The position numbers were made by a program, and so were the translations under genes. Of a stretch of 64,000 nt of DNA, positions 1 through 64,000 are shown in pieces. The stretch lies in NCBI RefSeq assembly GCF_002197645.1, contig NZ_CP021876.1, positions 142,455 to 206,454 on the forward strand, read 5' to 3'. This DNA comes from Enterococcus wangshanyuanii (GTDB lineage: Bacteria > Bacillota > Bacilli > Lactobacillales > Enterococcaceae). The notes beneath the pieces are model-generated. The model was given only the letters and a program-made list of their open reading frames with translations. It did not search any database and was not told the origin of the DNA. The number at the start of each line of letters is the position of its first letter. Position 1 is the stretch's first letter.

Positions 1-647
1 ACCTCATTGATCTTGATGACCACCAACACCTAATCAAGGAAAAATTACAACTTTTACAAGGAACAACATCTGTAGCAAGAAAACCGGAGCGTCTTATTTC
101 TTTCGATTCACCCACACTTCATCGGCCTGAAATTGAAAGTGAAACGAAACTAAAAAACAAACAAATTAATCTTGCGTTAACTAAGAAGAAGAAAATATCC
201 ATTGGCTACGTTAGCAACAAAGGGATTTTAATTAATCAAACCATCCATCCGTATGAACTAATGCTAATGAATGGTAGCTGGTATATTTATTCCTATTGTG
301 AAAAGCAACAAGACTTTAGATACTTGAAAGTAACTAGGATTCGAAAATTAACTGTCTTGGAAAAAACATTCAAGTCAATTGATCGACCAAATATTTCCAC
401 AGAAACTCCTAACGAAATAATCACATTAAATTTTCGAAAAGAAGATCTAGGTAAGCTCTATGATTATTATCTGGAAAGTGAAATCAAGTTGAAGGATGAT
501 CACATTGAAGTCTCCTTTTGTGCGAATCAACAACAATATATTGTTCCATTCTTACTAATGTTTGGGGATAAAGCAAAAGTAATTTCACCAGAATACTTGA
601 AAGAACAACATAAGGCAGCAATCAAAGAGTTACAAAAAACATATTGA
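1..647 (+). CDS. WYL-domain transcriptional regulator, C-terminal part
   Basis: The reading frame is open from the first bases of the window, so the gene starts upstream and only about 215 residues are visible. The stretch around 255-340 (HPYELMLMNGSWYIYSYCE, then RYLKVTRIRKL) matches the WYL ligand-binding domain of YafY/DeoR-like regulators, where the W-Y-L-like triplet is here WYI. The C-terminal extension domain follows and ends with a coiled, charged tail. Such proteins carry an N-terminal helix-turn-helix, which is outside the window. A second, broken WYL regulator lies at 2823-3741, so the two may be related duplicates. The DNA target and ligand cannot be inferred. Confidence 0.8.
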   Translation, partial: LIDLDDHQHLIKEKLQLLQGTTSVARKPERLISFDSPTLHRPEIESETKLKNKQINLALTKKKKISIGYVSNKGILINQTIHPYELMLMNGSWYIYSYCEKQQDFRYLKVTRIRKLTVLEKTFKSIDRPNISTETPNEIITLNFRKEDLGKLYDYYLESEIKLKDDHIEVSFCANQQQYIVPFLLMFGDKAKVISPEYLKEQHKAAIKELQKTY

Positions 648-1053
648 ATTTTTCCAGGATAGATTAGGCTACTGCTAAACACTCATAAATTAACCTGCAC
701 AGTGTTAATATTTGTATCATTATTTACAATTCGCATATCCATGTCTATTAATAAATCAGTATTTTACATTGTAACATCTACTTTAGAATATGAAACATAC
801 ACATTTCTTCTTTTTTCACGACTTTTGTCTAATACGCCCTTACAAAAGACAATGATATTTTCTTTTAACAAAAATCCAAGAAAAGACCATTCTATATTTC
901 ACTTTTCTTATTTATTCAAAAAAAAATAAAAAAACAATAGATTTTTTCAGATTAATATGTTTTTTTTTTTTTGCAGAAAACAACTTAAATTACTTTGTAT
1001 TGATGAAATCTTTCAACTATAGTAGTTATTATATACAGAAAGGAGCTCCTAAT
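648..1053. other. Intergenic region with long A and T tracts
   Basis: I see no convincing gene here. The short frame at 702-929 has no ribosome site and low-complexity composition. The region carries a 9-A tract near 918-926 and a 13-T tract at 960-972, about 80 bases before the start of the Mga-like gene. It is therefore the likely promoter region of that gene, and the tract length could vary between cells. Confidence 0.5.
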
Positions 1054-2544
1054 ATGATATATCTCTTTGAAAAAAAAGATACTAGAATTTATCGAATGGT
1101 TGGTGAATTCCTCCGCACTCCTACAATCAAAATTAGTGAGTTAACAAACCTGCTAGATGTTTCTCTTTCAACTCTAACAAAAGATATTGCAGAAACAAAT
1201 GAACTTTTTCAAAAAAGCAATATTAAAGCCCATATTGCTTTAGCTAATCAAGAAGCTACAATAGATCGAACGGCAAGTTTTTCTCTCTCAAAACTAGCAA
1301 TTTTTCTATTTGAGCGTTCCTTCAAAGGAAACATCTTACTAGATGCATTCTATGAAAGAAAAATAGACATCGATCTATATACCTACTCATATGATATGTC
1401 TGAAGCAAGTTTTTACAGAAAGATAAATGAATTGAAGACAGAACTAGTACGATTCAATTTGCAGTTAAACACAAAACCTATAGAACTTTATGGTAGCGAA
1501 CAAGATATTCGGTATTTTTATCTATCACTTTTTTGGGGTGTTTATCGTGGGATTCAATGGCCGTTTACTATTCCTAGAGAGGATTATTTAGAAAAAGTTC
1601 AATCTGGTGAAAAGGCTATTCTTTTTAGTCTTCCTGTTGTTCAAAAAGAACGCTGGTTATATTGGATTGCTGTTATTGAACAGAGGAGGAGGAGGAAACA
1701 TTTTGTTTCTTCATTATCTACAAAATATGGTGACAGTCCAATGAAAATTGTTTCTTTCCTTACCTTTATTGAAAATCCTGACGAGACTTTAACTCTTATC
1801 CCAGAAAAACATATTACCAATGAAGGAAATTACGAAACATCAATTGCAGAAACAACAACATTTGTTTCATCATCAAATACACCAATTGTTTATTCATATA
1901 TCAGGTATCACCAATTTCATGATACTGAGTTATGGCAAGTTGCTAACTATTTACTTGAACTAGTTCTAGACAATTCAGAATTTTTAGAGGAAGTAAAGGA
2001 CTCTCCTTTATTTATGATGAGACTTTTAACGTTACTCTTACAAACAAATAGGAATTCTTACCATTATCAATCAATGTTTTATTCCTTACTTGATCATTTC
2101 CAACCTTCTTTACTTGACACAAGTAGTCGTTCACAAGAGATACTGGCAAATAAAATAGCTGCAGCAATCACGATAACTAACACAAAATTCCCACATTTTA
2201 ATATTAAAGATGAGAAATTTTTGATTGCATCTCTAAGTGAATCAATTCTTGGCGGTTTCAAATTTAATTTCTATAATGACAGTTACAATATTTCTTTGTT
2301 ACTCGAGAATCTTTATACGGCGGAACTTATAAAAAAACAAATTTCTGCGCTGAATTATAAATTAACGATTTCAACAGAAAATGAAGATATAAAAAAAGCT
2401 GATTTGATTATCTGTGAAAATTATACAGAATCTATCATACCTGAAATAAATGAGTCCACTCAAGTTTTTGTTCTTGCAAAAAGCTATCTAACACAACGTG
2501 ATTTAGATGGTATAAATAATTTTTTGCGTACTGCTAAATCATAA
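1054..2544 (+). CDS. Mga-like helix-turn-helix transcriptional regulator (copy 1)
   Basis: A 496-residue cytoplasmic regulator of the Mga/AtxA type. The N-terminal third has a helix-turn-helix (KISELTNLLDVSLSTLTKDI, residues about 29-48) and the Mga-like second HTH region (SEASFYRKINELKTEL). The rest resembles the PRD-like and EIIB-like segments of this family. The start is ATG 1054, which follows AAGGAG at 1040-1045; an in-frame ATG at 1000 lacks a ribosome site and would add 18 residues. It is equal in length to, and closely similar along its whole length to, the gene at 14847-16337. Mga-type proteins usually activate surface and sugar-uptake genes, and several such genes lie between and beside the two copies; that link is inference. 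Confidence 0.85.
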   Translation: MIYLFEKKDTRIYRMVGEFLRTPTIKISELTNLLDVSLSTLTKDIAETNELFQKSNIKAHIALANQEATIDRTASFSLSKLAIFLFERSFKGNILLDAFYERKIDIDLYTYSYDMSEASFYRKINELKTELVRFNLQLNTKPIELYGSEQDIRYFYLSLFWGVYRGIQWPFTIPREDYLEKVQSGEKAILFSLPVVQKERWLYWIAVIEQRRRRKHFVSSLSTKYGDSPMKIVSFLTFIENPDETLTLIPEKHITNEGNYETSIAETTTFVSSSNTPIVYSYIRYHQFHDTELWQVANYLLELVLDNSEFLEEVKDSPLFMMRLLTLLLQTNRNSYHYQSMFYSLLDHFQPSLLDTSSRSQEILANKIAAAITITNTKFPHFNIKDEKFLIASLSESILGGFKFNFYNDSYNISLLLENLYTAELIKKQISALNYKLTISTENEDIKKADLIICENYTESIIPEINESTQVFVLAKSYLTQRDLDGINNFLRTAKS

Positions 2545-2606
2545 ATATTTTATTTTTTTCGAATTTATAAGTTGGGTTACTAGGAATACATTTCATTCTT
2601 AACTGT

Positions 2607-2660
2607 ATCCCACACTTTGCGCTGAACACAGTCTCTTTTAAATTCAGCGAAGTGTGGGAT
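2607..2660. repeat. Imperfect inverted repeat downstream of the Mga-like gene
   Basis: ATCCCACACTT(TG)CGCTGAA at about 2607-2626 pairs with TTCAGCGAAGTGTGGGAT at 2643-2660, giving a stem of about 18 pairs with a two-base bulge and a 16-base loop. No strong T tract follows, so it may be a weak terminator, a processing hairpin or a protein site. Confidence 0.5.
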
Positions 2661-2822
2661 ATTTGGATATCCCTCTAAATTAACTCTTGGTCCTAAAACA
2701 GTAATGTCAATACTCTTGTTGATGGTGATTGCTCTCTTATCCACAGCCGTTATCCTAGCCTCACGCCTAAAAAGTAACTATATAACTCATGGTAGCAATT
2801 TAAGACACCTTTGGAGGATTTA

Positions 2823-3741
2823 ATGAAAAAGTCTGAGAGAATTAATCAAGAAATGTTCTATTTACAAGAAAAAAAGAATTTAACTTACGTGATTTAATTG
2901 AAGAGTTTAATATTTCTAAAAGCACAGCTTTACGTGATATTTCTGAATTAGAAAGCCTAGGAGTCCCCTTATATGCAGAAAACGGAAGGTATGGAGGATA
3001 TCGAATTATTCAAAATAATTTTTTACCTCCAATGTTTTTTAGTAAAAAAGAAATCTTTACAATTTTTTTCTGCCTTCATTTGTTAAAATCTATAGTTAAC
3101 TCTCCTTTTGGGTGTTCATACAATAATATAGAAACTAATTTGCTACAAACATTTTCTAACAGTGATCAAAGAGAAATAACTAATTCTATGAATTACATTA
3201 ACTTTGAAGGTCATATTCAACTAACGGATGTATCAAATCTAGAAAATTTGTATGCGTGTATTATCAAAGATAAAGTAATTTCTTTTGATTATACTAGAAA
3301 ATCACCTACCCATCGTAAAATCTATCCAATTCACTTAACAATACGGGACGGTTATTGGTACTGCACTGGTTTAGATATTGATAAATCAGCATACAGAACA
3401 TTTCGTTGTGACTTAAAAAAAACACTATGATTGATGAAGAAAAAAATATTAAAATCTCTAAAAAGGACACAGCAAAACATGTATATGAACAGTAATTGAA
3501 ATATGGCACATTGAATTTCAAAATAAAGTTATCCTTAGAGGAATGTTCTCACTATAAAAGAAATAAATATCCAAACATTTATTTCAAAAAAGCATATCTT
3601 ATTGGAAAAATAAATGAAAAGGAAGTCGATTTTCTTACAAATTATCTATTAGGATTTGGTACAATAATTAGAAATATAGATAATGAGCTGATTAAAGCAA
3701 CATACAGGGATAAAATTAAGATACTTCTAAATAATATTTAA
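2823..3741 (+). pseudogene. Broken HTH-WYL transcriptional regulator
   Basis: The ATG at 2823 follows GGAGG (2813-2817). The first 25 codons run to a stop, but the next frame continues with a DeoR-type helix-turn-helix (LRDLIEEFNISKSTALRDI) and the YafY hallmark NGRYGGYRI. A WYL-like core follows (IRDGYWYCTGLDID) and then, after two further breaks, a C-terminal domain at 3496-3741. The first break sits in the 7-A tract 2869-2875, where an eighth A restores the frame. The second is in the 8-A tract near 3415-3422. A third lesion is the TAA at 3493-3495. The intact protein would be about 300 residues. It could be a real pseudogene or carry sequence errors. Confidence 0.75.
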
Positions 3742-3984
3742 CATTAGAAGAAGAACTTTAATTTATTTTCCCAAAAACAATTGTTTGTATAAAGTTTGAC
3801 TAGAGGCAATCAAAATCTTTGAACTTAAAAATAATTGATAGTAAAAAGAGTAATTAAAATAACTATTTTTAATACGCATACTTTTAAGTAATCCTGGCTC
3901 AGTACGATTATATAAAATTATTGGTATTTTCATACATTATTTACATTAGACAGATGATTTCTATTTAGTTGTGTAAGACCGCTT
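3742..3984. other. A+T-rich intergenic region
   Basis: No gene is supported here. It separates the broken WYL regulator from the promoter of the small S24/S26-like gene. Confidence 0.5.
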
Positions 3985-4014
3985 TTGATTTTACTCTATT
4001 TTTTCAAGTATAAT
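3985..4014 (+). promoter_or_regulatory. Promoter of the S24/S26-like peptidase gene
   Basis: TTGATT (3985-3990), an 18-base spacer and TATAAT (4009-4014) form a good sigma-A promoter about 57 bases before the TTG start codon. Confidence 0.65.
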
Positions 4015-4070
4015 GTATAGGATTTCTCCACTAAATATGCTATTATTATAGTAGAAAAGGAGGGGATTGT

Positions 4071-4388
4071 TTGTCAAAAGCAAGCTATTTTGCTTCTCTA
4101 CTTCAAAAAGGTTATTTTATTGAGAAGTACAAAGAGGCAGGAAATTCTATGTTGCCAATTATCAAGTCTAATCAACCAGTTAGTCTAAAACCTATATCAG
4201 TTAATACGAGTCTGGCGGTTAATGATATTGTCTTTTGTAAAGTTAAAGGTAATTATTATACACACTTAATTACAGCTATCAGAAAACGAAACACCCATAC
4301 TGAATACCAAATATCTAACAACCATGGACATATAAATGGCTGGATTAAACAAGGAAATATTTTTGGTAAAGTAGTTAAAATTTGGTAG
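4071..4388 (+). CDS. Small S24/S26-like peptidase
   Basis: A 105-residue protein that begins with TTG just after GAAAAGGAGGGG (4054-4065). The segment AGNSMLPIIKSNQPV carries the G-x-S-M-x-P signature of LexA/UmuD-type (S24) and signal-peptidase-type (S26) serine proteases. The following DIVFCKVKGNYYTHLI resembles the second conserved box with a histidine, as in some S26 enzymes. There is no DNA-binding domain and no membrane segment, so it is a stand-alone catalytic or catalytic-like domain. Short proteins of this kind are common in Gram-positive genomes and are of unknown role. The substrate is not evident and the neighbours give no hint. Confidence 0.65.
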   Translation: MSKASYFASLLQKGYFIEKYKEAGNSMLPIIKSNQPVSLKPISVNTSLAVNDIVFCKVKGNYYTHLITAIRKRNTHTEYQISNNHGHINGWIKQGNIFGKVVKIW

Positions 4389-4555
4389 ATACCAAGTTTT
4401 ATTTTTTTACTCAAAAAAATTCCAATTTTATTTTCAACGACGTGCTTTTTGGTTAGATATATGGTACAGACCTTTAGCATCATATGAAGATAGCCATCTC
4501 TAGTAAAGTTTAATCTCCCATTAGTTCAAACCCGTTGAGAGAAAAATATCATTTA

Positions 4556-4685
4556 ATTAAAAATGCTCTAGAATTACCTTATGGGAATGATTGAACAACC
4601 CTTTCAAAGTATTCCGGAAAAATGCCTATGGGTTTCGTAGTTGCTATGACTTTAGATTGTTATGCCTTGAAACGTTTTTTTTCAA
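4556..4685 (+). pseudogene. Remnant of an ISL3-like transposase C-terminus
   Basis: Reading across several frame breaks gives ELPYGN followed by KVFRKNAYGFRSCYDFR. This resembles the C-terminal PYSN...KRxAYGFRNF pattern of ISL3-family transposases. It is short, has at least two frame changes and no start, so it is only a decayed trace. Confidence 0.35.
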
Positions 4686-4699
4686 CTAATAGAAAAAAA

Positions 4700-4719
4700 C
4701 TAGAGGGAATTTCCTCTAG
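4700..4719. terminator. Hairpin near the end of the 61-aa gene
   Basis: CTAGAGG and CCTCTAG form a stem with a short loop, next to A-rich sequence on the left (T-rich on the minus strand). It may end the minus-strand transcript of the gene at 4822-5007. Confidence 0.45.
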
Positions 4720-4821
4720 GATTTATCATACTGGATTCAATTCTTTCGTTTTTCGTCACTAACATTAGTGGTACAAATAACCGACAAACTTTGCCTAGCT
4801 ATGTTCATTCTTATTTATAAA

Positions 4822-5007
4822 TTACTTAAATAGTTCTTTTATTTTATCTACGATACTACCTGTATCAGCTTTTGACAACAATCCTTTGACTGATTCAAAT
4901 TGATCTCCAAGATCGTCTTTATGCTCCTCTACAAACTTTGTGGCTGCATCAATCTTTCCTTCCCCAATTAACTCTTTTACTTTAGCAATTATTTCATCAA
5001 CGTTCAT
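4822..5007 (-). CDS. Small acidic helical protein of unknown function
   Basis: A 61-residue protein with a clear ribosome site (AAAGGTGG) eight bases before ATG. It is almost entirely predicted helix and rich in Lys, Asp and Glu (MNVDEIIAKVKELIGEGKID), with no signal peptide or membrane segment. It reads like a small cytoplasmic or stress-associated protein, but I do not recognise the family. A hairpin at 4700-4719 may end its transcript. It is monocistronic as far as can be seen. Confidence 0.6.
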   Translation of the reverse strand: MNVDEIIAKVKELIGEGKIDAATKFVEEHKDDLGDQFESVKGLLSKADTGSIVDKIKELFK

Positions 5008-6027
5008 ACCTTTTCCACCTTTCTTTATAAGACAGTCTTGTTCTCAAAAGACTACTACATTAAAAATTTGTCTCGATATTAAGGGACTTACTTAACTATA
5101 TCAACGAATAATCGATTTTTCCAATGATTTGTACTCTTTCTGGTTTGGTTTTAATTGATTTCACTATACTAATCTTTATCTATTTCAAAATTAATATTTT
5201 TGGTAAACATACTTTGAAGTAAATCTGATTAATCATGCTTAGATAAGATTTTGATCGTTTCCACATATTGATACACATTGCACAAAAAAAGTGATCTCTA
5301 TGCAGCTACATAGGATCACTTTTTTCGATACTCTTTTTATTTGCTGTACTCAAATTGGAAGTGGTTGAAAGAAATAGCTCTCCACGCAAATGATTCCTCC
5401 CATATAGAGGTCAAAAATATTTTGATGCTTAAAAATGTATGATATTACTCTCTAACTCATATGCTCCATTCTTTTATTTGCTGGAATGTTACGTCTATTT
5501 ATAGTTAGTCTCCTCTAAAATATGTAATTGAACATATGTAGCATTAAAAAAATCTATTCAATAAGAAATGACGAATTTCTTCCATGACGGATAGTTTTGA
5601 TCTAAAAAATTAAAACATCAATAGGTAGTATGTACTACTATCGAAATTAACTAGACTTTCCTAGGTACCTTTTTCTGGAAGAAAAAATAGTTCGCATCAA
5701 TTTTTAAGATGTTTAGCCTTTATTGTGGGCTGGTTATTCAAATTTATTTAACTGATTTTTCAGGAACAGTATTACACCGATAAATTTTAGGTGTTTTTTC
5801 TGTTTAACAAGAAGAACAAATAAATCAATCCCTTGACACTGTTTCTTCAAGACCTATTGGTGTAATTAACAACACTTTTAAAATGGTTCAATCCAGTAGG
5901 CATAATACGAGATAAGACAATTCCTTCTCTATTGCTCAATATTCTTTCACTACGTTTGAAATGAGCAAAGTACATGTCAGAAAATAAAAAAAATATTTAT
6001 TTCGACATGTACGCTCACTATAAGTCT
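5008..6027. other. Gene-free kilobase with one strong hairpin
   Basis: No frame of useful length with a ribosome site is present. The clearest element is a hairpin flanked by A and T tracts at 5285-5325 (GTGATCTCTATG, loop, CATAGGATCAC, T6), a typical bidirectional terminator. The rest looks like decayed A+T-rich sequence. Confidence 0.5.
5285..5325. terminator. Bidirectional terminator-like hairpin
   Basis: A stem of about 11 pairs with one bulge is flanked by seven A on the left and six T on the right. No gene ends directly at it, which suggests that flanking genes have been lost. Confidence 0.55.
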
Positions 6028-8235
6028 TTACTTCTTCATTCTATATCTTTTTGACAACACTGCCCCTGAAAATAACAAAATTAGAATACCTAAAAAACCA
6101 ATTCGTGAAATTTCTTCTCCAGTGTTTAACAATCTCCCCGTAGTCCTCCCACTTGGTTTGATAAGATTTCCAGTATTTGCTGAACCAGTTTCAGGATCTA
6201 CTTCCTTTCCACCAACATTTGGTGTCAACGGATCTGTTCCTAATTCTACTTCCTTACCATCAGGTACTCCATCTCCATCTGTATCTGGATTCAATGGATC
6301 TGTACCCAGCTCCAGTTCTTTACCATCAGGTACTCCATCTCCATCTGTATCTGGATTCAATGGATCTGTATCCAGCTCCAGTTCTTTACCATCAGGTACC
6401 CCATCTCCATCTGTATCTGGATTCAATGGATCTGTACCCAGCTCCAGTTCTTTACCATCAGGTACTCCATCTCCATCTGTATCTGGATTCAATGGATCTG
6501 TACCCAGCTCCAGTTCTTTACCATCAGGTACCCCATCTCCATCTGTATCTGGATTCAATGGATCTGTACCCAGCTCCAGTTCTTTACCATCAGGTACCCC
6601 ATCTCCATCTGTATCTGGATTCAATGGATCTGTACCCAGCTCCAGTTCTTTACCATCAGGTACTCCATCTCCATCTGTATCTGGATTCAATGGATCTGTA
6701 CCCAGCTCCAGTTCTTTACCATCAGGTACTCCATCTCCATCTGTATCTGGATTCAATGGATCTGTACCCAGCTCCAGTTCTTTACCATCAGGTACCCCAT
6801 CTCCATCTGTATCTGGATTCAATGGATCTGTACCCAGCTCCAGTTCTTTACCATCAGGTACTCCATCTCCATCTGTATCTGGATTCAATGGATCTGTACC
6901 CAGCTCCAGTTCTTTACCATCAGGTACCCCATCTCCATCTGTATCTGGATTCAATGGATCTGTACCCAGCTCCAGTTCTTTACCATCAGGTACCCCATCT
7001 CCATCTGTATCTGGATTCAACGGATCAGTTCCTAGTTCTACTTCCTTACCATCTGGCAAGCCATCTCCATCTGTATCTGGATTCAACGGATCAGTTCCTA
7101 ATTTTATTTCTTCTTCATCCAGCAACCCATCTCCATCCGTGTCTTTAGATGTATAAGAAACAATTACTTCCTCTGACGGCGGTGCTCCTGTTACAACATC
7201 TGTTGCTACTACGCTGATAGGCTGTCCTTCAATTACCTCTGAAGTAGGGATTTCTGCTTCATACATACCGTTTTCATCTGTTACTACAGTGACAACTGTT
7301 CCAGCATCTGTTGTTATTTTAACCTCAGTTCCAGCTGGAGCTCCTTCAACAAGTCCCGATACAATTGAAACTTCTACATCTTTGAGACTGATCTCCGCTG
7401 TTGGCGTTGGTGTATACAAATTGTAGTACACAAAAGAATCTATCTGTACCTCTTGTACATTAGAAACGTGTCCACCTGTTGTTGCAAACAATGCCAATAC
7501 GTAACCTGTAGCTATACCATCCGGAACCAACCATTGAGACACATCGTTAGACCATACTACTCCATCATATACAACAGTCAATGTCTTCGAACCACCATTA
7601 TAACTAGCTTGAAAAGGTCTAAACTCATTGTTTATAGGCTCTGAAATTACTTGGACATCAGGAGCCCATTTTAACCCATACTCTTCTGAAGAGTCTGAAG
7701 ATAGAAAACCTGCAAACGAACTGCCCACACCCTGTGATGTACCAAACTGACTCGGGTCATACTGATTAAACCATGTGTCTGTTGAAAAACCAAAAGCATC
7801 TGACAAGCCCGCTACACCATGTCTCCCCCCCTCTCCACCGATCGAAGCAAAGTCATTAGGATGCATAACAAAGGCAACACCATCCGATCCTCCTGAATTT
7901 CCAGTACTAGGATTAGGGTTCTGTGAACCATCCCCTAAGTTTATAGATCCAGTAAATATAAAATCTTCATTCATATTTATTCGATCTCTTAAATAGCTAA
8001 CACCCATTTGTAAAAATTCATCATTTGTCAACCGAATAATGCCAGTAGACGAGTCATAGGATGCCTGTCCGCTTAAACCAAAATGATCTAAATAGTTGGA
8101 TGAATTTACGATGACCTCTTTCGAAACAGCATCCACCACTTCAGGCTTACTTCCTGCTACAATCATAGCTATCATTCCAAGAGAACCTACAGTAGCTATT
8201 TTTTTTGTTATCTTTTCTATTCTAAATTGTTTCAT
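6028..8235 (-). CDS. Wall-anchored lectin-like protein with thrombospondin type 3 repeats
   Basis: A secreted protein of 735 residues. A signal peptide (MKQFRIEKITKK, hydrophobic core, cleavage near VVDA) is followed by a bacterial L-type-lectin-like domain of about 250 residues (SDGVAFVMHPND, then FGFSTDTWFN). An Ig-like domain (GTVVTVVTDENGMYEAEIP) and fourteen 22-residue calcium-binding repeats (DTDGDGVPDGKELELGTD) follow. The end is a sorting-signal-like tail: LLNTGEE, a hydrophobic segment, then KRYRMKK. The LPXTG proline is replaced by leucine. I chose ATG 8235, which has AGGAAG upstream; an in-frame ATG at 8295 has no ribosome site. The architecture suggests carbohydrate or host-surface binding with a Ca-stiffened stalk. 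Confidence 0.85.
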   Translation of the reverse strand: MKQFRIEKITKKIATVGSLGMIAMIVAGSKPEVVDAVSKEVIVNSSNYLDHFGLSGQASYDSSTGIIRLTNDEFLQMGVSYLRDRINMNEDFIFTGSINLGDGSQNPNPSTGNSGGSDGVAFVMHPNDFASIGGEGGRHGVAGLSDAFGFSTDTWFNQYDPSQFGTSQGVGSSFAGFLSSDSSEEYGLKWAPDVQVISEPINNEFRPFQASYNGGSKTLTVVYDGVVWSNDVSQWLVPDGIATGYVLALFATTGGHVSNVQEVQIDSFVYYNLYTPTPTAEISLKDVEVSIVSGLVEGAPAGTEVKITTDAGTVVTVVTDENGMYEAEIPTSEVIEGQPISVVATDVVTGAPPSEEVIVSYTSKDTDGDGLLDEEEIKLGTDPLNPDTDGDGLPDGKEVELGTDPLNPDTDGDGVPDGKELELGTDPLNPDTDGDGVPDGKELELGTDPLNPDTDGDGVPDGKELELGTDPLNPDTDGDGVPDGKELELGTDPLNPDTDGDGVPDGKELELGTDPLNPDTDGDGVPDGKELELGTDPLNPDTDGDGVPDGKELELGTDPLNPDTDGDGVPDGKELELGTDPLNPDTDGDGVPDGKELELGTDPLNPDTDGDGVPDGKELELDTDPLNPDTDGDGVPDGKELELGTDPLNPDTDGDGVPDGKEVELGTDPLTPNVGGKEVDPETGSANTGNLIKPSGRTTGRLLNTGEEISRIGFLGILILLFSGAVLSKRYRMKK
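6225..7146 (-). repeat. Fourteen tandem 66-bp units (TSP3 repeats)
   Basis: The units encode D-x-D-x-D-G-x-x-D repeats inside the surface protein. The eleven central units are nearly identical in DNA and differ mainly at one synonymous site (GGTACT or GGTACC on the plus strand) and one Gly-to-Asp change near 6371. The outer units are more diverged. Such homogeneity indicates recent unequal recombination and a copy number that may vary. Confidence 0.9.
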
Positions 8236-9370
8236 TAACAACCAACTTCCTGTTTCTAATTTTTTTATCCATCGCCTAAAAAGGCAAGAAATCATTTGTT
8301 TTCATATACCAAATAGTTCATTTGAATTATCCATATTCTCTTCTGCTAAACAGGTTAGATAAAGAAATAATCCATCAAATAAAAGCTTTTAAACTAGCTC
8401 TCTTTTCTTATATGCCGCTAATCTCATCTATGTCTTAGAGACAACAGCTTTGTCTCTCTTGATAAGGTAGCTTTCTGCCAAGCAAAGTACCTTGTCGAAA
8501 CATATGTATCAGGCATTTCGTTATCATTGAAATATTCTACCCCATTCGATCAAACAGAGAAAACATTGTAGTTTCTTACAAACTTAATTTTTTGAGATAG
8601 ATATTTTATTTTCACCTCTGATGCCAATTCGTCTCACTCCATGATCACTTCTAGTATCCCTAATTGTAGATAATCTTTGTAAAAAAATATACTCTCAATA
8701 TAGTCATTTATTACTATGTAAACCATTCTAACGGTATTTGTCCACATTGATCCCTCCTATCTATATGATGAAATAGCGCTACTTATTGTTTCTGAAGTCT
8801 GTTATGATATATTTGTGCTGGTTCTATACTCTTTGTCATAACTTCCTTAGTATACTAAATTTTTTTAAAATGTTCATTTCAAAAAAAAAAATATATTTGT
8901 AATTTTTTAATGAAAAAAAGCTCCATTGACAGAACATACCCCTAAACATACAGCTTCCTCACAAATCCCACCTGATAAACCCTCATTTTTATGTTTATTT
9001 TTTCAAAAAAATGATATATATATCCAAACAACATGTCATGATTTACTAAAAATAATAAATATACACTATTTAAATCCCGACTTAAACTCTTTTTATATTT
9101 ATTATATTAAAGAAAGTAATAAAAAAATATAAAATCAATAAAATTTTTCAGCGCCTACATTAGAATAATGTATATCCTTAAGAAGTTTTATTGTTAATAT
9201 ACATCGGTTAAAGTTGTCCAACAGGTAGAGAAACTTTGACTTTCTACTATTTTATATTGATGGAACTTCCAAATATGAAAACACGAATTTTTCTTATAAG
9301 CAATTTGACAATGAACAAAAAAACATACTTCACCAACTTACAGCAAAGTATGTCTTCCTAATACGTATTT
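8236..9370. other. Long A+T-rich region upstream of the lectin-like gene
   Basis: No supported gene; the short plus frame at 8926-9132 has no ribosome site. Adjacent hairpins occur at 8437-8457 (AGAGACAA, CAGCT loop, TTGTCTCT) and at about 8464-8493 (AAGGTA...TACCTT). Both would lie in the leader of the minus-strand surface-protein mRNA, so a structured 5' untranslated region is possible. A terminator for the next gene is at 9323-9353. Confidence 0.5.
9323..9353 (-). terminator. Terminator of the DUF6056-like gene
   Basis: ACATACTT and AAGTATGT form an 8-bp stem. On the minus strand it is followed by a T tract (A tract at 9317-9322 on the plus strand). It lies 18 bases after the stop codon at 9371. 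Confidence 0.7.
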
Positions 9371-10719
9371 TTACTTAGGGGTACCTATAAAAAGCGGTAA
9401 TCCTAAATTAATGATTGGGTAAATAGAGAACAAAGCTAACGCAACATTTCTAGGGACTTTTATTTTCTCTATCACTTTACTGAATAAGTCAAAACCTATA
9501 ATAATAAATAATATATTAGCACAAGCAAACACTCTATTACCTGATGCAAAAAGCGTTGGAGAAAACCAAAGCATGACTAAAGATAGAACTGCTGCTAACA
9601 TACATAAGAGTGAAAATAGTTTATAGGAAGATGCTCTATAAACTAATATCCCTAAAATTCCGAAAAAGATAGAAAAGATTAAATAATTTTTGATTGCTAG
9701 GCTAAAGCCATGTAAAGTAAAAAATCGTCGTACTTCCAAAGTATAAATTTGAATAAACGTTCCTGAAAAATTTGGCAATAAATACATCAAGCTCAGCAAA
9801 CCAATCAATAAACCGATCATAATATACAGCTGTTTATTCATTTTTAACAATAATATGGCTAATAAAATTAATAGTAAGAGAATTGAAAATGTATTATTAT
9901 AAATACCAGTAAACAAAAAATTCATTCCTACTCTGACATGAGAAAACATTGATACTTCCTGAAAATCAGGATACCATGTCTTTACTTCACTGGAAAACCT
10001 TACACTATTCCCAGGAGCGACGTACATAAAAATCAGTCCAAAACACATCAGAAATGTTTTTCCTAATAAAAAAAGAGATTTCTTTTTTTACTGATAACTA
10101 ACGCAATATGAGCACATACTGCTGCACAAAAACCAACAAGTAAATATTGTTCATTACTGATAGAAAAAAGTAATGTTATAAAAATGCTGAGAAACATCCA
10201 GCTTCTTTTCGTCCATCTATCTCCTCTAAAAACATAGTCAGCATAAGGTATCATGGCAAATAGTCCCAAAGAGAGCGGCCATAGATAATTCACAGCTCCT
10301 GTTATCCACAAAAAAGAATGATAGATAAATGGAAAATTCATCCAACCAAAAAAAGCTAGTATAACTATCATATCAAATAAACTCACTGTTTTTTTCATAA
10401 TTCGAGCAATTGAATACGCTGCAATTAATAATGAAGCCGAGGTTATTGATGAGTAGACTATTAATGGCATCGAAAATATAAAATACATAATTGCATCTGG
10501 AAAAATTCTAGCTGACCAGCCTGTATACCGATGAATAATATAGTCAAAGAAATGTTTTTGTTCACTGACCCTTTTAAACCATTCATCATCCGTTCCTTTT
10601 TGAATACCAAAAAAAGAAAAATAAATTGTAATACATAAAAAAAGGATACAAATCCCAATTAACTGACTGTTTTTAGAAAACCAATTTTTGTTCATTCCAC
10701 TTGTCATTACTCTATTCAT
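9371..10719 (-). pseudogene. DUF6056-like polytopic membrane protein, frameshifted
   Basis: Two adjacent minus frames, 10063-10719 and 9371-10048, form one protein of about 449 residues. The N-terminal part has GTDDEWF in the first extracellular loop, as in GT-C/DUF6056-type membrane proteins, and several membrane segments. The second part carries APGNSVRF and five or six more membrane helices. They join if the 7-base T run (plus A run 10068-10074) had one more T. The start ATG 10719 follows AAGGAG. Proteins of this family lie near cell-wall glycan or surface-protein genes and are suspected glycosyltransferases; the function is not proven. The break could be a true mutation, a phase-variable tract or a sequence error. 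Confidence 0.75.
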
Positions 10720-11132
10720 TCACCCGCTCCTTAATTTCCAACTTATATTTTGTAAAGATTACGCTATCATCTATTGCACTATTTTATCACAGGAAACATA
10801 AAATAAGAGAAATACAAACATTGGTCATAGAAGCTAAACTGACACCTTGCTTCTCTTTGCCAAGTCTCCATTACAACCCTTAGTCATGCTCTTAAAAACA
10901 CAGAAGTCTATCTTACCACAAGAAAACAACTCTATTTGCCTTCTATGTTAATGGTGGATGGATATTCGCTCGCACACGTCTCTCGAAGACAGAAATGAGC
11001 TTTATCTGCGCAGGTGGTGAAGTAGGTACGCTAATGAATATTCATCTCCTTCTTTAACAAAAGACAGAAGCTTTCCTATGGAAAAAATAAAATTTCACTT
11101 TCGATTACATATTACAGATTTATTCAAACAAT
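10720..11132. other. Gene-free region between two surface loci
   Basis: I found no supported frame on either strand. The sequence after the stop of the adhesin gene does not encode a recognisable continuation of a WxL or sorting domain. Confidence 0.45.
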
Positions 11133-13547
11133 TTAAGTTCTAAAAAAACAAAATGAACAACATTCCATTATTTTGTAAGTTAGGTTTAAATTCATTAGTT
11201 TTGGAGCAGAAACAAAATTCAAGGTCCCAGACACTTTGTATTGAATTACAAGATTTTCTACAATCTGAAGTGAAGATTCATTTTCGGGGCGAGCGTCTAT
11301 TTTATACCCTGCGTTTTCTATTGTAGTTAATTGTGAGGTAACTTGAGACGTTTGCGTTAGATCTATTGTGTCTCCAACAAGACCTGATAGTTGGACAGTA
11401 TACTCAGACAATACTTCATTGGCTTCATTAACAAATTCGACAGTAACAGTTGTCTCTGCCGGTCGTTGTTTTTCCCATTGAGCATATAAGGTGTTCCCTC
11501 CCTTATTCTCTTCACCTTTAAATTCTTCGTTTGGTTGAAACATTTGTCCAGATCCATCTGCTTTAGTGTTCCATCCACTAAAATCATAGCCCTCTTTCTG
11601 TAATTGACCTTTGTCTGCAATAGTCATCACGTCTTGAGCCGTATAAGGTTGGCCAGTCGGAACCGTTCCAGAAGTCTCTCCATTTCCAGAATAATTTAGC
11701 TCATAGTTTGGAATCGAACCAATCAATTCCATTGTAGCTTTTTTTTGATTTATCATATCTTCGTGTAAAGCATATTGAAAATTGTAAAGATTTTTTATTT
11801 CATTATTTTCCCAACTAACTTGTTCCCCGGCCACTGTTAGATTTGGATCAGTCACTTTATCGCCAAGCCAAACAGATTGTTTTGCTGGTAGAGCAATATC
11901 TTTAATGTTGGAAAAGGCAAATGAGATCCCTATTTGAGGATATAAAATCTTCTCATTAATAGCAGCATTAGGCGTATAATAATTTTGGTATCGTTTATTT
12001 CCTTCTAATGTCGCGTTCACAATTTTATTTTCTGTTTCAGTAGGAAGCCATGGAGAAAATATATTATAGGGAGCTACCCATGTATCCGTGAGATTCCAAG
12101 GAAATGAGACACTTGTTACTTGTTTATTCGCTTGAGTTTCAAACATAGTCAAACGATTTAAATAGACATTTTGATTTAGTTCATTTATTGGTTGAACATT
12201 CAATGGACGTAAGTCAACACTACCACCTGAAATTTTGATCTCACCAATTGTAGCACCTGCATCTTTAAACTCATTTGAAATACCTATATATCCGGTATCC
12301 TCCAACCTCTTAGAGTTAGGCCCAAAAATACTTCCACTTGAAATTTGAATATTTCCAATAGATGCATTAGTATATTTCGATGTTACAGGAGTGCGTTTAC
12401 TATCAAAAATCCCGATAAAGTCACCAGGGTCAACACTATAATTTCTATTTGTATAGTTAAATTTCCCTCTTAAAACTCGGACGTTTTCTATATGAGAATT
12501 CCCTTCGGTTATTGTTACTAACCTAGAATCAGTCTTAACATTAGCATTTTTTATAATCACATTTCGTAAACTATATTTATCTTTCCCCCCATTAGCTATT
12601 CCCACCAACGAGGATCCTTCCGACGTTATGCTATTTATAATAATATCTGAATTAGGAGCGTCTGTAACACTACCAAACAGTGCAGCCGAAGTAGAATCAG
12701 TCTTAAAATTTGAGCCTTCATTGATTTCAATACTTCCAGACTCAATTACAGAATCAGTATAAATAGAACCTATACTAATTAGAGGTTGTCGGAAATCTTT
12801 GTTACGACGTTCAAGCATTGTATACGATCCACCATTAAATGTAATCTTTCCGCCTGAACCCTTTGTTACAATGTTAGCACCACTGTTAAAATTCCATATT
12901 GTAAGTCTTGACGATTCGTCAAAAGGAAAAAATGTTATTTCAGAACTATCAAAAATCTGAACTACATCTCTGTCATTATTGTTACTTTCTCTAATTTTCA
13001 CTTGATTTTGAAATTCAAATTTCACCTTAGCCCCATTGATTAGGTCTAACCCATGGATAAGATGATCACCTTCTGGAGTTTCATTAGTAGAACCGTTGAA
13101 CCTAATATTTATTTCTCCATCGATACCAGTTCCATCAATAGTTGATGGGTTACGTGTAAATAAAGTATCATAGACTATCGTTGAAGACGTTGGTATGTCA
13201 TCTTGAATAAGAGTTAATCCGTTCCCAGCGTCTTCATACAGTGATAAAGTATTTGGAGAACTTCCTTTTGTAATTTTAAAAGATAGCAAGTTTGATTTAG
13301 GACGTATTAATTCTGCTGAACGATTAAGTTTGGTTTCTTGAAGATTTAGATCCTCATTCTGATTATCTTTTTCTGTCGCAAATTTATTCGCACTTACATT
13401 CGAGTCAATATTAGACGTTTCATCATTTTGTATAGCTTCTTCAGAATTTGCACTAATTTTGCTACTTGATTGAGCAAAAATATTAGTCACTGCTGTGCCT
13501 CCAATTATTAATATAAGAAGCCCAGTATTTATTATCTTCTTTTTCAT
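11133..13547 (-). CDS. Large secreted adhesin-like protein, C-terminally truncated
   Basis: An 804-residue protein with a signal peptide (MKKKIINTGLLILIIGGTAV, cleavage near FAQ) and a low-complexity linker. A long beta-rich region follows, similar to the pectate-lyase-like adhesive domains of Gram-positive surface proteins (residues about 90-450). Near residues 625-695 is an InlB B-type repeat (GYDFSGWNTKADGSGQMF, LYAQWEK), followed by a MucBP-like module (VTVEFVNEANEVL). The last residues, GTLNFVSAP, look like the beginning of a WxL domain, but the frame then enters unrelated sequence and ends. The cell-wall attachment domain is therefore missing. The adjacent winged-helix regulator at 13712-14392 may control it. 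Confidence 0.75.
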   Translation of the reverse strand: MKKKIINTGLLILIIGGTAVTNIFAQSSSKISANSEEAIQNDETSNIDSNVSANKFATEKDNQNEDLNLQETKLNRSAELIRPKSNLLSFKITKGSSPNTLSLYEDAGNGLTLIQDDIPTSSTIVYDTLFTRNPSTIDGTGIDGEINIRFNGSTNETPEGDHLIHGLDLINGAKVKFEFQNQVKIRESNNNDRDVVQIFDSSEITFFPFDESSRLTIWNFNSGANIVTKGSGGKITFNGGSYTMLERRNKDFRQPLISIGSIYTDSVIESGSIEINEGSNFKTDSTSAALFGSVTDAPNSDIIINSITSEGSSLVGIANGGKDKYSLRNVIIKNANVKTDSRLVTITEGNSHIENVRVLRGKFNYTNRNYSVDPGDFIGIFDSKRTPVTSKYTNASIGNIQISSGSIFGPNSKRLEDTGYIGISNEFKDAGATIGEIKISGGSVDLRPLNVQPINELNQNVYLNRLTMFETQANKQVTSVSFPWNLTDTWVAPYNIFSPWLPTETENKIVNATLEGNKRYQNYYTPNAAINEKILYPQIGISFAFSNIKDIALPAKQSVWLGDKVTDPNLTVAGEQVSWENNEIKNLYNFQYALHEDMINQKKATMELIGSIPNYELNYSGNGETSGTVPTGQPYTAQDVMTIADKGQLQKEGYDFSGWNTKADGSGQMFQPNEEFKGEENKGGNTLYAQWEKQRPAETTVTVEFVNEANEVLSEYTVQLSGLVGDTIDLTQTSQVTSQLTTIENAGYKIDARPENESSLQIVENLVIQYKVSGTLNFVSAPKLMNLNLTYKIMECCSFCFFRT

Positions 13548-13711
13548 TTTTTCACCTAAATTCTTTTTTTATGAGCTAGTAGTAAGAACCAAAAATAATT
13601 CATAATTGTATTCACGGTTTATTGAAACGGTAATTTTTTTATTGCATCTATACGTTAGATCGTACTTCTCAAGTTTTCCAACTGACATTCGATTTAGGTC
13701 TCTAATCTTAG

Positions 13712-14392
13712 CTATAAAACTAACATGTAACCTACCCCTCTTATTGTACGAAGCATGTCTTGATATTGAGGTGGTAATTTTTTCCTTAATAGAAACAAGA
13801 CGTTTGCAACACGATATATGTCTTCAGTCTTATCATCTCCCCATAAGAGTTTTTTTAATTCTTTGTAAGAGATTGGTTTATTTGGATTTTTATATAAATT
13901 CCAAAACAACGTAAATTCTTTTTTAGTTAAAAATATTTCCTCCTCCCCTTCAAATTGAATACTATTCGTCCTCTCTTTTACTAATAGTTTTGTTTTTTTG
14001 TTTTTCACCTTATCATGATTTAAGGTGCTTTCTTTATTGTCATTCAGCAATTTTGTTTCCATATTATTATCTAAAGTGAAAATCACTTCTTTCATACTGT
14101 CAGTTCTGTTAATAATGCCATTAACTCCTAGTCGCAAATAAAGATTTCGTTCTTGTTCTGGTAACGTTGAAGAGATGATCCAAATAAATGGAATATTGTA
14201 TTTTTTTTTCTGCACTATATATTCAATGATCTGAGCAAAATCTTTATCTTTTTTTCGTTCGAGAAGAAGAACGTCTAAATCTTTTAGTCGTTGCTCATCT
14301 TGAATTATTACTGATTCATACCCATTTTTATTCATTATTTCCATTAGGTGTTGATCAGAGTTCTCAGAAGAAAATATTCCTACTTTATACAT
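13712..14392 (-). CDS. Atypical response-regulator-like winged-helix protein
   Basis: A 226-residue protein with a receiver-like N-terminal half and an OmpR/PhoB-type winged helix at residues about 140-226 (EEIFLTKKEFTLFWNLYKN, then IRGVGYMLVL). In the receiver-like half, the position expected for the phosphorylated aspartate reads LDVLLLERKKD, so the acceptor appears to be missing. It would then not be controlled by classic phosphotransfer. ATG 14392 follows GGGAGG with an 8-base gap. No histidine kinase is nearby. It is transcribed toward the adhesin gene and ends 165 bases before its start, so it is a likely local regulator. Confidence 0.75.
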   Translation of the reverse strand: MYKVGIFSSENSDQHLMEIMNKNGYESVIIQDEQRLKDLDVLLLERKKDKDFAQIIEYIVQKKKYNIPFIWIISSTLPEQERNLYLRLGVNGIINRTDSMKEVIFTLDNNMETKLLNDNKESTLNHDKVKNKKTKLLVKERTNSIQFEGEEEIFLTKKEFTLFWNLYKNPNKPISYKELKKLLWGDDKTEDIYRVANVLFLLRKKLPPQYQDMLRTIRGVGYMLVL

Positions 14393-14846
14393 TATCTATG
14401 CCTCCCTTCTTTTATTTGTTCAAGTTCAAATAGTTATTTGAAAAGACAATAAACCAAACAAACTTTATATATTAATAATATTAAAATCTTTATTATTAAA
14501 CATCATAAATATTTAATTAAAAAAATCATTTTTCGATGGAGGCGAATTTAATCCTTTACCAAAAAGAATTTCATTAATTACTAAAAGTATTATATTAATA
14601 TCTTTCAACCCTGTTAATTCTCGTTTTTTTTCGCATAAAACCAAAAAAATAAAATTAACTCGTTATTTGTTGTTAAAATTCCATTTAAATTAAAAAAATT
14701 AGATAGATTATCGATTTCATATATCATTTTTTTACAAAAAATATAAAACCGTTTTCTTGTTCATCAGTTAATTTATCTTAATAATTTGAATTTATTAAAT
14801 CTCTCTATTATAGTATTGATATATATTAACGAAAAGAGGTTTTACC
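14393..14846. other. Divergent A+T-rich promoter region
   Basis: About 450 bases of very A+T-rich DNA between the divergent winged-helix regulator (minus) and Mga-like gene copy 2 (plus). AAAAGAGG before 14847 is a ribosome site. Candidate TATTAT boxes exist near 14808-14816. No gene is visible. Confidence 0.45.
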
Positions 14847-16337
14847 ATGATACATCTGTTTGAGAAAAAAGATACTAAGATATATAAAATAGTTAGTGAA
14901 TTCCTTCGTAGACCAACAATGAAGCTTAGTGATTTGAATAATTTAGTAAATATTTCATCCGTTACATTGATAAAAGATATAGCAGAAACCAATCAACTTT
15001 TCCGACAACTTCAAATAAAAGCGCATATTTCCATAGACAATCAAACCGCTACTATAGATCGCACTGCAAGCTTTTCTCTTCCAAAAATAACAATTACCCT
15101 ATTTGAACGTTCTTTTAAGGGAAATTTACTAATGGACTTACTGTATGAAAGAGATATTGATATAAATTCTTATACCTATTTATATGATATTTCTGAAGCT
15201 AGTTTTTACAGAAAAATACATGAATTGAAATCAGATTTAAAAATATTTAATCTGGATCTAAATACCAAACCGATAAAACTTGTTGGAAGAGAACAAGACA
15301 TAAGATATTTTTATCAGTCTTTACTATGGGGAGTTTATCGCGGAATTATATGGCCTTTCAACACTTCTAAACATGAGTATTTAAAACAAATAGAAGCTAA
15401 AGAAAAAGAAATTATTTTTAATCTCTCATCTATCCAAAAAGATCAATGGTCATTTTGGATTGCTATTATTGATCTAAGAAGGGAAATGAATCACTTTGTT
15501 TCAAGTATGTCTACAAAATACGAAAATAATCCAATGAAATCGGTGTCCTTTTTAGTTTTTTTTAGTAACTCGTATCAGAGCTCTATAACTATTCCAGAAA
15601 AATATATGCCTGCTGAAATAAACTATGAAACTTCTATTGCCGAAACAGGAACATTTATTGCTACAGCTGACTCACCTCTTGTGCATTCTTATGTTGTATA
15701 TCATAAATTTCACAACACTGAGTTATGGCAGTTTGCAATTTATTTTCTCAAATTAGTTCTTGAAAATGACACATTTTTCGCGGAGGCTATGGAATCTCAG
15801 TTGTTTATGACTCGTTTTTTGAGTTTACTCACACAGACTAATAGATATTCATACCATTATCAAACGATGTTTAACTCTCTCCCTGGAATATCAAGAACGT
15901 ATTTACTAGATACTAATAGTCGAGCACAAGAAATCTTATCAAACATAATAACTAATGCCATTGTACTAGCTAACACAAAAATTCCAAAATTTCATATAAA
16001 AGATAAAGAATTTTTAATAGCAGCATTAAGTGAGTCTATTCTTGGTATGTTCAAATTTAATTTTTATGACAATTCTTATCGCATCTCTTTACTATTAGAA
16101 AATATTTATGCTGCAGAGCTCGTCAAAAAACAGTTATCTACTTTAAATTACGAATTAACCATATCAACAGAGAATGAAGATATTAAAAAGGCTGACTTAA
16201 TTATTTGTGAAACTTACACAGAATCTCTAGCTAACGAAGTATATCCAGATACCCAAGTGTTTGTTCTTGCTAAAAGCTATCTTACTCAACATGATCTAAA
16301 CGGTTTGGATAACTTTTTAAGAACAGCTAAACTATAA
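14847..16337 (+). CDS. Mga-like helix-turn-helix transcriptional regulator (copy 2)
   Basis: A 496-residue regulator, the same length as copy 1 at 1054-2544 and alike throughout (both begin MI-LFEKKDT and end N-FLRTAK). The N-terminal HTH (KLSDLNNLVNISSVTLIKDI) and the second Mga HTH (SEASFYRKIHELKSDL) are conserved. The EIIB-like tail (TISTENEDIKKADLIICE) is nearly identical in both. ATG 14847 follows AAAAGAGG. A perfect bidirectional terminator lies just downstream. Being next to a PTS permease and surface genes fits the Mga/AtxA theme of sugar-responsive surface control, but no target is proven. Confidence 0.85.
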   Translation: MIHLFEKKDTKIYKIVSEFLRRPTMKLSDLNNLVNISSVTLIKDIAETNQLFRQLQIKAHISIDNQTATIDRTASFSLPKITITLFERSFKGNLLMDLLYERDIDINSYTYLYDISEASFYRKIHELKSDLKIFNLDLNTKPIKLVGREQDIRYFYQSLLWGVYRGIIWPFNTSKHEYLKQIEAKEKEIIFNLSSIQKDQWSFWIAIIDLRREMNHFVSSMSTKYENNPMKSVSFLVFFSNSYQSSITIPEKYMPAEINYETSIAETGTFIATADSPLVHSYVVYHKFHNTELWQFAIYFLKLVLENDTFFAEAMESQLFMTRFLSLLTQTNRYSYHYQTMFNSLPGISRTYLLDTNSRAQEILSNIITNAIVLANTKIPKFHIKDKEFLIAALSESILGMFKFNFYDNSYRISLLLENIYAAELVKKQLSTLNYELTISTENEDIKKADLIICETYTESLANEVYPDTQVFVLAKSYLTQHDLNGLDNFLRTAKL

Positions 16338-16406
16338 ATTTAGAACTTCAATTCTATTCGCATATAAATTATCAAAAATAAGATTTATTAAATCTGTTTA
16401 CTGTTT

Positions 16407-16456
16407 TAATAAATAAAAAAGCATTTTGTAAATGCAAAATGCTTTTTTATTTATTA
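16407..16456. terminator. Perfect 22-bp bidirectional terminator
   Basis: The arms at 16407-16428 and 16435-16456 pair without mismatch around a TAAATG loop, with A and T tracts inside the stem. It serves the convergent Mga-like gene and the PTS gene. Confidence 0.9.
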
Positions 16457-16468
16457 ATCTTTCTCAAT

Positions 16469-17812
16469 TCAGTCCTTACTCTCATCGTCATACATAATAA
16501 AAGTGACTATACCCGAAAAAAGCATCGCAATTATGTTTGACATACTAAAATGAAATAGTGCTTTTTCAAAAGGCATATCTCCTCCAATGAGTGCTGTAAT
16601 AGAAAAAATACCAAATCCTGACATTTGATAACTCATGAGTCCAGAAAAACCGGCATATGCGCCACCCAAAGCTCCTCCAAGACAGCTAATAATAAAAAAT
16701 TTGATCCTTGATAATGTAATTCCATAGATTGCAGGTTCAGTTACACCAAATATGCCTGAAACCCAGGCTGGTAGTGTTAGATCTTTCAATTTTTTATCTT
16801 TTGTTTTTAACCAGATCACAAAAACAACTGCAGTTTGAGAAAAGGAAGCAGCTCCAATTAAAGTGAAGATCGGGGTTGCTCGATTTGACAGCATCTGAAC
16901 AATAGCAATAGCTATTATACTCATATGAACTCCAAAAATAACCAAGAATTGCCATGAAGCTCCCATAATCACCCCTGCAAGTATTGGGCTAAATGAATAC
17001 AGCCACATAACGAGATCAGCGATGCCATCGGAAACTTTGTTCATAAGAGGACCAATTAAAATAAAACCAATTGGAGAGACTATCAGAAGAGTCAACATTG
17101 GTACACAAAACATGTTTACAACATCTGGAATAACCTTCTTAAGATTTTTGTAAATATACGAAGCCAGTATTGTTGTTAATATAACTGGTAACACAGTATT
17201 TGTATATGTGACATCACTGGATAAACCAGCGATATTCAAACTTATTCCTTGTAAGCTAGGGTATACAAAAAAGGCTCCTATTACTGTGCCAACAAACGGA
17301 TCAATATTGAATTTTTTGGCTGTTGTATACCCTAACATAATTGGAAAGAAATAAAAAAAAGCGTCTCCTAAACCGACCAAGATAGTACCTACATCACTTT
17401 GCTTATCAATCCAACCAAAAACTTCCCCAAGCATGACTAATCCTTTAATCATTCCACTAGCCATCATTACTGCTATAACAGGACTCATTATACCAGAGAC
17501 AATATCAATGAATTTTGTTCCAACACTTATTTTTTTATTTTTTTTAGGAAGCTTTTTTTTAGGAACTTCAATTTGTGAAAGTATTTCATTATAAATATCA
17601 GATACATGATCGCCAATCACTATTTGGTATTGTCCAGAACTCTTTACTACTGCAATAACATCGGTCATACTTTCAATAAGTTCATCATTTGCACTTTTTT
17701 CATCTTTCAATTTAAATCTTAATCGAGTAACACAATGGGTCATACTATATATATTTTCTTGTCCTCCAATATTCGCGATCAGTTGTTTGGACATTACTTC
17801 ATATTTTTTCAA
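16469..17812 (-). CDS. PTS sugar permease, EIIBC component (beta-glucoside/sucrose type)
   Basis: A 447-residue membrane protein that takes up and phosphorylates a sugar. Residues 1-80 are an EIIB domain with the phosphorylated cysteine in THCVTRLRFK (Cys27). A linker of basic residues leads into an EIIC domain with about ten membrane segments, including the GVTEPAIYG signature loop. The length equals EIIBC proteins without a fused EIIA, so an EIIA must be supplied elsewhere. No glycoside hydrolase or antiterminator gene lies nearby, so the substrate remains open. It converges with the Mga-like gene and shares its terminator. Confidence 0.9.
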   Translation of the reverse strand: MKKYEVMSKQLIANIGGQENIYSMTHCVTRLRFKLKDEKSANDELIESMTDVIAVVKSSGQYQIVIGDHVSDIYNEILSQIEVPKKKLPKKNKKISVGTKFIDIVSGIMSPVIAVMMASGMIKGLVMLGEVFGWIDKQSDVGTILVGLGDAFFYFFPIMLGYTTAKKFNIDPFVGTVIGAFFVYPSLQGISLNIAGLSSDVTYTNTVLPVILTTILASYIYKNLKKVIPDVVNMFCVPMLTLLIVSPIGFILIGPLMNKVSDGIADLVMWLYSFSPILAGVIMGASWQFLVIFGVHMSIIAIAIVQMLSNRATPIFTLIGAASFSQTAVVFVIWLKTKDKKLKDLTLPAWVSGIFGVTEPAIYGITLSRIKFFIISCLGGALGGAYAGFSGLMSYQMSGFGIFSITALIGGDMPFEKALFHFSMSNIIAMLFSGIVTFIMYDDESKD

Positions 17813-18295
17813 AACATTACATCTCCATTTCTATTTGAGCAAATCTTATACTGATTATTTCGTTGATAAATTTCATTTTTTGGAGAATTTGTCATTTGTA
17901 ATTTTTAATTCCTTGTAAGTCAAAGTTATTTTTTATTTAATACTACAGTCTCTCGTACTATTTCAACCTTTTTTAGCCAAATGAATTAAAGTCTGCAAAA
18001 CTACCTATTCATTGGAAATTTTCTCTTCAAACGATTGATTCTTAGCATTAGGAATTTCCTCCTCTAGTTAGCAAAAAAATTGAACCGAACACATAATTGC
18101 TCAGTTCAATTTTTTAATTATTTCGCTTAATTAGGTAATCGAGCCTAATCCAATTACTTCAATTCAGTATAGTACATTATTCTGACTAATTTCTGTAGCT
18201 TACAAAGACTACTTTAATTCAGAATAAATGAAGCAGACGTACATACTATTGAACTAGTGATTAATATTTTTAATCCTCATCACATTTCTACTCGT
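17813..18295. other. Intergenic region with one strong hairpin
   Basis: No gene is visible. A 12-bp perfect hairpin (AAAAAATTGAAC at 18074-18085, GTTCAATTTTTT at 18104-18115) works as a terminator in either direction. The PTS promoter should lie in the left part. Confidence 0.5.
18074..18115. terminator. Bidirectional terminator hairpin
   Basis: Perfect 12-bp stem with A and T tracts at the ends and an 18-base loop. It lies 180 bases downstream of the stop codon of the MucBP-like gene and upstream of the PTS gene. Confidence 0.65.
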
Positions 18296-19525
18296 TCAAA
18301 CTATTTTTTTACGATTATTTATCACATAACATTTCAAGTAAATTATAACCAGAATTGAAATAACTCCAAAAGAGGAGAGATAATTAGACAAATTAGCTTG
18401 TCCTAATTTAGGGAGCTTTTTTGTTTTATTGTGAGGATCGGGTGTATTTAAAAGCTGATAATGGTTTTCACTCAAATCATCTTTTTTTATCCATTTAGCA
18501 TAAAGAATGGTATCTTCGATTATTGGTGTCTCAAAATTCCACTCCTCAGATAGTTCTTTGTTTAGATACCAGCCTCCAAAGTAAAAACCTTCTTTTTGAG
18601 GATTCACAGGTTTCAGCAACAATTCATTTTCTTTTATTTTTTGTGTTAAGACAGAACTACCTCCATTACTATTGAAGGTTACTAAATAAAATATTTGTAG
18701 AATCTTTCCTTTTTCAAAATAGTAAGTAATCGTTGTCCCTTCCGGAGATACAACCACTCTATCTTCATTTATTGGTCTTTCCACCAGAGTATACCCTGAA
18801 TCAATAAAACGTTGCACAATATCTTGTACTGTACCTGTCTCAGTAACATCAATCGTTGAATTGGTTGGATAACTTAGTGATACTGTATTTAATACCTCGT
18901 CCGTTGCCTTGTTTACAAAATTTACAGTTAAGTTTGCTTGTTTTTCAAAGTAATAAGTAATCGTTGTTCCATCCGGAGATACAACCACTCCACCTTCATT
19001 TATTGGTCTTTCCACTAGAGTATACCCTGAATCAATAAAACGTTGCACAATATCTTGTACTGTACCTGTCTCAGTAACATCAATCGCTGAATTGATTGGA
19101 TAATTTAGCGATATTGTATTTAATACCTCGTCCGTTGCCTTGTTTACAAAATTTACAGTTAAGTTTGCTTGTTTTTCAAAGTAATAAGTAATCGTTGTTC
19201 CATCTGGAGATACAACTACTCCACCTTCATTTATTGGTCTTTCCACCAGAGTATACCCTGAATCAATAAAACGTTGCACAATATCTTGTACTGTACCTGT
19301 CTCAGTAACATCAATCGTTGAATTGGTTGGATAACTTAGTGATACTGTATTTAATACCTCATCCGTTTTCTTGTTTACAAAATTTACAGTTAAATTGACT
19401 ATTTCATCAGAATTTAAAATCGTACTTTGATCTCGATCCTGCTTTCCTCCTTCATTCGCAAATGTTACGTCTCCTTTTCCAAAAAAAATTAATAACATTA
19501 ATACCATCATAACTCTACGATTCAA
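18296..19525 (-). CDS. Surface protein with three MucBP-like repeats
   Basis: A 409-residue protein. The TTG start at 19525 follows AGGAG with a 7-base gap, and a signal peptide (RVMMVLMLLIFFGKGDVTFA) follows. Three nearly identical repeats of about 76 residues each (LTVNFVNK-TDEVLNT ... TTITYYFEK) resemble MucBP modules. Next is an InlB B-type/Flg_new repeat (VTFNSNGGSSVL, GGWYLNKELSEEWNFETPI). The tail LPKLGQ, a hydrophobic stretch and NNRKK is a sorting-signal-like end in which the LPXTG threonine is replaced by leucine. It may bind host glycoproteins. The repeats are almost identical in DNA, so they expanded recently. Confidence 0.8.
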   Translation of the reverse strand: MNRRVMMVLMLLIFFGKGDVTFANEGGKQDRDQSTILNSDEIVNLTVNFVNKKTDEVLNTVSLSYPTNSTIDVTETGTVQDIVQRFIDSGYTLVERPINEGGVVVSPDGTTITYYFEKQANLTVNFVNKATDEVLNTISLNYPINSAIDVTETGTVQDIVQRFIDSGYTLVERPINEGGVVVSPDGTTITYYFEKQANLTVNFVNKATDEVLNTVSLSYPTNSTIDVTETGTVQDIVQRFIDSGYTLVERPINEDRVVVSPEGTTITYYFEKGKILQIFYLVTFNSNGGSSVLTQKIKENELLLKPVNPQKEGFYFGGWYLNKELSEEWNFETPIIEDTILYAKWIKKDDLSENHYQLLNTPDPHNKTKKLPKLGQANLSNYLSSFGVISILVIIYLKCYVINNRKKIV

Positions 19526-19764
19526 TATTTTTCTCCTATCTTTATTTTATTGTTGTTATACATTTATAATAATTTGTTTAAGGTTTTTTTTCAAATATAG
19601 TCGCTTATTTAACCAACTCCATCTTCATTTCTCCGGGTATTTTCTATTTTAATTTCACCCTAAAATAAGTTTATAAAATACTTTGCAACAGAACCTTTTA
19701 AATAATCGACAAAAAGTATATAATGATAAATAGAAATAATTAAAATGAAAGGTGAGTGGTTATT

Positions 19765-20625
19765 ATGTTGCTGATCACTGGCTCAACCGGAAAATTAGGA
19801 CATGCAATTGTAAAACAAATACAAAAAAAAATAGGAACAAAAGAAGTTGTTTTGATGACAACTGATTTAACTAAAGCACAAAGATATATTCAAGATGGAT
19901 TTGAAGTCCGCCAAGGAAATTTTGATGACCCAGACTCGCTAACTAAAGCTTTTGAAGGAATAGACAAATTATTAATAATTTCAACAATGAGTCAGGACCG
20001 ATTTTTTCAACAAAAAACTGCCATTGATGTTGCCAAAAAGATGGGAGTTGCTCATGTTATCTATACTAGTCTTGCAATTCAAGATATAGAAACTTCTCAT
20101 GTTAAACCAATTATGGAAAGTCATTTTTTTACTGAGCAATATTTGATGGAGTCAGGGTTAGTCTATACAATTCTGCGAAATACAATGTATGCTGATGCAA
20201 TATTAGATATAGTTGGTGATATTACTCAATTAGAAACCCTTTCTTTACCGGGAGGTAATGGAAGAGTGCCATATGCTTTACGACAAGAAATGGGAGAAGG
20301 AATTGCAAATCTGCTAGTTGAAAACTCTCACGCTAATAAACTATATAATATAGTTGGAGATAATTTATATTCGTATTATGATATAGCAAAACTATTAGGA
20401 GAAATTAGACAGACAACAATTAATTATCAGGATATTTCAATGGATATTTATATGAATCAACTTAAAATTAAGGGAATTCCTTCCTTTATGATTGACTTTA
20501 CCACTAATACAGTATTGGATATTAGGGATAAGCAATATGAAATTGAAGACAAAACGTTAAGCAGTCTTCTCGGTAGGCCCACAAAAGATTTATTACAACT
20601 GCTAACTACCCTGATGACTGTGTAA
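19765..20625 (+). CDS. NmrA/QorB-like NAD(P)-binding reductase
   Basis: A 286-residue atypical short-chain dehydrogenase. The N-terminal nucleotide-binding motif is MLLITGSTGKLGHAIVKQI (GxTGxxG), followed by a QGNFDDPDSL segment and the LLIISTMSQ strand. This matches the QorB (NADPH:quinone oxidoreductase 2) / NmrA group in order and length. I chose ATG 19765, nine bases after AAAGGTGAG; a GTG nine bases upstream is too close to that site. A terminator follows at 20665. It is probably a single-gene unit involved in redox sensing or quinone reduction. The exact substrate cannot be read. Confidence 0.85.
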   Translation: MLLITGSTGKLGHAIVKQIQKKIGTKEVVLMTTDLTKAQRYIQDGFEVRQGNFDDPDSLTKAFEGIDKLLIISTMSQDRFFQQKTAIDVAKKMGVAHVIYTSLAIQDIETSHVKPIMESHFFTEQYLMESGLVYTILRNTMYADAILDIVGDITQLETLSLPGGNGRVPYALRQEMGEGIANLLVENSHANKLYNIVGDNLYSYYDIAKLLGEIRQTTINYQDISMDIYMNQLKIKGIPSFMIDFTTNTVLDIRDKQYEIEDKTLSSLLGRPTKDLLQLLTTLMTV

Positions 20626-20664
20626 ATAAATTTGAGACAATGTTTTTGACTAACTTAGTAGAGG

Positions 20665-20696
20665 CCGATCTGCTATTTTTATTCTTAGCAGATCGG
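20665..20696 (+). terminator. Terminator after the NmrA-like gene
   Basis: CCGATCTGCTA (20665-20675) and TAGCAGATCGG (20686-20696) form a perfect 11-bp stem. It lies 40 bases after the stop codon. Confidence 0.65.
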
Positions 20697-21574
20697 TCAA
20701 CTCCTATGGATTTAGATAATAAATTGAACTATAAATAAAGTTCCTTAATTAACAGAAGGTGTTCTTTTTAACTTATAAGAATGCCTTTTTTTGTTGATTT
20801 CATACTGGTTTTCTATTTCAATTGCTATATACTGACTGCTTAAATCAATGTAATGAGCAATGTCTTTACGTTTTATTCAACATCTAACTTTCACAATTCA
20901 ATGAGTGAAAGAGGAACCATTATAAACTAGTAATGAGTAAAAAAATAGTTTAATTATTGGTGGTCCTAGAATAATAAAGTTTATGGATAAATTAACCATC
21001 CATACGTTTAAATAGAAGTTAGACGTTCTCAACGACTTGTAGTGAAGGAGTCATATCTAAATCCTAAACCCGTAAAACTATTGGTCGTTATTGAAAACAA
21101 TATCAAGCGGCGCAATGAGCATTAGAAAATAATTCACCAAATCTTATGAAAAAAGAAGCATTGACTGCTTATCTTACCTATCAATCAGAGAGAAAACCTA
21201 GAAAATATACACCTGAAATCGTCCAACGGATTGAAAACATCCTTTGAACTTAGTTTGCCTTCTCAAAAGCCCTCTCAACTTCTATCTTACATGCAGTATA
21301 ACAATTAAAAATCTTCCATAGACAAGAACACCTTTTAATTATTTGAAAATCTTTATTAAAATCAAGAAAATACTAGCAAGTAAATCAGTACTATTAAACA
21401 ATACATGTGTTAGAATTGGTACCAAATATTCTTAAGTTTTGATAGCTTATTCTTTAAAAAATGAGCAAAAATATTTACTCATTAAATTTATTCGAACATA
21501 TTTTTGACTAAATTGCTTATGAAGAAAATTAAAATTTGATATAATATAATGGTAACTAATTAGGAGGTATCAAA
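20697..21574. other. Gene-poor region with decayed coding traces
   Basis: A second hairpin occurs near 20756-20797 (GGTGTTCTT, loop, AAGAATGCC, T7). At 21145-21246 a plus frame reads KKEALTAYLTYQSERKPRKY and then stops after 32 residues. It has no ribosome site and looks like the remnant of a larger gene that I cannot name. The right end holds the promoter of the DUF2798 gene, with TATAAT at about 21544-21549. Confidence 0.4.
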
Positions 21575-22066
21575 TTGGATTTTTATATGAAATTACCCAG
21601 AAACAAGAAAGAATTCACACTATTTTTATTAGTCATTTCAATTGTATCAGTAAATATAATTGCGCCCTTAATCACTTTTTTAGAAGTTGGTTTTTCTAAA
21701 GAAACCTATTTTAACACTCTACAGGTTATTCCTTTCATTTGGTTGTTTGTAGTTATTTTAGTTTTATTGACACATACTCCAGCTGAAAAAATAACCAAAA
21801 AAATTATTCACAAAGATGATAGTTTTAATTCAGTTGTCACAATAAACATATTAGTCAATGTTTTGCTCATGTCTATATTTATGACAATAATTGGTACATG
21901 GATAGGTAGTAGATCTGTCACTTTTGATGTATTTCATAATTATTTAAATGTTTGGCCAAGAAATTTTGCGATATCATTAGCGATAGAATTATTAATTGCC
22001 CATCCTGTTGCTCGTTTGATATTATACAAACTTCATATATCAAAAGATAAGCAGAAAGCTGCTTAA
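21575..22066 (+). CDS. DUF2798-like membrane protein
   Basis: A 163-residue protein with four membrane helices (residues about 16-38, 48-66, 88-112 and 130-155). The layout and the PxTRNFAISLAIELLIAHPVAR-like second half (here WPRNFAISLAIELLIAHPVA) match the DUF2798 family. The start is TTG 21575, seven bases after TAGGAGG (21561-21567); the ATG at 21587 is too far from that site. A terminator at 22083-22108 closes the unit. Family function is unknown. Confidence 0.75.
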   Translation: MDFYMKLPRNKKEFTLFLLVISIVSVNIIAPLITFLEVGFSKETYFNTLQVIPFIWLFVVILVLLTHTPAEKITKKIIHKDDSFNSVVTINILVNVLLMSIFMTIIGTWIGSRSVTFDVFHNYLNVWPRNFAISLAIELLIAHPVARLILYKLHISKDKQKAA

Positions 22067-22082
22067 TCACGAATGATTAGTT

Positions 22083-22108
22083 AAAGCAGACGTTTAAGGA
22101 TCTGCTTT
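22083..22108 (+). terminator. Terminator after the DUF2798-like gene
   Basis: AAAGCAGA and TCTGCTTT enclose a 10-base loop and are followed by T6. Confidence 0.75.
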
Positions 22109-22197
22109 TTTCTATGCCCAAAACGAATGTTTTTGGTAGAGATACTTTTACTAAAAAAATAGGATAGAGAAATTCTCTATCCTAGCCCTCTTAATTA

Positions 22198-22545
22198 TTA
22201 ATAATTTGAATACTGTTGAAAAACATAACTGAAAATCGTGATAGCTAAAAGTAAATAAATTAATACAATAGCAATAGCAACAATAAACCACACGAAGCCT
22301 GCTCTATTCCACGTTTTTTGAATTGCTTTAAATGTATCAATATCTTCATGTAAGAAGTTTCCACTTTGCCATGCCCACTCATTTCCTTTAAATCCACATA
22401 CAAATATCCAAACAATATTAAATAGTGGTATTAAACACAACAACGGCAGATACGTCTTATTTCCTATCCCCCATACTATATTGAACATAAATGCTCCCCA
22501 GTTCCAACCTTTTACTTCATTGGGTGTTTCCCCCATCATTTTCAT
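22198..22545 (-). CDS. Small membrane protein with NWGAF motif
   Basis: A 115-residue protein with two or three membrane helices. It begins with a cytoplasmic GWNWGAFMFNIVWGIGN segment, followed by FKGNEWAWQSG and a C-terminal membrane helix. This pattern is found in many Firmicutes small membrane proteins, sometimes mislabelled ribonuclease G, and their function is unknown. The AAAGGAG-like site (AAAAAGGAG) sits just before ATG 22545. It is transcribed alone. Confidence 0.7.
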   Translation of the reverse strand: MKMMGETPNEVKGWNWGAFMFNIVWGIGNKTYLPLLCLIPLFNIVWIFVCGFKGNEWAWQSGNFLHEDIDTFKAIQKTWNRAGFVWFIVAIAIVLIYLLLAITIFSYVFQQYSNY

Positions 22546-22955
22546 CTCCTTTTTTTCACTTTAAGTAGTTTATCATATTTGAGTAATTATTTGAACTCTC
22601 TTTACAAAAAATCCGTTATTTCTTTTGCTTTTGAGCAACTCTATTGAACACTGAGTAACCTTGTAAGAGCAACGTTCACAAAACGTTCAATTGCCTATAC
22701 TCTATTGAACTTTTCTATCCTAATTAAAAAGCACCATGATTTTCATCATGATGTTTTTCGTACTTTGAGTGTAGATCATGATGTAACACATCCATTATGG
22801 TCTACATTCAAAGTGGAGCTAACGCTCAAATCAATATTACTCTTGTATCTAATTGGGGAAGATTACTAAAATAAATGACTTCTAATGTTTCATTTTTTCT
22901 TGATATTTTTCTACAAAATGAAGATATTCATTAGTTATCTTATACGTAAGCTCGA
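22546..22955. other. Intergenic region with a long imperfect hairpin
   Basis: At about 22770-22824, CTTTGAGTGTAGA pairs with TCTACATTCAAAG with one mismatch around a 26-base loop; a smaller hairpin (CATGATTTTCATCATG) lies just left of it. They may end transcripts from either side. No gene is seen. Confidence 0.45.
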
Positions 22956-24032
22956 TTATTTATTTTGAACTTCAAAAGAGCCAACATCTTTGATGCTTGT
23001 ATCATATATATCTGATTCTTCAATCTTAACTTTATAAGTTGATACTTTATCTAAAGCACTTAAATCCAGTTCGATCTCAAATTTTTCTTTATCTAATTGC
23101 TTGAAATTAATATTTGAATTTGAAATCTCTACACCATTCTTATATACTGTAATTTCAGGAAAATTCGGATACTCTACTGGAGCATTAAAAGTAATTGTTG
23201 TTTGTAATGCATCGCTTTTAGATACAATGTTTGTAACATTATTTGAATCAAGAACCTTTGTGTCCGCTGTTTGAAGGAGTGGCAGATAAGCAATATCAAA
23301 GCTCCAATCTCCAGTATATTCTAATGAGGTAGGAACACTAAATGGTTGAGGATTGTCAGGATCAGCAAATGCCTTAGATTCTGCTGTTTCATACTCGTCA
23401 CGATCCATCCAAGCTAATCTATAAATATGAAGACTTAGTTCTGCATTTTCGGGAATACTCTCTGTATCGAAAGTTGATATCACTGATCCATAAAAAGTAT
23501 CTCCGTCTAATCTAAATGTTGAATAGGAATGTACGCCTTGAAATAAATCTTTAGTATCCCCTTTAACAAAGAGACCAAGTTGAATATCTTGATAATCTGA
23601 TTTAGCCGCTATATCCTTTTTTAGTAACGTTTTTAATTTTTCATCATCTATCTTAAACTGATAATCAAAAGCAAATTTTTTCTTTGTGGAAACAAATTTA
23701 GTCAACTTTATCTCTCGATCATTTTGAATACTTGTTAAATTGAGTTCAGTAGGTATGGCATTTTTCTCTACGGTCTCCACTCCAGAATCTATTCCGATCC
23801 CTAGTGCATTCTCTATCGCTACCCCTACTGGCGTTTTGGTTATTATTAGTAAAAGTGCTACTGCAGCAACTAATACTGCCATGACACTATTTTTAGAAAG
23901 TACTTTATAATTTTTCTCTTGTTTAATTTTATTGTTTAGAATATCTTCTCTATTAGACTCTAGCTTAGTCAGTACTTCATCTGGGATTTTTCTTTCATTC
24001 TTAATTTTATCGATTATTTTTTTATCCATCAT
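22956..24032 (-). CDS. Anti-sigma-like DUF4179 membrane protein
   Basis: A 358-residue protein with a short cytoplasmic N-terminus, one membrane helix (SVMAVLVAAVALLLIITKT, residues about 49-67) and a long extracellular domain of DUF4179 type (TPVGVAIENALGIGIDSG follows the helix). Its start overlaps the end of the sigma factor gene (sigma stop TAA inside ATGATGGATAA), so the two are translationally coupled. In this arrangement the membrane protein normally holds the sigma factor until a surface signal is sensed. ATG 24032 or 24029 is possible; both follow TTGGAGGA. Confidence 0.85.
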   Translation of the reverse strand: MMDKKIIDKIKNERKIPDEVLTKLESNREDILNNKIKQEKNYKVLSKNSVMAVLVAAVALLLIITKTPVGVAIENALGIGIDSGVETVEKNAIPTELNLTSIQNDREIKLTKFVSTKKKFAFDYQFKIDDEKLKTLLKKDIAAKSDYQDIQLGLFVKGDTKDLFQGVHSYSTFRLDGDTFYGSVISTFDTESIPENAELSLHIYRLAWMDRDEYETAESKAFADPDNPQPFSVPTSLEYTGDWSFDIAYLPLLQTADTKVLDSNNVTNIVSKSDALQTTITFNAPVEYPNFPEITVYKNGVEISNSNINFKQLDKEKFEIELDLSALDKVSTYKVKIEESDIYDTSIKDVGSFEVQNK

Positions 24033-24540
24033 TTGATTCCTCCAATAAAATTTTCAATTTCATTTTTCCTCTAGCTAATCTTGTCTTTACAGTATTTACA
24101 GATATTTTCAACTGTTCAGATATTTCTTTGATACTAAACCCTGCATAATAATATAGTATAAGCGGTATTCTGTAGATTTCTTCCAATCCATTCAATTCTT
24201 GCTCTACATCAAAGGTGTTGTGCCTCTCTACTTTATCAGCTATATACCTCTCTTCAGACTCTGCATCGGCTGTTTTTCTCTTTAAAATGTCTTTTGCACT
24301 ATTAGTCATTATTTGAAAGATCCAAGAATTAAATGCTTCTTCATTTTTTAACTTCGTTATTTTCGTCCATGCACGTATCTCTGTTTCTTGCATGCAATCA
24401 GCTACATCTTCGTCATTCCAAAGTATTTTATATGCTGAATTATATAAAATGTCCTGATAAGCTGTACATAGCTCAATAAAAGCTTGTGAATTTCCTTTTT
24501 TAGCTTTTCTAACTAAGTGTACATCTACATTTTTTTGCAC
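24022..24540 (-). CDS. ECF-type RNA polymerase sigma factor
   Basis: A 172-residue sigma-70 family protein with region 2 at residues about 10-75 (AFIELCTAYQDILYNSAYKI) and region 4 near the C-terminus (FSIKEISEQLKISVNTVKTR). I prefer GTG 24540 (VQKNVDVHL), seven bases after GGGAGG; the ATG at 24558 lies on top of that ribosome site. It is followed directly by its probable membrane anti-sigma factor. The target genes are not known, but the secreted protein gene just upstream (24721-25368, same strand) is a candidate. Confidence 0.85.
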   Translation of the reverse strand: MQKNVDVHLVRKAKKGNSQAFIELCTAYQDILYNSAYKILWNDEDVADCMQETEIRAWTKITKLKNEEAFNSWIFQIMTNSAKDILKRKTADAESEERYIADKVERHNTFDVEQELNGLEEIYRIPLILYYYAGFSIKEISEQLKISVNTVKTRLARGKMKLKILLEESNDG

Positions 24541-24638
24541 AAATATTCCTCCCTTCATAATATAAGACTGCGAATTTTCCTAAAAAGTTTCATTGCAAAT
24601 ATATTTTTATTTGTATGTACTTTATTTATCAAAAAAAA

Positions 24639-24670
24639 GACCAGAATATACATTATGAAATATTCTGGTC
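24639..24670 (-). terminator. Terminator of the secreted orphan gene
   Basis: GACCAGAATAT (24639-24649) and ATATTCTGGTC (24660-24670) form a perfect 11-bp stem; on the minus strand it is followed by T8. Confidence 0.8.
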
Positions 24671-24720
24671 CTTTATATTAATAATTTGGATTGCTTCTCA
24701 TGTAATAGAAATGAGTATGA

Positions 24721-25368
24721 TTAGTATATATAGTATCGGCTTCCTTTAACAGGATTGTATGTTGCAAAATATCCTTGTAGTTTTGCTGACCCACTTTTTG
24801 AAGGAAAATATACCCAGTCTAGATTTGCGTCAACCACATGTTTACGTAAGAAACTATTATTTCCTGGAATCACAGTATAAAAATAGAATGAATCTTTTGT
24901 AGCTCTTACACCAAATTTTGGGTTTGCATTGTAATCTCTAAATTTAAATTGGGCTCCACTGTATCTCCAACCTGATCCAGAAAATTCACATGAATTATAT
25001 GGAATCCATGCAGTTTGATTATCTCTTGGTGCTCCGGCAGCAAATGTCATGAATGGAGGCAAGTTTTTTTCAGTGGTGTCTACTACCTCTACATCTTTTA
25101 CGGAGCTAAAAACTTCATCATAGATTTCCTGTGTAGGTTCTTCAATATTTAAATCTTGTATTTCTTCTTCAATAGCTTCAATTACTTCAAGTGAACTTTC
25201 TTGAGTCATTATTTCATCTATCTCTGGATTATAAATTAAGCCCGTTCCCTCTTCAACATTCTTTTTCATGCTTTCATATGAAGCAGCTTCAGAAGTATGT
25301 GCATTCCAAATTAACCCCATACACCCAACAGCGCCAAATAAAAGCGCCTTTTCTAACATTTTTTTCAT
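24721..25368 (-). CDS. Secreted protein of unknown function
   Basis: A 215-residue protein with a signal peptide (MKKMLEKALLFGAVGCMGLI, cleavage near TSEA-A). An acidic, Glu-rich propeptide-like region follows (residues about 35-95). A more basic, aromatic-rich C-terminal domain begins near MTFAAGAPRDN and contains NSCEFSGSGWRYSG and ends RYYIY. ATG 25368 follows AAAGGGG; an upstream in-frame start at 25401 has no site. The acidic-then-basic layout could reflect a pro-domain shielding a secreted effector or bacteriocin-like domain, but I do not recognise the family. It lies directly upstream of the sigma/anti-sigma pair and has its own terminator. Confidence 0.65.
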   Translation of the reverse strand: MKKMLEKALLFGAVGCMGLIWNAHTSEAASYESMKKNVEEGTGLIYNPEIDEIMTQESSLEVIEAIEEEIQDLNIEEPTQEIYDEVFSSVKDVEVVDTTEKNLPPFMTFAAGAPRDNQTAWIPYNSCEFSGSGWRYSGAQFKFRDYNANPKFGVRATKDSFYFYTVIPGNNSFLRKHVVDANLDWVYFPSKSGSAKLQGYFATYNPVKGSRYYIY

Positions 25369-25660
25369 TATTTTTTCCCCTTTATTATTTTTTACAAGCA
25401 TTTAATCAATATTTATCTTTATGCCTGTTATTGATATTTTATCATAATGTATTCTGTATTCAAAGATATATTTTATGAATGTTATGTATGGATTAAACTT
25501 TAAATGTGCTAATCATCAGTTACGTTTACATATGAATATCACAAAGAAGCTGACCTAAAGGGAGATCAACTTCTTTTCATGCTTTTAAAGTCAGACATTC
25601 GTCTTTATTTAAGTATACTGCATGTTGAATTGTTTTACACTCTCTAACAATTTTCTTGAC

Positions 25661-26425
25661 TTAATACCCTCTACTTCCTTTATTCTTATACGTTCGTAAA
25701 AGTAAATCTACTTCTTGTTTTGACGGTTCTTTATATTTTTCATAAATTTCTTTATACACCTTAAGCAACTCTCTTAATCGGAAATTCATGTCTTCCTGAT
25801 CAAACATTTCAAGATCCAACGTGCTACTATCCAACCATCTTATATAGTCTTCATATTCATCCCCAGCCCTAACTTTTAGACTTGCTGCCAATTTTTCCAG
25901 TCCGTAAACTCCGCCGACATCTTCAATGATTCCATAACCTTCACCTTCAGTTACATACGGTGTATCTGAGTCTATTCGTTCCTTTTTCTCACAGTTTTCT
26001 AAATAAATAGACACTTCCCAACTATCCCCAAAATCATAGAAACATGACAGTTCCATACCTTTTTTTCGAGTGATCTGTTTTACTTTTAATTTGTCTGCTC
26101 GCAATAGTTTTTCTGTATCAATCTTGAAATCTTCATAGCCTGGCAACTCATATCTTATTCTTTTTAATATCTCTTTATTACTCTGCTTTTCAAGATAAGG
26201 AGTAAGCTGCTCGATAGAATATTCTTGCCCTAATTCTTTCAAGACGTCTTTCCTGATATCTTGTGTAATAGAAAATAAATGACTTGCGTGCATTTCATAC
26301 ATGATCATAATTGTATACGCAAGCTCAGCTATCGTCTTTTCTCCAGTAATCTCAAAACGACGCCAAATTTTTGGCTGATAGTCCTTTAGCTCTGAGTAAA
26401 AGTAATATATATCTTGTTCAACCAT
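25661..26425 (-). CDS. Plasmid pRiA4b ORF-3-like protein
   Basis: A 254-residue cytoplasmic protein of the PRiA4_ORF3 family. The N-terminus YYFYSELKDYQPKIWRRFEI and the segment YDFGDSWEVSIYLE are the family hallmarks (xPxIWRR; YDFGDxWxH). The glutamate- and aspartate-rich C-terminus is also typical (EGYGIIEDVGGVYGL). The family is widespread on plasmids and chromosomes, and its biochemical role is unknown. ATG 26425 has a weak site (GGAGTAAG). A hairpin at about 25546-25578 probably ends the transcript. Confidence 0.85.
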   Translation of the reverse strand: MVEQDIYYFYSELKDYQPKIWRRFEITGEKTIAELAYTIMIMYEMHASHLFSITQDIRKDVLKELGQEYSIEQLTPYLEKQSNKEILKRIRYELPGYEDFKIDTEKLLRADKLKVKQITRKKGMELSCFYDFGDSWEVSIYLENCEKKERIDSDTPYVTEGEGYGIIEDVGGVYGLEKLAASLKVRAGDEYEDYIRWLDSSTLDLEMFDQEDMNFRLRELLKVYKEIYEKYKEPSKQEVDLLLRTYKNKGSRGY

Positions 26426-26560
26426 CGCTTACTCCTCCGTCTATTCAGTAGGTTTAATATCTACATTGTACCATATCATCAATAATACTAAATTGACGTC
26501 CACAGAAAATCAGCTCTTTCCAAAAAAAATCTTCCAGTTGCCTTGATTAGGCTACTGAAA

Positions 26561-26588
26561 GATTAATGATGTGACGGAAAGTTCCGCT
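26561..26588. repeat. 28-bp 3' element, copy 1
   Basis: GATTAATGATGTG-CGGAAAG-TCCGCT is shared at 26 of 28 positions with 54928-54955. Here it forms AATGATGT...ACATCATT around GGAA/TTCC. It lies 67 bases beyond the stop of the minus-strand gene at 26655, so it is probably a terminator or 3' structure. Confidence 0.6.
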
Positions 26589-26654
26589 AACATCATTCTA
26601 TATGATTTACAGTTGGTCTACAAGTTAAGGAAGACCCCGTTTGTTTAACTTTTC

Positions 26655-26855
26655 TTAGTGAACCACTGAAAATGCCGGTCTTTTTATTTTTGAAAAAGAA
26701 TATCCTTGTTGCTTCAGTTGTTGCTTTTTGACAACATATTTATCAATTCCACACAGAACAATTACGGTATTATCTAAAATACTAAAAACTTCTCCAGTAA
26801 CTTCTTTTCCTGATAAAGTCTGAACTGTCACCGTTTCTCCTTTTGTTAATTTCAT
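26655..26855 (-). CDS. Small beta-rich protein of unknown function
   Basis: A 66-residue protein (MKLTKGETVTVQTLSGKEVT) that looks like a single SH3/Sm-like small barrel followed by a basic C-terminal tail (KKQQLKQQGYSFSKIKRP). A good match to AGAGGAAT precedes ATG. It has its own transcription unit, with a structured 3' element at 26561-26588. It could bind nucleic acid, but nothing proves it. Confidence 0.6.
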   Translation of the reverse strand: MKLTKGETVTVQTLSGKEVTGEVFSILDNTVIVLCGIDKYVVKKQQLKQQGYSFSKIKRPAFSVVH

Positions 26856-27025
26856 TCCTCTATCTCCAATAATTTGATTTGTATCATTTTACACTAAAGA
26901 TTTACCTAGTAAAAGTGATTATATCACAATACACGAACGTAAAATTTGCTTATACTCAAATTTTACATAGAAAGGATAAAATAAAAGGATCATTCCATCC
27001 CTTCTCGAAAGAAATCGAATATACT

Positions 27026-27292
27026 TTAGCCAAATGTTACTAGTCCTTTTCGTGGCTTGTCAGACTCATTTGTAATTCTTTCATCATATTTGTATGAACA
27101 TATCTGCTTTAAATTAAAACGAATCTTTCCCCATTTTTTACTATCAATAGATTTTGTCCATTCTTCACCTATTGATATTTTTTCTTCTATTTCATTAAAT
27201 ATGAGAGTTGCTTCTTCATTTTCAAAACTAAGTGAATTATTTGAGCCACTAGATATTTCTACATACAATTTACTTTTGTTTTGTTGTTTCAT
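27026..27292 (-). CDS. Small orphan protein, last gene of the motif-linked array
   Basis: An 88-residue protein of unknown family (MKQQNKSKLYVEISSGSNNS). I chose ATG 27292, which follows GGAAGGAAG; a TTG at 27325 would put 11 residues across the conserved junction motif. The composition is polar with no signal peptide. It is the most downstream member of a minus-strand run that starts at 30767. Its junction with the previous gene contains motif copy CAAAAACCGTCATTATTAAT (27323-27342). Confidence 0.55.
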   Translation of the reverse strand: MKQQNKSKLYVEISSGSNNSLSFENEEATLIFNEIEEKISIGEEWTKSIDSKKWGKIRFNLKQICSYKYDERITNESDKPRKGLVTFG

Positions 27293-27377
27293 AAAAATCT
27301 TCCTTCCTGATTTTTGCTTTATCAAAAACCGTCATTATTAATCGATTCTATCAAAATATGCTTGTCCATCATCACCT

Positions 27378-27797
27378 TTAATTTTTTTTTACTTTGTTCC
27401 TTAGAAACGCATCGTTGATTTTTCTAAATGTTTCTATTAATAAGGTAACTTCGTTCAAATTATTCGCTTGTGCAGTAACAGAAACAAGAACTGGATACGT
27501 CTCTTGATTAGTAGGTGGAACATTCAATAGAAATGGTGTATTTTCAAAAGAGACTTTTAACTCCTGTAACTCTATTTTTGAATAGCAAGTGTAGGGTAAA
27601 TCATCGTTTGTTACTACATAAGATCCATTTGAATATACTTCAATACAAATGGTATCGTCAGAAACATCATTATATTTATTTTCATAGAGCAAATAAGAAT
27701 GAGGCATCTCCTTTTTATATTCTTCAATGATCCTATCAGAATCATCTTCAACAGTGCCTAACCGATTTAAAACCTTTTCAATTTCTTTTGTTTTCAT
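27378..27797 (-). CDS. Orphan protein in the motif-linked array
   Basis: A 139-residue soluble protein (MKTKEIEKVLNRLGTVEDDS) with predicted mixed helix and strand and a slightly acidic composition. No motif that I recognise. AGGAGA is nine bases before ATG 27797, directly after a junction-motif copy that includes the stop codon of the upstream nuclease-like gene. Confidence 0.65.
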   Translation of the reverse strand: MKTKEIEKVLNRLGTVEDDSDRIIEEYKKEMPHSYLLYENKYNDVSDDTICIEVYSNGSYVVTNDDLPYTCYSKIELQELKVSFENTPFLLNVPPTNQETYPVLVSVTAQANNLNEVTLLIETFRKINDAFLRNKVKKN

Positions 27798-27826
27798 TTC
27801 AATTTTCTCCTTCCCAAAAACCGTCG

Positions 27827-28600
27827 TTAATTAGCTATTTCCTTTAGTTGATTTTCTAGCTGCTTAATTTTCAACCAAGCATCTCTTTTCAGCCGTCTTT
27901 CTTCTCTGTAGTCTTTTTTGATTAGTACCACATCTTCCTTCAAATATTTGAGTTCTTGAGACAATACTGAAAGCACCAATTCCTTGTAATCTTCGCTTAC
28001 ACTAGAATCGATTAAAAGGTTCAAGAATTTATTTTTGTCTTCAGCATAAATTTCCAACATGAAATCCACTAGAAAATCACTTTTTCCTTTGGCTGTTCTT
28101 TTCACTATTTCTTTCATCAATGTCTCTGTATTATAAATTGACAGTCCTTTTTCAATTTGTTTTGCTTTGAAGACCTCACGATTCATCGAAGTTACTAGGT
28201 TTCTGAAGAGAATTTCTTCATTAATTATCAATTCTTTCTGCCTGATTGGTTTTTTCTTTACTGTAATAGTCCCTTTTCTATAGGTTAATACTCCTATATG
28301 TTTAGGAATGTCTGCTATGACAACCTCATATAGTTCTACTGGAAGAACAAAATAATTGAAATGTCCTAAAAATGTTAGTTTATTTTTAGAATAAAAATCT
28401 TGCTTACTTACTTTAATTTCATAAAATCTCCAGATTTTTTCATATCCTTCTGAACGATTGCCCCTCATTTCAACAGATAAGGTATCTACAATACCTTCAT
28501 TACCTGGCATCGTTACTTCATCTACAGCTATATGTCCCAAATCATAACAGTAATCATACAGCGCTTTTTCAATGTTTTTAGTAAGGCTTGTCTTGCTCAC
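27827..28600 (-). CDS. MmcB-like PD-(D/E)xK nuclease-fold protein
   Basis: A 257-residue protein whose first 130 residues match the MmcB/DUF1052 group of restriction-endonuclease-fold proteins. The acidic residue lies in NEGIVDTLSVEM and the catalytic pair in WRFYEIKVSKQDF (E-x-K). A conserved DFxSxxK-like continuation and an IGVLTY strand follow. The C-terminal 100 residues are helical and charged, with a coiled coil at the end. GTG 28600 follows GAAGG. MmcB is linked to DNA repair in alphaproteobacteria. Here, in a plasmid array of small orphans, it could act in DNA processing or defence; that is inference. Confidence 0.75.
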   Translation of the reverse strand: MSKTSLTKNIEKALYDYCYDLGHIAVDEVTMPGNEGIVDTLSVEMRGNRSEGYEKIWRFYEIKVSKQDFYSKNKLTFLGHFNYFVLPVELYEVVIADIPKHIGVLTYRKGTITVKKKPIRQKELIINEEILFRNLVTSMNREVFKAKQIEKGLSIYNTETLMKEIVKRTAKGKSDFLVDFMLEIYAEDKNKFLNLLIDSSVSEDYKELVLSVLSQELKYLKEDVVLIKKDYREERRLKRDAWLKIKQLENQLKEIAN

Positions 28601-28643
28601 TAATTGTCACCTTCTTTCTTGTCCCAAAAACCGTCGTTAATCT

Positions 28644-28880
28644 TTAACTAGAAACAACTTCCATCTTGCTCCAATTACTAACTTTATTTTTCAGTTTTTC
28701 CATAGCATTTTCGGCTCTTTTTTTTGAAGTATAATCTTTTGCATTCCTTATATCATCAACAAAGTTTCCAAACACTTCACCTTGTACAATATATGTTGTG
28801 CCAGAATAGTAATACTCAATTTCTATTCCTCCACCGAAATTTTGTGAAACCCTAATAACAAAATTTTCTTTACATTTCAT
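28644..28880 (-). CDS. Small orphan protein in the motif-linked array
   Basis: A 78-residue protein (MKCKENFVIRVSQNFGGGIE). ATG 28880 follows AAAGGGG; an upstream TTG at 28898 lies within the junction motif. It is a beta-hairpin-rich N-terminus followed by a lysine-rich helix. Family unknown. Confidence 0.6.
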   Translation of the reverse strand: MKCKENFVIRVSQNFGGGIEIEYYYSGTTYIVQGEVFGNFVDDIRNAKDYTSKKRAENAMEKLKNKVSNWSKMEVVSS

Positions 28881-28949
28881 GTTGTTATCCCCTTTCAAAA
28901 ACCGTCATTTTTTATTGAAATAGCTTTTCAGTGCATTCTCTACTGTGCT

Positions 28950-29093
28950 TTATCCTAATTCTTCTATTAATATTGAATGAATACTAGAGATCGATTCCAG
29001 TTCTTTTGCTTCAAGTGCTAACTGATCAAAATATTTCATTGGATCTTCAATTTCAGTAAAGCAAACTTGTTTGAGTTTGTCTGATAATAACAT
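28950..29093 (-). CDS. 47-residue orphan protein, possibly cut short
   Basis: ATG 29093 follows AAAGGGAAG and a junction-motif copy. The frame MLLSDKLKQVCFTEIEDP stops at TAA 28950-28952. The same frame then stays open for 14 more codons and ends at the TGA that forms part of the next junction motif (28905-28907). By analogy with its neighbours, whose stops sit in or at the motif, the ancestral gene probably had about 62 residues, and the inner stop is a later change or a sequence error. Confidence 0.6.
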   Translation of the reverse strand: MLLSDKLKQVCFTEIEDPMKYFDQLALEAKELESISSIHSILIEELG

Positions 29094-29124
29094 ATTCAAA
29101 TCTTCCCTTTCCTAAAACCGTCGT

Positions 29125-29343
29125 TTAATTCCCATATTTTCGTACTACAAAATTTTCGCCATATTCTTCTTTCCAAAAGCCCTTTTGGACTGGCTGTAGC
29201 AGGTAAACTTCTGAAACGTCCTCCGGTAAATTTGCATAGTGATCACATAAATCATCAAAATATTTTTTTGCTTCATCAAAACTGTTGAAAGGTATTGTTT
29301 CTTCATTTTGTGGATCATATACAAAAAATTTATCTGATTTCAT
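29125..29343 (-). CDS. Small orphan protein in the motif-linked array
   Basis: A 72-residue protein (MKSDKFFVYDPQNEETIPFN) with a strong AAAGGAGG site. It is acidic, with a helical centre (FDEAKKYFDDLCDHY). Unknown family. Confidence 0.65.
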   Translation of the reverse strand: MKSDKFFVYDPQNEETIPFNSFDEAKKYFDDLCDHYANLPEDVSEVYLLQPVQKGFWKEEYGENFVVRKYGN

Positions 29344-29385
29344 CGTTGATCAACCTCCTTTTTTTGCTCTATCAATAACCGTCAT

Positions 29386-29631
29386 TTAAAATCGAACATG
29401 CGAGCCAAACCATAACAACAATAACAAAACTATAAAACCAATTATCGCAATAATCGTTTCATATTGTTCACTCCAAACCATTCCAAAAATCAGCAACGAG
29501 CATAGAGCTAACGCTCTAAAATCTCTTTCATTTAAATCTAAAGCTACTGTTACTATTACCACTAGTGCAAACAGAATAATACCAATTATTTTCGTTATTT
29601 TTCTTTTTAGGTTTGATTCTTTTTCCTTCAT
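29386..29631 (-). CDS. Small membrane protein in the motif-linked array
   Basis: An 81-residue protein with a lysine-rich start (MKEKESNLKRKITK) and three hydrophobic segments (about residues 15-32, 38-52 and 57-76). ATG 29631 follows GGGAGAGG, which directly joins the motif copy at 29642-29660. The function is unknown. Confidence 0.65.
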   Translation of the reverse strand: MKEKESNLKRKITKIIGIILFALVVIVTVALDLNERDFRALALCSLLIFGMVWSEQYETIIAIIGFIVLLLLLWFGSHVRF

Positions 29632-29729
29632 ATTTTCCTCTCCCAAAAACCGTCTTTAGAGGGGAATTAATCCCTTCATTCCTTCCCTATATCTTTCTCA
29701 AAGCCAACCGTTTATAATACCCACTACCC

Positions 29730-30119
29730 TCAATACCCCCCTATATAAATTTTGTAATCAACACATAAATCTTTGATCTTATAGATCCAATAAAATTCTG
29801 TTTCGCTAGACTCTGGAGAGTTGTCTAAGAGTCGTCCTGTTTCAACTAACATTTGACCTCTTTCGCGACAAGGATCTTGGCCTAAAAAAGTTATCTTAGT
29901 AATACCGATACTATTGTTCAAATGTTCTACGACAATCTCGCCCTTTTTAAATTCCTTATCAAGAAAATCAATTGAAACTGTTTTTGCAGTGAAATCCATC
30001 TTATAGTTTTGATCAGTAATAGGATTTTCTTTTAGCTTTTCATATTTATCGATCAACTGATAGAGCTCTTCTAAACTATTCGCTTGACCCGTTTCTAAAA
30101 TCAATTCTTTTCTTTTCAT
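29730..30119 (-). CDS. Orphan protein in the motif-linked array
   Basis: A 129-residue protein (MKRKELILETGQANSLEELY) with an N-terminal helix and a beta-rich remainder. I chose ATG 30119, preceded by AGAAGG; the ATG at 30137 lies before that site. Unlike the other junctions, 83 bases separate its stop from the next motif copy, and they include a short palindrome (GGGAATTAATCCC). Confidence 0.6.
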   Translation of the reverse strand: MKRKELILETGQANSLEELYQLIDKYEKLKENPITDQNYKMDFTAKTVSIDFLDKEFKKGEIVVEHLNNSIGITKITFLGQDPCRERGQMLVETGRLLDNSPESSETEFYWIYKIKDLCVDYKIYIGGY

Positions 30120-30158
30120 GAAATGTCCTTCTTTCATTCGATATTTTAAAAACCTTCG

Positions 30159-30458
30159 TTAATATAAATCCTCAATAGCACCTTCAGTCCAAAAATCAAA
30201 ATTATCAATAACACGTATCTCGAAAAATAAATCAGGATCTGAAATACTTTTTATCATCGATAAACTTGAACTTTTTTCAAATTTGAAACCTGATTTCCAG
30301 TTTGTTCTAGCTTCAGCTATAAAATTAGATTCCATTCTTTCAACGAAAGTTTGAACTTTGTTTTCATTTAAAACCTTTATGGTGACTCTTCTTTGTCCCA
30401 TATTTTCAGGGCAAAGAAGAATTACAGTGCTATCTAAACAATTTTCAACTACTTCCAT
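30159..30458 (-). CDS. Orphan protein in the motif-linked array
   Basis: A 99-residue protein (MEVVENCLDSTVILLCPENM) of unknown family. The AGGAAT-type ribosome site precedes ATG 30458. Its stop TAA starts a motif copy (TAACGAAGG...). Confidence 0.6.
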   Translation of the reverse strand: MEVVENCLDSTVILLCPENMGQRRVTIKVLNENKVQTFVERMESNFIAEARTNWKSGFKFEKSSSLSMIKSISDPDLFFEIRVIDNFDFWTEGAIEDLY

Positions 30459-30494
30459 AACATCTATTCCTTTCCAGATCCCCTGAGATTTAAT

Positions 30495-30767
30495 CTACTG
30501 TACTACTTGTTTTAATGCATATCTCCTTACACATCCGGCAGCATCTTCTTCGCCAATTGCCCAATTGCCTTTTTTCTTTAAAGTGGCAATGACTTTTTCG
30601 GAAGGAATGTAATGAAACCCTGCTGAGATCCAAAAACCAAAATCTCCAGTTAATTTGTCACGTTGTAGATAATGAACTTCAACAACCATACAGCCTGGGA
30701 TTATACTTCTGAACATATTCAACATCTCTTTAGTGACCTCATTAGTATTTTCAGTTTCCTTTTTCAT
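30495..30767 (-). CDS. Orphan protein, first gene of the motif-linked array
   Basis: A 90-residue protein (MKKETENTNEVTKEMLNMFR) with one central beta-rich stretch (MVVEVHYLQRDKLTGDFGFW) and two cysteines. AGAAGGG precedes ATG. A terminator at 30810-30833 separates it from the gene upstream, so the array probably has its own promoter around here; TTGACT at about 30787-30792 on the minus strand is a candidate -35 box. Confidence 0.6.
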   Translation of the reverse strand: MKKETENTNEVTKEMLNMFRSIIPGCMVVEVHYLQRDKLTGDFGFWISAGFHYIPSEKVIATLKKKGNWAIGEEDAAGCVRRYALKQVVQ

Positions 30768-30809
30768 ATCATTTTCCCTTCTCTTTCTAAGTCAACCTTA
30801 AAACAATAC

Positions 30810-30833
30810 GAAAGCCTGTATTTACAGGCTTTC
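30810..30833. terminator. Terminator between the two minus-strand units
   Basis: GAAAGCCTGTA and TACAGGCTTTC form a perfect 11-bp stem with a TT loop, directly beyond the stop of the gene at 30856-31110. The T tract is weak. Confidence 0.6.
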
Positions 30834-30855
30834 AATAGGTCTCTTTCTAATGATC

Positions 30856-31110
30856 CTATCTTGAGAAACGCGGTAAAAAATTGTTAGAAAATGACTTATT
30901 CTTCCTGTCAATGTGATTCTGAATCCCCATAATATCGTGAGAAAAATTTTGAGCATCTGCGATTTTCAATTCTTCAAGGTTTAGATCAAACACATCATCC
31001 GCAAGTTTTAAGTCCATCACCAACGAAAAAACATCGAATACTAGAATCCCCATTTCTTTTGCTCTTTTAGCAATTTCACCTATAGTTACCAATCTTTCTT
31101 TACTCTTCAT
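30856..31110 (-). CDS. Small orphan protein behind a shared operator-promoter
   Basis: An 84-residue protein (MKSKERLVTIGEIAKRAKEM). The first 30 residues could form a MerR-like or short helix-turn-helix start (IGEIAKRAKEMGI). I chose ATG 31110, eight bases after GAGGGGG. Its promoter at 31141-31169 carries the same operator as the promoter at 32674-32702, so the two units are probably co-regulated. Confidence 0.6.
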   Translation of the reverse strand: MKSKERLVTIGEIAKRAKEMGILVFDVFSLVMDLKLADDVFDLNLEELKIADAQNFSHDIMGIQNHIDRKNKSFSNNFLPRFSR

Positions 31111-31140
31111 TATCATTTCCCCCTCTTTTCTTATATCCTA

Positions 31141-31193
31141 ATTATACCAGCATATACTTGTATTGTAAAGTTAATATTCAAGTATATACTGGT
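31141..31193 (-). promoter_or_regulatory. Promoter with large operator palindrome (copy 1)
   Basis: On the minus strand TTTACA (plus 31164-31169), a 17-base spacer and TATAAT (plus 31141-31146) form a promoter. It is embraced by an inverted repeat: ACCAGCATATACTTG (31146-31160) and CAAGTATATACTGGT (31179-31193), with one mismatch. One arm covers the spacer, as expected for a repressor site. Confidence 0.75.
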
Positions 31194-31218
31194 TTTTTTA
31201 ATGAAAATAAGACGAGCT

Positions 31219-31362
31219 TCAGGCCCGTCTTACATCTATTTCCCCACAAAAGTATTCTTCTAATTTAGATATGTCTCTTCGCTGCGGCCAATGCTTGCAT
31301 CGTACATAATAATGCTGACTAAGCCGAGAATTATATGGATAAACAACTATTAACCACCTCAT
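31219..31362 (-). CDS. 47-residue basic protein coupled to the HNH gene
   Basis: ATG 31362 overlaps the stop of the HNH endonuclease gene (TAATG), with AAAGGAG ten bases upstream. The product (MRWLIVVYPYNSRLSQHYYV) is basic and has two cysteines. Its stop is inside the terminator hairpin at about 31209-31231 (AAGACG...CGTCTT). It is probably the last gene of the 32641-31219 operon. Its function is unknown. Confidence 0.6.
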   Translation of the reverse strand: MRWLIVVYPYNSRLSQHYYVRCKHWPQRRDISKLEEYFCGEIDVRRA

Positions 31363-32171
31363 TAGTATCTCTCCTTTACTTTTCTTTTTTTTCTGCTTCT
31401 CTTTTTTTCTGCTAACCGACTAACTAGATCCGCCAATAGAAGTCCAGTCTCAGTGATCTCACGGTCTTCACCTATCCAACCATTGCGGTTCATCTGTAGT
31501 AACTGATTTTGAGTGATCAACAATAGATTATCGAGTCGAATATTTTCTTTGTTACCATCAGAAAACATTAATACATGTCCAGCAGGGATTGGGCCATTCT
31601 CTTTTTCCCAAATCACTTTGTGCTTATGCCGCCATCTTTCTGGCCATGTCCCATGATCCTGAACCTTCACAAGACAGTAACCATCACGATCAATTCTTTC
31701 AGATCCCACAGGCTTATAATTTAGAGGCGTCTCACCTTTCTTAAAAGAACCACTATTTCCGCCCACATTGAACATTCCCTTTGTCCCTTTGTTGATAGGA
31801 ACGTGTCCTTTCTCAAAGTACCCATTTAATCCACTATCGATATGATTTCTATTTTTCCATGCTTTCACTTGAGAAGTAATAAAAGTCGATCCGAACGTCT
31901 TATTCAATAAATCAGTAAGTTCTTTATTAGATCGCTTGGCTGCGTTAGCTCTTATAAAATCTTTTTGCTCTTCGGTAAATAATCCCCGACTCAGACCTTT
32001 CTTATTCGTTGGCACGTTACTTCTGATCTTGTGATTAGATTTGTATCTCCTGATCTCTTCAGCTGTGACATTTGTACCAAATTTTGCATTGAACAATGCT
32101 GCAATTTCTGAGTTGTACCTTCCTAATGCAATTTCTCTTACATACTCACCCTGTTCTTTCGTATATCGCAT
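31362..32171 (-). CDS. HNH endonuclease with N-terminal DNA-binding region
   Basis: A 269-residue protein. The first half has two repeated helix-turn-helix-like segments (RYNSEIAALFNAKFGTNVT and RSNKELTDLLNKTFGSTFI). The HNH_3 domain follows at residues about 160-230: DGYCLVKVQDH, RHKHKVIWEKENGPIPAGH, and SDGNKENIRLDNLLLI. A basic tail (KKRSRKKRKVK) ends the protein. This is typical of phage and plasmid homing-type or nicking HNH proteins. ATG 32171 follows TGGAGTG and lies four bases after the stop of the previous gene. It could mobilise itself or cut incoming DNA. Confidence 0.85.
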   Translation of the reverse strand: MRYTKEQGEYVREIALGRYNSEIAALFNAKFGTNVTAEEIRRYKSNHKIRSNVPTNKKGLSRGLFTEEQKDFIRANAAKRSNKELTDLLNKTFGSTFITSQVKAWKNRNHIDSGLNGYFEKGHVPINKGTKGMFNVGGNSGSFKKGETPLNYKPVGSERIDRDGYCLVKVQDHGTWPERWRHKHKVIWEKENGPIPAGHVLMFSDGNKENIRLDNLLLITQNQLLQMNRNGWIGEDREITETGLLLADLVSRLAEKKRSRKKRKVKERY

Positions 32172-32175
32172 AAAA

Positions 32176-32403
32176 TCACTCCAACATCTCAGGAATATCT
32201 TTTTCAATTCGGTGCTCTGAAAAAACTTCCTTCGCTCGAATCGCTGTATTTGCATTATTAATGATTTGGCCAGCTATTCCTTTCATTGCCTGAGCTCTCT
32301 TGATTTCTTCATCTAGTTGCTCTCCTGTGAGCCCATCATCATTCAATCTTTCAAGCTGTTCAAACAAATGGTTATTCAAATCAATTAATTTATTTTTTAC
32401 CAT
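32176..32403 (-). CDS. Small acidic helical protein upstream of the HNH gene
   Basis: A 75-residue, fully helical protein (MVKNKLIDLNNHLFEQLERL) with an acidic tail, overlapping the ribosome site of the HNH gene. Similar small proteins lie next to HNH genes in phages. Function unknown; it may be a partner or an inhibitor of the endonuclease. Confidence 0.6.
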   Translation of the reverse strand: MVKNKLIDLNNHLFEQLERLNDDGLTGEQLDEEIKRAQAMKGIAGQIINNANTAIRAKEVFSEHRIEKDIPEMLE

Positions 32404-32452
32404 ATTTTTACCTCCAAATATTTTTCAAAGAGGATCAAAGCTGATCCCCTTT

Positions 32453-32641
32453 CTATGCTACTTGCTTTATGAAATGAACAAGATTTTTCTTCAATAACTG
32501 TTTTTGAGAATCCGTCAAGCTATCTAAAATATCTTGATCTGCAAAGTCCTCAATCTCCTTTAGGTCCATTTCCAAGTTCTCTGTGTGCTCATGAAATTGT
32601 GTTTCCCATTGTTCAAGTTCTTCTCTTAATTCGTGATCCAT
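32453..32641 (-). CDS. Very acidic small protein, first gene of the HNH operon
   Basis: A 62-residue helical protein with a marked negative charge (LREELEQWETQFHEHTENLE). I chose ATG 32641, which is nine bases after GAGG; the ATG at 32647 is too close. It is directly behind the operator-promoter at 32674-32702. Strong acidity would suit a DNA-mimic or a toxin-neutralising partner, but this is a guess. Confidence 0.55.
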   Translation of the reverse strand: MDHELREELEQWETQFHEHTENLEMDLKEIEDFADQDILDSLTDSQKQLLKKNLVHFIKQVA

Positions 32642-32673
32642 AAACATCTTCCTCTCATCATCTTATACTCTAT

Positions 32674-32724
32674 ATTATACCAGTATATACTTGTATTGTA
32701 AAGAGATTTTGCAAGTATATACTG
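32674..32724. promoter_or_regulatory. Promoter with large operator palindrome (copy 2)
   Basis: Minus-strand TTTACA (plus 32697-32702), 17 bases, TATAAT (plus 32674-32679). The arms ACCAGTATATACTTG (32679-32693) and CAAGTATATACTG (32712-32724) match copy 1 at 31146-31193. On the plus strand, TATACT at 32745-32750 is the likely -10 box of the divergent gene at 32773. One operator could therefore serve both directions. Confidence 0.75.
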
Positions 32725-32772
32725 TTTTTTCTTTCTATCTATGATATACTAAATTCGAAGGAAGGCGGTATT

Positions 32773-32967
32773 ATGACAGAATATAAAACTAGCGAAGCAA
32801 AACGAAGAGCAAATAAAAAGTACGATCAGAACAATCCTGAAGGCAGACAGTACAGAAATAAAAAATCAGCTGCTAAAAGCTTTATCAATATTGCCACAGA
32901 CGAAGATTTTTTATTTATTCAGGAATTAGTAAAAGAAAGATTAGAACGCGATAATACCAAGAAATAG
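32773..32967 (+). CDS. Small basic protein, candidate ribbon-helix-helix regulator
   Basis: A 64-residue protein (MTEYKTSEAKRRANKKYDQN) with a strongly basic first half and a second half (KSFINIATDEDFLFIQELVK) that could form a ribbon-helix-helix. Related short proteins are common on phages and mobile elements. It is divergent from the HNH operon across the operator palindrome, so it is the best local candidate for the repressor of both operator copies. GAAGGAAGG precedes ATG. Not proven. Confidence 0.6.
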   Translation: MTEYKTSEAKRRANKKYDQNNPEGRQYRNKKSAAKSFINIATDEDFLFIQELVKERLERDNTKK

Positions 32968-33016
32968 TTCTTGTAGGATCGCGTTTTTGTATGCCAATGA
33001 TCAATTAATCATTTAG

Positions 33017-33052
33017 AAAGGCCAAACAAGAAAACTCTCTTGTTTGGCCTTT
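33017..33052 (+). terminator. Strong terminator before structured repeat A
   Basis: AAAGGCCAAACAAGA and TCTTGTTTGGCCTTT pair perfectly (15 bp, 6-base loop) and T7 follows. It insulates the 33-40 kb gene set from upstream transcription. Confidence 0.9.
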
Positions 33053-33062
33053 TTTTGGTTAG

Positions 33063-33470
33063 CATTCGCCCCAGGGCTCATGCTGTAGCTTGACTGCTTT
33101 CAAGGTACAGTCGTTCGCTCGATCCGCTTCGCCTTCGCTCTCTTCCTTTGACGCTTCGCTATCTTGATATCATTCATCGTTTGTGGCTCACAAACGAACG
33201 CTTTTTTATAATGGCAGCCGTCTACGACGTCTACCACCCCACTTAGCTACGCTAATCGGGGCCCCTCTTAAACCACAGACAGTGTTTATTTTTTGTTCGA
33301 CCTTTTTCGGCAACTTCGTTGCCTATACCATAGGCTTCACTTACATTTGCAAGGGAAGATACACCTACACCTGCAGCCAATTGAAATTGGTGCAGCTGTA
33401 CGCCCTTGCAAATCGTTTCTCCTATGGTATTTGCCGGTCAAATCAAACAAAAAATAAAACATGTCTGAAG
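33063..33470 (+). repeat. Structured ~410-bp repeat, copy A
   Basis: The core recurs at 36321-36730 and 38909-39318. It is richer in G+C than the flanking genes and contains nested inverted repeats: TACCATAGG (33326-33334) with CCTATGGTA (33421-33429), ATTTGCAAGGG (33345-33355) with CCCTTGCAAAT (33403-33413), and an inner stem CTGCA.CCAATT / AATTGG.TGCAG (33371-33395). It ends with CTGAA...TTCAG just before the ribosome site of the gene at 33505. The frame at 33183-33473 is a shadow of the structure. Candidate structured RNA leader or single-strand promoter. Confidence 0.85.
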
Positions 33471-33504
33471 TGACTCATTTCAGGCGCACAGGAGGAGTCT
33501 TCAT

Positions 33505-33915
33505 ATGCCTAATACCTATTATGACCAGTTTTCAAAATTACCCCAATCTAAAATGGCTCAAGCTATTTCAGACTTAACTTACCTTTACGAAGAAACCAAA
33601 GTTCCAAAAAAACACTATGAACAACACCTATCGAAAACGATCGTTGAGCTTATGGAATCTAGTGTCGAACTCAACCTCTTAAACACCTATTATTCTATGC
33701 TTAAAGATTTACAAGTTCAAAATCCAAAATGGTTTTTCCAAGCGATCTTATGCCTTGATTTAAAAATCAATCCTAGTACTATCAAACCTTCTGAACATCA
33801 AGCAATTGAAATGGTTTGGAATGACTTTATTAAACAGAAAAAACCAAAGATTATGGACATTGAAGTCCTAGCACAGTTTCAAAAATTCGAAAAAAACGGA
33901 TTAAAAGGAGAATAG
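33505..33915 (+). CDS. Orphan protein behind structured repeat A
   Basis: A 136-residue helical protein (MPNTYYDQFSKLPQSKMAQA) with AGGAGGAG before ATG. It has no signal peptide or known motif. First gene of a plus-strand polycistron of tightly spaced orphans (33505-36149). Confidence 0.65.
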   Translation: MPNTYYDQFSKLPQSKMAQAISDLTYLYEETKVPKKHYEQHLSKTIVELMESSVELNLLNTYYSMLKDLQVQNPKWFFQAILCLDLKINPSTIKPSEHQAIEMVWNDFIKQKKPKIMDIEVLAQFQKFEKNGLKGE

Positions 33916-33918
33916 AAA

Positions 33919-34296
33919 ATGACAAAATCAAACCAACAACAATATCTAATTGGACTAATGGAAGTAGCATTTTCAGACGAGTACTTCCAACTTGCTAAAA
34001 ACAACTGGAATATCCAACTCGTTTCTAAAGAAATGACCCTATTACGTGTCTATGATTCAACACATGAACTCTGCTTTGTCACTAGATATGACGAGGATAA
34101 ACTTTCCTATTTCTTATTATTCGGAACTTACGAGCATCAGGATAGCCAAATCATTCACACGACTGATTCTTGGAAAAAGATTTCAGAATCATCTTTTAAA
34201 GGAAAAAGTCAGGACGAAATTTTTGAAATTATTCGTAAATTATTTGGAGAAAGAAAATGCCACGCTCTTATTGAAGGAGGTGAAATCCATGAGTGA
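33919..34296 (+). CDS. Orphan protein in the repeat A operon
   Basis: A 125-residue protein (MTKSNQQQYLIGLMEVAFSD), three bases after the previous stop, with AAAGGAG in that junction. Beta-rich centre (LLRVYDSTHELCFVTRYD). Unknown family. Its end overlaps the next start by eight bases. Confidence 0.65.
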   Translation: MTKSNQQQYLIGLMEVAFSDEYFQLAKNNWNIQLVSKEMTLLRVYDSTHELCFVTRYDEDKLSYFLLFGTYEHQDSQIIHTTDSWKKISESSFKGKSQDEIFEIIRKLFGERKCHALIEGGEIHE

Positions 34297-34738
34297 TTCT
34301 CTGGTCTTACTATTAAACGGAGGTTGGGAGTTTGTCATCAATGTTAACAGTGCTAGCACTTTAGTCTATCTTTATTTTGGGCACACTGATACTACTGTAG
34401 AAATGCTTATTAACGCAACAGATATCCCTTTTGAAGAAATCTTAGACGAGACTGACGAAATGATTCGAAATGAGATACCTGACTATTACCTACGCCTCCT
34501 AAAAGAAGCTGAACTATTAAACACAGAACAAGAAAACACTCTTTATCGCATTCAAAAAGAAGACGTTGTGTCTTTCCTTTCCAATAATGCGCATGAAAAA
34601 AATGTTCTCGAACTATTTGAGAAAAATTTTTCTTGCATGGAAGACGTTGGTTATTTTGTTAACCACGCAGAAAGCCAATTAGAACTTGAAAAAAGAAGGG
34701 ATATGAAACGTCACTTTGAGTACAATAGCGAATCCTAA
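34289..34738 (+). CDS. Acidic orphan protein in the repeat A operon
   Basis: A 149-residue acidic protein. ATG 34289 follows GAAGGAGG; the same frame is open upstream but that part overlaps the previous gene. The N-terminus (MSDSLVLLLNGGWEFVINVN) is beta-rich, followed by an acidic helix (FEEILDETDEMIRNEI). Acidic size and context fit an anti-restriction-like DNA mimic, without direct proof. Confidence 0.65.
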   Translation: MSDSLVLLLNGGWEFVINVNSASTLVYLYFGHTDTTVEMLINATDIPFEEILDETDEMIRNEIPDYYLRLLKEAELLNTEQENTLYRIQKEDVVSFLSNNAHEKNVLELFEKNFSCMEDVGYFVNHAESQLELEKRRDMKRHFEYNSES

Positions 34739-34739
34739 A

Positions 34740-35093
34740 ATGAATGTTCCCTCGTCTGACGTTCTACAAATTTTGCATGAAATTGACTCTAGATTTTCAC
34801 CAAAAATCAGACCTTACAGCGTAGTTTTAGTTACATTATCGAATTCCAATCAAATTCTTTCTTCTGACATCATTTACACTGGAAAGCTAGAACATCAATT
34901 ATCTGTAAAAAAATTGATTTTAAACATTGCCTTGCGACATCAGGCAGAGCAGTTACTAGTTGTTCAATATCGTTCAGAACCAATTAAGCAACTAACTCCT
35001 ATTGACATTGCTTTTGCCCAAAGCCTAAAAGAAATATGCGGTTGTGTAGACATAAACGTACTTGATTTCATTATTCGTGAAAGGCGCTGTTGA
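34740..35093 (+). CDS. RadC/JAB-like protein lacking the metal-binding residues
   Basis: A 117-residue protein that follows the RadC MPN/JAB fold: LVTLSNSNQILSSDIIYTGK corresponds to the first strands and KKLILNIALRHQAEQLLVVQ to the helix and next strand. SLKEICGCVDINVLDFIIRE corresponds to the LDHiIi end. The HNHPSG-x-x-x-PS-x-xD metal site is replaced by QYRSEPIKQLTPIDIA, so both histidines are gone. It is thus a non-enzymatic RadC relative. The start is ATG 34740, coupled to the previous stop; a TTG at 34716 is an alternative. RadC-like genes are common in anti-restriction and leading-region clusters. Confidence 0.7.
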   Translation: MNVPSSDVLQILHEIDSRFSPKIRPYSVVLVTLSNSNQILSSDIIYTGKLEHQLSVKKLILNIALRHQAEQLLVVQYRSEPIKQLTPIDIAFAQSLKEICGCVDINVLDFIIRERRC

Positions 35094-35148
35094 AGCGCCT
35101 CTCACAAGTGATTCCTTCCCCAAATAAAAATATGAATAGGAGAATATC

Positions 35149-35694
35149 ATGGAAAAAACATTTACATTTGAAGACTTCACTATAAAAAAAGGAATGGAGA
35201 CTAATTGGAACCCCCAATCATTTTTTATTGGTGAAGATATTGCTAGCGTTCATACAGATAAACATGAACTTCAAGTTTTTGCTTACAAATACAAAGAAAG
35301 TGAAACTGCTGAATACTTTGAAATGAACTTTGGAAAAAAAGAGCCGTATGATAATGAAGATTCTTATGATTTCGAACTCATTGAATCAGACGAGTTCTCT
35401 CCCACAGAAGCGAATTTGAATGACTATCATGAAATAATTGAATATCTCTGTAATAATTTTGTTTCAAATTTTATTAAAGCACCCCTTTGTTTTCCCTATA
35501 TCAAATATATTGACCAAACGAATACAGATTCTCTTTGCTTACTATTTGTTGAACGTGACGACTTCAAACTCTATTCAGAAACTGACATACCACAAGAAAA
35601 TTACAACTCTGAATTGACTTGGGAACTCATTAACACTTTAGAAAAAGAAAAGAAAGTTTACTACACTGTGGAAATCATCAAAGATTATCATTAA
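35149..35694 (+). CDS. Very acidic orphan protein in the repeat A operon
   Basis: A 181-residue protein with a strong excess of Asp and Glu, for example NEDSYDFELIESDEFSPTEA. AGGAG is six bases before ATG. No membrane segment or known motif. The charge and size resemble DNA-mimic anti-restriction proteins such as the Ard group, but I see no true sequence match. Confidence 0.65.
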   Translation: MEKTFTFEDFTIKKGMETNWNPQSFFIGEDIASVHTDKHELQVFAYKYKESETAEYFEMNFGKKEPYDNEDSYDFELIESDEFSPTEANLNDYHEIIEYLCNNFVSNFIKAPLCFPYIKYIDQTNTDSLCLLFVERDDFKLYSETDIPQENYNSELTWELINTLEKEKKVYYTVEIIKDYH

Positions 35695-35708
35695 AGGAGA
35701 AATTCAAA

Positions 35709-36149
35709 ATGAACACTAATGAACAAATCAAAAATGAAGCAATTAAAAGAATGCGCCAATTAGATTTGTATGAGGAAGCTATAAACAAATTTATTCAATC
35801 AGGAACGGTCTGCAAATCTGAACCGACAAACCTTTCAATATTAGGGATTGGTTCCAGCGTTATCGGTACTATCTATGAGTTAACCAAAGAACAAAAGAAA
35901 TTTATTTCTGACTTCGAAAAAGAATACGATTCTATGGTCTATCATGTGATCGAAACTAACACCGAATTTGGTTTAGTAAACGACCTTTTGTATGTTTCTA
36001 ATAATACCGATCAGTGGGAAATGGAACAGGAAGACCTTTCCTATAAAACCCCATGTGTCTATTGTGTAAATACAACTTATCCGGACTATTCCGAATTTGG
36101 GTCAATTGGAATTCAATCTAGCGGTGGCGGATTAATCAGAGTAGGTTAA
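35709..36149 (+). CDS. Acidic orphan protein, paralogue of 36761-37222
   Basis: A 146-residue protein (MNTNEQIKNEAIKRMRQLDL). It shares with the protein at 36761-37222 the patterns EAI-RM--LD, a short segment with FCSE or VCKSE, DFEKEY--MVYH and a similar glycine-rich end. AAAGGAG lies 14 bases before the start. It ends the repeat A operon, just before structured repeat B. Function unknown. Confidence 0.65.
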   Translation: MNTNEQIKNEAIKRMRQLDLYEEAINKFIQSGTVCKSEPTNLSILGIGSSVIGTIYELTKEQKKFISDFEKEYDSMVYHVIETNTEFGLVNDLLYVSNNTDQWEMEQEDLSYKTPCVYCVNTTYPDYSEFGSIGIQSSGGGLIRVG

Positions 36150-36206
36150 TATCATTTATCAGAGCCTTTGTAATGATTAAAGAGGCTCTGAATTCTTCTT
36201 AATGAT

Positions 36207-36730
36207 AAAACACGATCACTCCCTTCAAGTCGTTAACGATCGAGTTTAGGCGTGCTTGCAGCTCGCCCTTATTATAGTCGCCGTGCGTTCCGCAAGTCGA
36301 CAAGAGCCCACTCCGTGGTATGCATTCGCCCTGGGGCTCATGCTGCGCTTGAAACAACTCTAGATTCAGTCGTTCTCTCGGTTCGCTTCGCCTTCGTTCT
36401 CTTCCTTTGACGCTTCGCTATCTAGACTTCTTTCATCACCTGGTTACACCAGCTGACCGCTCTTTAGTTATGAGGGCCGCCTGCAGCGTCCCTCACCCCA
36501 CTTGGCTGCGCCAATCGGGGGCCCTTTCAAACCACAGACAGTGTTTATTTTTTGTTCGACCTTTTTCGGCAACTTCGTTGCCTATACCATAGGCTCCGCT
36601 CACATTTGCAAGGGAAAATGCATCTACACCTGCAGCCAATTAAAATTGGTGCGGCTGTACGCCCTTGCAAATCGCTTCTCCTATGGTATTTGCCGGTCAA
36701 ATCAAACAAAAAATAAAACATGTCTGAAGT
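36207..36730 (+). repeat. Structured repeat, copy B
   Basis: Repeats the core of copy A (from 36321) and shares an additional 5' part of about 115 bases only with copy C (GATCACTCCCTTCA, then GTTAACGATCGAGTTTAGGC). The nested stems are kept, while the loops differ: the inner loop reads AATTAAAATT here and AATTGAAATT in copy A, and TGCAGCTG becomes TGCGGCTG. Stem conservation with loop change favours a functional structure. The gene at 36761 follows after CTGAAG...CTCAG and AGGAGG. Confidence 0.85.
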
Positions 36731-36760
36731 AACACCTCTCAGGCGCATAGGAGGAATTTT

Positions 36761-37222
36761 ATGGATTACTTAGAAATTTTAAACGAATCTGAGTTAGAAA
36801 TTGAAGCAATTAACCGAATGACTATTCTAGACATACAAAAAGAATTGATTTCTGATTTTCTTTTACATCGAACTGTATTTTGCTCTGAACTTGCAAGCGT
36901 AGGAATTCTTAATCCCTGTCCATTTGTAAAAAAATATGAATTAGAAGAAGACACCCCAAAAATGATAGAAGATTTTGAAAAAGAATATAAATGTCTTGTG
37001 TACCATACAATCAAAACTCTCACAGATACTGGAACTATTTATAATCTATTCTATGTTCGCGAAAACAAGGAAGATTGGGAAACCCAACAAGACGATATTT
37101 ATGCTTCGCTTCCTTTTGTAGCAACTATCAACTTTTCGTCACCGGAAAATGTTAAGTTCGGTCAGATCCAAGTCGGACATCTCACTGGTGGACTATATAA
37201 CAGATTTTATGAGGAGAGATAA
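36761..37222 (+). CDS. Acidic orphan protein, paralogue of 35709-36149
   Basis: A 153-residue protein (MDYLEILNESELEIEAINRM) with AGGAGG before ATG. It matches the protein at 35709 along most of its length (EAINRMTILD, FCSELAS, DFEKEYKCLVYHTI). The two copies sit on the two sides of structured repeat B, so a duplication involving the repeat is plausible. Confidence 0.65.
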   Translation: MDYLEILNESELEIEAINRMTILDIQKELISDFLLHRTVFCSELASVGILNPCPFVKKYELEEDTPKMIEDFEKEYKCLVYHTIKTLTDTGTIYNLFYVRENKEDWETQQDDIYASLPFVATINFSSPENVKFGQIQVGHLTGGLYNRFYEER

Positions 37223-37223
37223 C

Positions 37224-38747
37224 ATGCTAAAAGATAGACTAAAAAGAGAACGGTACAAAGACCCAAACCCTGTATTTGATTTACTTTGCAATGATCTAAA
37301 ACACTTAAACTCTGGTAGCAACAAAGTTTTGATACCCGACGCCGATTTAGGTGAACTTGCTCTTAGTTCCATGAAATTTCGATATGGAGTGAAGGAAGAA
37401 TATGCCCTATTAGAAAAAGACTTTGAGAAATCAAACAACCTTGAAAATCAAGGATTCGAAGTAGTCGGTACTGATTTCTTAACGTTTGCCACACATATTG
37501 AATTTGACATTATTCTTTTAGATCCACCCGTAGAAAAAAGTGAAGACTACTTGTTAAAAGCATTCGAACTCGCTCAAAAGCAAGTAGACAAAAGTTGCTA
37601 CATTTCAGCGCTCATACGCGCTGACATCATTCAAAATCCAAGCACAGCATTACAAGCAGCACTTGAAAACAACGAAACAGAAATAACCTTTCATAAAAAT
37701 GTTAAGCCTGAATCAAAAGAAGAGGTCGCCCTAGTTCGCGTATCAGTCACTAAAGCGACAGATAATGTCCACAAGATTTATGACAGACTTTTAGCTACTA
37801 AAGGCTTTGAACCTGCTCAGACAGCACTAGAAAGAGGTCTAAGCACCATTGTTTCTGATCGTGATCTTGAAGAGCGTTTAAAAGATATCCGCTTTCTTAT
37901 TAGTTCTTACAATGAACATATTTCTTTACTTAAGAAAAAATATCTGTTTGACAATTCACTCAATATGTTTGAGTCGATTATGAAACAAAAGCATAAATTT
38001 GGATCGTTTAGTTATAGACGAAATGACCTAACTCTTAATCAAGAAATAAAAAGCATTCGCAGTCAGTATTGGGAGAAAATCCTAAAAACTGACGAGTTCC
38101 GCAAAAAATTAACACGGCATGGATCAAGTTTGATCACTGATAAAATTGATTCCGCCACTAAACTTGAAATCACGGAAGAAAATGTTCTTTTATTGCTCAC
38201 TGCTTTAATGTCAAATGGATATGAGGTAATTCTTGATAGTTGTGTAGAATGGTTCAAAAAAATGACCGGCAATCACCAAAATGAATACAGCAAAAACATT
38301 CACTACTACAATGGATTCAAGACAAATGACGCCTTCAAGGTAAATTCAAAAATAATAATTCCTGCTTACCAAGCTTCATCTTATTATGAAACAGTATCAT
38401 TCGGCTATGGTCATCCTTTAGAAGAAAACTTTAAGCATATAACACACGGAATGCAAGACTACATGAACGATCTAATAACCATGTTTAAACTGATCAAACC
38501 AGATATTCCAACAACTTTTACTGCGAATGACTACGGCGATTTAGAAAACGAATTTCTTCGTTTTAAAGTGTTCAAAAAAGGAACTATTCACATTTGGTTT
38601 AAAGACCTAGAAACACTTGATAAATTCAATCTAATATGTGGGCAAAAATTTGGTTGGGTTCCTTCATCTGAGGAAATGAAGCAAGATCCCGAAGCATTAC
38701 GCTTTGCCAAAAATGAATTTCCAAATATTCAAAACTTGCTGAATTAA
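37224..38747 (+). CDS. DUF4942 protein with methyltransferase-like N-terminus
   Basis: A 508-residue protein. Residues 1-170 resemble a class I SAM-dependent methyltransferase fold: VLIPDADLGELALSSM near the cofactor site and DIILLDPPVEKSED, a D-P-P-x motif like that of N6-adenine enzymes but lacking the usual aromatic residue. The C-terminal half matches DUF4942 (NIHYYNGFKTNDAFKVNSKI, YGHPLEENFKH, FLRFKVFKKGTIHIWF). Such proteins occur on mobile elements. It may protect incoming DNA by methylation or have lost activity. GAGGAGAG precedes ATG 37224, directly after the previous stop. Confidence 0.75.
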   Translation: MLKDRLKRERYKDPNPVFDLLCNDLKHLNSGSNKVLIPDADLGELALSSMKFRYGVKEEYALLEKDFEKSNNLENQGFEVVGTDFLTFATHIEFDIILLDPPVEKSEDYLLKAFELAQKQVDKSCYISALIRADIIQNPSTALQAALENNETEITFHKNVKPESKEEVALVRVSVTKATDNVHKIYDRLLATKGFEPAQTALERGLSTIVSDRDLEERLKDIRFLISSYNEHISLLKKKYLFDNSLNMFESIMKQKHKFGSFSYRRNDLTLNQEIKSIRSQYWEKILKTDEFRKKLTRHGSSLITDKIDSATKLEITEENVLLLLTALMSNGYEVILDSCVEWFKKMTGNHQNEYSKNIHYYNGFKTNDAFKVNSKIIIPAYQASSYYETVSFGYGHPLEENFKHITHGMQDYMNDLITMFKLIKPDIPTTFTANDYGDLENEFLRFKVFKKGTIHIWFKDLETLDKFNLICGQKFGWVPSSEEMKQDPEALRFAKNEFPNIQNLLN

Positions 38748-38793
38748 AACAAGAGTCTCTTTGCAAATGCAAAGAGACTCCCTCCTTACGGAG

Positions 38794-39318
38794 AAAACAC
38801 GATCACTCCCTTCAGGTCGTCAACGATCGAGTTTAGGCGTGCTTGCAGCTCGCCCTTATCATAGTCGCCGTGCGTTACGCAAGTCGACAAGAGCCCACTT
38901 CGTGGTATGCATTCGCCCTGGGGCTCATGCTGCGCTTGAAACAACTCTAGATTCAGTCGTTCTCTCGGTTCGCTTCGCCTTCGTTCTCTTCCTTTGACGC
39001 TTCGCTATCTAGACTTCTTTCATCATCTGGTTACACCAGCTGACCGCTCTTTAGTTATGAGGGCCGCCTGCGTCGTCCCTCACCCCACTTGGCTGCGCCA
39101 ATCGGGGGCCCTTTTAAACCACAGACAGTGTTTATTTTTTGTTCGACCTTTTTCGGCAACTTCGTTGCCTATACCATAGGCTCCGCTCACATTTGCAAGG
39201 GAAGATACACCTACACCTGCAGCCAATTATAAATTGGTGCAGCTGTACGCCCTTGCAAATTGCTTCTCCTATGGTATTTGCCGGTCAAATCAAACAAAAA
39301 ATAAAACATGTCTGAAGG
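38794..39318 (+). repeat. Structured repeat, copy C
   Basis: Nearly identical to copy B over its full length (from GATCACTCCCTTCA) and to copy A from 38909. The inner stem loop is AATTATAAATT here, a third variant with the stem kept. It ends shortly before the ribosome site of the gene at 39352. Confidence 0.85.
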
Positions 39319-39351
39319 GAAGGTCTCATGCATGACTTAGGAGGAATTCTT

Positions 39352-39681
39352 ATGGAACCAGGTAAACTAATAGTCGCAAAAAAAGTAAATGGTGAAGTAC
39401 AAACTGAATATTACTACTCTTTTGAGCCCTTGACCGACATTAGTATGCTTCTTGGTACAACAAATTTATTTTCAATGGATCTTAGTAAAACACTCACTGT
39501 CTTTCACGGATTGTATCTTCCTGATCAAGCAAAAGAAACCATCACTATTCGCTGGGAAGATCGCATTGAAACATTTACCGGCAGCATTATATTTGCTGGT
39601 CGTGATTTACTAAAAAATGTTCTCAGCTTGGACCCGATTGCTGTAGAGGAAGTCAGAATAAAATTAAAGGAGATCAAGTAG
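39352..39681 (+). CDS. Orphan protein behind structured repeat C
   Basis: A 109-residue beta-rich protein (MEPGKLIVAKKVNGEVQTEY). ATG 39352 follows TAGGAGG; an in-frame ATG at 39328 precedes that site. Unknown family. Followed within one base by a small membrane protein gene. Confidence 0.6.
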   Translation: MEPGKLIVAKKVNGEVQTEYYYSFEPLTDISMLLGTTNLFSMDLSKTLTVFHGLYLPDQAKETITIRWEDRIETFTGSIIFAGRDLLKNVLSLDPIAVEEVRIKLKEIK

Positions 39682-39682
39682 C

Positions 39683-39880
39683 ATGAAAAAAACTGATCAT
39701 CTGTTGCTTTTTATGCACCATCTAGTACGCGCAGCAAAGGGTATTCTGGTCCTATTTTCAATAGGAATCATACTATTGAGCATCCAAACCTATCAAGCTC
39801 AAACCCACTCGTATCAATCAAATGTAATTGTTTTTACCGGCATTCTATCGTTAATTTTTCTTTTTTGCTGGAGAGATTGA
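39683..39880 (+). CDS. Small two-helix membrane protein
   Basis: A 65-residue protein with two hydrophobic segments (GILVLFSIGIILLSI and VIVFTGILSLIFLF). AAAGGAG lies in the end of the previous gene (39668-39674). It may be a membrane-acting accessory such as an entry-exclusion or toxin-like peptide; unknown. Confidence 0.6.
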   Translation: MKKTDHLLLFMHHLVRAAKGILVLFSIGIILLSIQTYQAQTHSYQSNVIVFTGILSLIFLFCWRD

Positions 39881-39953
39881 GTAAAATGCTGATTTAATTG
39901 GGCTAATTGTGTAAAATGAATGAGAGCAACTATTCTGAAGGAGGAAATACATT

Positions 39954-40424
39954 ATGGAAAATGCAACATGCAAATACTGCGGAACGGATCTAGATCAACA
40001 CTTGACCTGCTCATACTGCAGCATAACTTTTTCTCCGGAAGAAGTATGTTTCAATCAGGAACGCCCACATCAAATGGTCGATAGCATTCCAATTATCGAC
40101 GACTTCGAAACAATGATTTTTGAGCTTATGTCGCGACCAACTGAGACATTGCTTAAAGAGAAAACGATCACTCTTTACTATCTTTTGCGTGCAGCAAGAA
40201 AAGCAAAAGATAAATACTTCAGAGCAAAAGACCAGGAACGTCTGACGTTCTTCCAAAAGAAAGTATATACCATCGAAAATATTCTACTGGAGAGAGAAGG
40301 AACATTCCCGTTGTCGATCTCTGATAACTTGCTGAAGAAAAAAAGTATTCAGGTCAACAAGTTTGAGCAGTCACTTGCTGAGAACAACAGAGATAAAATG
40401 ACTAGACTCATTATCCGAATGTAA
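39954..40424 (+). CDS. Zinc-ribbon protein of unknown function
   Basis: A 156-residue cytoplasmic protein. The N-terminus CKYCGTDLDQHLTCSYCSI holds two CxxC pairs, a small zinc ribbon. The remainder is helical and basic (LLRAARKAKDKYFRAK), which could bind nucleic acid. GAAGGAGG precedes ATG. It is the last gene of the plus-strand set and has a terminator at 40450-40490. Confidence 0.7.
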   Translation: MENATCKYCGTDLDQHLTCSYCSITFSPEEVCFNQERPHQMVDSIPIIDDFETMIFELMSRPTETLLKEKTITLYYLLRAARKAKDKYFRAKDQERLTFFQKKVYTIENILLEREGTFPLSISDNLLKKKSIQVNKFEQSLAENNRDKMTRLIIRM

Positions 40425-40449
40425 CAAACAACTAATAATAAAAATGAAA

Positions 40450-40490
40450 AAAAGAGTTAAAAACATGTCATAAGTGCTTTTAACTCTTTT
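40450..40490. terminator. Terminator after the zinc-ribbon gene
   Basis: AAAAGAGTTAAAA and TTTTAACTCTTTT form a perfect 13-bp stem, usable by the convergent AbiH fragment as well. Confidence 0.8.
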
Positions 40491-40498
40491 GATTTTTT

Positions 40499-40855
40499 TC
40501 ATTGTATCGACTTTATCAGATTGGTTTCTTCGTCATACTCAATCTGGATCTCTTTTACTTTTAGCCTGCATTCAAGACTAAGCTTATGCAACAAGTTTTT
40601 TCCATGATCCTTATTATCTAGCGTTTCTCCATACCTTTTGATCAATTTCGTAATCGCCTCTAAACACTGAGGAAAAGCATTCTTTGAATAATTTACGTAA
40701 TAGAAAATAAGATCCACATCACTATCATAGATATTGTAGTAGTCAAAGATTGATTGAAAATAGGAATAATCAGCAACACTTAATGAGTGACCAAAAAATA
40801 TGATTTGCTCAATATTTTTTGGCATTTTTTTAACGTCACTTTTTGCCAATGAATC
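40499..40855 (-). pseudogene. AbiH-like phage-resistance protein, C-terminal fragment
   Basis: About 118 residues remain. The segment IIFFGHSLSVADYSYFQSIF is the conserved GHSL...D.xYF end of AbiH-family abortive-infection proteins. The N-terminal two thirds are missing: the frame runs into the terminal inverted repeat of the Tn3-family element at 40856, where a chance GTG gives a new start. It was probably cut by that insertion and later rearrangement. Confidence 0.7.
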
Positions 40856-41069
40856 GGGGTTCACGTATCAATGGAACGAAATTTTACTCTAAGATTTCTT
40901 ACATGAATTTGTAAACCCTATAAAATCAACGTTTCTAAATTTAATTATGAGAACTTACTCATTTTACAGAGGTTTTCTCTCGGAACAATGGAACGAAATT
41001 TTACGGTAGGGGTTAAAACACGAACAATAAAAAGAGCTATCTATCTTTTTTAGATAAATAGCTGTGTGA

Positions 41070-44063
41070 TTATTGTCCTAAGGGACGAAATTCTCCTTCG
41101 TTTAATTGCTCATTATATTTGAAAGAATATTTCCCCATGAAATTAATGTGTTCTGATACTAGAGGGGAAGAGAATTGAAGAACTTCTTCTTGTATTTGGT
41201 TCTCTGAATTAGCTTCCTGAAGTTGTTCTATAGCTTTTTCCATATAAAGCGTGTTCCAATAAATAATTATATTTGCAACAAGTCCTAAAGCGTTTAATTG
41301 GTTTTCCATACCATCAAAATAGCTTTGATAGATTCGTCCATTTTTACCATAGCATATTTTTCTATACAAGCTATGGCGAGATTCTCCTTTATTCAGTTGT
41401 TCTAGAATATTTCGTGCGTATTCTTCATCAGATAGATATCTGAGTTGATGTTTTGTTTTAAATATTTTTCCAACTTCAATTAATGCACGCCCCAATGGAG
41501 TAGGATTTCCTTGATGTTGGAGAGCACGAATAAGATAGCTGGCTTGGACGGTTCCTGATTTTAGAGAACCTGCAATTCGTAAGATATCATCCCACTCTTG
41601 CTCTATAATTGTTGTATTTATAGTATTTTTTGAATGTTCGTTCAGAATTTTGTAATTAGCATTTTTGTCTATTCTCCATATTTTTGTTTCGTTTGCTTTA
41701 GCTATTCGGGGGCTAAATTGAAAACCTAGTATTCCAAATAATCCAAATACAAGATCACTGTATCCAGCAGTATCAGTCATTATCTGACTAGGTGTTAATG
41801 TACTTGTTTGATTTAACAGTCCTTCAAGCAAATAGACTGAATCTCTAATCGTCCCAGAAATAACCATACCATGAAATCCAACATAGGAATCAGATAGAAA
41901 GTTATAGTATGTGATCCCTTTACCTCGACCAAAATATTTAGGGTTCCGTCCTGAATGTAGAGATTTCTTTGGTGTAGTAAAGCGTATACCGTCCGCTGAA
42001 GCCATATCTCCTGTTCCCCATATATAAGGTAAAGCAAGTTTCTGATAGGCGTCTACGACCTTATTATTGGCTGCTGTTAAAGTATCTAATCGTATATAGT
42101 TTTGATTGACGTAGGATAAGCGGTCATTTTTTAAACTTTCTGTACTCTTCTTAGCAACGGGTGACAGCCCTATATTGCACGCTTCAGCTAATAACACTGC
42201 TAAGATACTTATATCCAGCTCTTTCATACGCGATCGATTTTCATTTAAATGTGAAAAACACTCTGTAAGCCTTAGTCGCTGATTTACCTCTAATAATATT
42301 TCAGGAAGGTCAACAATGGGAAGATTTCTATGAATTTCCTCAATAAGACGTGGTTTAGATAAACTTTGTCTTTTTAGCGGACTAATAATCAATTCTGTTT
42401 GTCCATTTTTTTCCTCTATCCTAGCCATGTTGCTATTATTCCAGTTTTTTAGTGTTTCTCTATAAGACATTTCTAAACTGATTTTAAAATCTTCTACAGC
42501 AATAGCTCCGTCCTCTGCAAGACCTAACTGATTTACAAAGGATTTTCTTTGCTCATTCCATACATTTTTAGGTATTAGATTTTGCAATGGATCATTATAT
42601 CTATGACTATAAGGGACATAAACAGTATGTGTCTTTATGCCTTTTATAAAAAGTTCCATAGCAGCAATTATGATTCCTTTATTAGCATATGCTTGATTTT
42701 TATCGATAAAATTATGCCACTTGGTTGGCAGATAGTCTTGTATTTTTTCAAAATCTTGATATCGAAGAAATAGATCTCCTTTATCTCTTAAAAAAGACCA
42801 AATATAAGCTACTGGACTATCTTTATCACTAACTAAAAAAGGAATATGAGCAAGAATATCCGGAAGTAACCTTTTAAATTTTGAAAATGAGTTTAATAAT
42901 TCTTTGATTGCCACAGGTTCTTTATCCGAACTCACAATACGTTTTACTTTTGACACAGCTGCTACTATCTCTTGTTTCTCGCGTAGCTCTAAAACATAAT
43001 CTAACAGCTTCTCAGGTGGAGTTTGTTCGTCAATCAGATCCTCTACAATATGAGACAGCATGGCTGCTGCATTGTCCAAATCTTTTAGTGATCGGAGTCG
43101 TTCTTGCTGTTCCTTTTTCTTTGCAAGGTTGATAATACTAGTAAAATACTTTTCTAATGCTAATAATAATTCGTCCATAGCAACTGATCGATACTCTGCA
43201 ATAAATGAAACTAGGTAAGCTAAACGTCTACTTTCAGGCATACGCTGAATACTTTGCGATTTGGCTTTAGCTGTATACTCAGCATATAATTTTATCTTCC
43301 CTTTAGGAATCTGGCTGAAATCCCAAAAATCAACTGAAAAAGAAGCAAATTCTTTTATTCTTTGAAATCCACGTTTAATCTCATAATAAGACGGTTCTTT
43401 TAGAGGTTCTCTTAAAGCGTCCAACTTTACTGTAAACAAAGACGTTTTTCCTTCCATAAAAAACAGCGTCAATTGATTGATTCGTTCAATTTCCTTCTTA
43501 CTAGGAATATTTACAATTGCTTGCTCTATATCTTTGGTTACAGCGTCTATAATGCGCGATATAAACCGTTCGAATGTAGTAAGACCTGGGAGAATTATTT
43601 TTTCGTTTATACACTTATTCAAGAAACGATCAGCAAGAAGAGTTGTTTGCTCTGTAGAATACCAAGCACCTTCATATATCCACTGCTCTAAATAATCTAA
43701 AACGGCTTGGTCATGGAACTGCCTGTAAGAGTATAGTTCCTGAATCATGAGTGCATGCTGCTTGATTGTAGGAATTCTTGTATAGTAAGAGAACATACGA
43801 CTTTCAATAGACAACTGCTCTGCCATGTACTCTATTACTTCATTAGGAACATTTGTTAAATCAGAAAGAAATGTTCCTAAAAATCGTACAGTCCCTAACT
43901 GTACTGCAAAACCAATTTTAGTACTATCGTTTCGCAAAGTTTTAATAATTGATTTGTCATAATCGTCCAAATGAAAGTATTTCACTAATTGTTCATCGGA
44001 AGGAAGGCCCGCATAAGATCCAAAAGACTGTTTTTGTTCTTTACTCATTATCTGTACAGGCAT
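41070..44063 (-). CDS. tnpA: Tn3-family transposase
   Basis: A 997-residue DDE transposase, full length for the family. The N-terminal DUF4158 domain (MPVQIMSKEQKQSFGSYAGL) binds DNA. The catalytic core has WGTGDMASADGIRF, TPSQIMTDTAGYSD (second Asp) and the C-terminal EWDDILRIAGSLKSGTVQAS region. It joins the resolvase gene without a gap (TAAATG), so both are one transcript. Intact and probably active for replicative transposition. Confidence 0.95.
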   Translation of the reverse strand: MPVQIMSKEQKQSFGSYAGLPSDEQLVKYFHLDDYDKSIIKTLRNDSTKIGFAVQLGTVRFLGTFLSDLTNVPNEVIEYMAEQLSIESRMFSYYTRIPTIKQHALMIQELYSYRQFHDQAVLDYLEQWIYEGAWYSTEQTTLLADRFLNKCINEKIILPGLTTFERFISRIIDAVTKDIEQAIVNIPSKKEIERINQLTLFFMEGKTSLFTVKLDALREPLKEPSYYEIKRGFQRIKEFASFSVDFWDFSQIPKGKIKLYAEYTAKAKSQSIQRMPESRRLAYLVSFIAEYRSVAMDELLLALEKYFTSIINLAKKKEQQERLRSLKDLDNAAAMLSHIVEDLIDEQTPPEKLLDYVLELREKQEIVAAVSKVKRIVSSDKEPVAIKELLNSFSKFKRLLPDILAHIPFLVSDKDSPVAYIWSFLRDKGDLFLRYQDFEKIQDYLPTKWHNFIDKNQAYANKGIIIAAMELFIKGIKTHTVYVPYSHRYNDPLQNLIPKNVWNEQRKSFVNQLGLAEDGAIAVEDFKISLEMSYRETLKNWNNSNMARIEEKNGQTELIISPLKRQSLSKPRLIEEIHRNLPIVDLPEILLEVNQRLRLTECFSHLNENRSRMKELDISILAVLLAEACNIGLSPVAKKSTESLKNDRLSYVNQNYIRLDTLTAANNKVVDAYQKLALPYIWGTGDMASADGIRFTTPKKSLHSGRNPKYFGRGKGITYYNFLSDSYVGFHGMVISGTIRDSVYLLEGLLNQTSTLTPSQIMTDTAGYSDLVFGLFGILGFQFSPRIAKANETKIWRIDKNANYKILNEHSKNTINTTIIEQEWDDILRIAGSLKSGTVQASYLIRALQHQGNPTPLGRALIEVGKIFKTKHQLRYLSDEEYARNILEQLNKGESRHSLYRKICYGKNGRIYQSYFDGMENQLNALGLVANIIIYWNTLYMEKAIEQLQEANSENQIQEEVLQFSSPLVSEHINFMGKYSFKYNEQLNEGEFRPLGQ

Positions 44064-44678
44064 TTAGTCACCTGCCATTTCTTGTTCGAACTCTTTTACT
44101 CGACGATAAAATGTGCTTGGGGACAATTCTAGTTTATTTATAGTATCAGTTGCTGTTTGCTCCCCATTTTTCCAACTAAAATACTGTCTTTTGAATTCTT
44201 CTGTTATTGCCAATTTAGGTCTACCAAAGACCGTACCAGCAGATTTTGCAATTTCAATCCCTTCAGTTTGACGCAGTTTGCTCTTCTTTCGTTCCTGATC
44301 TGCTACATAAGAAAGCATGCTCAAAAACTGATCTTCTAATAAAAGACCAATGTCCCCCATAGTTTTAAACTTTCTACTATCAAATAATTCTGAATTTTCT
44401 AGAACAATAATATCTGCTTTTATCTTTCTTGTAATATACTTCCATTCTTCAATTACACCAGAATAGTTTCTCCCTAAACGATCTAAAGAGTCTAAGTAAA
44501 CAATATCTCCAGAACGAAGCATATGAAGTAATAGTTGATACTGTGGACGATCAAACTCAGCACCTGATTGTTTATCGACAAATATATAACGAGATTCAAT
44601 ACCTAAATCATTAAACTTCTGTATTTGTCGATCTAAATTTTGTTCTTTAGTGGAAACTCTAGCATAGCCAAAAAGCAT
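44064..44678 (-). CDS. tnpR: Serine resolvase of the Tn3-family element
   Basis: A 204-residue resolvase/invertase. The nucleophile Ser9 lies in MLFGYARVSTKEQ; the family markers LDRLGRNY and FLSMLSYVADQERKK follow. The C-terminal helix-turn-helix is ATDTINKLELSPSTFYRRVK. It resolves cointegrates at the res region just upstream of its start. Confidence 0.95.
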   Translation of the reverse strand: MLFGYARVSTKEQNLDRQIQKFNDLGIESRYIFVDKQSGAEFDRPQYQLLLHMLRSGDIVYLDSLDRLGRNYSGVIEEWKYITRKIKADIIVLENSELFDSRKFKTMGDIGLLLEDQFLSMLSYVADQERKKSKLRQTEGIEIAKSAGTVFGRPKLAITEEFKRQYFSWKNGEQTATDTINKLELSPSTFYRRVKEFEQEMAGD

Positions 44679-44699
44679 GTTTATTTTCTCCTTTCATAT

Positions 44700-44815
44700 A
44701 TCAAAATGTCATTAATAATTATGACACATATCAAAAGTGAAAAACATAGGTTTTGACACATGGTTTTGCATAAGAAAAGACTTTATCAAAAAGTATACTT
44801 TTTGACAGACCAAAT
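44700..44815. promoter_or_regulatory. res region of the transposon
   Basis: Upstream of the resolvase start there are several inverted half sites: TGTCATTAATAATTATGACA (44707-44726), a TTTTGACACATGG half site near 44752 and ATCAAAAAGTATACTTTTTGA near 44788-44808. The order and spacing fit subsites I-III of Tn3-type res. Confidence 0.7.
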
Positions 44816-44900
44816 TTAGAAAAACAAACATTATTATAGAGAAGAACCAAAACATTCGACTTTATACCGTAAAGTTTCGTTCCACTGATACCTGAACCCC

Positions 44901-45478
44901 TGTTACTGGATATAAAAGGCCTTTTTTCTAGCTATATCAAAGAAATCCCAAAAATAGATTCCAAAGACTTAAAACAAATAAAAAAAATTATCAGTAAGAA
45001 GAAATACTTCACTTTTTATGATTACAAACTCGTTAGTAATCACATTATGAATTTTTCAAAAAAAGATATTGAGTTCTTTGTAGAAACTATGTTTCCAGTC
45101 GAAAATATACATCTACGAGACATAGAAACTCGAAATGTAATCAGCCAATTTTTTGTAAATTTAGTAACAAAATTCATGTATAGCAATGATCGCAGTGAAG
45201 CTAAAAAGTATCTAAACTTAGCTAGAGAAAACAACAAAGAATACAGAAATTATTATTTCTCAATTCAGATCCAATATTTTGAATATATAGTTGCCTACCT
45301 AGAAACCTCTGAACCAGACTATTTAACCAAAGCAGACTACCTTATGAAAGCTGTTGAAGATATAGGCGATGTCAACACTGCTAAAACAATGAGACTAGAG
45401 TTCAAAGAATTATTAAAAGAGGAGAAGATAGATATTCCAATAGGCTCATTTCCCACAGTAATTACAAAAGACTCATAG
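44901..45478 (+). pseudogene. Rgg-family transcriptional regulator, C-terminal fragment
   Basis: The frame is open from the transposon end and encodes about 192 residues (LLLDIKGLFSSYIKEIPKID, then KYLNLARENNKEYRNYYFSI). The helical TPR-like pattern is that of the Rgg/GadR/MutR peptide-binding domain. The N-terminal helix-turn-helix and part of the repeat domain are missing. A terminator follows at 45488-45510. No partner peptide gene was seen. Confidence 0.7.
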
Positions 45479-45487
45479 TTGCAATAG

Positions 45488-45510
45488 AGCACTGAACAAG
45501 TGCTTTTTTT
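45488..45510 (+). terminator. Terminator after the Rgg fragment
   Basis: AGCAC, a 7-base loop, GTGCT and T7. Confidence 0.6.
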
Positions 45511-45560
45511 CGTGCAACGTATCACAGATATAAAGTAATTGGCAATTTGCAGGTTTAATT

Positions 45561-47096
45561 TTAACCTGTGTCCAAGTCTCCTAAATCTAGCTGCTGATAG
45601 CGATTTTCGGTGTTTTTAGAGGTGTTGAAATATTGATTAACTAAGTTACCTGCCCAGGGAAAGACGCTTAAAATGGACTCTACATATGCTGCTTGTACTT
45701 CTTTTTTTACTTGCAATATTGTTTGGATCAAGGCATTTCTTGTGGCCAACCTAATTCCACCACCTCTACCGGCTTTAACAGAGTAAAAGAGTCTGCCTTC
45801 TTCTTGTAGTTCCTTCAGGATTTTGTCCAATGATCGACTAGGGATCTTCAATTCTTCGACAATTTCCCTTTTAGTTGTCACAAAATATGGTTTGTACGTG
45901 TAACTTTTATCTTTAAGGAATGCTAATAAATCAGCCTTCCACTCATGCTTGTGAGAATATTTTCTCTCAGATCGATCTTTTTTAAATTTATACCAGGTAC
46001 TTGGGTGACTTCTATACCCACTACTGCCTTTTCTTTTGCTAAACGGAGCCTTAGAAGCCTTCTCTGTACCCCAACTTTCGATAAGTAAATCGATTTTTTC
46101 TTGTTCTGCTTGGTGATATCTACCTGAGTATGCTGATTCAACCGCACGTCTAACTTCAGAATCTTTCAAAGCTTTATTGCCTAAATTAGTGTTGAATTGA
46201 TCCATATCGTCGTAACAATTTTCTAGTGATTCTCCGGAAGAATAATAAGCCAATGCCATCGTGTAAATAGCACTATTACGTCCTAGTAGGCCTTTATCTC
46301 CTTCGATTTGTGTGTTATTAAGCAGCTGATCAACCCAAGCTGCATCCTTTTGCTTACTTTTTTTAGGCAACAGAAATAGCTTAGGTCTTTCTATGTCAAT
46401 TTGGTTATCTGCTGAGTATTCAAATGACCAGTCAATCAAAGTTTGCATATCATAAGTCATTTCAGGATTGTACTGTAAAATGTTGTCGTGTCTAGGTATT
46501 CGAGCGATTCCAAAATGATTACAGCCCATATCAACCGGCAGTTCTTCAGCGAAATATCGTCTTAAATTATTCGAAACGTTTCTTGCAATTTTTACTGAGT
46601 TATAGCCATTTGCACTCGAAATAAACCAGGGATTTTCCAGCACATAATATACCTGGTAACCTCCTGGAGTTTCCAAAATCATAGTGGGTATAAACCCTAA
46701 GTCCATGCTGCGGTCCATTATGTCTTGTCCAGAGCATGATTGGCCAACTTTAACATCGATATCAATCATGAACGTGTTGATCTGTTTTAAGTTTTGATCC
46801 TTATGACCTGTTACAAAAAGTCGGCGATCGTCCGTATAGGTACCATATCTAAACACGTTAGGGGTCCAATGAGTAAATGAGTTTTCATTTTCCCAAAGAG
46901 CTTCTTCAGAAGTTAACACCACCCCATGGGCCACACCCATTGCTTCCTTCGAGCGGAAACCAAATATAGCACCCTTTTTTCCCTCTGGTTGCTGAACAAA
47001 TGGACGCAAGTTGCTATTTTTATATTTATATTGTCTTAATCCACCCTTTAAAATGGCAGCATAAATAAGATTTAGATTTTGTTCCAGTACGTTCAT
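45561..47096 (-). CDS. Inc18-type plasmid replication initiator (RepE/RepS family)
   Basis: A 511-residue initiator that closely follows the RepE of pAMbeta1 and RepS of pSM19035: GAIFGFRSKEAMGVAHGVVL, FTHWTPNVFRYGTYTDD, CNHFGIARIPRHDN, KGLLGRNSAIYTMALAY, and a helix-turn-helix-like KPYFVTTKREIVEELKIPSR, GRGGGIRLA near the end. It opens the origin and sets theta replication, with the origin normally just downstream of the gene. ATG 47096 follows AAAGGAAAC; a longer frame upstream has no site. Expression should be limited by the antisense RNA and attenuator at 47262-47388. Confidence 0.9.
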   Translation of the reverse strand: MNVLEQNLNLIYAAILKGGLRQYKYKNSNLRPFVQQPEGKKGAIFGFRSKEAMGVAHGVVLTSEEALWENENSFTHWTPNVFRYGTYTDDRRLFVTGHKDQNLKQINTFMIDIDVKVGQSCSGQDIMDRSMDLGFIPTMILETPGGYQVYYVLENPWFISSANGYNSVKIARNVSNNLRRYFAEELPVDMGCNHFGIARIPRHDNILQYNPEMTYDMQTLIDWSFEYSADNQIDIERPKLFLLPKKSKQKDAAWVDQLLNNTQIEGDKGLLGRNSAIYTMALAYYSSGESLENCYDDMDQFNTNLGNKALKDSEVRRAVESAYSGRYHQAEQEKIDLLIESWGTEKASKAPFSKRKGSSGYRSHPSTWYKFKKDRSERKYSHKHEWKADLLAFLKDKSYTYKPYFVTTKREIVEELKIPSRSLDKILKELQEEGRLFYSVKAGRGGGIRLATRNALIQTILQVKKEVQAAYVESILSVFPWAGNLVNQYFNTSKNTENRYQQLDLGDLDTG

Positions 47097-47225
47097 TTTG
47101 GTTTCCTTTCCAAAAAAAGAAGAACACAAAGATACCCTTGTGTCCTTACGAATACTGGATTTAATAAATTTACTACTAAAACTAGCAAAATCGCCAGTTT
47201 TGCGCACCAAATAAGCCTAAATCTA

Positions 47226-47254
47226 TTGTATTTTTTGTCAAAATTTGCTATAAT
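47226..47254 (+). promoter_or_regulatory. Promoter of the copy-control antisense RNA
   Basis: TTGTAT (47226-47231), a 17-base spacer and an extended -10 box TGCTATAAT (TATAAT 47249-47254) face away from rep. This is where the RNAIII promoter lies in Inc18 plasmids. Confidence 0.7.
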
Positions 47255-47261
47255 GTATTTA

Positions 47262-47388
47262 ATAAAGTGACTCGAAAACACTTATCAAATTTATAGAAAT
47301 TGAGACTACGGAACACATAGTTTGGGTATGTGATTTCTAATGAGTTAATTTGACTACCAATCAAATTAACTTTTAGGTCTCTTTTTTT
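47262..47388 (+). ncRNA. RNAIII-like antisense RNA with attenuator
   Basis: The region between the antisense promoter and the T tract holds a stem-loop at about 47313-47333 (CACATAG...TATGTG) and a terminator GTTAATTTGA (47344-47353) / TCAAATTAAC (47361-47370). In Inc18 plasmids a 136-nt antisense RNA of this layout causes premature termination of the rep leader. Here position, size and structure all agree. Confidence 0.8.
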
Positions 47389-47442
47389 TATTTTAAAATT
47401 AGATTAACTTATCTCTAAAATTTTGTAAACTGTTTTTTTATT

Positions 47443-47769
47443 TTATAATTCCAACATTTCATCGATTCTATTTCTAAGATCCTGCAATTCTTCATCCGTT
47501 TTGATACTTAGGATAGTTGTTCTTGCTTGTTCTAAAGCGTATTCGTGTTTTGATAAAATAAGCTCATATTTAGCTGTAATCATTTCCTCTAATCGATCTA
47601 ATGCTTCATTTCCGAAACTCCGCGTTCCATTATCAAATTCTCTGACATAACTTGGAGAAAGTCCTATTGCTTTTGAAAGCTCAACTCTACTTACATAATA
47701 GTTTTTGACCAGAAATTTTAGTAAAAATCGATCATATTCGTTTCTAAACTGCTTACTCCCCTCTTCCAT
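47443..47769 (-). CDS. Xre-like regulator, candidate copy-number repressor
   Basis: A 108-residue protein with a helix-turn-helix (VSRVELSKAIGLSPSYVREF, residues about 27-46) and a helical tail. It sits upstream of rep on the same strand, where CopF/CopR lie in Inc18 plasmids, but it is not visibly similar to CopR. Its ribosome site GGAGG-like (AAAGGAGG) precedes ATG 47769. A GTTGTTACAAACAAC palindrome just upstream may be its operator, and a second copy lies before parA. Confidence 0.7.
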   Translation of the reverse strand: MEEGSKQFRNEYDRFLLKFLVKNYYVSRVELSKAIGLSPSYVREFDNGTRSFGNEALDRLEEMITAKYELILSKHEYALEQARTTILSIKTDEELQDLRNRIDEMLEL

Positions 47770-47784
47770 ATCTTTCCTCCTTTT

Positions 47785-47799
47785 GTTGTTACAAACAAC
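47785..47799. promoter_or_regulatory. Operator-like palindrome GTTGTT-N3-AACAAC (copy 1)
   Basis: GTTGTTACAAACAAC lies 16 bases upstream of the start of the Xre-like gene. The same palindrome with a TTT centre is at 48020-48034. Confidence 0.6.
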
Positions 47800-47879
47800 A
47801 ACAATTTACATGATAAGATTACCATAAAAACTAGTTTTAATCAATTCTAAATCATCACCAAATTTTTATTGCTTACAAG

Positions 47880-48110
47880 AATGTATTGTTAATAGGCTTT
47901 ATTATCATTATCAATATATTACTAATATATTACTAATATATTCTATTTAGTAATATTTTTAGTAATAGTAACTATAAATGCTGTTGTTTTTGCTTTTCTT
48001 TCTTAACTTTATCTTTGTTGTTGTTTTTAACAACGAATTATGGTATTCTATTTTTGTTAGTAATACAGTCTATTTTTAATAGTAATATTTTATATTTAAA
48101 CAAAATTACT
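47880..48110. promoter_or_regulatory. Putative partition site and parA promoter region
   Basis: Direct repeats of TATTACTAATA (about 47917-47944) and, in the other orientation, TAGTAATA (near 47949, 47961, 48058 and 48079) cluster before parA. Related TAGTA repeats act as centromeres with the pheromone-plasmid ParA/ParB pairs. The palindrome GTTGTTTTTAACAAC at 48020-48034 lies inside. Confidence 0.6.
48020..48034. promoter_or_regulatory. Operator-like palindrome GTTGTT-N3-AACAAC (copy 2)
   Basis: GTTGTTTTTAACAAC, 112 bases before the parA start. It could tie parAB expression to the Xre-like regulator. Confidence 0.55.
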
Positions 48111-48145
48111 TTTAGCATTAATCTATAAGAAAGAAGGAGAAAAAC

Positions 48146-49111
48146 ATGGCAGTAGGAATTACCGTTGCAGCAAACAAAGGCGGAGTTGGAAAGACTCTTA
48201 TCACTATTAACATCACTGGCGCTCTTAGAAAGGCATTTCCAAATGCAAGAATACTTGTTGTTGATACTGACGCCCAAGGAAATACTACTAAATCTTTTAG
48301 AGTAAAAGTAGCCAATGATCAAAATACAATTTATGATGTATTTATGGGGACTGCATCAGTTGAAGATACGATTGTTGGTACATATGATAGTAACATTGAC
48401 GTTCTACCGGCAAACTCTGATAACAACTACCTAGAGTTTGATAAAATGGAAGAATTTCGAGATACGATCTTGGAATGGTTCGTCGCATTAGTAAAGAAAT
48501 TTAAAAATAATATCTCTGAACTAATGACTATAGAAGGTCTTAAAAAGAAAATGACAAACATCATCGATCCTAGTTCTAACTATTTCAATGCATTAGCTGG
48601 ATCATTTGATAAGGTTCAAGAAGAATATGACTTCATTATTTATGATACACCGCCTGAGCTGAAGCAAGTTACTTCTTCTGTACTTTCCATTGCAGACGTG
48701 GTAATAGTGCCTTATGAACCTGACTTGAATGGTGTTGACGGAGTTACACACCTAATATCAAGGGTGCTGACACTTAAAGAAAAATACAATCCAAATCTTA
48801 GGATTGGCGGTGTTTTAGCGAATAAGGTCTACAATACTAATCTACATGCAAAAATGATTAATTCAATGATGAAATATACTAATAGGAACAATTATCATTA
48901 TTTTGATACTGAAATACCTAGATCTATTACTTTTGCTGACAAATTAGTTAGAAATGGTCTTCCGATTACAATGAATGACCCAAACAACAAGTTTGCTCAA
49001 AATTTTTACAAGCTAATTAATGAAATGAACAGGCTAGGTTTATTGAGTAAAGACGGAAAAATATTAGAGATACCTGTACAATTATATCAAGAAAGCGAGG
49101 TTGAAGAATAA
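48146..49111 (+). CDS. ParA-family partition ATPase (PrgP/RepB type)
   Basis: A 321-residue Walker-type ATPase with the deviant Walker A motif ANKGGVGKT (residues 9-17), VVDTDAQGN and FIIYDTPPELK. It has an extra insertion around residues 110-150 (FVALVKKFKNNISELMTIEG), as in the PrgP/RepB group of enterococcal plasmids. Its gene overlaps the ParB gene by one base. AGAAGGAG precedes ATG. It drives plasmid segregation with the small ParB-like partner. Confidence 0.9.
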   Translation: MAVGITVAANKGGVGKTLITINITGALRKAFPNARILVVDTDAQGNTTKSFRVKVANDQNTIYDVFMGTASVEDTIVGTYDSNIDVLPANSDNNYLEFDKMEEFRDTILEWFVALVKKFKNNISELMTIEGLKKKMTNIIDPSSNYFNALAGSFDKVQEEYDFIIYDTPPELKQVTSSVLSIADVVIVPYEPDLNGVDGVTHLISRVLTLKEKYNPNLRIGGVLANKVYNTNLHAKMINSMMKYTNRNNYHYFDTEIPRSITFADKLVRNGLPITMNDPNNKFAQNFYKLINEMNRLGLLSKDGKILEIPVQLYQESEVEE

Positions 49112-49632
49112 TGGCTAGAAGAAAAAGAGCAGCTGGAAACTTTAACTCTGCATTTGATGAAGAACTAGAGAATGTAAAGACTCCAGAAGACGATCTTCAA
49201 AATGATTCTCTACTGAATTTATCCAATGAAACAGTCTCTGTTGAAGAAAAATTATCTACAAATGAAGAACCGTCTACACACGAGACGACATCCGAAACCG
49301 TGCCCTCTTCAGAAAGTTCAAATAAATTTGGGTTGGTTAGAGAAACTCAAAAACATCTCTCGGAAATGATACCTAGAACTTATAAGTTACGCCAGGACAC
49401 TGTTGATTCCCTAGAAAGCCTTGTTTACAAAGATAAAAAACGTAGTAGAAAGATACCTGGTACAAAAGGTTTTATCTCAGATTTTGTCGATAACGCAATA
49501 TGGCAACATTTTCTTCAATTAGGACTTATTACAGAAGAAGAAGCTAATAAACACGTTAAAGATTACAGTAAATACCCAATTAATATTGACAATTTTAATG
49601 ACTATATGAATGAAATTGAAGAAGACTATTAA
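49111..49632 (+). CDS. ParB-like partition protein (PrgO/RepC type)
   Basis: A 173-residue protein. A basic start (MARRKRAAGNFNSAF) can stimulate the ParA ATPase. A long acidic, Ser/Thr-rich linker follows, and the C-terminal domain (IPRTYKLRQDTVDSLESLVY) looks like a ribbon-helix-helix DNA binder. It starts inside the parA stop (TAATG). Its end overlaps the palindrome GAAGACTATT/AATAGTCTTC, a terminator. Confidence 0.85.
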   Translation: MARRKRAAGNFNSAFDEELENVKTPEDDLQNDSLLNLSNETVSVEEKLSTNEEPSTHETTSETVPSSESSNKFGLVRETQKHLSEMIPRTYKLRQDTVDSLESLVYKDKKRSRKIPGTKGFISDFVDNAIWQHFLQLGLITEEEANKHVKDYSKYPINIDNFNDYMNEIEEDY

Positions 49633-49649
49633 TAGTCTTCTTTTTCATT
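49621..49649 (+). terminator. parAB terminator
   Basis: A perfect 20-bp palindrome GAAGACTATT/AATAGTCTTC (49621-49640) overlaps the last codons and is followed by T5. Confidence 0.7.
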
Positions 49650-49699
49650 ATATTTATAAAGGTAATACATTAGTAATATATTACCTTTATAAATATAAT
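49647..49699. repeat. 53-bp palindrome beside parB (copy 1)
   Basis: Arms of 26 bases (49647-49672 and 49674-49699) pair with one mismatch around a single G. The core GGTAATACATTAGTAATA contains the TAGTAATA motif of the upstream partition region. Confidence 0.85.
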
Positions 49700-49816
49700 A
49701 TATTAGAAATGTATTGTTTCTAAAAATATATTTAAATACTGGAGTTGTCCTATGTTTATCATATTTAGTACTAGCTGTTTCTGCAGTGAGTTACATTCAA
49801 ATTACAATCCTCTTGA

Positions 49817-49879
49817 AAGATAATATATTTATAAAGGTAATACATTAGTAATGTATTACCTTTATAAATATATTATCTT
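49817..49879. repeat. 63-bp perfect palindrome beside parB (copy 2)
   Basis: Arms 49817-49847 and 49849-49879 (31 bases each) pair without mismatch around one G. The inner 50 bases equal copy 1 apart from one base. Such a long perfect palindrome can form a cruciform. Confidence 0.9.
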
Positions 49880-50582
49880 GACAATCATTTCGTATTCTTA
49901 CTCTATCCATTCATTATTATCATCGAAAGGGAAGTGTCAGGATCATGCTTAGGACTATTCGTATTTCCCATTAGGATAATTTCTACCCCGAACATTTTTA
50001 CTCCTACACCATGTCCAGATACAGCTAAACAAACTTATATTATTTGCCCATTGAGCAAGAAATTCTAATCTAAGACCACGTAACCCTTGTATATCTTATA
50101 ACTGGATCATACCTTGTATTTCCCATATAGAGTTTGGATCAAACTCGCCATATGCAAATAATGAAAACAATCCGCTTGCTGCTTTCATCATTTGTGCTGA
50201 TACACACCTAAGGATTGACAAAATACTATTGATCCTCCTGATTTATCCCTTATATAACTCCTACTTGCTTGGTTAAAATGTAACACTCAGCAATTCCTTG
50301 GGGGGATAACAAGAGTATACATATATCTCATTTAGAAGCGTGGTTGGGAGAGGGTATCGACGTTTAGCTATCTTGGATACTTAATTATTGTTTAAAGGTA
50401 AATTGACATAAGTGAGGATTATTTTAAGTGATTGTCGCAGCAGGGATTTCAAGCACCTAAATTGTAAAATGTGATTGGTCTACCTACGAACTCCTTGTCA
50501 TTAAGGGCTTTGCGGTAGCAATCTTCGTAATTTACTAGAAGAGTGTTTTGTTGGGTTTGTTTTTTAGATAGGAGTTCATAGA
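49880..50582. other. Decayed sequence with a fragment of an LXG-associated gene
   Basis: No intact gene. At about 50160-50240 the sequence GACAATCCGCTTGCTGCTTT-like stretch repeats, with decay, the region 54726-54795 inside the LXG-associated small gene. This shows that a second LXG-type locus or a rearranged copy once existed here. The minus frame at 50449-50691 runs through the IS30 remnant and is not a gene. Confidence 0.5.
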
Positions 50583-51150
50583 ATGTTATATAATCGTTTA
50601 TCAGCTGAAAAGCGCGAGCAAATCGAAGAGTATCTGAGAGAAGGAGTTTCTCAGGCTGAGACAGCTCTATAACTGGATCAACATAGGCCAACGATCTTTA
50701 AAGTGATCTGGAGAAACAGTGAAGGAAGAACAGGAAACTTTGGAACGACTACAAAGGCGACCGTGCATAATACAAAGACTACTTTGAATTACTCTCCAGA
50801 ACAAATCGCTCATGGTGTACGTAGCATTAATGTATCGACAAATACCATCTATAACTGGATTTATTCTGGTTTGATCAAATTTCCAATAAAGAAGCTACGA
50901 TTGAAAGGGAAGAGATACCGGAGAAAATATAACAGTAGATTACTGATCGGTCTGAAGCAACTATTCTAAGAACTGATTTTGGTCATTGGGAAGCTAATAC
51001 AGTACTTTCTAAGCGCGATATAGAAACTTCTCTAGCTACATTCGTAGAACGTAAATCACGGCATTATGTGCCCCTTAAAATGACTCGAAAAGACGGGGCG
51101 TATTTGTTGGCAGCTATGGAACGCTTAGTTGAAACGTACACACTGGTGCA
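50583..51150 (+). pseudogene. IS30-family transposase remnant
   Basis: The start MLYNRLSAEKREQIEEYLRE is intact for 29 codons, then the frame stops. Later pieces in other frames give the IS30 hallmarks: NKSLMVYV-like HTH end and, at about 50965-51140, RTDFGHWEADTVLSKRD-like catalytic sequence (here FGHWEANTVLS) and TFVERKSRHYVPLKM. At least four disruptions, several not in homopolymers. A true relic. Confidence 0.8.
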
Positions 51151-51737
51151 AAATCAATTACATGTGATCGCGGAGTTGAGTTCGTGAACTTTCATAATGT
51201 AAAACACATGGAGAATACTTACAGTTTTAACATGTATTATGTACACCTTATATGCCACAATAACGCGCTTCAAACGAATATCACAATGGGTATTTTCCAA
51301 AACCTACAGACTTCAATAAGGTATCTCATATAAAGATCAATCAACGATCGGCCAAGAAAGCTATTCAAATGGAAGTCAGCAAACCATAAATTCCATTTAG
51401 AGTACGCTAAAACCTGAAAGTAATGTTATTCGATAGAAAACGTTTCCAATGCAAAACATTTAAAAAAGCAGAATAAAATTGTATAATGAAAAATATTAAG
51501 AATGTTGTTTTGAAGGAATTCGTTTATCGCATTTGATACTGAAATTCAGCCAATCGAGACTACTTTGTATAATATATCTTATGTTAACTAAAGAATGAAT
51601 AAGACAAATAGACCTTAGATTAACTACCTCTCTATGGATTCAAATACTATCACGGTTTTTTGGTAACTTTTATTCCGTTGACCTATTGAACTGATTAGCT
51701 GCAATCAAAAGTTTTTCTACTCATTACACATCCCTTA
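51151..51737. other. Decayed intergenic sequence
   Basis: No gene is supported. It is probably the rest of the IS30 relic (to about 51420) and unrelated A+T-rich DNA. Confidence 0.45.
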
Positions 51738-52319
51738 TCATTTGAGGAGGTCTCTTATATGAACGTTATTGATTAACTCTGGCATTAGTTCTTTTAAATA
51801 ATCTTCAGCAAACTGATCATCAAACAACCAGCGATCAATCGTTTCTTTTTCTAAAATAACCGGCACACGATTATGTATCGCTTCGATTGACTTATTGGCT
51901 GCTGTTGTCAAAATAATGCTACGGTTTCCATCTTCAAATTTCTTATAGAATCCTGCCAAATAGAGAATTTCAGAGTCTTTTTCCCTGAAGAGAAATTTTC
52001 TTTTCTCCTGGTCCCTCTCGTAAAACCCAGAAGTGGGTAAGACACAACGGGTGCTGCTGAATGCTTTAGCAAACATTTTCTTTTCAGTGACCGTCTCTGA
52101 TCGAGCATTTATGATCGATTGGGACTTTTTAAACCCATGAAAGCTCCAAGCCATCGCTTCAACATCGATATCGTGATCAGACGTGCCAACTAGTAGAGGG
52201 ACGGTGTTCGTTGGAAATATTTCTCCGGTCTTGATCTCCTGGTTCTTAGCTTCGATTTTCCTGATAATCTCCTCGATCTCTTTCGAGTCTGTCGGATCTA
52301 ACAAAAACCTTCCGCACAT
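51738..52319 (-). CDS. SRAP/YedK-HMCES-like abasic-site protein
   Basis: A 193-residue protein with all residues needed for the SOS-response-associated peptidase family: the mature Cys2 in MCGRF, Asn71 in NARSET, Glu101 in SGFYER and His149 in HNRVPV. It forms a covalent link to abasic sites in single-stranded DNA and so protects them. The C-terminus (ELINNVHIRDLLK) is shorter than in many homologues. It may be chromosomal-type cargo or help repair single-stranded plasmid DNA during transfer. The start follows AGGAGGG. Confidence 0.9.
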   Translation of the reverse strand: MCGRFLLDPTDSKEIEEIIRKIEAKNQEIKTGEIFPTNTVPLLVGTSDHDIDVEAMAWSFHGFKKSQSIINARSETVTEKKMFAKAFSSTRCVLPTSGFYERDQEKRKFLFREKDSEILYLAGFYKKFEDGNRSIILTTAANKSIEAIHNRVPVILEKETIDRWLFDDQFAEDYLKELMPELINNVHIRDLLK

Positions 52320-52397
52320 ACGAAAACCCTCCTGTCTGTAGAATAACTTACCATCATTCTACAAGCAGAAGGGGAGATTTGCTAAAATATTGATTTA

Positions 52398-52736
52398 CTA
52401 AAAGAACTCTACATCAAGGACAAAACCAATATTCCTTTTTGAATAAGAAATAAGTTGATAATGTAATGAGTTATCCGTTTGATTCGTTGTGTAAAATGTG
52501 ACGTGAGGATACTCTAAAAAAAAGACAAGTTTCATGAACAGTTGTTTTATATCCTCTTTTTCAAGATCATTTGTGGTAACTTTTAGAATAAAAACATCAT
52601 TTTCTCTATCAAATGATAGATTCGAATCAATTATATCTTTTTCTTGGTACTCAATAAAGGATCTGATTTCAGCACCTATACCAGGTTCATATTCATGGTT
52701 AATCTCATCTGCTATCTTCTTAAAAAAATCTTTCAT
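52398..52736 (-). CDS. Putative immunity protein of the LXG toxin
   Basis: A 112-residue acidic soluble protein (MKDFFKKIADEINHEYEPGI). GTAGGAG precedes ATG and it begins 14 bases after the repaired stop of the toxin gene. In LXG operons this position is held by the immunity gene, which blocks the C-terminal toxin domain. I do not recognise its family. Confidence 0.7.
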   Translation of the reverse strand: MKDFFKKIADEINHEYEPGIGAEIRSFIEYQEKDIIDSNLSFDRENDVFILKVTTNDLEKEDIKQLFMKLVFFLEYPHVTFYTTNQTDNSLHYQLISYSKRNIGFVLDVEFF

Positions 52737-52750
52737 ATTTCTCCTACTTT

Positions 52751-54149
52751 CTATTTAGGTATATATATCCCTTTAGGTCCAGAAGAATGAACTGAGATAA
52801 TTCCTCCTCGATCATTCGTAACTACTTTATTACCTCTAGGATCAACATATTCCAAGTTTTTCTCCCCAATTCGTCAATTTTTGATTTCCTTGTTTTCGTA
52901 TTATTATCAATAATAGCATCGATTCTTTCCGGAGAAAACCCTCTCTCATTCGCTCTTTCCGCGCCATGTTTTGACATTGATCGCCCGCCAGGAGTAACAT
53001 CACCTGTATCAAGATCATACCCCTCACCGAAACTGCTAAATGCATTCCAAATCGTTCCAACTCCATGAGTCATTGCAGCCGCACCACTTGCAGTAACTGC
53101 TGGACTTAGTGTTGCAGTTGCTCCACCTGTAAACGGCGTACCTGCAAGTGAAGCAGCATTACCACCTACTAGCCAAGAAAAACCACCAATAAACTCAGCT
53201 GCACCACCTGCGACTGAAAGAAGGTCTCCCACAAACTGTGCAACGGCATACGGCTTAGTTCCTACAGAATCAGTATCAAGTGTACGTTCTCCCATTAAGG
53301 CACTCAGTCCGAAGTTTTCATAAATTTTATCTGCAATCCCTACACCAAAAGCCTTTAATGCATTCCAATTATTTGTTGCGATTGCTTCCTGGACTGCTAT
53401 AGTCATTTTAGGATCGAATATACCATCCACATAGACACCTGTTACGTTTCCAAATTCATCAAAAGTATAAGTAATCTCTTGATTTTCTAATCGGTGAGTT
53501 TCTACTTTTGCATCGATCTTTTTCTGTCTCTTGTCCCAAGCACGGCTGATCGGCTTTGCCCAAGACATATTCATTCTTCCTAGATCAAATGTTCCGGAAG
53601 AAGCATTCCATGCGGCACCTTTTCGACTTCGGCTAATCCAGCATCAAAGTTGGCCAACTGTGCTTCAAAATCAGCGAAAAGACCTGGAGAACTGGCATGA
53701 AAAGCATAGAGCTTCTGAAGCTTTTCTTCACTTTCTCTGATAGCTGCCTGTACATGCATGTAACGTTGTTCTAGTCCTTGATTGGGTTCTTTCTCTTTAT
53801 CCATTCGTTGGGCCATACTTTGTAAAGTCAAATTGCCTTGTGCGATCACTGCCTTCAGCTGCTCCTCGATCACATCGCAGGTATCGACTTGTGATTGAAA
53901 CTCTTCAGGAAACTTACTGTGTGCTTCAATCAATGCTTCACATACCAGGATAAATCCACTGGCTAAAGTTGGATAAACTGCAGAAAAATATTGCTTCGCA
54001 GAATCATACGTTTTACCGGATAAAGGCGCACTCATAAAATGACTGACACTATCTTTTAGAACACCACTAAACTGGACATACTGAACGGCCATCTGTTTCG
54101 CAGCAGCACTTTGACTGTTGACTTCGCCAACAAAAAAATCTACTCCCAT
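52751..54149 (-). pseudogene. LXG-domain polymorphic toxin (two frameshifts)
   Basis: Repair of two homopolymers gives a 466-residue protein. The N-terminal LXG domain (MGVDFFVGEVNSQSAAAKQM to about residue 180) targets it to a type VII secretion system. After the T4 run 53620-53623 (five expected) the frame continues as SGTFDLGRMNMSWAKPISRA, the usual end of this domain. A glycine-rich linker follows, then a toxin domain of about 90 residues (MSKHGAERANERGFSPERID) that resembles DUF4258/colicin-E5-like RNase folds. After the T5 run 52857-52861 (six expected) it ends DRGGIISVHSSGPKGIYIPK. Both breaks look like missing bases, so the toxin may be intact in reality. Confidence 0.8.
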
Positions 54150-54507
54150 TCGTCCGCACCCACTTCCTGATCAAGCAGCTGCTTTCTTTCCAATACAGTT
54201 GATCTTCTTGGTCCATAAGGTTCTTCTTCTCTGCCAAAAGTTCTTCTGATCGTTCCTCGACTTGCAAGCGTTGTTTTTGTTGTAGTGAGCGTGCTTCAGC
54301 TTCTAACTCAACAAAGTAATGTTGCTTTTCTGCTCCTTGATTCGCTTCCATCAATTCCTGGTAAAAGCGCTGTTCCAAGTTTTGGATCTCACCATAGTCA
54401 TATTCAGCTTCAGCCAGCTTTCTCAGTTCTCTTTGATTGCTTTCTTGTTCTAAATCCAGTTGTGTGAGTTCCAGCTGGATCATCGCTTCTCTATCTACCT
54501 GTTTCAT
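54140..54507 (-). CDS. LXG-associated coiled-coil protein (DUF3958-like), frameshifted near the end
   Basis: A helical protein of about 122 residues (MKQVDREAMIQLELTQLDLE) of the small coiled-coil group encoded before LXG toxins, which act as targeting partners for secretion. The frame is lost at the GG pair 54190-54191; with a third G it ends WERKQLLDQEVGADEWE and overlaps the LXG start by ten bases. Unrepaired, the frame runs to 54067 with an unlikely Cys-rich tail. Confidence 0.75.
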
Positions 54508-54799
54508 TTGAACGTCACTCCATTAAAAAGGTTCGTCATACTGGCATTTATCTTTTGATCGATTGCCGCAAACTCTTTGGCCACGGAATGAATATTATTT
54601 CCATCACGAGCAATTGCATTTGATAACCGTTGCCCTCTACTATGTACGCTTGTTAAGCTATTCTTTGCGTTCGTGTTGCCACTGACAGACGTGCGCTCTG
54701 CCAACGACGTTACCGCATTGACCGAAGACAATCCGCTTGCTGCTTTACTCATTTGTGCTGATACACCACCAGCGATCGATAAACTACTATTATCCCCAT
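54504..54799 (-). CDS. LXG-associated WXG100-like small protein (TIGR04197-like)
   Basis: A protein of about 98 residues (SSLSIAGGVSAQMSKAASGL) with helical, Ser/Ala-rich sequence and the end MTNLFNGVTF typical of the first gene in LXG operons. AAAGGAG lies before ATG 54799, but that ATG joins the main frame only if the G4 run 54794-54797 had a fifth G. Otherwise the start would be GTG 54827, which lacks a ribosome site. It overlaps the next gene by four bases. It is thought to help load the toxin on the secretion machine. Confidence 0.7.
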
Positions 54800-54927
54800 A
54801 ATTTTCTCCTTTTTGTCTAGTTTCCACTAGTTTAACACAAAAAGAGGAGTATTTTTTCCATTAATAACAGGATTACATTTCAAATATAGAAAAAATCTGT
54901 CTAATTTCTCGAATAAAGAATCAGACA

Positions 54928-54955
54928 GATTAATGATGTGGCGGAAAGATCCGCT
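54928..54955. repeat. 28-bp 3' element, copy 2
   Basis: Matches 26561-26588 at 26 of 28 positions. It lies 41 bases beyond the stop of the gene at 54996, and a further hairpin AATCTGTCT/AGACAGATT (about 54894-54930) abuts it, so the same 3' layout occurs twice. Confidence 0.6.
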
Positions 54956-54995
54956 GAATTTAGTTTAACTCATTCATCATGAATCAACAACTCTA

Positions 54996-55325
54996 TTACA
55001 AAACTAAAGAGCTACCTACGACCCTACATCCATAAATTGGCTCTAGCTTGTCTCCAAATTTGTATAGATTTAAAGATTTGTTCAACATAAAGGTGGTCAG
55101 TAGTTGATTCGCTTCAATGGTGATACTTTCTGCAGCATATAGAACCAATTTGTTTTGCTCTTTTTCTATTCGACCAACGCCGAATAACTGATCATTCAAT
55201 TCAATTTTGAAATCATACATCACATTGTTTGCATATCTACTGACAGAATGGTCAAAATATCTGTTGCTCTCACCAAATCCCCCTTTTCCTTTTTGTCTAT
55301 GAATGAAATGCATTTCATATACCAT
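54996..55325 (-). CDS. Orphan protein upstream of the LXG operon
   Basis: A 109-residue protein (MVYEMHFIHRQKGKGGFGES) of beta-rich predicted structure. No clear ribosome site; ATG 55325 or 55313 is possible. Its own 3' element (54928-54955) separates it from the LXG operon. Unknown family. Confidence 0.5.
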   Translation of the reverse strand: MVYEMHFIHRQKGKGGFGESNRYFDHSVSRYANNVMYDFKIELNDQLFGVGRIEKEQNKLVLYAAESITIEANQLLTTFMLNKSLNLYKFGDKLEPIYGCRVVGSSLVL

Positions 55326-55340
55326 TCGTTCTATAATTGT

Positions 55341-55453
55341 GCTATAATAAGAATGAAAAGAGAGATATGCTCTAACATATCTCTCTAATGTAGAACCGTT
55401 TAAGACGGTAGCAGAATTTAATTAGTTATAAAAATAACCGTTATCCGGCCAAA
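55341..55453 (+). ncRNA. Antitoxin RNA of a holin-like type I toxin locus, 5' part
   Basis: An extended -10 box TGCTATAAT (55341-55349) is followed by a hairpin AGAGAGATATG (55359-55369) / CATATCTCTCT (55376-55386), a second one (ACCGTTTAAGACGGT) and the left arm of a terminator (AAAATAACCGT at 55431-55441). This is the order seen in the antitoxin RNAs of enterococcal holin-like toxins. The right arm (ACGGTTATTTTTTT) now lies at about 57165-57178, beyond the inserted IS element. Confidence 0.65.
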
Positions 55454-55532
55454 TGAACCACTCCCTGTCAAGTAGACAGTGGAAATAAAAAAATATCACA
55501 TTTACTTCTAGTTAAATTTGACTAGAAGTTTT

Positions 55533-56530
55533 TTATATAGCTAATTCTCTATATTCTGCTGGAGTTAAGCCATCGAATTTAGGAACATACCTTTTGTTCA
55601 TGTAGAAATTAATATACGTATCAATTCCAGCTTTTAATTGATTAAATGAATCAAAATTTTTATGATAATAATATTCTGACTTTAAAGTTCCCAAAAAGAT
55701 TCAATTGGTTGATTGTCTAAGCATTTTCCAGGTCGTGACATACTTGTTTGAAAACCATAACGATCCTTCATATTGCTATATTCTCTTGAGGTATATTGAT
55801 ACCCTCTGTCGGTGTGGATAGTTAATTGATTATTTGAATTACCTTTTAGTCCCTGTTTTAAAGTACTCATTACCAATTCATTATCATTTCTCTTACTGAT
55901 AACGTAAGAAACAACACTCATATCATATGTATCGATAATTGCACTCAAATAAGCCTTCTCATGATTGCCATAAAATAGATAACTAACGTCTGTAAACCAT
56001 TTTCGTTCGGTTTTGACGCCATGAAAATTACGATTAATTAGATTTTTCAGCAGTATGAACTGGAGTATTCTTAACCCAATTAGGGCGTTTTCTTCTAATT
56101 TCAGGAGTTAGTGACATGTTCCTCATCAGTCTACGTATAGCTTTTATATTTATATTCCAATTAAGCTCACGTTTAAGAGCGTAGTGCATGCGAACAACAC
56201 CAAATATTCTATCAGATTCTAAAAATATTCTCTTTATCTCTTTGCAATTTTTTCTGTTGTTAGTTCGAGGGCAGAAGGTTCGTTTTTTAGCCATTTATAA
56301 TATCCACTACGGCTAACGCCAATAACTTTACAAAGCTTGGCAATACTGTGTCCTTGTTCTTTATGCAGTTCATAGACAACAACGTAACAATTTTCCTTCC
56401 TTGATAAAGAAAACGGTCGTCTTTCTTTACCTGTGCCTTGTAACTTTTTTACAATAGCATTTTCAACCTCCAAATAATCATTCCTTGCTCGCAATTGCTT
56501 ATTCTCTAAGCGTAAACGATCTAACTCGTT
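55533..56530 (-). pseudogene. IS3-family transposase orfB, frameshifted
   Basis: Pieces in three frames form one integrase-fold transposase of about 330 residues: RARNDYLEVENAIVKKLQGT, VSRSGYYKWLKNEPSALE, FGVVRMHYALKRELNW, then KWFTDVSYLFYGN (first Asp), TIHTDRGYQYTS (second Asp) and QPIESFWG (Glu). All DDE residues are present. Breaks: a missing G at 56240, two missing A at 56043-56047 and a missing G in the run 55690-55692. Confidence 0.85.
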
Positions 56531-57093
56531 AATTCTTCATTCTTTTCTTTATTTTTCCCACGACGATCACGTAGACCATCAAATCCTAGACGATTATATT
56601 TTTGTATCCATGAGTATATTTGTTGATAGGAGACATCATACCGTTTAACTGCTGCTTGGTAGTCATTATCTAATGATAACACGTACTGAACAATTTCAAT
56701 TCTTTGAGTATATGTTGTTTTAGTTTGCTTAGACATTGTGGAAAGACCAGCTCTTTTCTGTTTGAATTGTTTTCCACTAGTATAGCTGCTAACCCAAGAT
56801 CTAAGAACCCCTGTATCAGTAATTCTATATTTTCTTAGTACCTCTATTTGATTCAAACCTTTATACAAGAAATCCTCAACAGCTGCCAATTTAACTTCAC
56901 GTGAGTATTTTAAACTTCTACTGTAAGCATTTAACCCTTCTACTCCCCATGAATTGTATTTCCTAATCCAATCGTTTATTGTTGATTTTGAGATATTATA
57001 TTTTTTACTAGCAGAACTTGAAGTTTCTTTTTTCTCTTTGATTTCACGAACGATTTCTATTTTTTTATCATTTGGCACTCTTTTTCTATACAA
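56521..57093 (-). CDS. IS3-family orfA (DNA-binding subunit)
   Basis: A 190-residue protein with three helix-turn-helix segments (ASKKYNISKSTINDWIRKYN, QIEVLRKYRITDTGVLRSWV, AAVKRYDVSYQQIYSWIQKY). It starts at ATG 57093. orfB overlaps its end in the -1 frame, as needed for programmed frameshift production of the full transposase. The A-rich stretch near the end can be the slippery site. Confidence 0.85.
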   Translation of the reverse strand: MYRKRVPNDKKIEIVREIKEKKETSSSASKKYNISKSTINDWIRKYNSWGVEGLNAYSRSLKYSREVKLAAVEDFLYKGLNQIEVLRKYRITDTGVLRSWVSSYTSGKQFKQKRAGLSTMSKQTKTTYTQRIEIVQYVLSLDNDYQAAVKRYDVSYQQIYSWIQKYNRLGFDGLRDRRGKNKEKNEELTS

Positions 57094-57186
57094 AAAAACA
57101 CTCCCCTTGTCACTAGTTTTGTTTTTCTAGTGTCTACTCTATGGGGAGTGTATCAAAAGATAAGACGGTTATTTTTTTTGTCGTTT

Positions 57187-57312
57187 TTAAGCATGGTCCA
57201 CAATCAATTTAATCAAAGCAATGGTAAACATACCAAACTTAGAATCAATTGTATTGTTTCTAATGCGGACAAAAGGCTTTCTCCTTTCATAGATTTCAGT
57301 ACTTACTTTCAT
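57187..57312 (-). pseudogene. Holin-like type I toxin peptide, frameshifted
   Basis: ATG 57312 gives MKVSTEIYERR; the core starts at TTG 57272, behind AAAGGAG, with SALETIQLIL and, one frame over, FGMFTIALIKLIVDHA. This matches the enterococcal holin-like toxin pattern (IYERRGLLS-AEAL-LMISFG). The frame is restored by one more base in the A3 run 57235-57237 (plus strand). A single membrane helix forms the toxic peptide. The terminator shared with its antisense RNA has been split by the IS element. Confidence 0.7.
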
Positions 57313-57511
57313 AAGCACCACCACCCTCCGGAAGTAGCCACCGTCATAACTTTTCTACATTGATTAGTATATACACTTGATATTTTTCTTTTTACTTTTT
57401 TCTAAAGACTAATCAATTTCTTTTGGAGAATCTATCTCCAATTTCTAACATAAGGTTTCCTGCTATTGTATTTTACTTTGGTTCAATTCTGTCGGCTATT
57501 GTTTTTTCGTT

Positions 57512-57871
57512 TTAGTTCAGCTGCCGACCATACTTTATCAACCACTTCTTTTTTTCTGTAATTGTTAGTATTAGCATAATAAATTGAAGAACCAATAAAG
57601 CAATGAGAATACCAATACATACATTAATTATTATCATAAGCAACTTCCTTTCTAATCCTTTTTGGGAATCATTCAATTCGTTTAGAAAAATATCTGTTTT
57701 TGAAATAATCCAAACGATCACTACTGACCTCATTACATATGAATGTAATTCATGCTCCATTTCATTGTATAAATCTTTTAAGCTGCTGTTGACTGCTTCA
57801 ACATCGCCCTTGTCTTCAGCATTTCTAAAGTCACTTATAATTTCAGGAATGTTTACAAAATTCACATCCAT
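57512..57871 (-). CDS. Small membrane protein of unknown function
   Basis: A 119-residue protein with an acidic helical N-terminus (MDVNFVNIPEIISDFRNAED) and two membrane helices in the second half (residues about 45-60 and 80-105). GAAGTG precedes ATG. It is separ ated from the upstream gene by a single stop codon. Unknown family; last gene of a minus-strand run. Confidence 0.6.
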   Translation of the reverse strand: MDVNFVNIPEIISDFRNAEDKGDVEAVNSSLKDLYNEMEHELHSYVMRSVVIVWIISKTDIFLNELNDSQKGLERKLLMIIINVCIGILIALLVLQFIMLILTITEKKKWLIKYGRQLN

Positions 57872-58533
57872 TTATATCACTTCTTTCTGATCCTTTTTGA
57901 TACTTTTCTCTTTTTCAATTAATTCAGCAATTTTTTCTAGTTCATAAATATAACTAGGTTCTTGAAAATTAAATGATATGTTAAACAAGGTTCCTCTTAT
58001 AGTACTTAGGCTTTTAAAAGCAAAATCAAATAAATACAGAACATCTGATAAATAAATTGGATTTGACTGTATCAAATTTTCTCGACTTTCCTCATTTGAT
58101 ATACGTTTATCTAAATGTGCAAATCTCTGTTTCGAATTTTTTTTTAAATGTGATATCGGTTTTTCTAAACTATCCAATTCTTCTTCCATTTGAACAAGTT
58201 CAGACTTTAATTTCTCATATGTTGTGTGTTGATTATAGCCAGTCTTTTTGTAGTAATCTTCCGTAAATAATCATTTGAAATCCTGATAATCTTAGGTACT
58301 GAATGAGAATCTTTATTATCATACAATTTGGAAGCTGTAATAGAACATCTCCAACCATAACGTTTTGTGTATAAGCAAAATAATCTCCATATTCACTAAG
58401 AGCATTATTTTTTTTTTTGTTACTTCAGACACAGCTAATATCGCTGGCGTAGGTTTTTTTTTGTTCCTAATATTTGTTTAAATATCCATTTAATACTTCT
58501 TTCTAGCTTTTCTAGTTGATTTTTTTGATTCAT
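57872..58533 (-). pseudogene. Charged coiled-coil protein, four apparent frameshifts
   Basis: ATG 58533 follows AGGAAG. The protein begins MNQKNQLEKLERSIKWIFKQ and can be followed through four breaks to the open frame 57872-58189 (ISHLKKNSKQRFAHLDKRIS). Restoring one A in each of the runs at 58452-58460 and 58409-58419, near 58376 and near 58253 gives about 221 residues, including the sensible joins YTQKRYGWRCSITASKLYDN and NDYLRKDYYKKTGYN. No known family; the long central coiled coil suggests a scaffolding role. Confidence 0.6.
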
Positions 58534-58703
58534 AATTTTCACTTCCTCATTTTTAGATCTTTTTGAGAATTACGAAAAAATCACTTGAACGTAAAATTCA
58601 CGAATTTATGTTTACATACCATCTAATAGATTCAAACTTCAGTATGTTGTGTGATTTTAGTATTTCTCTGTAAAATGGTCCTTTAAAATTCATATTACTC
58701 ACT

Positions 58704-58925
58704 TCACTTGGAACTTTGGCAACACCACTTTTTTTCCTTTATCATCAATGAAGTCTTGATCAATATTTGGCCATAGAAAATCTTCCAACTTGCAACATTT
58801 GGATTCCTTCTCTAGCACTTCAGAATCTGTATAACTATCCTTTAAGTTTACTAGTCCTTTTTCTGTCACATCACCATAAAAAGTTAACCCTGGTATATTC
58901 TTCTTTTGAAATCTTTAAACTCCAT
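58704..58925 (-). pseudogene. Small orphan protein, frameshifted
   Basis: MEFKDFK then, with one more A in the T4 run 58904-58907 (plus strand), KKNIPGLTFYGDVTEKGLVN to PKFQVK; about 74 residues. AGAAGG precedes the start, next to a copy of the second junction motif AAAAAGGATCAG. A further 31-codon frame (58598-58693, MNFKGPFYREILKSHNILKF) follows it directly and is uncertain. Confidence 0.5.
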
Positions 58926-59119
58926 TTATTCGCCTTCTTTCTGATCCTTTTTGACGTATAGTTCGCTATTATGAGTTTGGCCATTGTCCTGGCATCAACG
59001 ATCGTTCGTTTCTAGTTGTTGTTTACCTGGTAGATCTCGCACTGCAGCTGGCAGAAATCAACTACTTTTACGAACGATCTTTTTAAGACTTTTAGTGATC
59101 TTTCTACATAAGTTGCCAT

Positions 59120-59254
59120 TCATTTATTATTTTCTTTAAAAAAACCAGCCAGTTCTTGGTTTTTACGTTCTATAGTTGAGCTTCAATCGTTTTATTTTTG
59201 AGCAACCCATAAAAGATAGGCTGCTTCTTCTTCTGTCATTTCGATACTGATCAA
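59120..59254 (-). pseudogene. Small acidic protein, frameshifted
   Basis: TTG 59254 follows GAAGGTAAGAG. The frame ISIEMTEEEAAYLLWVAQK is lost in an A5 run, and with two restored bases continues NKTIEAQL then ERKNQELAGFFKENNK. Its stop couples to another possible small gene (59012-59119, MATYVERSLKVLKRSF, 35 residues). Both are of unknown function. Confidence 0.45.
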
Positions 59255-59270
59255 TTCTCTTACCTTCTTT

Positions 59271-59491
59271 CTAATCCTTTTGAGAATATCCTCATTTACT
59301 TTTGCGTATTCAAATAATTCAATTATTTTTCCAAGAGGAACATTGTTCAGATCATAATCGCCTTTTCTTATCTTACTTATCGTACTTTTGACACGCTAGT
59401 ATCTTCACCTATCCTATATCCAGTGATAAGTAGTTACCTTTTGAGTCTTTCTTGCTTATTAACAGCTTGATTAAATCAAATCTATACTCAT
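59271..59491 (-). pseudogene. Small Xre-like regulator, frameshifted
   Basis: ATG 59491 follows a strong GGAGG. With three or four restored bases the product is about 75 residues: FDLIKLLISKKDSKGNYLSL, then VSKSTISKIRKGDYDLNN and PLGKIIELFEYAKVNEDIL. SKSTISKIRKG is the recognition-helix region of this small enterococcal regulator group. The repaired stop lies inside a second-type junction motif (AAAAAGGATTAG). It could control the promoter palindrome CTACTAAGT/ACTTAGTAG at 59511-59546. Confidence 0.6.
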
Positions 59492-59507
59492 AGTTACCTC
59501 CAAAGAC

Positions 59508-59616
59508 TTGCTACTAAGTCTGTTTTTTGTATAATATACTTAGTAGAAGTTTTAGCTAGTCAGGCTATTTTGTTACAGAGGTTTGTTCTGTATCAGCAGA
59601 GTAAACCTCTTTTTGT
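59508..59616 (+). ncRNA. Candidate small RNA with own promoter and terminator
   Basis: TTGCTA (59508-59513), a 16-base spacer and TATAAT (59530-59535) lie inside the inverted repeat CTACTAAGT (59511-59519) / ACTTAGTAG (59538-59546). About 35 bases downstream a terminator AGAGGTTT...AAACCTCTTTTTG (about 59577-59616) ends the RNA, giving some 70-75 nt. It would run antisense to the 3' end of the gene at 59573-59804. Confidence 0.45.
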
Positions 59617-59804
59617 TCTTGTTGAAATAGTCAATTTCTGAGAAGGTAGCTTCGCGACACTCAATTTGAAGTTGAGTATTTGTCACATAAGATTCATTAA
59701 ATTTTCTAAATAAATAGATTTGATTTTGTAGAAGATCCCTTCTTTATCAACTATTTTAAAAATTCCAAAATTCACACCTGCATAGTAATTGTTTATCTTT
59801 TCAT
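59573..59804 (-). pseudogene. Small orphan protein, frameshifted
   Basis: ATG 59804 follows GAAAGGAAG. With one restored A the product starts KKINNYYAGVNFGIFKIVDK, and after a second break continues NESYVTNTQLQIECREATFS to LLIQNKPL; about 78 residues. It is directly behind the palindromic promoter at 59834-59862. Unknown family. Confidence 0.5.
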
Positions 59805-59833
59805 AAAATTACACTTCCTTTCTTTATATACTT

Positions 59834-59874
59834 ATTATATAGTATATTTATATATACGTCAATATAAATATACT
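59834..59874 (-). promoter_or_regulatory. Promoter inside a palindrome
   Basis: Minus-strand TTGACG (plus 59857-59862), 17 bases, TATAAT (plus 59834-59839). The arms AGTATATTTATAT (59841-59853) and ATATAAATATACT (59862-59874) pair perfectly. The geometry equals that of the operators at 31141 and 32674, but the arm sequence differs. Confidence 0.7.
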
Positions 59875-59982
59875 GGTTTGGGGATATTTTTTACAAAAAA
59901 AGAAGTGCCCTAGACACCTCTTTTACTGATCCTTTTTAGGAGAAAATGATATTGTCTGTCTTTCCCCATTTTTTTCGAAAAA

Positions 59983-60144
59983 TTATGTACCCCCTTCAAA
60001 ATCCCCGTTTGATTCTATTACATTGCTTTCATCAATACCTAATTCATTACAACGATCTGCAAAGATTAGTTTTGCTGTTTCTTTATTTGGTAATACTGTT
60101 TTAGAAACTCCTTGATTTGTTTCTAGTACTATTTCATATTTCAT
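59983..60144 (-). CDS. 53-residue orphan protein
   Basis: ATG 60144 follows AAAAGGAG and a motif of the type AAAAAAGATTG. The product (MKYEIVLETNQGVSKTVLPN) is slightly acidic, beta then helix, and resembles small plasmid accessory proteins without a known role. Intact. Confidence 0.6.
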   Translation of the reverse strand: MKYEIVLETNQGVSKTVLPNKETAKLIFADRCNELGIDESNVIESNGDFEGGT

Positions 60145-60260
60145 AATACTCTCCTTTTACAATCTTTTTTAGGAATATAGCCAATTCATTACATATAGAA
60201 CGTATTTTATTGTACATATCTCTCAAATCGTTATTGACTTTTTCAACATAGATTTAATCT

Positions 60261-61275
60261 TTAATTGTTGACCGCTTCTTTAACAAATTCAATCGTCTCA
60301 TCTAAACAATTTTTTTGCTTCTGAGGTTGTGTAATCAAATTGATAATCATGCGTTATTGTTTTTTCAACATCCTTGTAAAAAAGTGATTTTACAGGAACT
60401 GATAGTTCTTTTAGTCTATTTGCAAAAGTAATCCCTTGATCTTGGAAAGAATATGAATTGCCATCAGAAATATAGGTTGGTGGAAAATCGTTGGTAAGTT
60501 TATCTACTAATGATGCCTGCTTCAGCTCTGAGCTATCTTTCCAGTCCTTTGTTCCTAGTAAAGACCATGCAACCGTGTTAACAAAGAACTTCATGACCCA
60601 TTCATCAGATGATTGCTGCTTAATCTCTTCTAAATCTACGGGACCACAATAAGAGATAAATCCACTTATATTATCTTCTGGAATCACTTTTTTCATCCCC
60701 ATGCTCTTTGCATACTTTGAATTGGTCTGAATGGATAAAAATTGTCCTGCAATTTGAGAACCTGCTGAGTCACCTCCGAAAATGATTTTATTAAAAATTC
60801 AACATTGGGTACTGCTTTGTCATTTTTTTTTATCGAATTATAGGCAGCCTCGACTTGTTTCACTTGGCCTGGGTAATTTAAGCTTGGAGCCCACTCATAA
60901 TTCAATGAAACTACTGCTACTTGGGCACGATCAGCTAAGTATGTCGCATATTCTTTTACACCTTCTTTGTCACCACCAACATATCCACCCATGTACCCAA
61001 AAACAATTGGAACTGATTTGTGAATTTCTTTTTGGATAATATAAATCAAATGTACTTTTTTTATATTCTGATTGGTAAACAAGGCTTTTTTAACTGTGAT
61101 ATTAGTATTACTTTTTTCATAGGATACTTTATCCGTAATTTTCACGTCTCCATTAAACACATACCCAATCAAAAAGGCACCCGGACGCGGCGACACTTGA
61201 AAGCGATTAATATAATCACTCCAAAGATTACTAAGAAGCCCATTAACCATAAAAAAACTGTTTTATTTTTCCCAT
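60261..61275 (-). pseudogene. Membrane-anchored alpha/beta hydrolase (esterase-like), frameshifted
   Basis: ATG 61275 follows AGAGGTAGC. The N-terminus is a signal anchor (TVFLWLMGFLVIFGVIILI). The core has an HGG-like oxyanion segment (FGYMGGYVGGDKEGVKEYA), VVSLNYEWAP and, one frame over, the nucleophile elbow FGGDSAGSQIAGQF. Then ISYCGPVDLEEI and YTHDYQFDY-like sequence (here ITHDYQFDYT) follow with the catalytic His. Breaks lie in the first 60 bases, near 60788-60795 and near the end at 60309-60315. It is about 335 residues after repair. It probably hydrolyses esters at the cell surface; the substrate is unknown. Confidence 0.7.
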
Positions 61276-61762
61276 AAAGCTACCTCTTTTTCCTTAGAAT
61301 AGTTCATGACACATTTATTCACTGAGCTCAATTCAATTTAATATTCAACATTATACAATCATGAACCTTTAGTTATTGATCACTATTTGTAATTGTATTC
61401 AGTATATCTCTCATAACAATAACTAACTTCAACCCATTTTAAAATTGACAATGTTATTTCGTTCATTTAACATTACATGTAAAGGAACAAGCTTTTATAC
61501 TAAAAACGAGCGTTTTCGATAATTTATCTACTCACTGATTTAATAAACATAAAATACTGATATTGCTGGAAGTTGTCTTAGTTTTGGGGCAGCTTTTTTA
61601 TTTTGTCAAAAACGCCGTTTTTGACAATCCTCAGAGCGCTCATTCAAGATAGTACCTCAGTTTAAAAATTGAAACGGCCTTAGAATCTCTCTGTCATTAA
61701 CGTAGATTTATGATAAATAGAATTTGACATAAGTTTTGGTAATATTTTGACCTGTTTACTGT
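61276..61762. other. Intergenic region with a perfect palindrome
   Basis: No gene. TTGTCAAAAAC (61603-61613) and GTTTTTGACAA (61617-61627) pair around GCC, a possible terminator or operator. The rest is A+T-rich. Confidence 0.5.
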
Positions 61763-62365
61763 TTATAAGTCTTCAGTATTATATTCTGTGTATCCTTCGT
61801 AGTAATAACTAACATCGATACCTTTCATATATGTTTCACGATCGTTTACTAAAGAAGTTAAGGCATGCTTGATTAAATGAGAAATTTCCAAATCATTAAT
61901 TGGACTACGTTCCATTGCAGAAAGATAGTCTTCTTTATTAATCAGATTCCAATCAATTACTTTGCTGAGTTCTTGTTTAAGAATCAGATCCAGCCATATT
62001 CTTGTACTACGACCATTTCCCTCACGGAATGGATGTGCAATATTCATCTCAACGTACTTTGCTACAATTTCATCAATATTAGATTGTGGCATTTGATCAA
62101 TATGATCTAAAGAAACCTTTAAGTACATCACCGGCGCAAATCGAAAGTTTCCTTTAGCAATATTCACCGTTCTAATTTCACCGGCGAAGTCATAAATATC
62201 TGAAAAAAGGTATCGATGAATATCAGCTAGCCCTTTGAATGTTCCCACTTCTAGTTTATCAATATCACCACTATCGTATAATTTCTTTGCATTCGATTTA
62301 CTGATCTTTTCTTCTACTCTTGCCAATTCAACTTGATTTGTAATGCCTAATTTATTTGTTAACAT
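61763..62365 (-). CDS. Fic-domain AMP-transferase-like protein
   Basis: A 200-residue Fic protein with the complete active-site motif [12 protein letters not shown] (residues 111-122: His111, Asn117, Arg119 and Arg122) and the upstream beta-flap region [17 protein letters not shown]. It should transfer AMP (or another nucleotide part) to a target protein. I see no obvious inhibitory helix motif or separate antitoxin gene beside it. ATG 62365 follows GGAGGGG; the ATG at 62404 has no site. It could be a plasmid-stabilising toxin or a regulatory enzyme. Confidence 0.85.
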
Positions 62366-62480
62366 TTTTCCCCTCCGGTTCTGTTTTCTTTTATCTAATA
62401 GCAACCTTAATCGACTAATTTCTGTTGTTTCACTTAAAAAAAAGACGTGTTTCTTCTATTATATAGTAAATTATCTACGC

Positions 62481-63076
62481 TTATAAATCTAAGCTCATAA
62501 CTGCAGTATCTTTGTCTTCTTGTGTGATCCCAATATAACGTAATGTCTCCCGCTGCGATGAATGGTTTAACAACTCTTGAATGATCTCTATATGCGTTCC
62601 ATTTTTATAAAGAAAGTAGCCAAACGTTTTACGCATCGAGTGACTCCCAATATTTTTTCATCCCCTTTTTCCTGCTTTACTTAAACATCCCAAAGTGCTT
62701 GTCGACTTAATGGACTATCATTTCCTTTTCGGCTTGGAAATAAGAAATGATCAAACTCATGATTTGCTACCTGAGTTGGAAAGGAATCATTCACATACTC
62801 CAGGATCTGTTTTCTCAATTTATTCGAAATAATAATTGAATTATGTTTGCCGGTCTTTTGCTCTTTCATTTCTAATCGATCTTTCGTGATCACTCGACCA
62901 CGAGAGATCATCAAGACGTCTGATAATTTCAATCGACGCAAATCTGAAATCCGATAGGCCGTATTTATTCCGATCGAAAACAGCAGCACATTTCTCGGTC
63001 CCATTTTTCCTGAAGACAAAATCGCCTTCATCGCATCGATCTGCTTTTTTTCTCGAATCGGTTGGACAATTTTCAT
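62481..63076 (-). pseudogene. Short tyrosine recombinase, frameshifted
   Basis: About 197 residues after repair, a catalytic domain without the N-terminal arm- or core-binding domain. It shows the first Arg in AYRISDLRRLKLSDV (Arg42), and in another frame SHSMRKTFGY (H-x-x-R), LLNHSSQRETLRYIGI (His and the Tyr nucleophile). The first part ends at 62681; one or two missing bases near 62648-62690 separate the parts. Such recombinases resolve plasmid multimers or invert DNA. It faces the operator at 63097-63137. Confidence 0.75.
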
Positions 63077-63096
63077 AAAAAATCCCTCTTTTTATT

Positions 63097-63137
63097 AATA
63101 TGACTTAATACCATTATACTATAGTTTTAGTCATATT
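63097..63137 (-). promoter_or_regulatory. Operator-promoter of the recombinase gene
   Basis: AATATGACT (63097-63105) and AGTCATATT (63129-63137) flank a minus-strand TATAAT (plus about 63114-63119). A repressor or the recombinase itself could bind here. Confidence 0.55.
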
Positions 63138-63280
63138 CAAATAAACTATAAAACAATAGACTTACTCAGACAGTGAATAATCCTTAGAGCCACCTAACTT
63201 TAGCGGACTTAAGCGAATAAGACACAACTAGCTTGTGTCAGATTCATATAAATAATATATTTAGACTGAATTATTATATT

Positions 63281-63317
63281 TTGCACTAGTTACTATAACA
63301 CGTTATAGTAACTAGTG
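63281..63317 (+). promoter_or_regulatory. Promoter fully covered by a 34-bp perfect palindrome
   Basis: TTGCAC (63281-63286), 17 bases, TATAGT (63304-63309) form a promoter. CACTAGTTACTATAAC (63284-63299) and GTTATAGTAACTAGTG (63302-63317) pair perfectly with an AC centre, so the palindrome spans both boxes. It ends three bases before the ribosome site of the gene at 63336. Confidence 0.75.
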
Positions 63318-63335
63318 AGAAAGGAGTTTTTTATT

Positions 63336-63797
63336 ATGTCCAACATCAAAACGATCGAAAAAGAAATTGAAAAAATCCTTATTAAAGACAAACGCTCCTG
63401 GGTTCGATTATTTGAATTAATCCGAGAAGTTGAAATAGGGACTTTATGGAAACCAGAACATCAATCATTCACGCGTTGGATCAGACACTTAGCTTATGAG
63501 TCTGGAGTAACAGAGTCATTAATTTGGAAACGAAAAAAAGCAGGAGAAATTTATTCCGATTACCAAAAGAGAGCAATAGAGAAAGGAATTGCTGTTCCAA
63601 GAATTGAAGACGTTGAAGTCAGTCCGGATAATTTTGAATTGGTCGAGAAGATTAGTCAGGGAAATAAAGAGATAAAAGACGATTTAATGGGAAAAGTCCT
63701 TCAAAAGGATCTAAAACGTTCAGATTTATTGAGTGCCTGGCGCTCGGGTCAAAACAATTCGGCAAGGGGAAGAAGGAAACATCATAAAAAAGAATAG
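63336..63797 (+). CDS. Plasmid protein of unknown function behind the palindromic promoter
   Basis: A 153-residue basic, helical protein (MSNIKTIEKEIEKILIKDKR) with LWKPEHQSFTRWIRHLAYES and a lysine/arginine-rich end. ATG 63336 follows AAAGGAG; a GTG at 63315 lies inside the palindrome. The frame after 63780 looks broken: one base over, it continues HSEVGRSEKEKELAISVTDL up to about 63869. Proteins of this type occur beside plasmid maintenance genes and may bind the palindrome as autoregulators; not proven. Confidence 0.65.
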   Translation: MSNIKTIEKEIEKILIKDKRSWVRLFELIREVEIGTLWKPEHQSFTRWIRHLAYESGVTESLIWKRKKAGEIYSDYQKRAIEKGIAVPRIEDVEVSPDNFELVEKISQGNKEIKDDLMGKVLQKDLKRSDLLSAWRSGQNNSARGRRKHHKKE

Positions 63798-63869
63798 CCA
63801 CTCTGAAGTTGGCCGCTCTGAAAAAGAAAAAGAACTAGCAATATCTGTTACCGATTTGCGGTTTCTTTA

Positions 63870-64000
63870 ACCTATAGTTCCTGGTTGAACAACTTTTCTG
63901 ATCTAAACCTGGATACGCTAGTGACTCATTCATACAAAAAAGTGTATAAGCTGCTGCCTAAATTTTCCTTTTACTCTTCTTTAACTGATCGATTACATAA
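63870..64000. other. End of window, no gene recognised
   Basis: About 130 bases without a supported frame. It may contain a continuation of the preceding broken gene. Confidence 0.4.

Follow-up and report, generated by a model that had tools for sequence, protein, structure and literature searches.

Folded, strand-specific DNA is characteristic of the CS-6-type single-strand origins (sso) of rolling-circle plasmids. In conjugative plasmids, foldable repeats of the leading region (Frpo of F and ssi of ColIb-P9) are described as driving genes with the transferred strand as the template (PMC11541004). In Bacillus, EGeRS1-B possesses no promoter in double-stranded DNA and blocks readthrough (PMC8708921). 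The EGeRS1 of pLS20 was judged not to be a single-stranded DNA promoter because of the assigned nic strand (PMC8708921). We analyzed a stretch of 64,000 nucleotides (the window) from a plasmid of Enterococcus wangshanyuanii, which contains three structured repeats of comparable design.

The three elements read in the direction of the genes behind them (+ strand). Copy 1 is located at 33055..33500, copy 2 at 36195..36760, and copy 3 at 38782..39350. The first-pass annotation had described a 410-bp core occurring three times in one orientation, and the copies were found where it had placed them. The full-length element is larger (about 560 bp): copies 2 and 3 reach about 130 bp further 5′, and the 5′-truncated copy 1 is without that part. 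Copies 2 and 3 are 96.5% identical over 536 bp, and copies 1 and 2 are 84.7% identical over 443 bp. The core had also been called G+C-richer, and the G+C content is indeed 0.47-0.49 in the elements versus 0.34-0.35 in the genes in between. The 3′ end of every copy is AGGAGG, directly before the first gene (33505, 36761, and 39352), so that each element ends at a ribosome site and heads a new gene block, as had been noticed. Neither an Rfam family nor a phage record was matched by the elements.

Gene block 1 (33505..36149, + strand) consists of six small genes: 33505-33915, 33919-34296, 34289-34738, 34716-35093, 35149-35694, and 35709-36149. The fourth encodes a RadC-like JAB protein; all the others have relatives in genome G013, in conserved order. 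Gene block 2 (36761..38747, + strand) has two genes. The product of 36761-37222 is a paralogue of the 35709-36149 product (38% identity), and that of 37224-38747 has a DUF4942 C-terminal part. Gene block 3 (39352..40424, + strand) contains 39352-39681, 39683-39880, for which no relative was found in G013, and 39954-40424, whose product is 66% identical to a G013 protein. Only the RadC-like and DUF4942 products are recognizable among the element-headed genes, and no viral contig with a DUF4942 protein was confirmed. Four of the 11 element-headed proteins have a pI of 4.3-4.5. Acidity as a hint of DNA mimicry was rejected, since the element-headed set is no different from the other ORFs of the window (p 0.14).

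Related elements, two to four on each plasmid, were found in Enterococcus plasmids that encode a MobP2/MOBL relaxase and also in the sister genome. They lie near the genes for ssb, DUF3991, and the MobP2 relaxase. The conjugative-region context proposed at first holds for the relatives but not for the plasmid of the window, in which a MobP2 relaxase and an oriT core were looked for and not found. Judging from the sequence, this plasmid has lost both, and a Tn3-family transposase and resolvase (41070..44678, − strand) lie where the sister contig has ssb-DUF3991-MobP2-oriT. Since the relaxase and oriT core are absent, the elements there are probably a relic or orphans. Among 105 genomes of the family, element DNA was convincing only in G000 and G013; these absences are soft because five first-look candidates were scored per genome. 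Matches in 11 other family genomes (24-38 bp, E 1e-4 to 1e-3) were treated as chance. In G029, G035, and G051, whose MobP2 is 31-34% identical, no repeated element of this length was found, and the self-matches were one of 116 bp and one of 98 bp only. Direct repeats are absent from loci L116 and L119, and thus the folded windows in these loci were not equated with the present elements.

The nested stems named by the first reading are present in the copies and are conserved while the loops vary. In copy 1, the long 3′ hairpin (33326..33429, − strand), which forms helices 9-11 of the consensus structure, has the outer arms TACCATAGG...CCTATGGTA and the inner stems ATTTGCAAGGG/CCCTTGCAAAT and CCAATT/AATTGG. 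Sequence and consensus structure place this hairpin at 36585..36688 in copy 2 and at 39172..39276 in copy 3, both on the − strand. The small hairpin GGCAAC-GAA-GTTGCC (helix 8), with a GNA triloop on the minus strand, is located at 39155..39169 in copy 3 and at 33309-33323 and 36568-36582 in the other two. Just 5′ of the ribosome site, the outer A+T-rich stem of copy 3 (39131..39305, − strand) is formed by TTTATTTTTTGTT (39131-39143) with AACAAAAAATAAA (39293-39305). The stem covariation check suggested by the first-pass annotation was run on 21 Enterococcus-type elements, and it bore out the stems. In a 79-pair structure, 96.3% of 1659 cells pair, compared with 31-42% when the structure is slid, and 47 of the 79 pairs change on both sides. 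The covariation score was 0.402 versus 0.137 for shuffled alignments (0 of 500 shuffles). Folding was far stronger than chance, with z-scores from -5 to -15 depending on the strand and copy in the 18 elements (of 32) that were scored. The single-strand fold is conserved among the Enterococcus-type elements.

Which strand folds was analyzed from mismatches in conserved stems of 32 Enterococcus-type and 13 Bacillus elements. Mismatches were counted as distinct pair-and-type units with Watson-Crick pairs on both flanks, in stems picked without wobble and agreeing on both strands. On the gene-sense strand, 27 contained C (A.C, C.T, and C.C) and 5 contained G; viewed on the template strand, the former are G.T, G.A, and G.G. 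The nominal p of this skew is 1e-4, for sequences that are related to one another. A stricter, earlier count gave 17 to 3, and A.C exceeded G.T by 13 to 3 distinct mismatches. When every consensus pair was counted regardless of its neighbors, the skew was smaller, with A.C at 14 pairs and G.T at 9. Distinct triloop hairpins in the 32 elements comprise 36 GNA on the template strand, 2 GNA on the other strand, and 30 others (185, 24, and 83 occurrences, respectively). In three helices, the template-strand loop is GNA in 20/21, 21/21, and 15/21 elements; no GNA triloops were found in the Bacillus elements. The DNA energy is lower on the template strand in 18/18 Enterococcus-type and 5/5 pLS20 elements. 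From the mismatches and GNA triloops, we favor the template strand as the one that folds, and this would be the minus strand in copies 1-3. The idea that mobP2 loci in general are marked by GNA-loop polarity was rejected, as none was seen over 70 loci: on the leading side, 56 on the T strand versus 49 on the other at ordinary loci and 11 versus 12 at inverted loci; on the lagging side, 45 versus 30 and 14 versus 22.

The elements had been proposed as single-strand promoters. The structure polarity is as expected if the transferred strand folds and serves as the template, and the promoter itself remains a candidate. By eye, no -35/-10 pair common to all copies was seen; a candidate TTGCCG-17-AATAAA in copy 3 was not seen in all copies. 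On the basis of the elements, their covariation and context, the mismatch and loop polarity, as well as the conserved oriT core of the opposite strand, we consider that the elements are probably single-strand promoters, perhaps also priming sites, of the MobP2/MOBL establishment (leading) region. In the double-stranded plasmid, they would be silent. On entry into the recipient, the element in the transferred strand, the template of the genes behind it, would adopt a branched fold, with an A+T-rich duplex at its base that extends to the ribosome site. There, host RNA polymerase would initiate and transcribe the gene block while the DNA is still single-stranded; the RNA so made may also serve as primer for the second strand. 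Completion of that strand would switch expression off. The missing sequence homology to EGeRS1 and the lack of GNA triloops in the Bacillus elements speak against this reading, as do the pLS20 nick experiment and part of the fold scan discussed below.

Alternatively, upstream promoters could transcribe the elements into structured RNA leaders, whose folded 5′ part (terminator, processing, or ligand switch) controls expression in the recipient. In favor of this, the elements run up to ribosome sites, readthrough is stopped by the pLS20 counterpart in one orientation only (PMC8708921), and the + strand of copy 3 is well folded as RNA too (z -5.3). However, the excess of A.C over G.T on the gene-sense strand and the position of most GNA loops on the template strand argue against an RNA, no Rfam match supports it, and a sigma-70-like consensus scan gave no gene-direction (+ strand) match inside the elements of the window (16 sigma-70-like sites found versus 21.6 expected). 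We therefore regard RNA leaders as unlikely. Single-strand origins of the sso/ssi type, in which RNA polymerase or primase starts the complementary strand from the folded transferred strand and expression is secondary, would agree with folding of the template strand and with several copies. TAGCG(A/T), given as the CS-6 hexamer of sso (PMC10378824), is on the template strand in 30/32 Enterococcus-type elements and on the other strand in none. This is weak evidence because it is one homologous hexamer; moreover, it occurs in 0/13 Bacillus elements, and priming alone would not need copies that end at the ribosome site of a gene block. We regard a mainly priming role as unlikely.

Whether a single-strand promoter role is possible depends on which strand is transferred. 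According to the published view, extended to these elements, the coding strand is transferred, with the genes on the lagging side, and the elements would repress or insulate by a double-stranded DNA or RNA mechanism. This is the reasoning of the pLS20 authors themselves (PMC8708921). The RelLS20 nick was mapped by direct experiment to the other strand, about 40 bp from the core described below, and orientation-dependent mobilization agreed with it (PMC5313138). In 13/13 element plasmids checked (8 Enterococcus and 5 Bacillus), exactly one CTTATGCTCTT lies 0.3-1.0 kb before the MobP2 gene on the same strand, with inverted repeats 5′ of it, and the elements and this nic-like core are on opposite strands in all 13. 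Read from the core in its own direction, the nearest element follows after 6-16 kb in 11/13 relatives; the distance is about 30 kb in pBS72 and half the circle in a plasmid of B. pumilus. Going by the printed sites as we read them, 72/80 MobP2 loci have a MOBP-like core preceded by inverted repeats, and in 13/80 the core reads CTTATCCTGTT, which is the MOBP nic consensus (C/T)ATCCTG(C/T) (PMC3772185). In contrast, the 10-mer of the published pLS20 nic is upstream of mobP2 in 1/80 loci (pBatNRS213). A fold scan gave a divided result. At inverted-oriT loci, 9/10 of the strongest folded windows are on the core-predicted side (background 574/1329), and the strand result weakens from 7/10 to 16/30 at the loosest cut. 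At ordinary-oriT loci, the predicted transferred strand is more stable in 10/18 windows at the -3 cut and 2/7 at -3.5 (background 3770/5108); these windows thus run against the single-strand promoter reading and lend the published view some support. We consider that view unlikely. The candidate cut sites in oriTLS20 are between CTTATGCTC and TT on the relaxase-coding strand and GGGGGCCGG on the other strand. Sequence comparison leads us to favor the template strand of the elements as the transferred strand, and we argue that the pLS20 nic strand used against EGeRS1 may have been misassigned. We give about equal weight, for and against, to a broader proposal: that the transferred strand of MobP2/MOBL plasmids was assigned wrongly, that the true nic in pLS20 and Enterococcus is the MOBP-like site on the relaxase-coding strand, so that the relaxase, ssb, and element-driven blocks enter first, and that the EGeRS1-like elements of Bacillus and Enterococcus form a separate class of long, branched, Gram-positive single-strand promoters.

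Switching on genes from single-stranded incoming DNA would be new for plasmids of this type. If the single-strand promoter reading is true, it would explain how establishment genes are expressed on entry in a large group of conjugative plasmids from Gram-positive bacteria, remove the main published objection to EGeRS1 as a single-strand promoter, and make the element-headed genes candidates for new anti-defense genes. A survey in which the relaxase was assigned to the lagging side saw no anti-defense enrichment for MOBP2 (PMC11541004). The same reading could explain this lack, with the proviso that the MOBP2 class of the survey may differ from the MobP2 discussed here.

The elements of the window match EGeRS1 in length, G+C content, inverted repeats, ribosome-site position, and copy number. 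EGeRS1 elements of pLS20 and its relatives are 400-750 bp, G+C-rich, and full of inverted repeats; several same-direction copies stand directly before the ribosome sites of establishment operons, and one copy is without its 5′ part (PMC8708921). They too belong to MobP2/MOBL plasmids with the gene order relaxase-DUF3991-ssb-operons, and by eye they share an A+T-rich basal stem before the ribosome site and an ACAAGGG/CCCTTGT-type stem. Sequence homology is undetectable, however, and the similarity of over 60% expected of EGeRS1 members was not found. A blastn search with the Enterococcus element gave no Bacillus record, a search with EGeRS1 gave no Enterococcus record, and an nhmmer profile of the Enterococcus set did not match five Bacillus loci. 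The GNA triloops and the TAGCG block are found in the Enterococcus-type set only. EGeRS2/Reg576 of p576 likewise drives establishment operons, but by ordinary strong promoters and a repressor (PMC8708921), which were not seen here. The TAGCG(A/T) motif on the folded strand is a weak likeness to CS-6-type sso, from which these elements differ in being tied to gene starts and multi-copy, with no rolling-circle replicon shown. With Frpo and ssi, they share repeated foldable sequences; the transferred strand may likewise be the template, as the comparative evidence suggests and the published nick and part of the fold scan contradict. They differ in being longer, branched, Gram-positive, and without a -35/-10 pair recognizable by eye in all copies, and the relaxase gene itself would be on the entering side here.

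The three direct repeats described by the first-pass annotation are present, lie in the same orientation, and each end at AGGAGG ahead of a new gene block. Copies 2 (36195-36760) and 3 (38782-39350) are both ~560 bp long and share 96.5% identity across 536 bp. Copy 1 (33055-33500), in which the first ~130 bp are missing, is 84.7% identical to copy 2 across 443 bp. The elements have a G+C content of 0.47-0.49, against 0.34-0.35 for the intervening genes. In 8 of the 9 copies inspected, an A+T-rich basal stem of 12-13 bp terminates near the ribosome site. A candidate promoter pair, TTGCCG-17-AATAAA, was recognised by eye in copy 3 and is absent from some relatives. Among the element-headed genes, the recognisable families were RadC-like JAB and DUF4942, and no convincing family was found for the others. 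Two acidic paralogues (35709-36149 and 36761-37222; 38% identical) flank copy 2 in separate blocks. Upstream of the elements, a 57-bp direct repeat (31141-31197 and 32674-32730; 88%) of the TATACCAG.ATATACTTG type lies ahead of minus-strand genes and looks like a shared promoter-operator.

A blastn search of PLSDB (E 1e-5) detected relatives in Enterococcus plasmids only, seven records being found via a 64-bp block of the window element. With a relative as the query, nine Enterococcus records were obtained; eight have 2-4 elements each, and the ninth has a single 87-bp match. On the basis of the relatives, the host was assigned to Enterococcus. In the annotated Enterococcus plasmids, the elements stand ahead of blocks of small hypothetical genes, including AbrB/MazF pairs or an N-6 DNA methylase. 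They point towards ssb, DUF3991 and mobP2, the gene for a MobP2/MOBL relaxase, all on the opposite strand (mobP2 was checked in all eight). With 5 candidates scored in each of 105 family genomes, convincing element DNA was detected only in G000 and G013, versus a MobP2 relative in 22 genomes. Thus, the element seems not to be general to MobP2 plasmids.

In the sister genome G013, from the same genus, three elements with 79-81% DNA identity to those of the window lie on one contig. For 9 of the 11 element-headed proteins, this contig encodes a relative (30-67% identity), with the order retained; no relative of the RadC-like protein or of 39683-39880 was found in G013. Directly past those genes are ssb and a DUF3991-type gene (both identified from their location and the start of their sequence rather than with a profile), MobP2, and the oriT core, a MOBP-like nic sequence upstream of mobP2. 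The corresponding place in the window is taken by a Tn3 element (41070-44678). A 47-bp direct repeat (40861-40907 and 40978-41024; 74%) adjoins the Tn3 element. Rfam matches to the RatA antitoxin RNA (55345-55433, +) and Listeria rli28 (57207-57382, -) were also detected, and the stretches overlapping them recur in the sister contig G013:C5 with 83-86% identity.

The window is the final 64 kb of a 206-kb contig. By our reading of the overlaps, this contig appears to pass twice through portions of two plasmids, A and B, which have one Tn3 transposon in common; on the same reading, plasmid A is the first ~76.8 kb and plasmid B, bearing the repeats, is ~98.2-187.4 kb. Since the small contigs C2 and C4 duplicate the repeat-bearing region of plasmid B, the eight element matches in this genome are three real places and assembly duplicates. 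Junctions between plasmids A and B at the Tn3 transposon (window 41070-44678 and contigs C2, C3 and C4) occur in the assembly in all four combinations, which suggests either that a cointegrate exists in equilibrium with its components or that the assembler walked through the repeat. A relaxase and oriT had been expected on the repeat-bearing replicon. This expectation failed for plasmid B, in which neither a MobP2-like relaxase nor the oriT core was found; the sole PF03432 relaxase found is on contig C5 of the same genome. Both are present on plasmid A: the core at C3:57085 is followed by a 686-aa MobP2-like relaxase (C3:57834-59894) and, further on, an ssb-like gene. No DNA match to the window's element family was detected in plasmid A.

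Conservation of the stems among homologues was supported by covariation. Of 32 collected elements, 21 were aligned, and 79 pairs were derived without wobble pairs. In this structure 96.3% of cells pair, and 31-42% when it is slid, although the paired percentage is biased in its favour because the structure was drawn from the same alignment. Both sides had changed in 47 of the 79 pairs, and the score was 0.402 versus 0.137 for shuffles (0/500 as high). The measure of further pair types was not above the shuffles (216/500). In the Bacillus elements (n = 13), compensatory change was detected in 8 of 58 agreed pairs.

With DNA parameters, the energy of the template strand, which RNA polymerase reads for the gene block behind the element, was lower in 18/18 Enterococcus-type elements and in 5/5 elements of Bacillus plasmid pLS20. 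The z-scores favoured this strand in 14/18 and 5/5, respectively. The energy difference alone is weak, since strand differences occur in ordinary DNA too. Mismatches were counted as distinct pair-and-type in stems agreed by both strands, with Watson-Crick flanks in the same sequence; pairs with <3 Watson-Crick sequences were excluded, and T.T (2 and 1) was set aside. Both kinds of mismatch are expected to be equal if there is no strand bias. On the gene-sense strand, the 32 Enterococcus-type elements showed A.C 9, C.T 8 and C.C 6 versus A.G 2, G.T 2 and G.G 0, and the 13 Bacillus elements A.C 4 versus G.T 1. A first, stricter count gave 17 versus 3; when the flanking rule was removed, A.C was found in 14 pairs and G.T in 9.

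Among the loops of DNA hairpins, those of the GNA type are exceptionally stable. Among the perfect triloop hairpins of the 32 elements, GNA was found on the template strand in 36 distinct hairpins (185 occurrences) and on the other strand in 2 (24), with other loops in 30 (83). The corresponding counts for the window outside the elements were 25 and 15. In three of the aligned helices, the template strand carries a GNA loop, with a variable middle base, in 20, 21 and 15 of the 21 elements. No GNA triloop was detected in the Bacillus elements. The energy, mismatch and triloop tests argue firmly that the template strand was selected to fold in the Enterococcus type, and less firmly in the Bacillus type.

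All first loci reaching upstream of mobP2 (11 loci in nine distinct plasmids or contigs) carry CCTTATGCTCTT, preceded by inverted repeats in the five loci read. Of 110 further MobP2 loci from named genomes, the best 80 were searched; the 12-mer core was present <=2.6 kb upstream of mobP2, exactly in 49/80 and with <=2 mismatches in 76/80; four sites (L153, L156-L158) were discounted on reading the printed sites, so 72/80 remain. The core is on the mobP2 strand in 58 of the 72 and on the other strand in 14, and reads CTTATCCTGTT in 13. The 14 inverted-core loci (L113, L116, L118, L119, L124, L125, L130, L131, L135, L140, L141, L149, L152 and L155) are mainly clostridial, and their upstream repeats are inverted likewise where read. 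For MOBP, the nic consensus (C/T)ATCCTG(C/T) closely follows an inverted repeat on its 5' side (PMC3772185). The published pLS20 nic, from a direct experiment with which orientation-dependent mobilisation agreed (PMC5313138), is on the strand opposite to the core and ~40 bp away from it; given this strand, EGeRS1 of pLS20 was judged not to be a single-strand promoter (PMC8708921). A 10-mer of the published nic was found in 1/80 loci, that of pBatNRS213. Since the core is conserved and MOBP-like and the published 10-mer is so rare, the cleaved strand would, by homology, be the one reading CTTATGCTC, which in pLS20 and Enterococcus is the strand that encodes the relaxase.

The elements were compared with the core in 13 plasmids, comprising 8/9 Enterococcus records and five Bacillus plasmids picked for diversity from 65 records; in two of these five, the element match spans only 32-40% of the query. 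Each plasmid has exactly one CTTATGCTCTT, 0.3-1.0 kb before a same-strand MobP2 gene, and the backward-pattern control for CTTATGCTCTT gave one match across all 13. The element match is on the strand opposite to the core in 13/13 plasmids, which are related and not 13 independent trials. Following the core in the direction in which it reads, the distance to the closest element is 6-16 kb in 11/13 plasmids and ~30 kb in pBS72; the match in the B. pumilus plasmid lies roughly half the circle away (45 of 85 kb).

A fold scan with overlapping windows was performed at four cuts for 55 loci (12 inverted-core and 43 ordinary). In the inverted class, 9/10 folded windows were on the predicted entering side at the strictest cut (background 574/1329) and 25/30 at the loosest; the predicted transferred strand was more stable in 7/10 (background 277/1329) and 16/30, respectively. 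In the ordinary class, 14/18 windows were on the predicted side at the loosest cut (background 2879/5108), and the strictest cut left two folded windows, one per side. The strand test was contrary in this class, the predicted strand being more stable in 10/18 at the loosest cut and 2/7 at the next (background 3770/5108). In a leading-region survey, the leading side was set on the assumption that relaxosome genes are on the lagging side, and no anti-defence enrichment was found for MOBP2 (PMC11541004). For the ordinary-core class, this assumption would be reversed.

If the template strand is both the folded and the entering strand, the simplest reading is that the element would act as a single-strand promoter, perhaps also as a primer site. 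Within a limited literature search, the Enterococcus element family, the strand polarity and the alternative nic were not found in print. The elements have the same design as EGeRS1 of pLS20 (PMC8708921). No sequence similarity was detected between the two sets; the relaxase family and gene order of pLS20 are the same as in the element-bearing Enterococcus plasmids. EGeRS1-B is reported to have no double-strand promoter and to block readthrough (PMC8708921), as would be expected if it were a switch that has to be off in double-stranded DNA.
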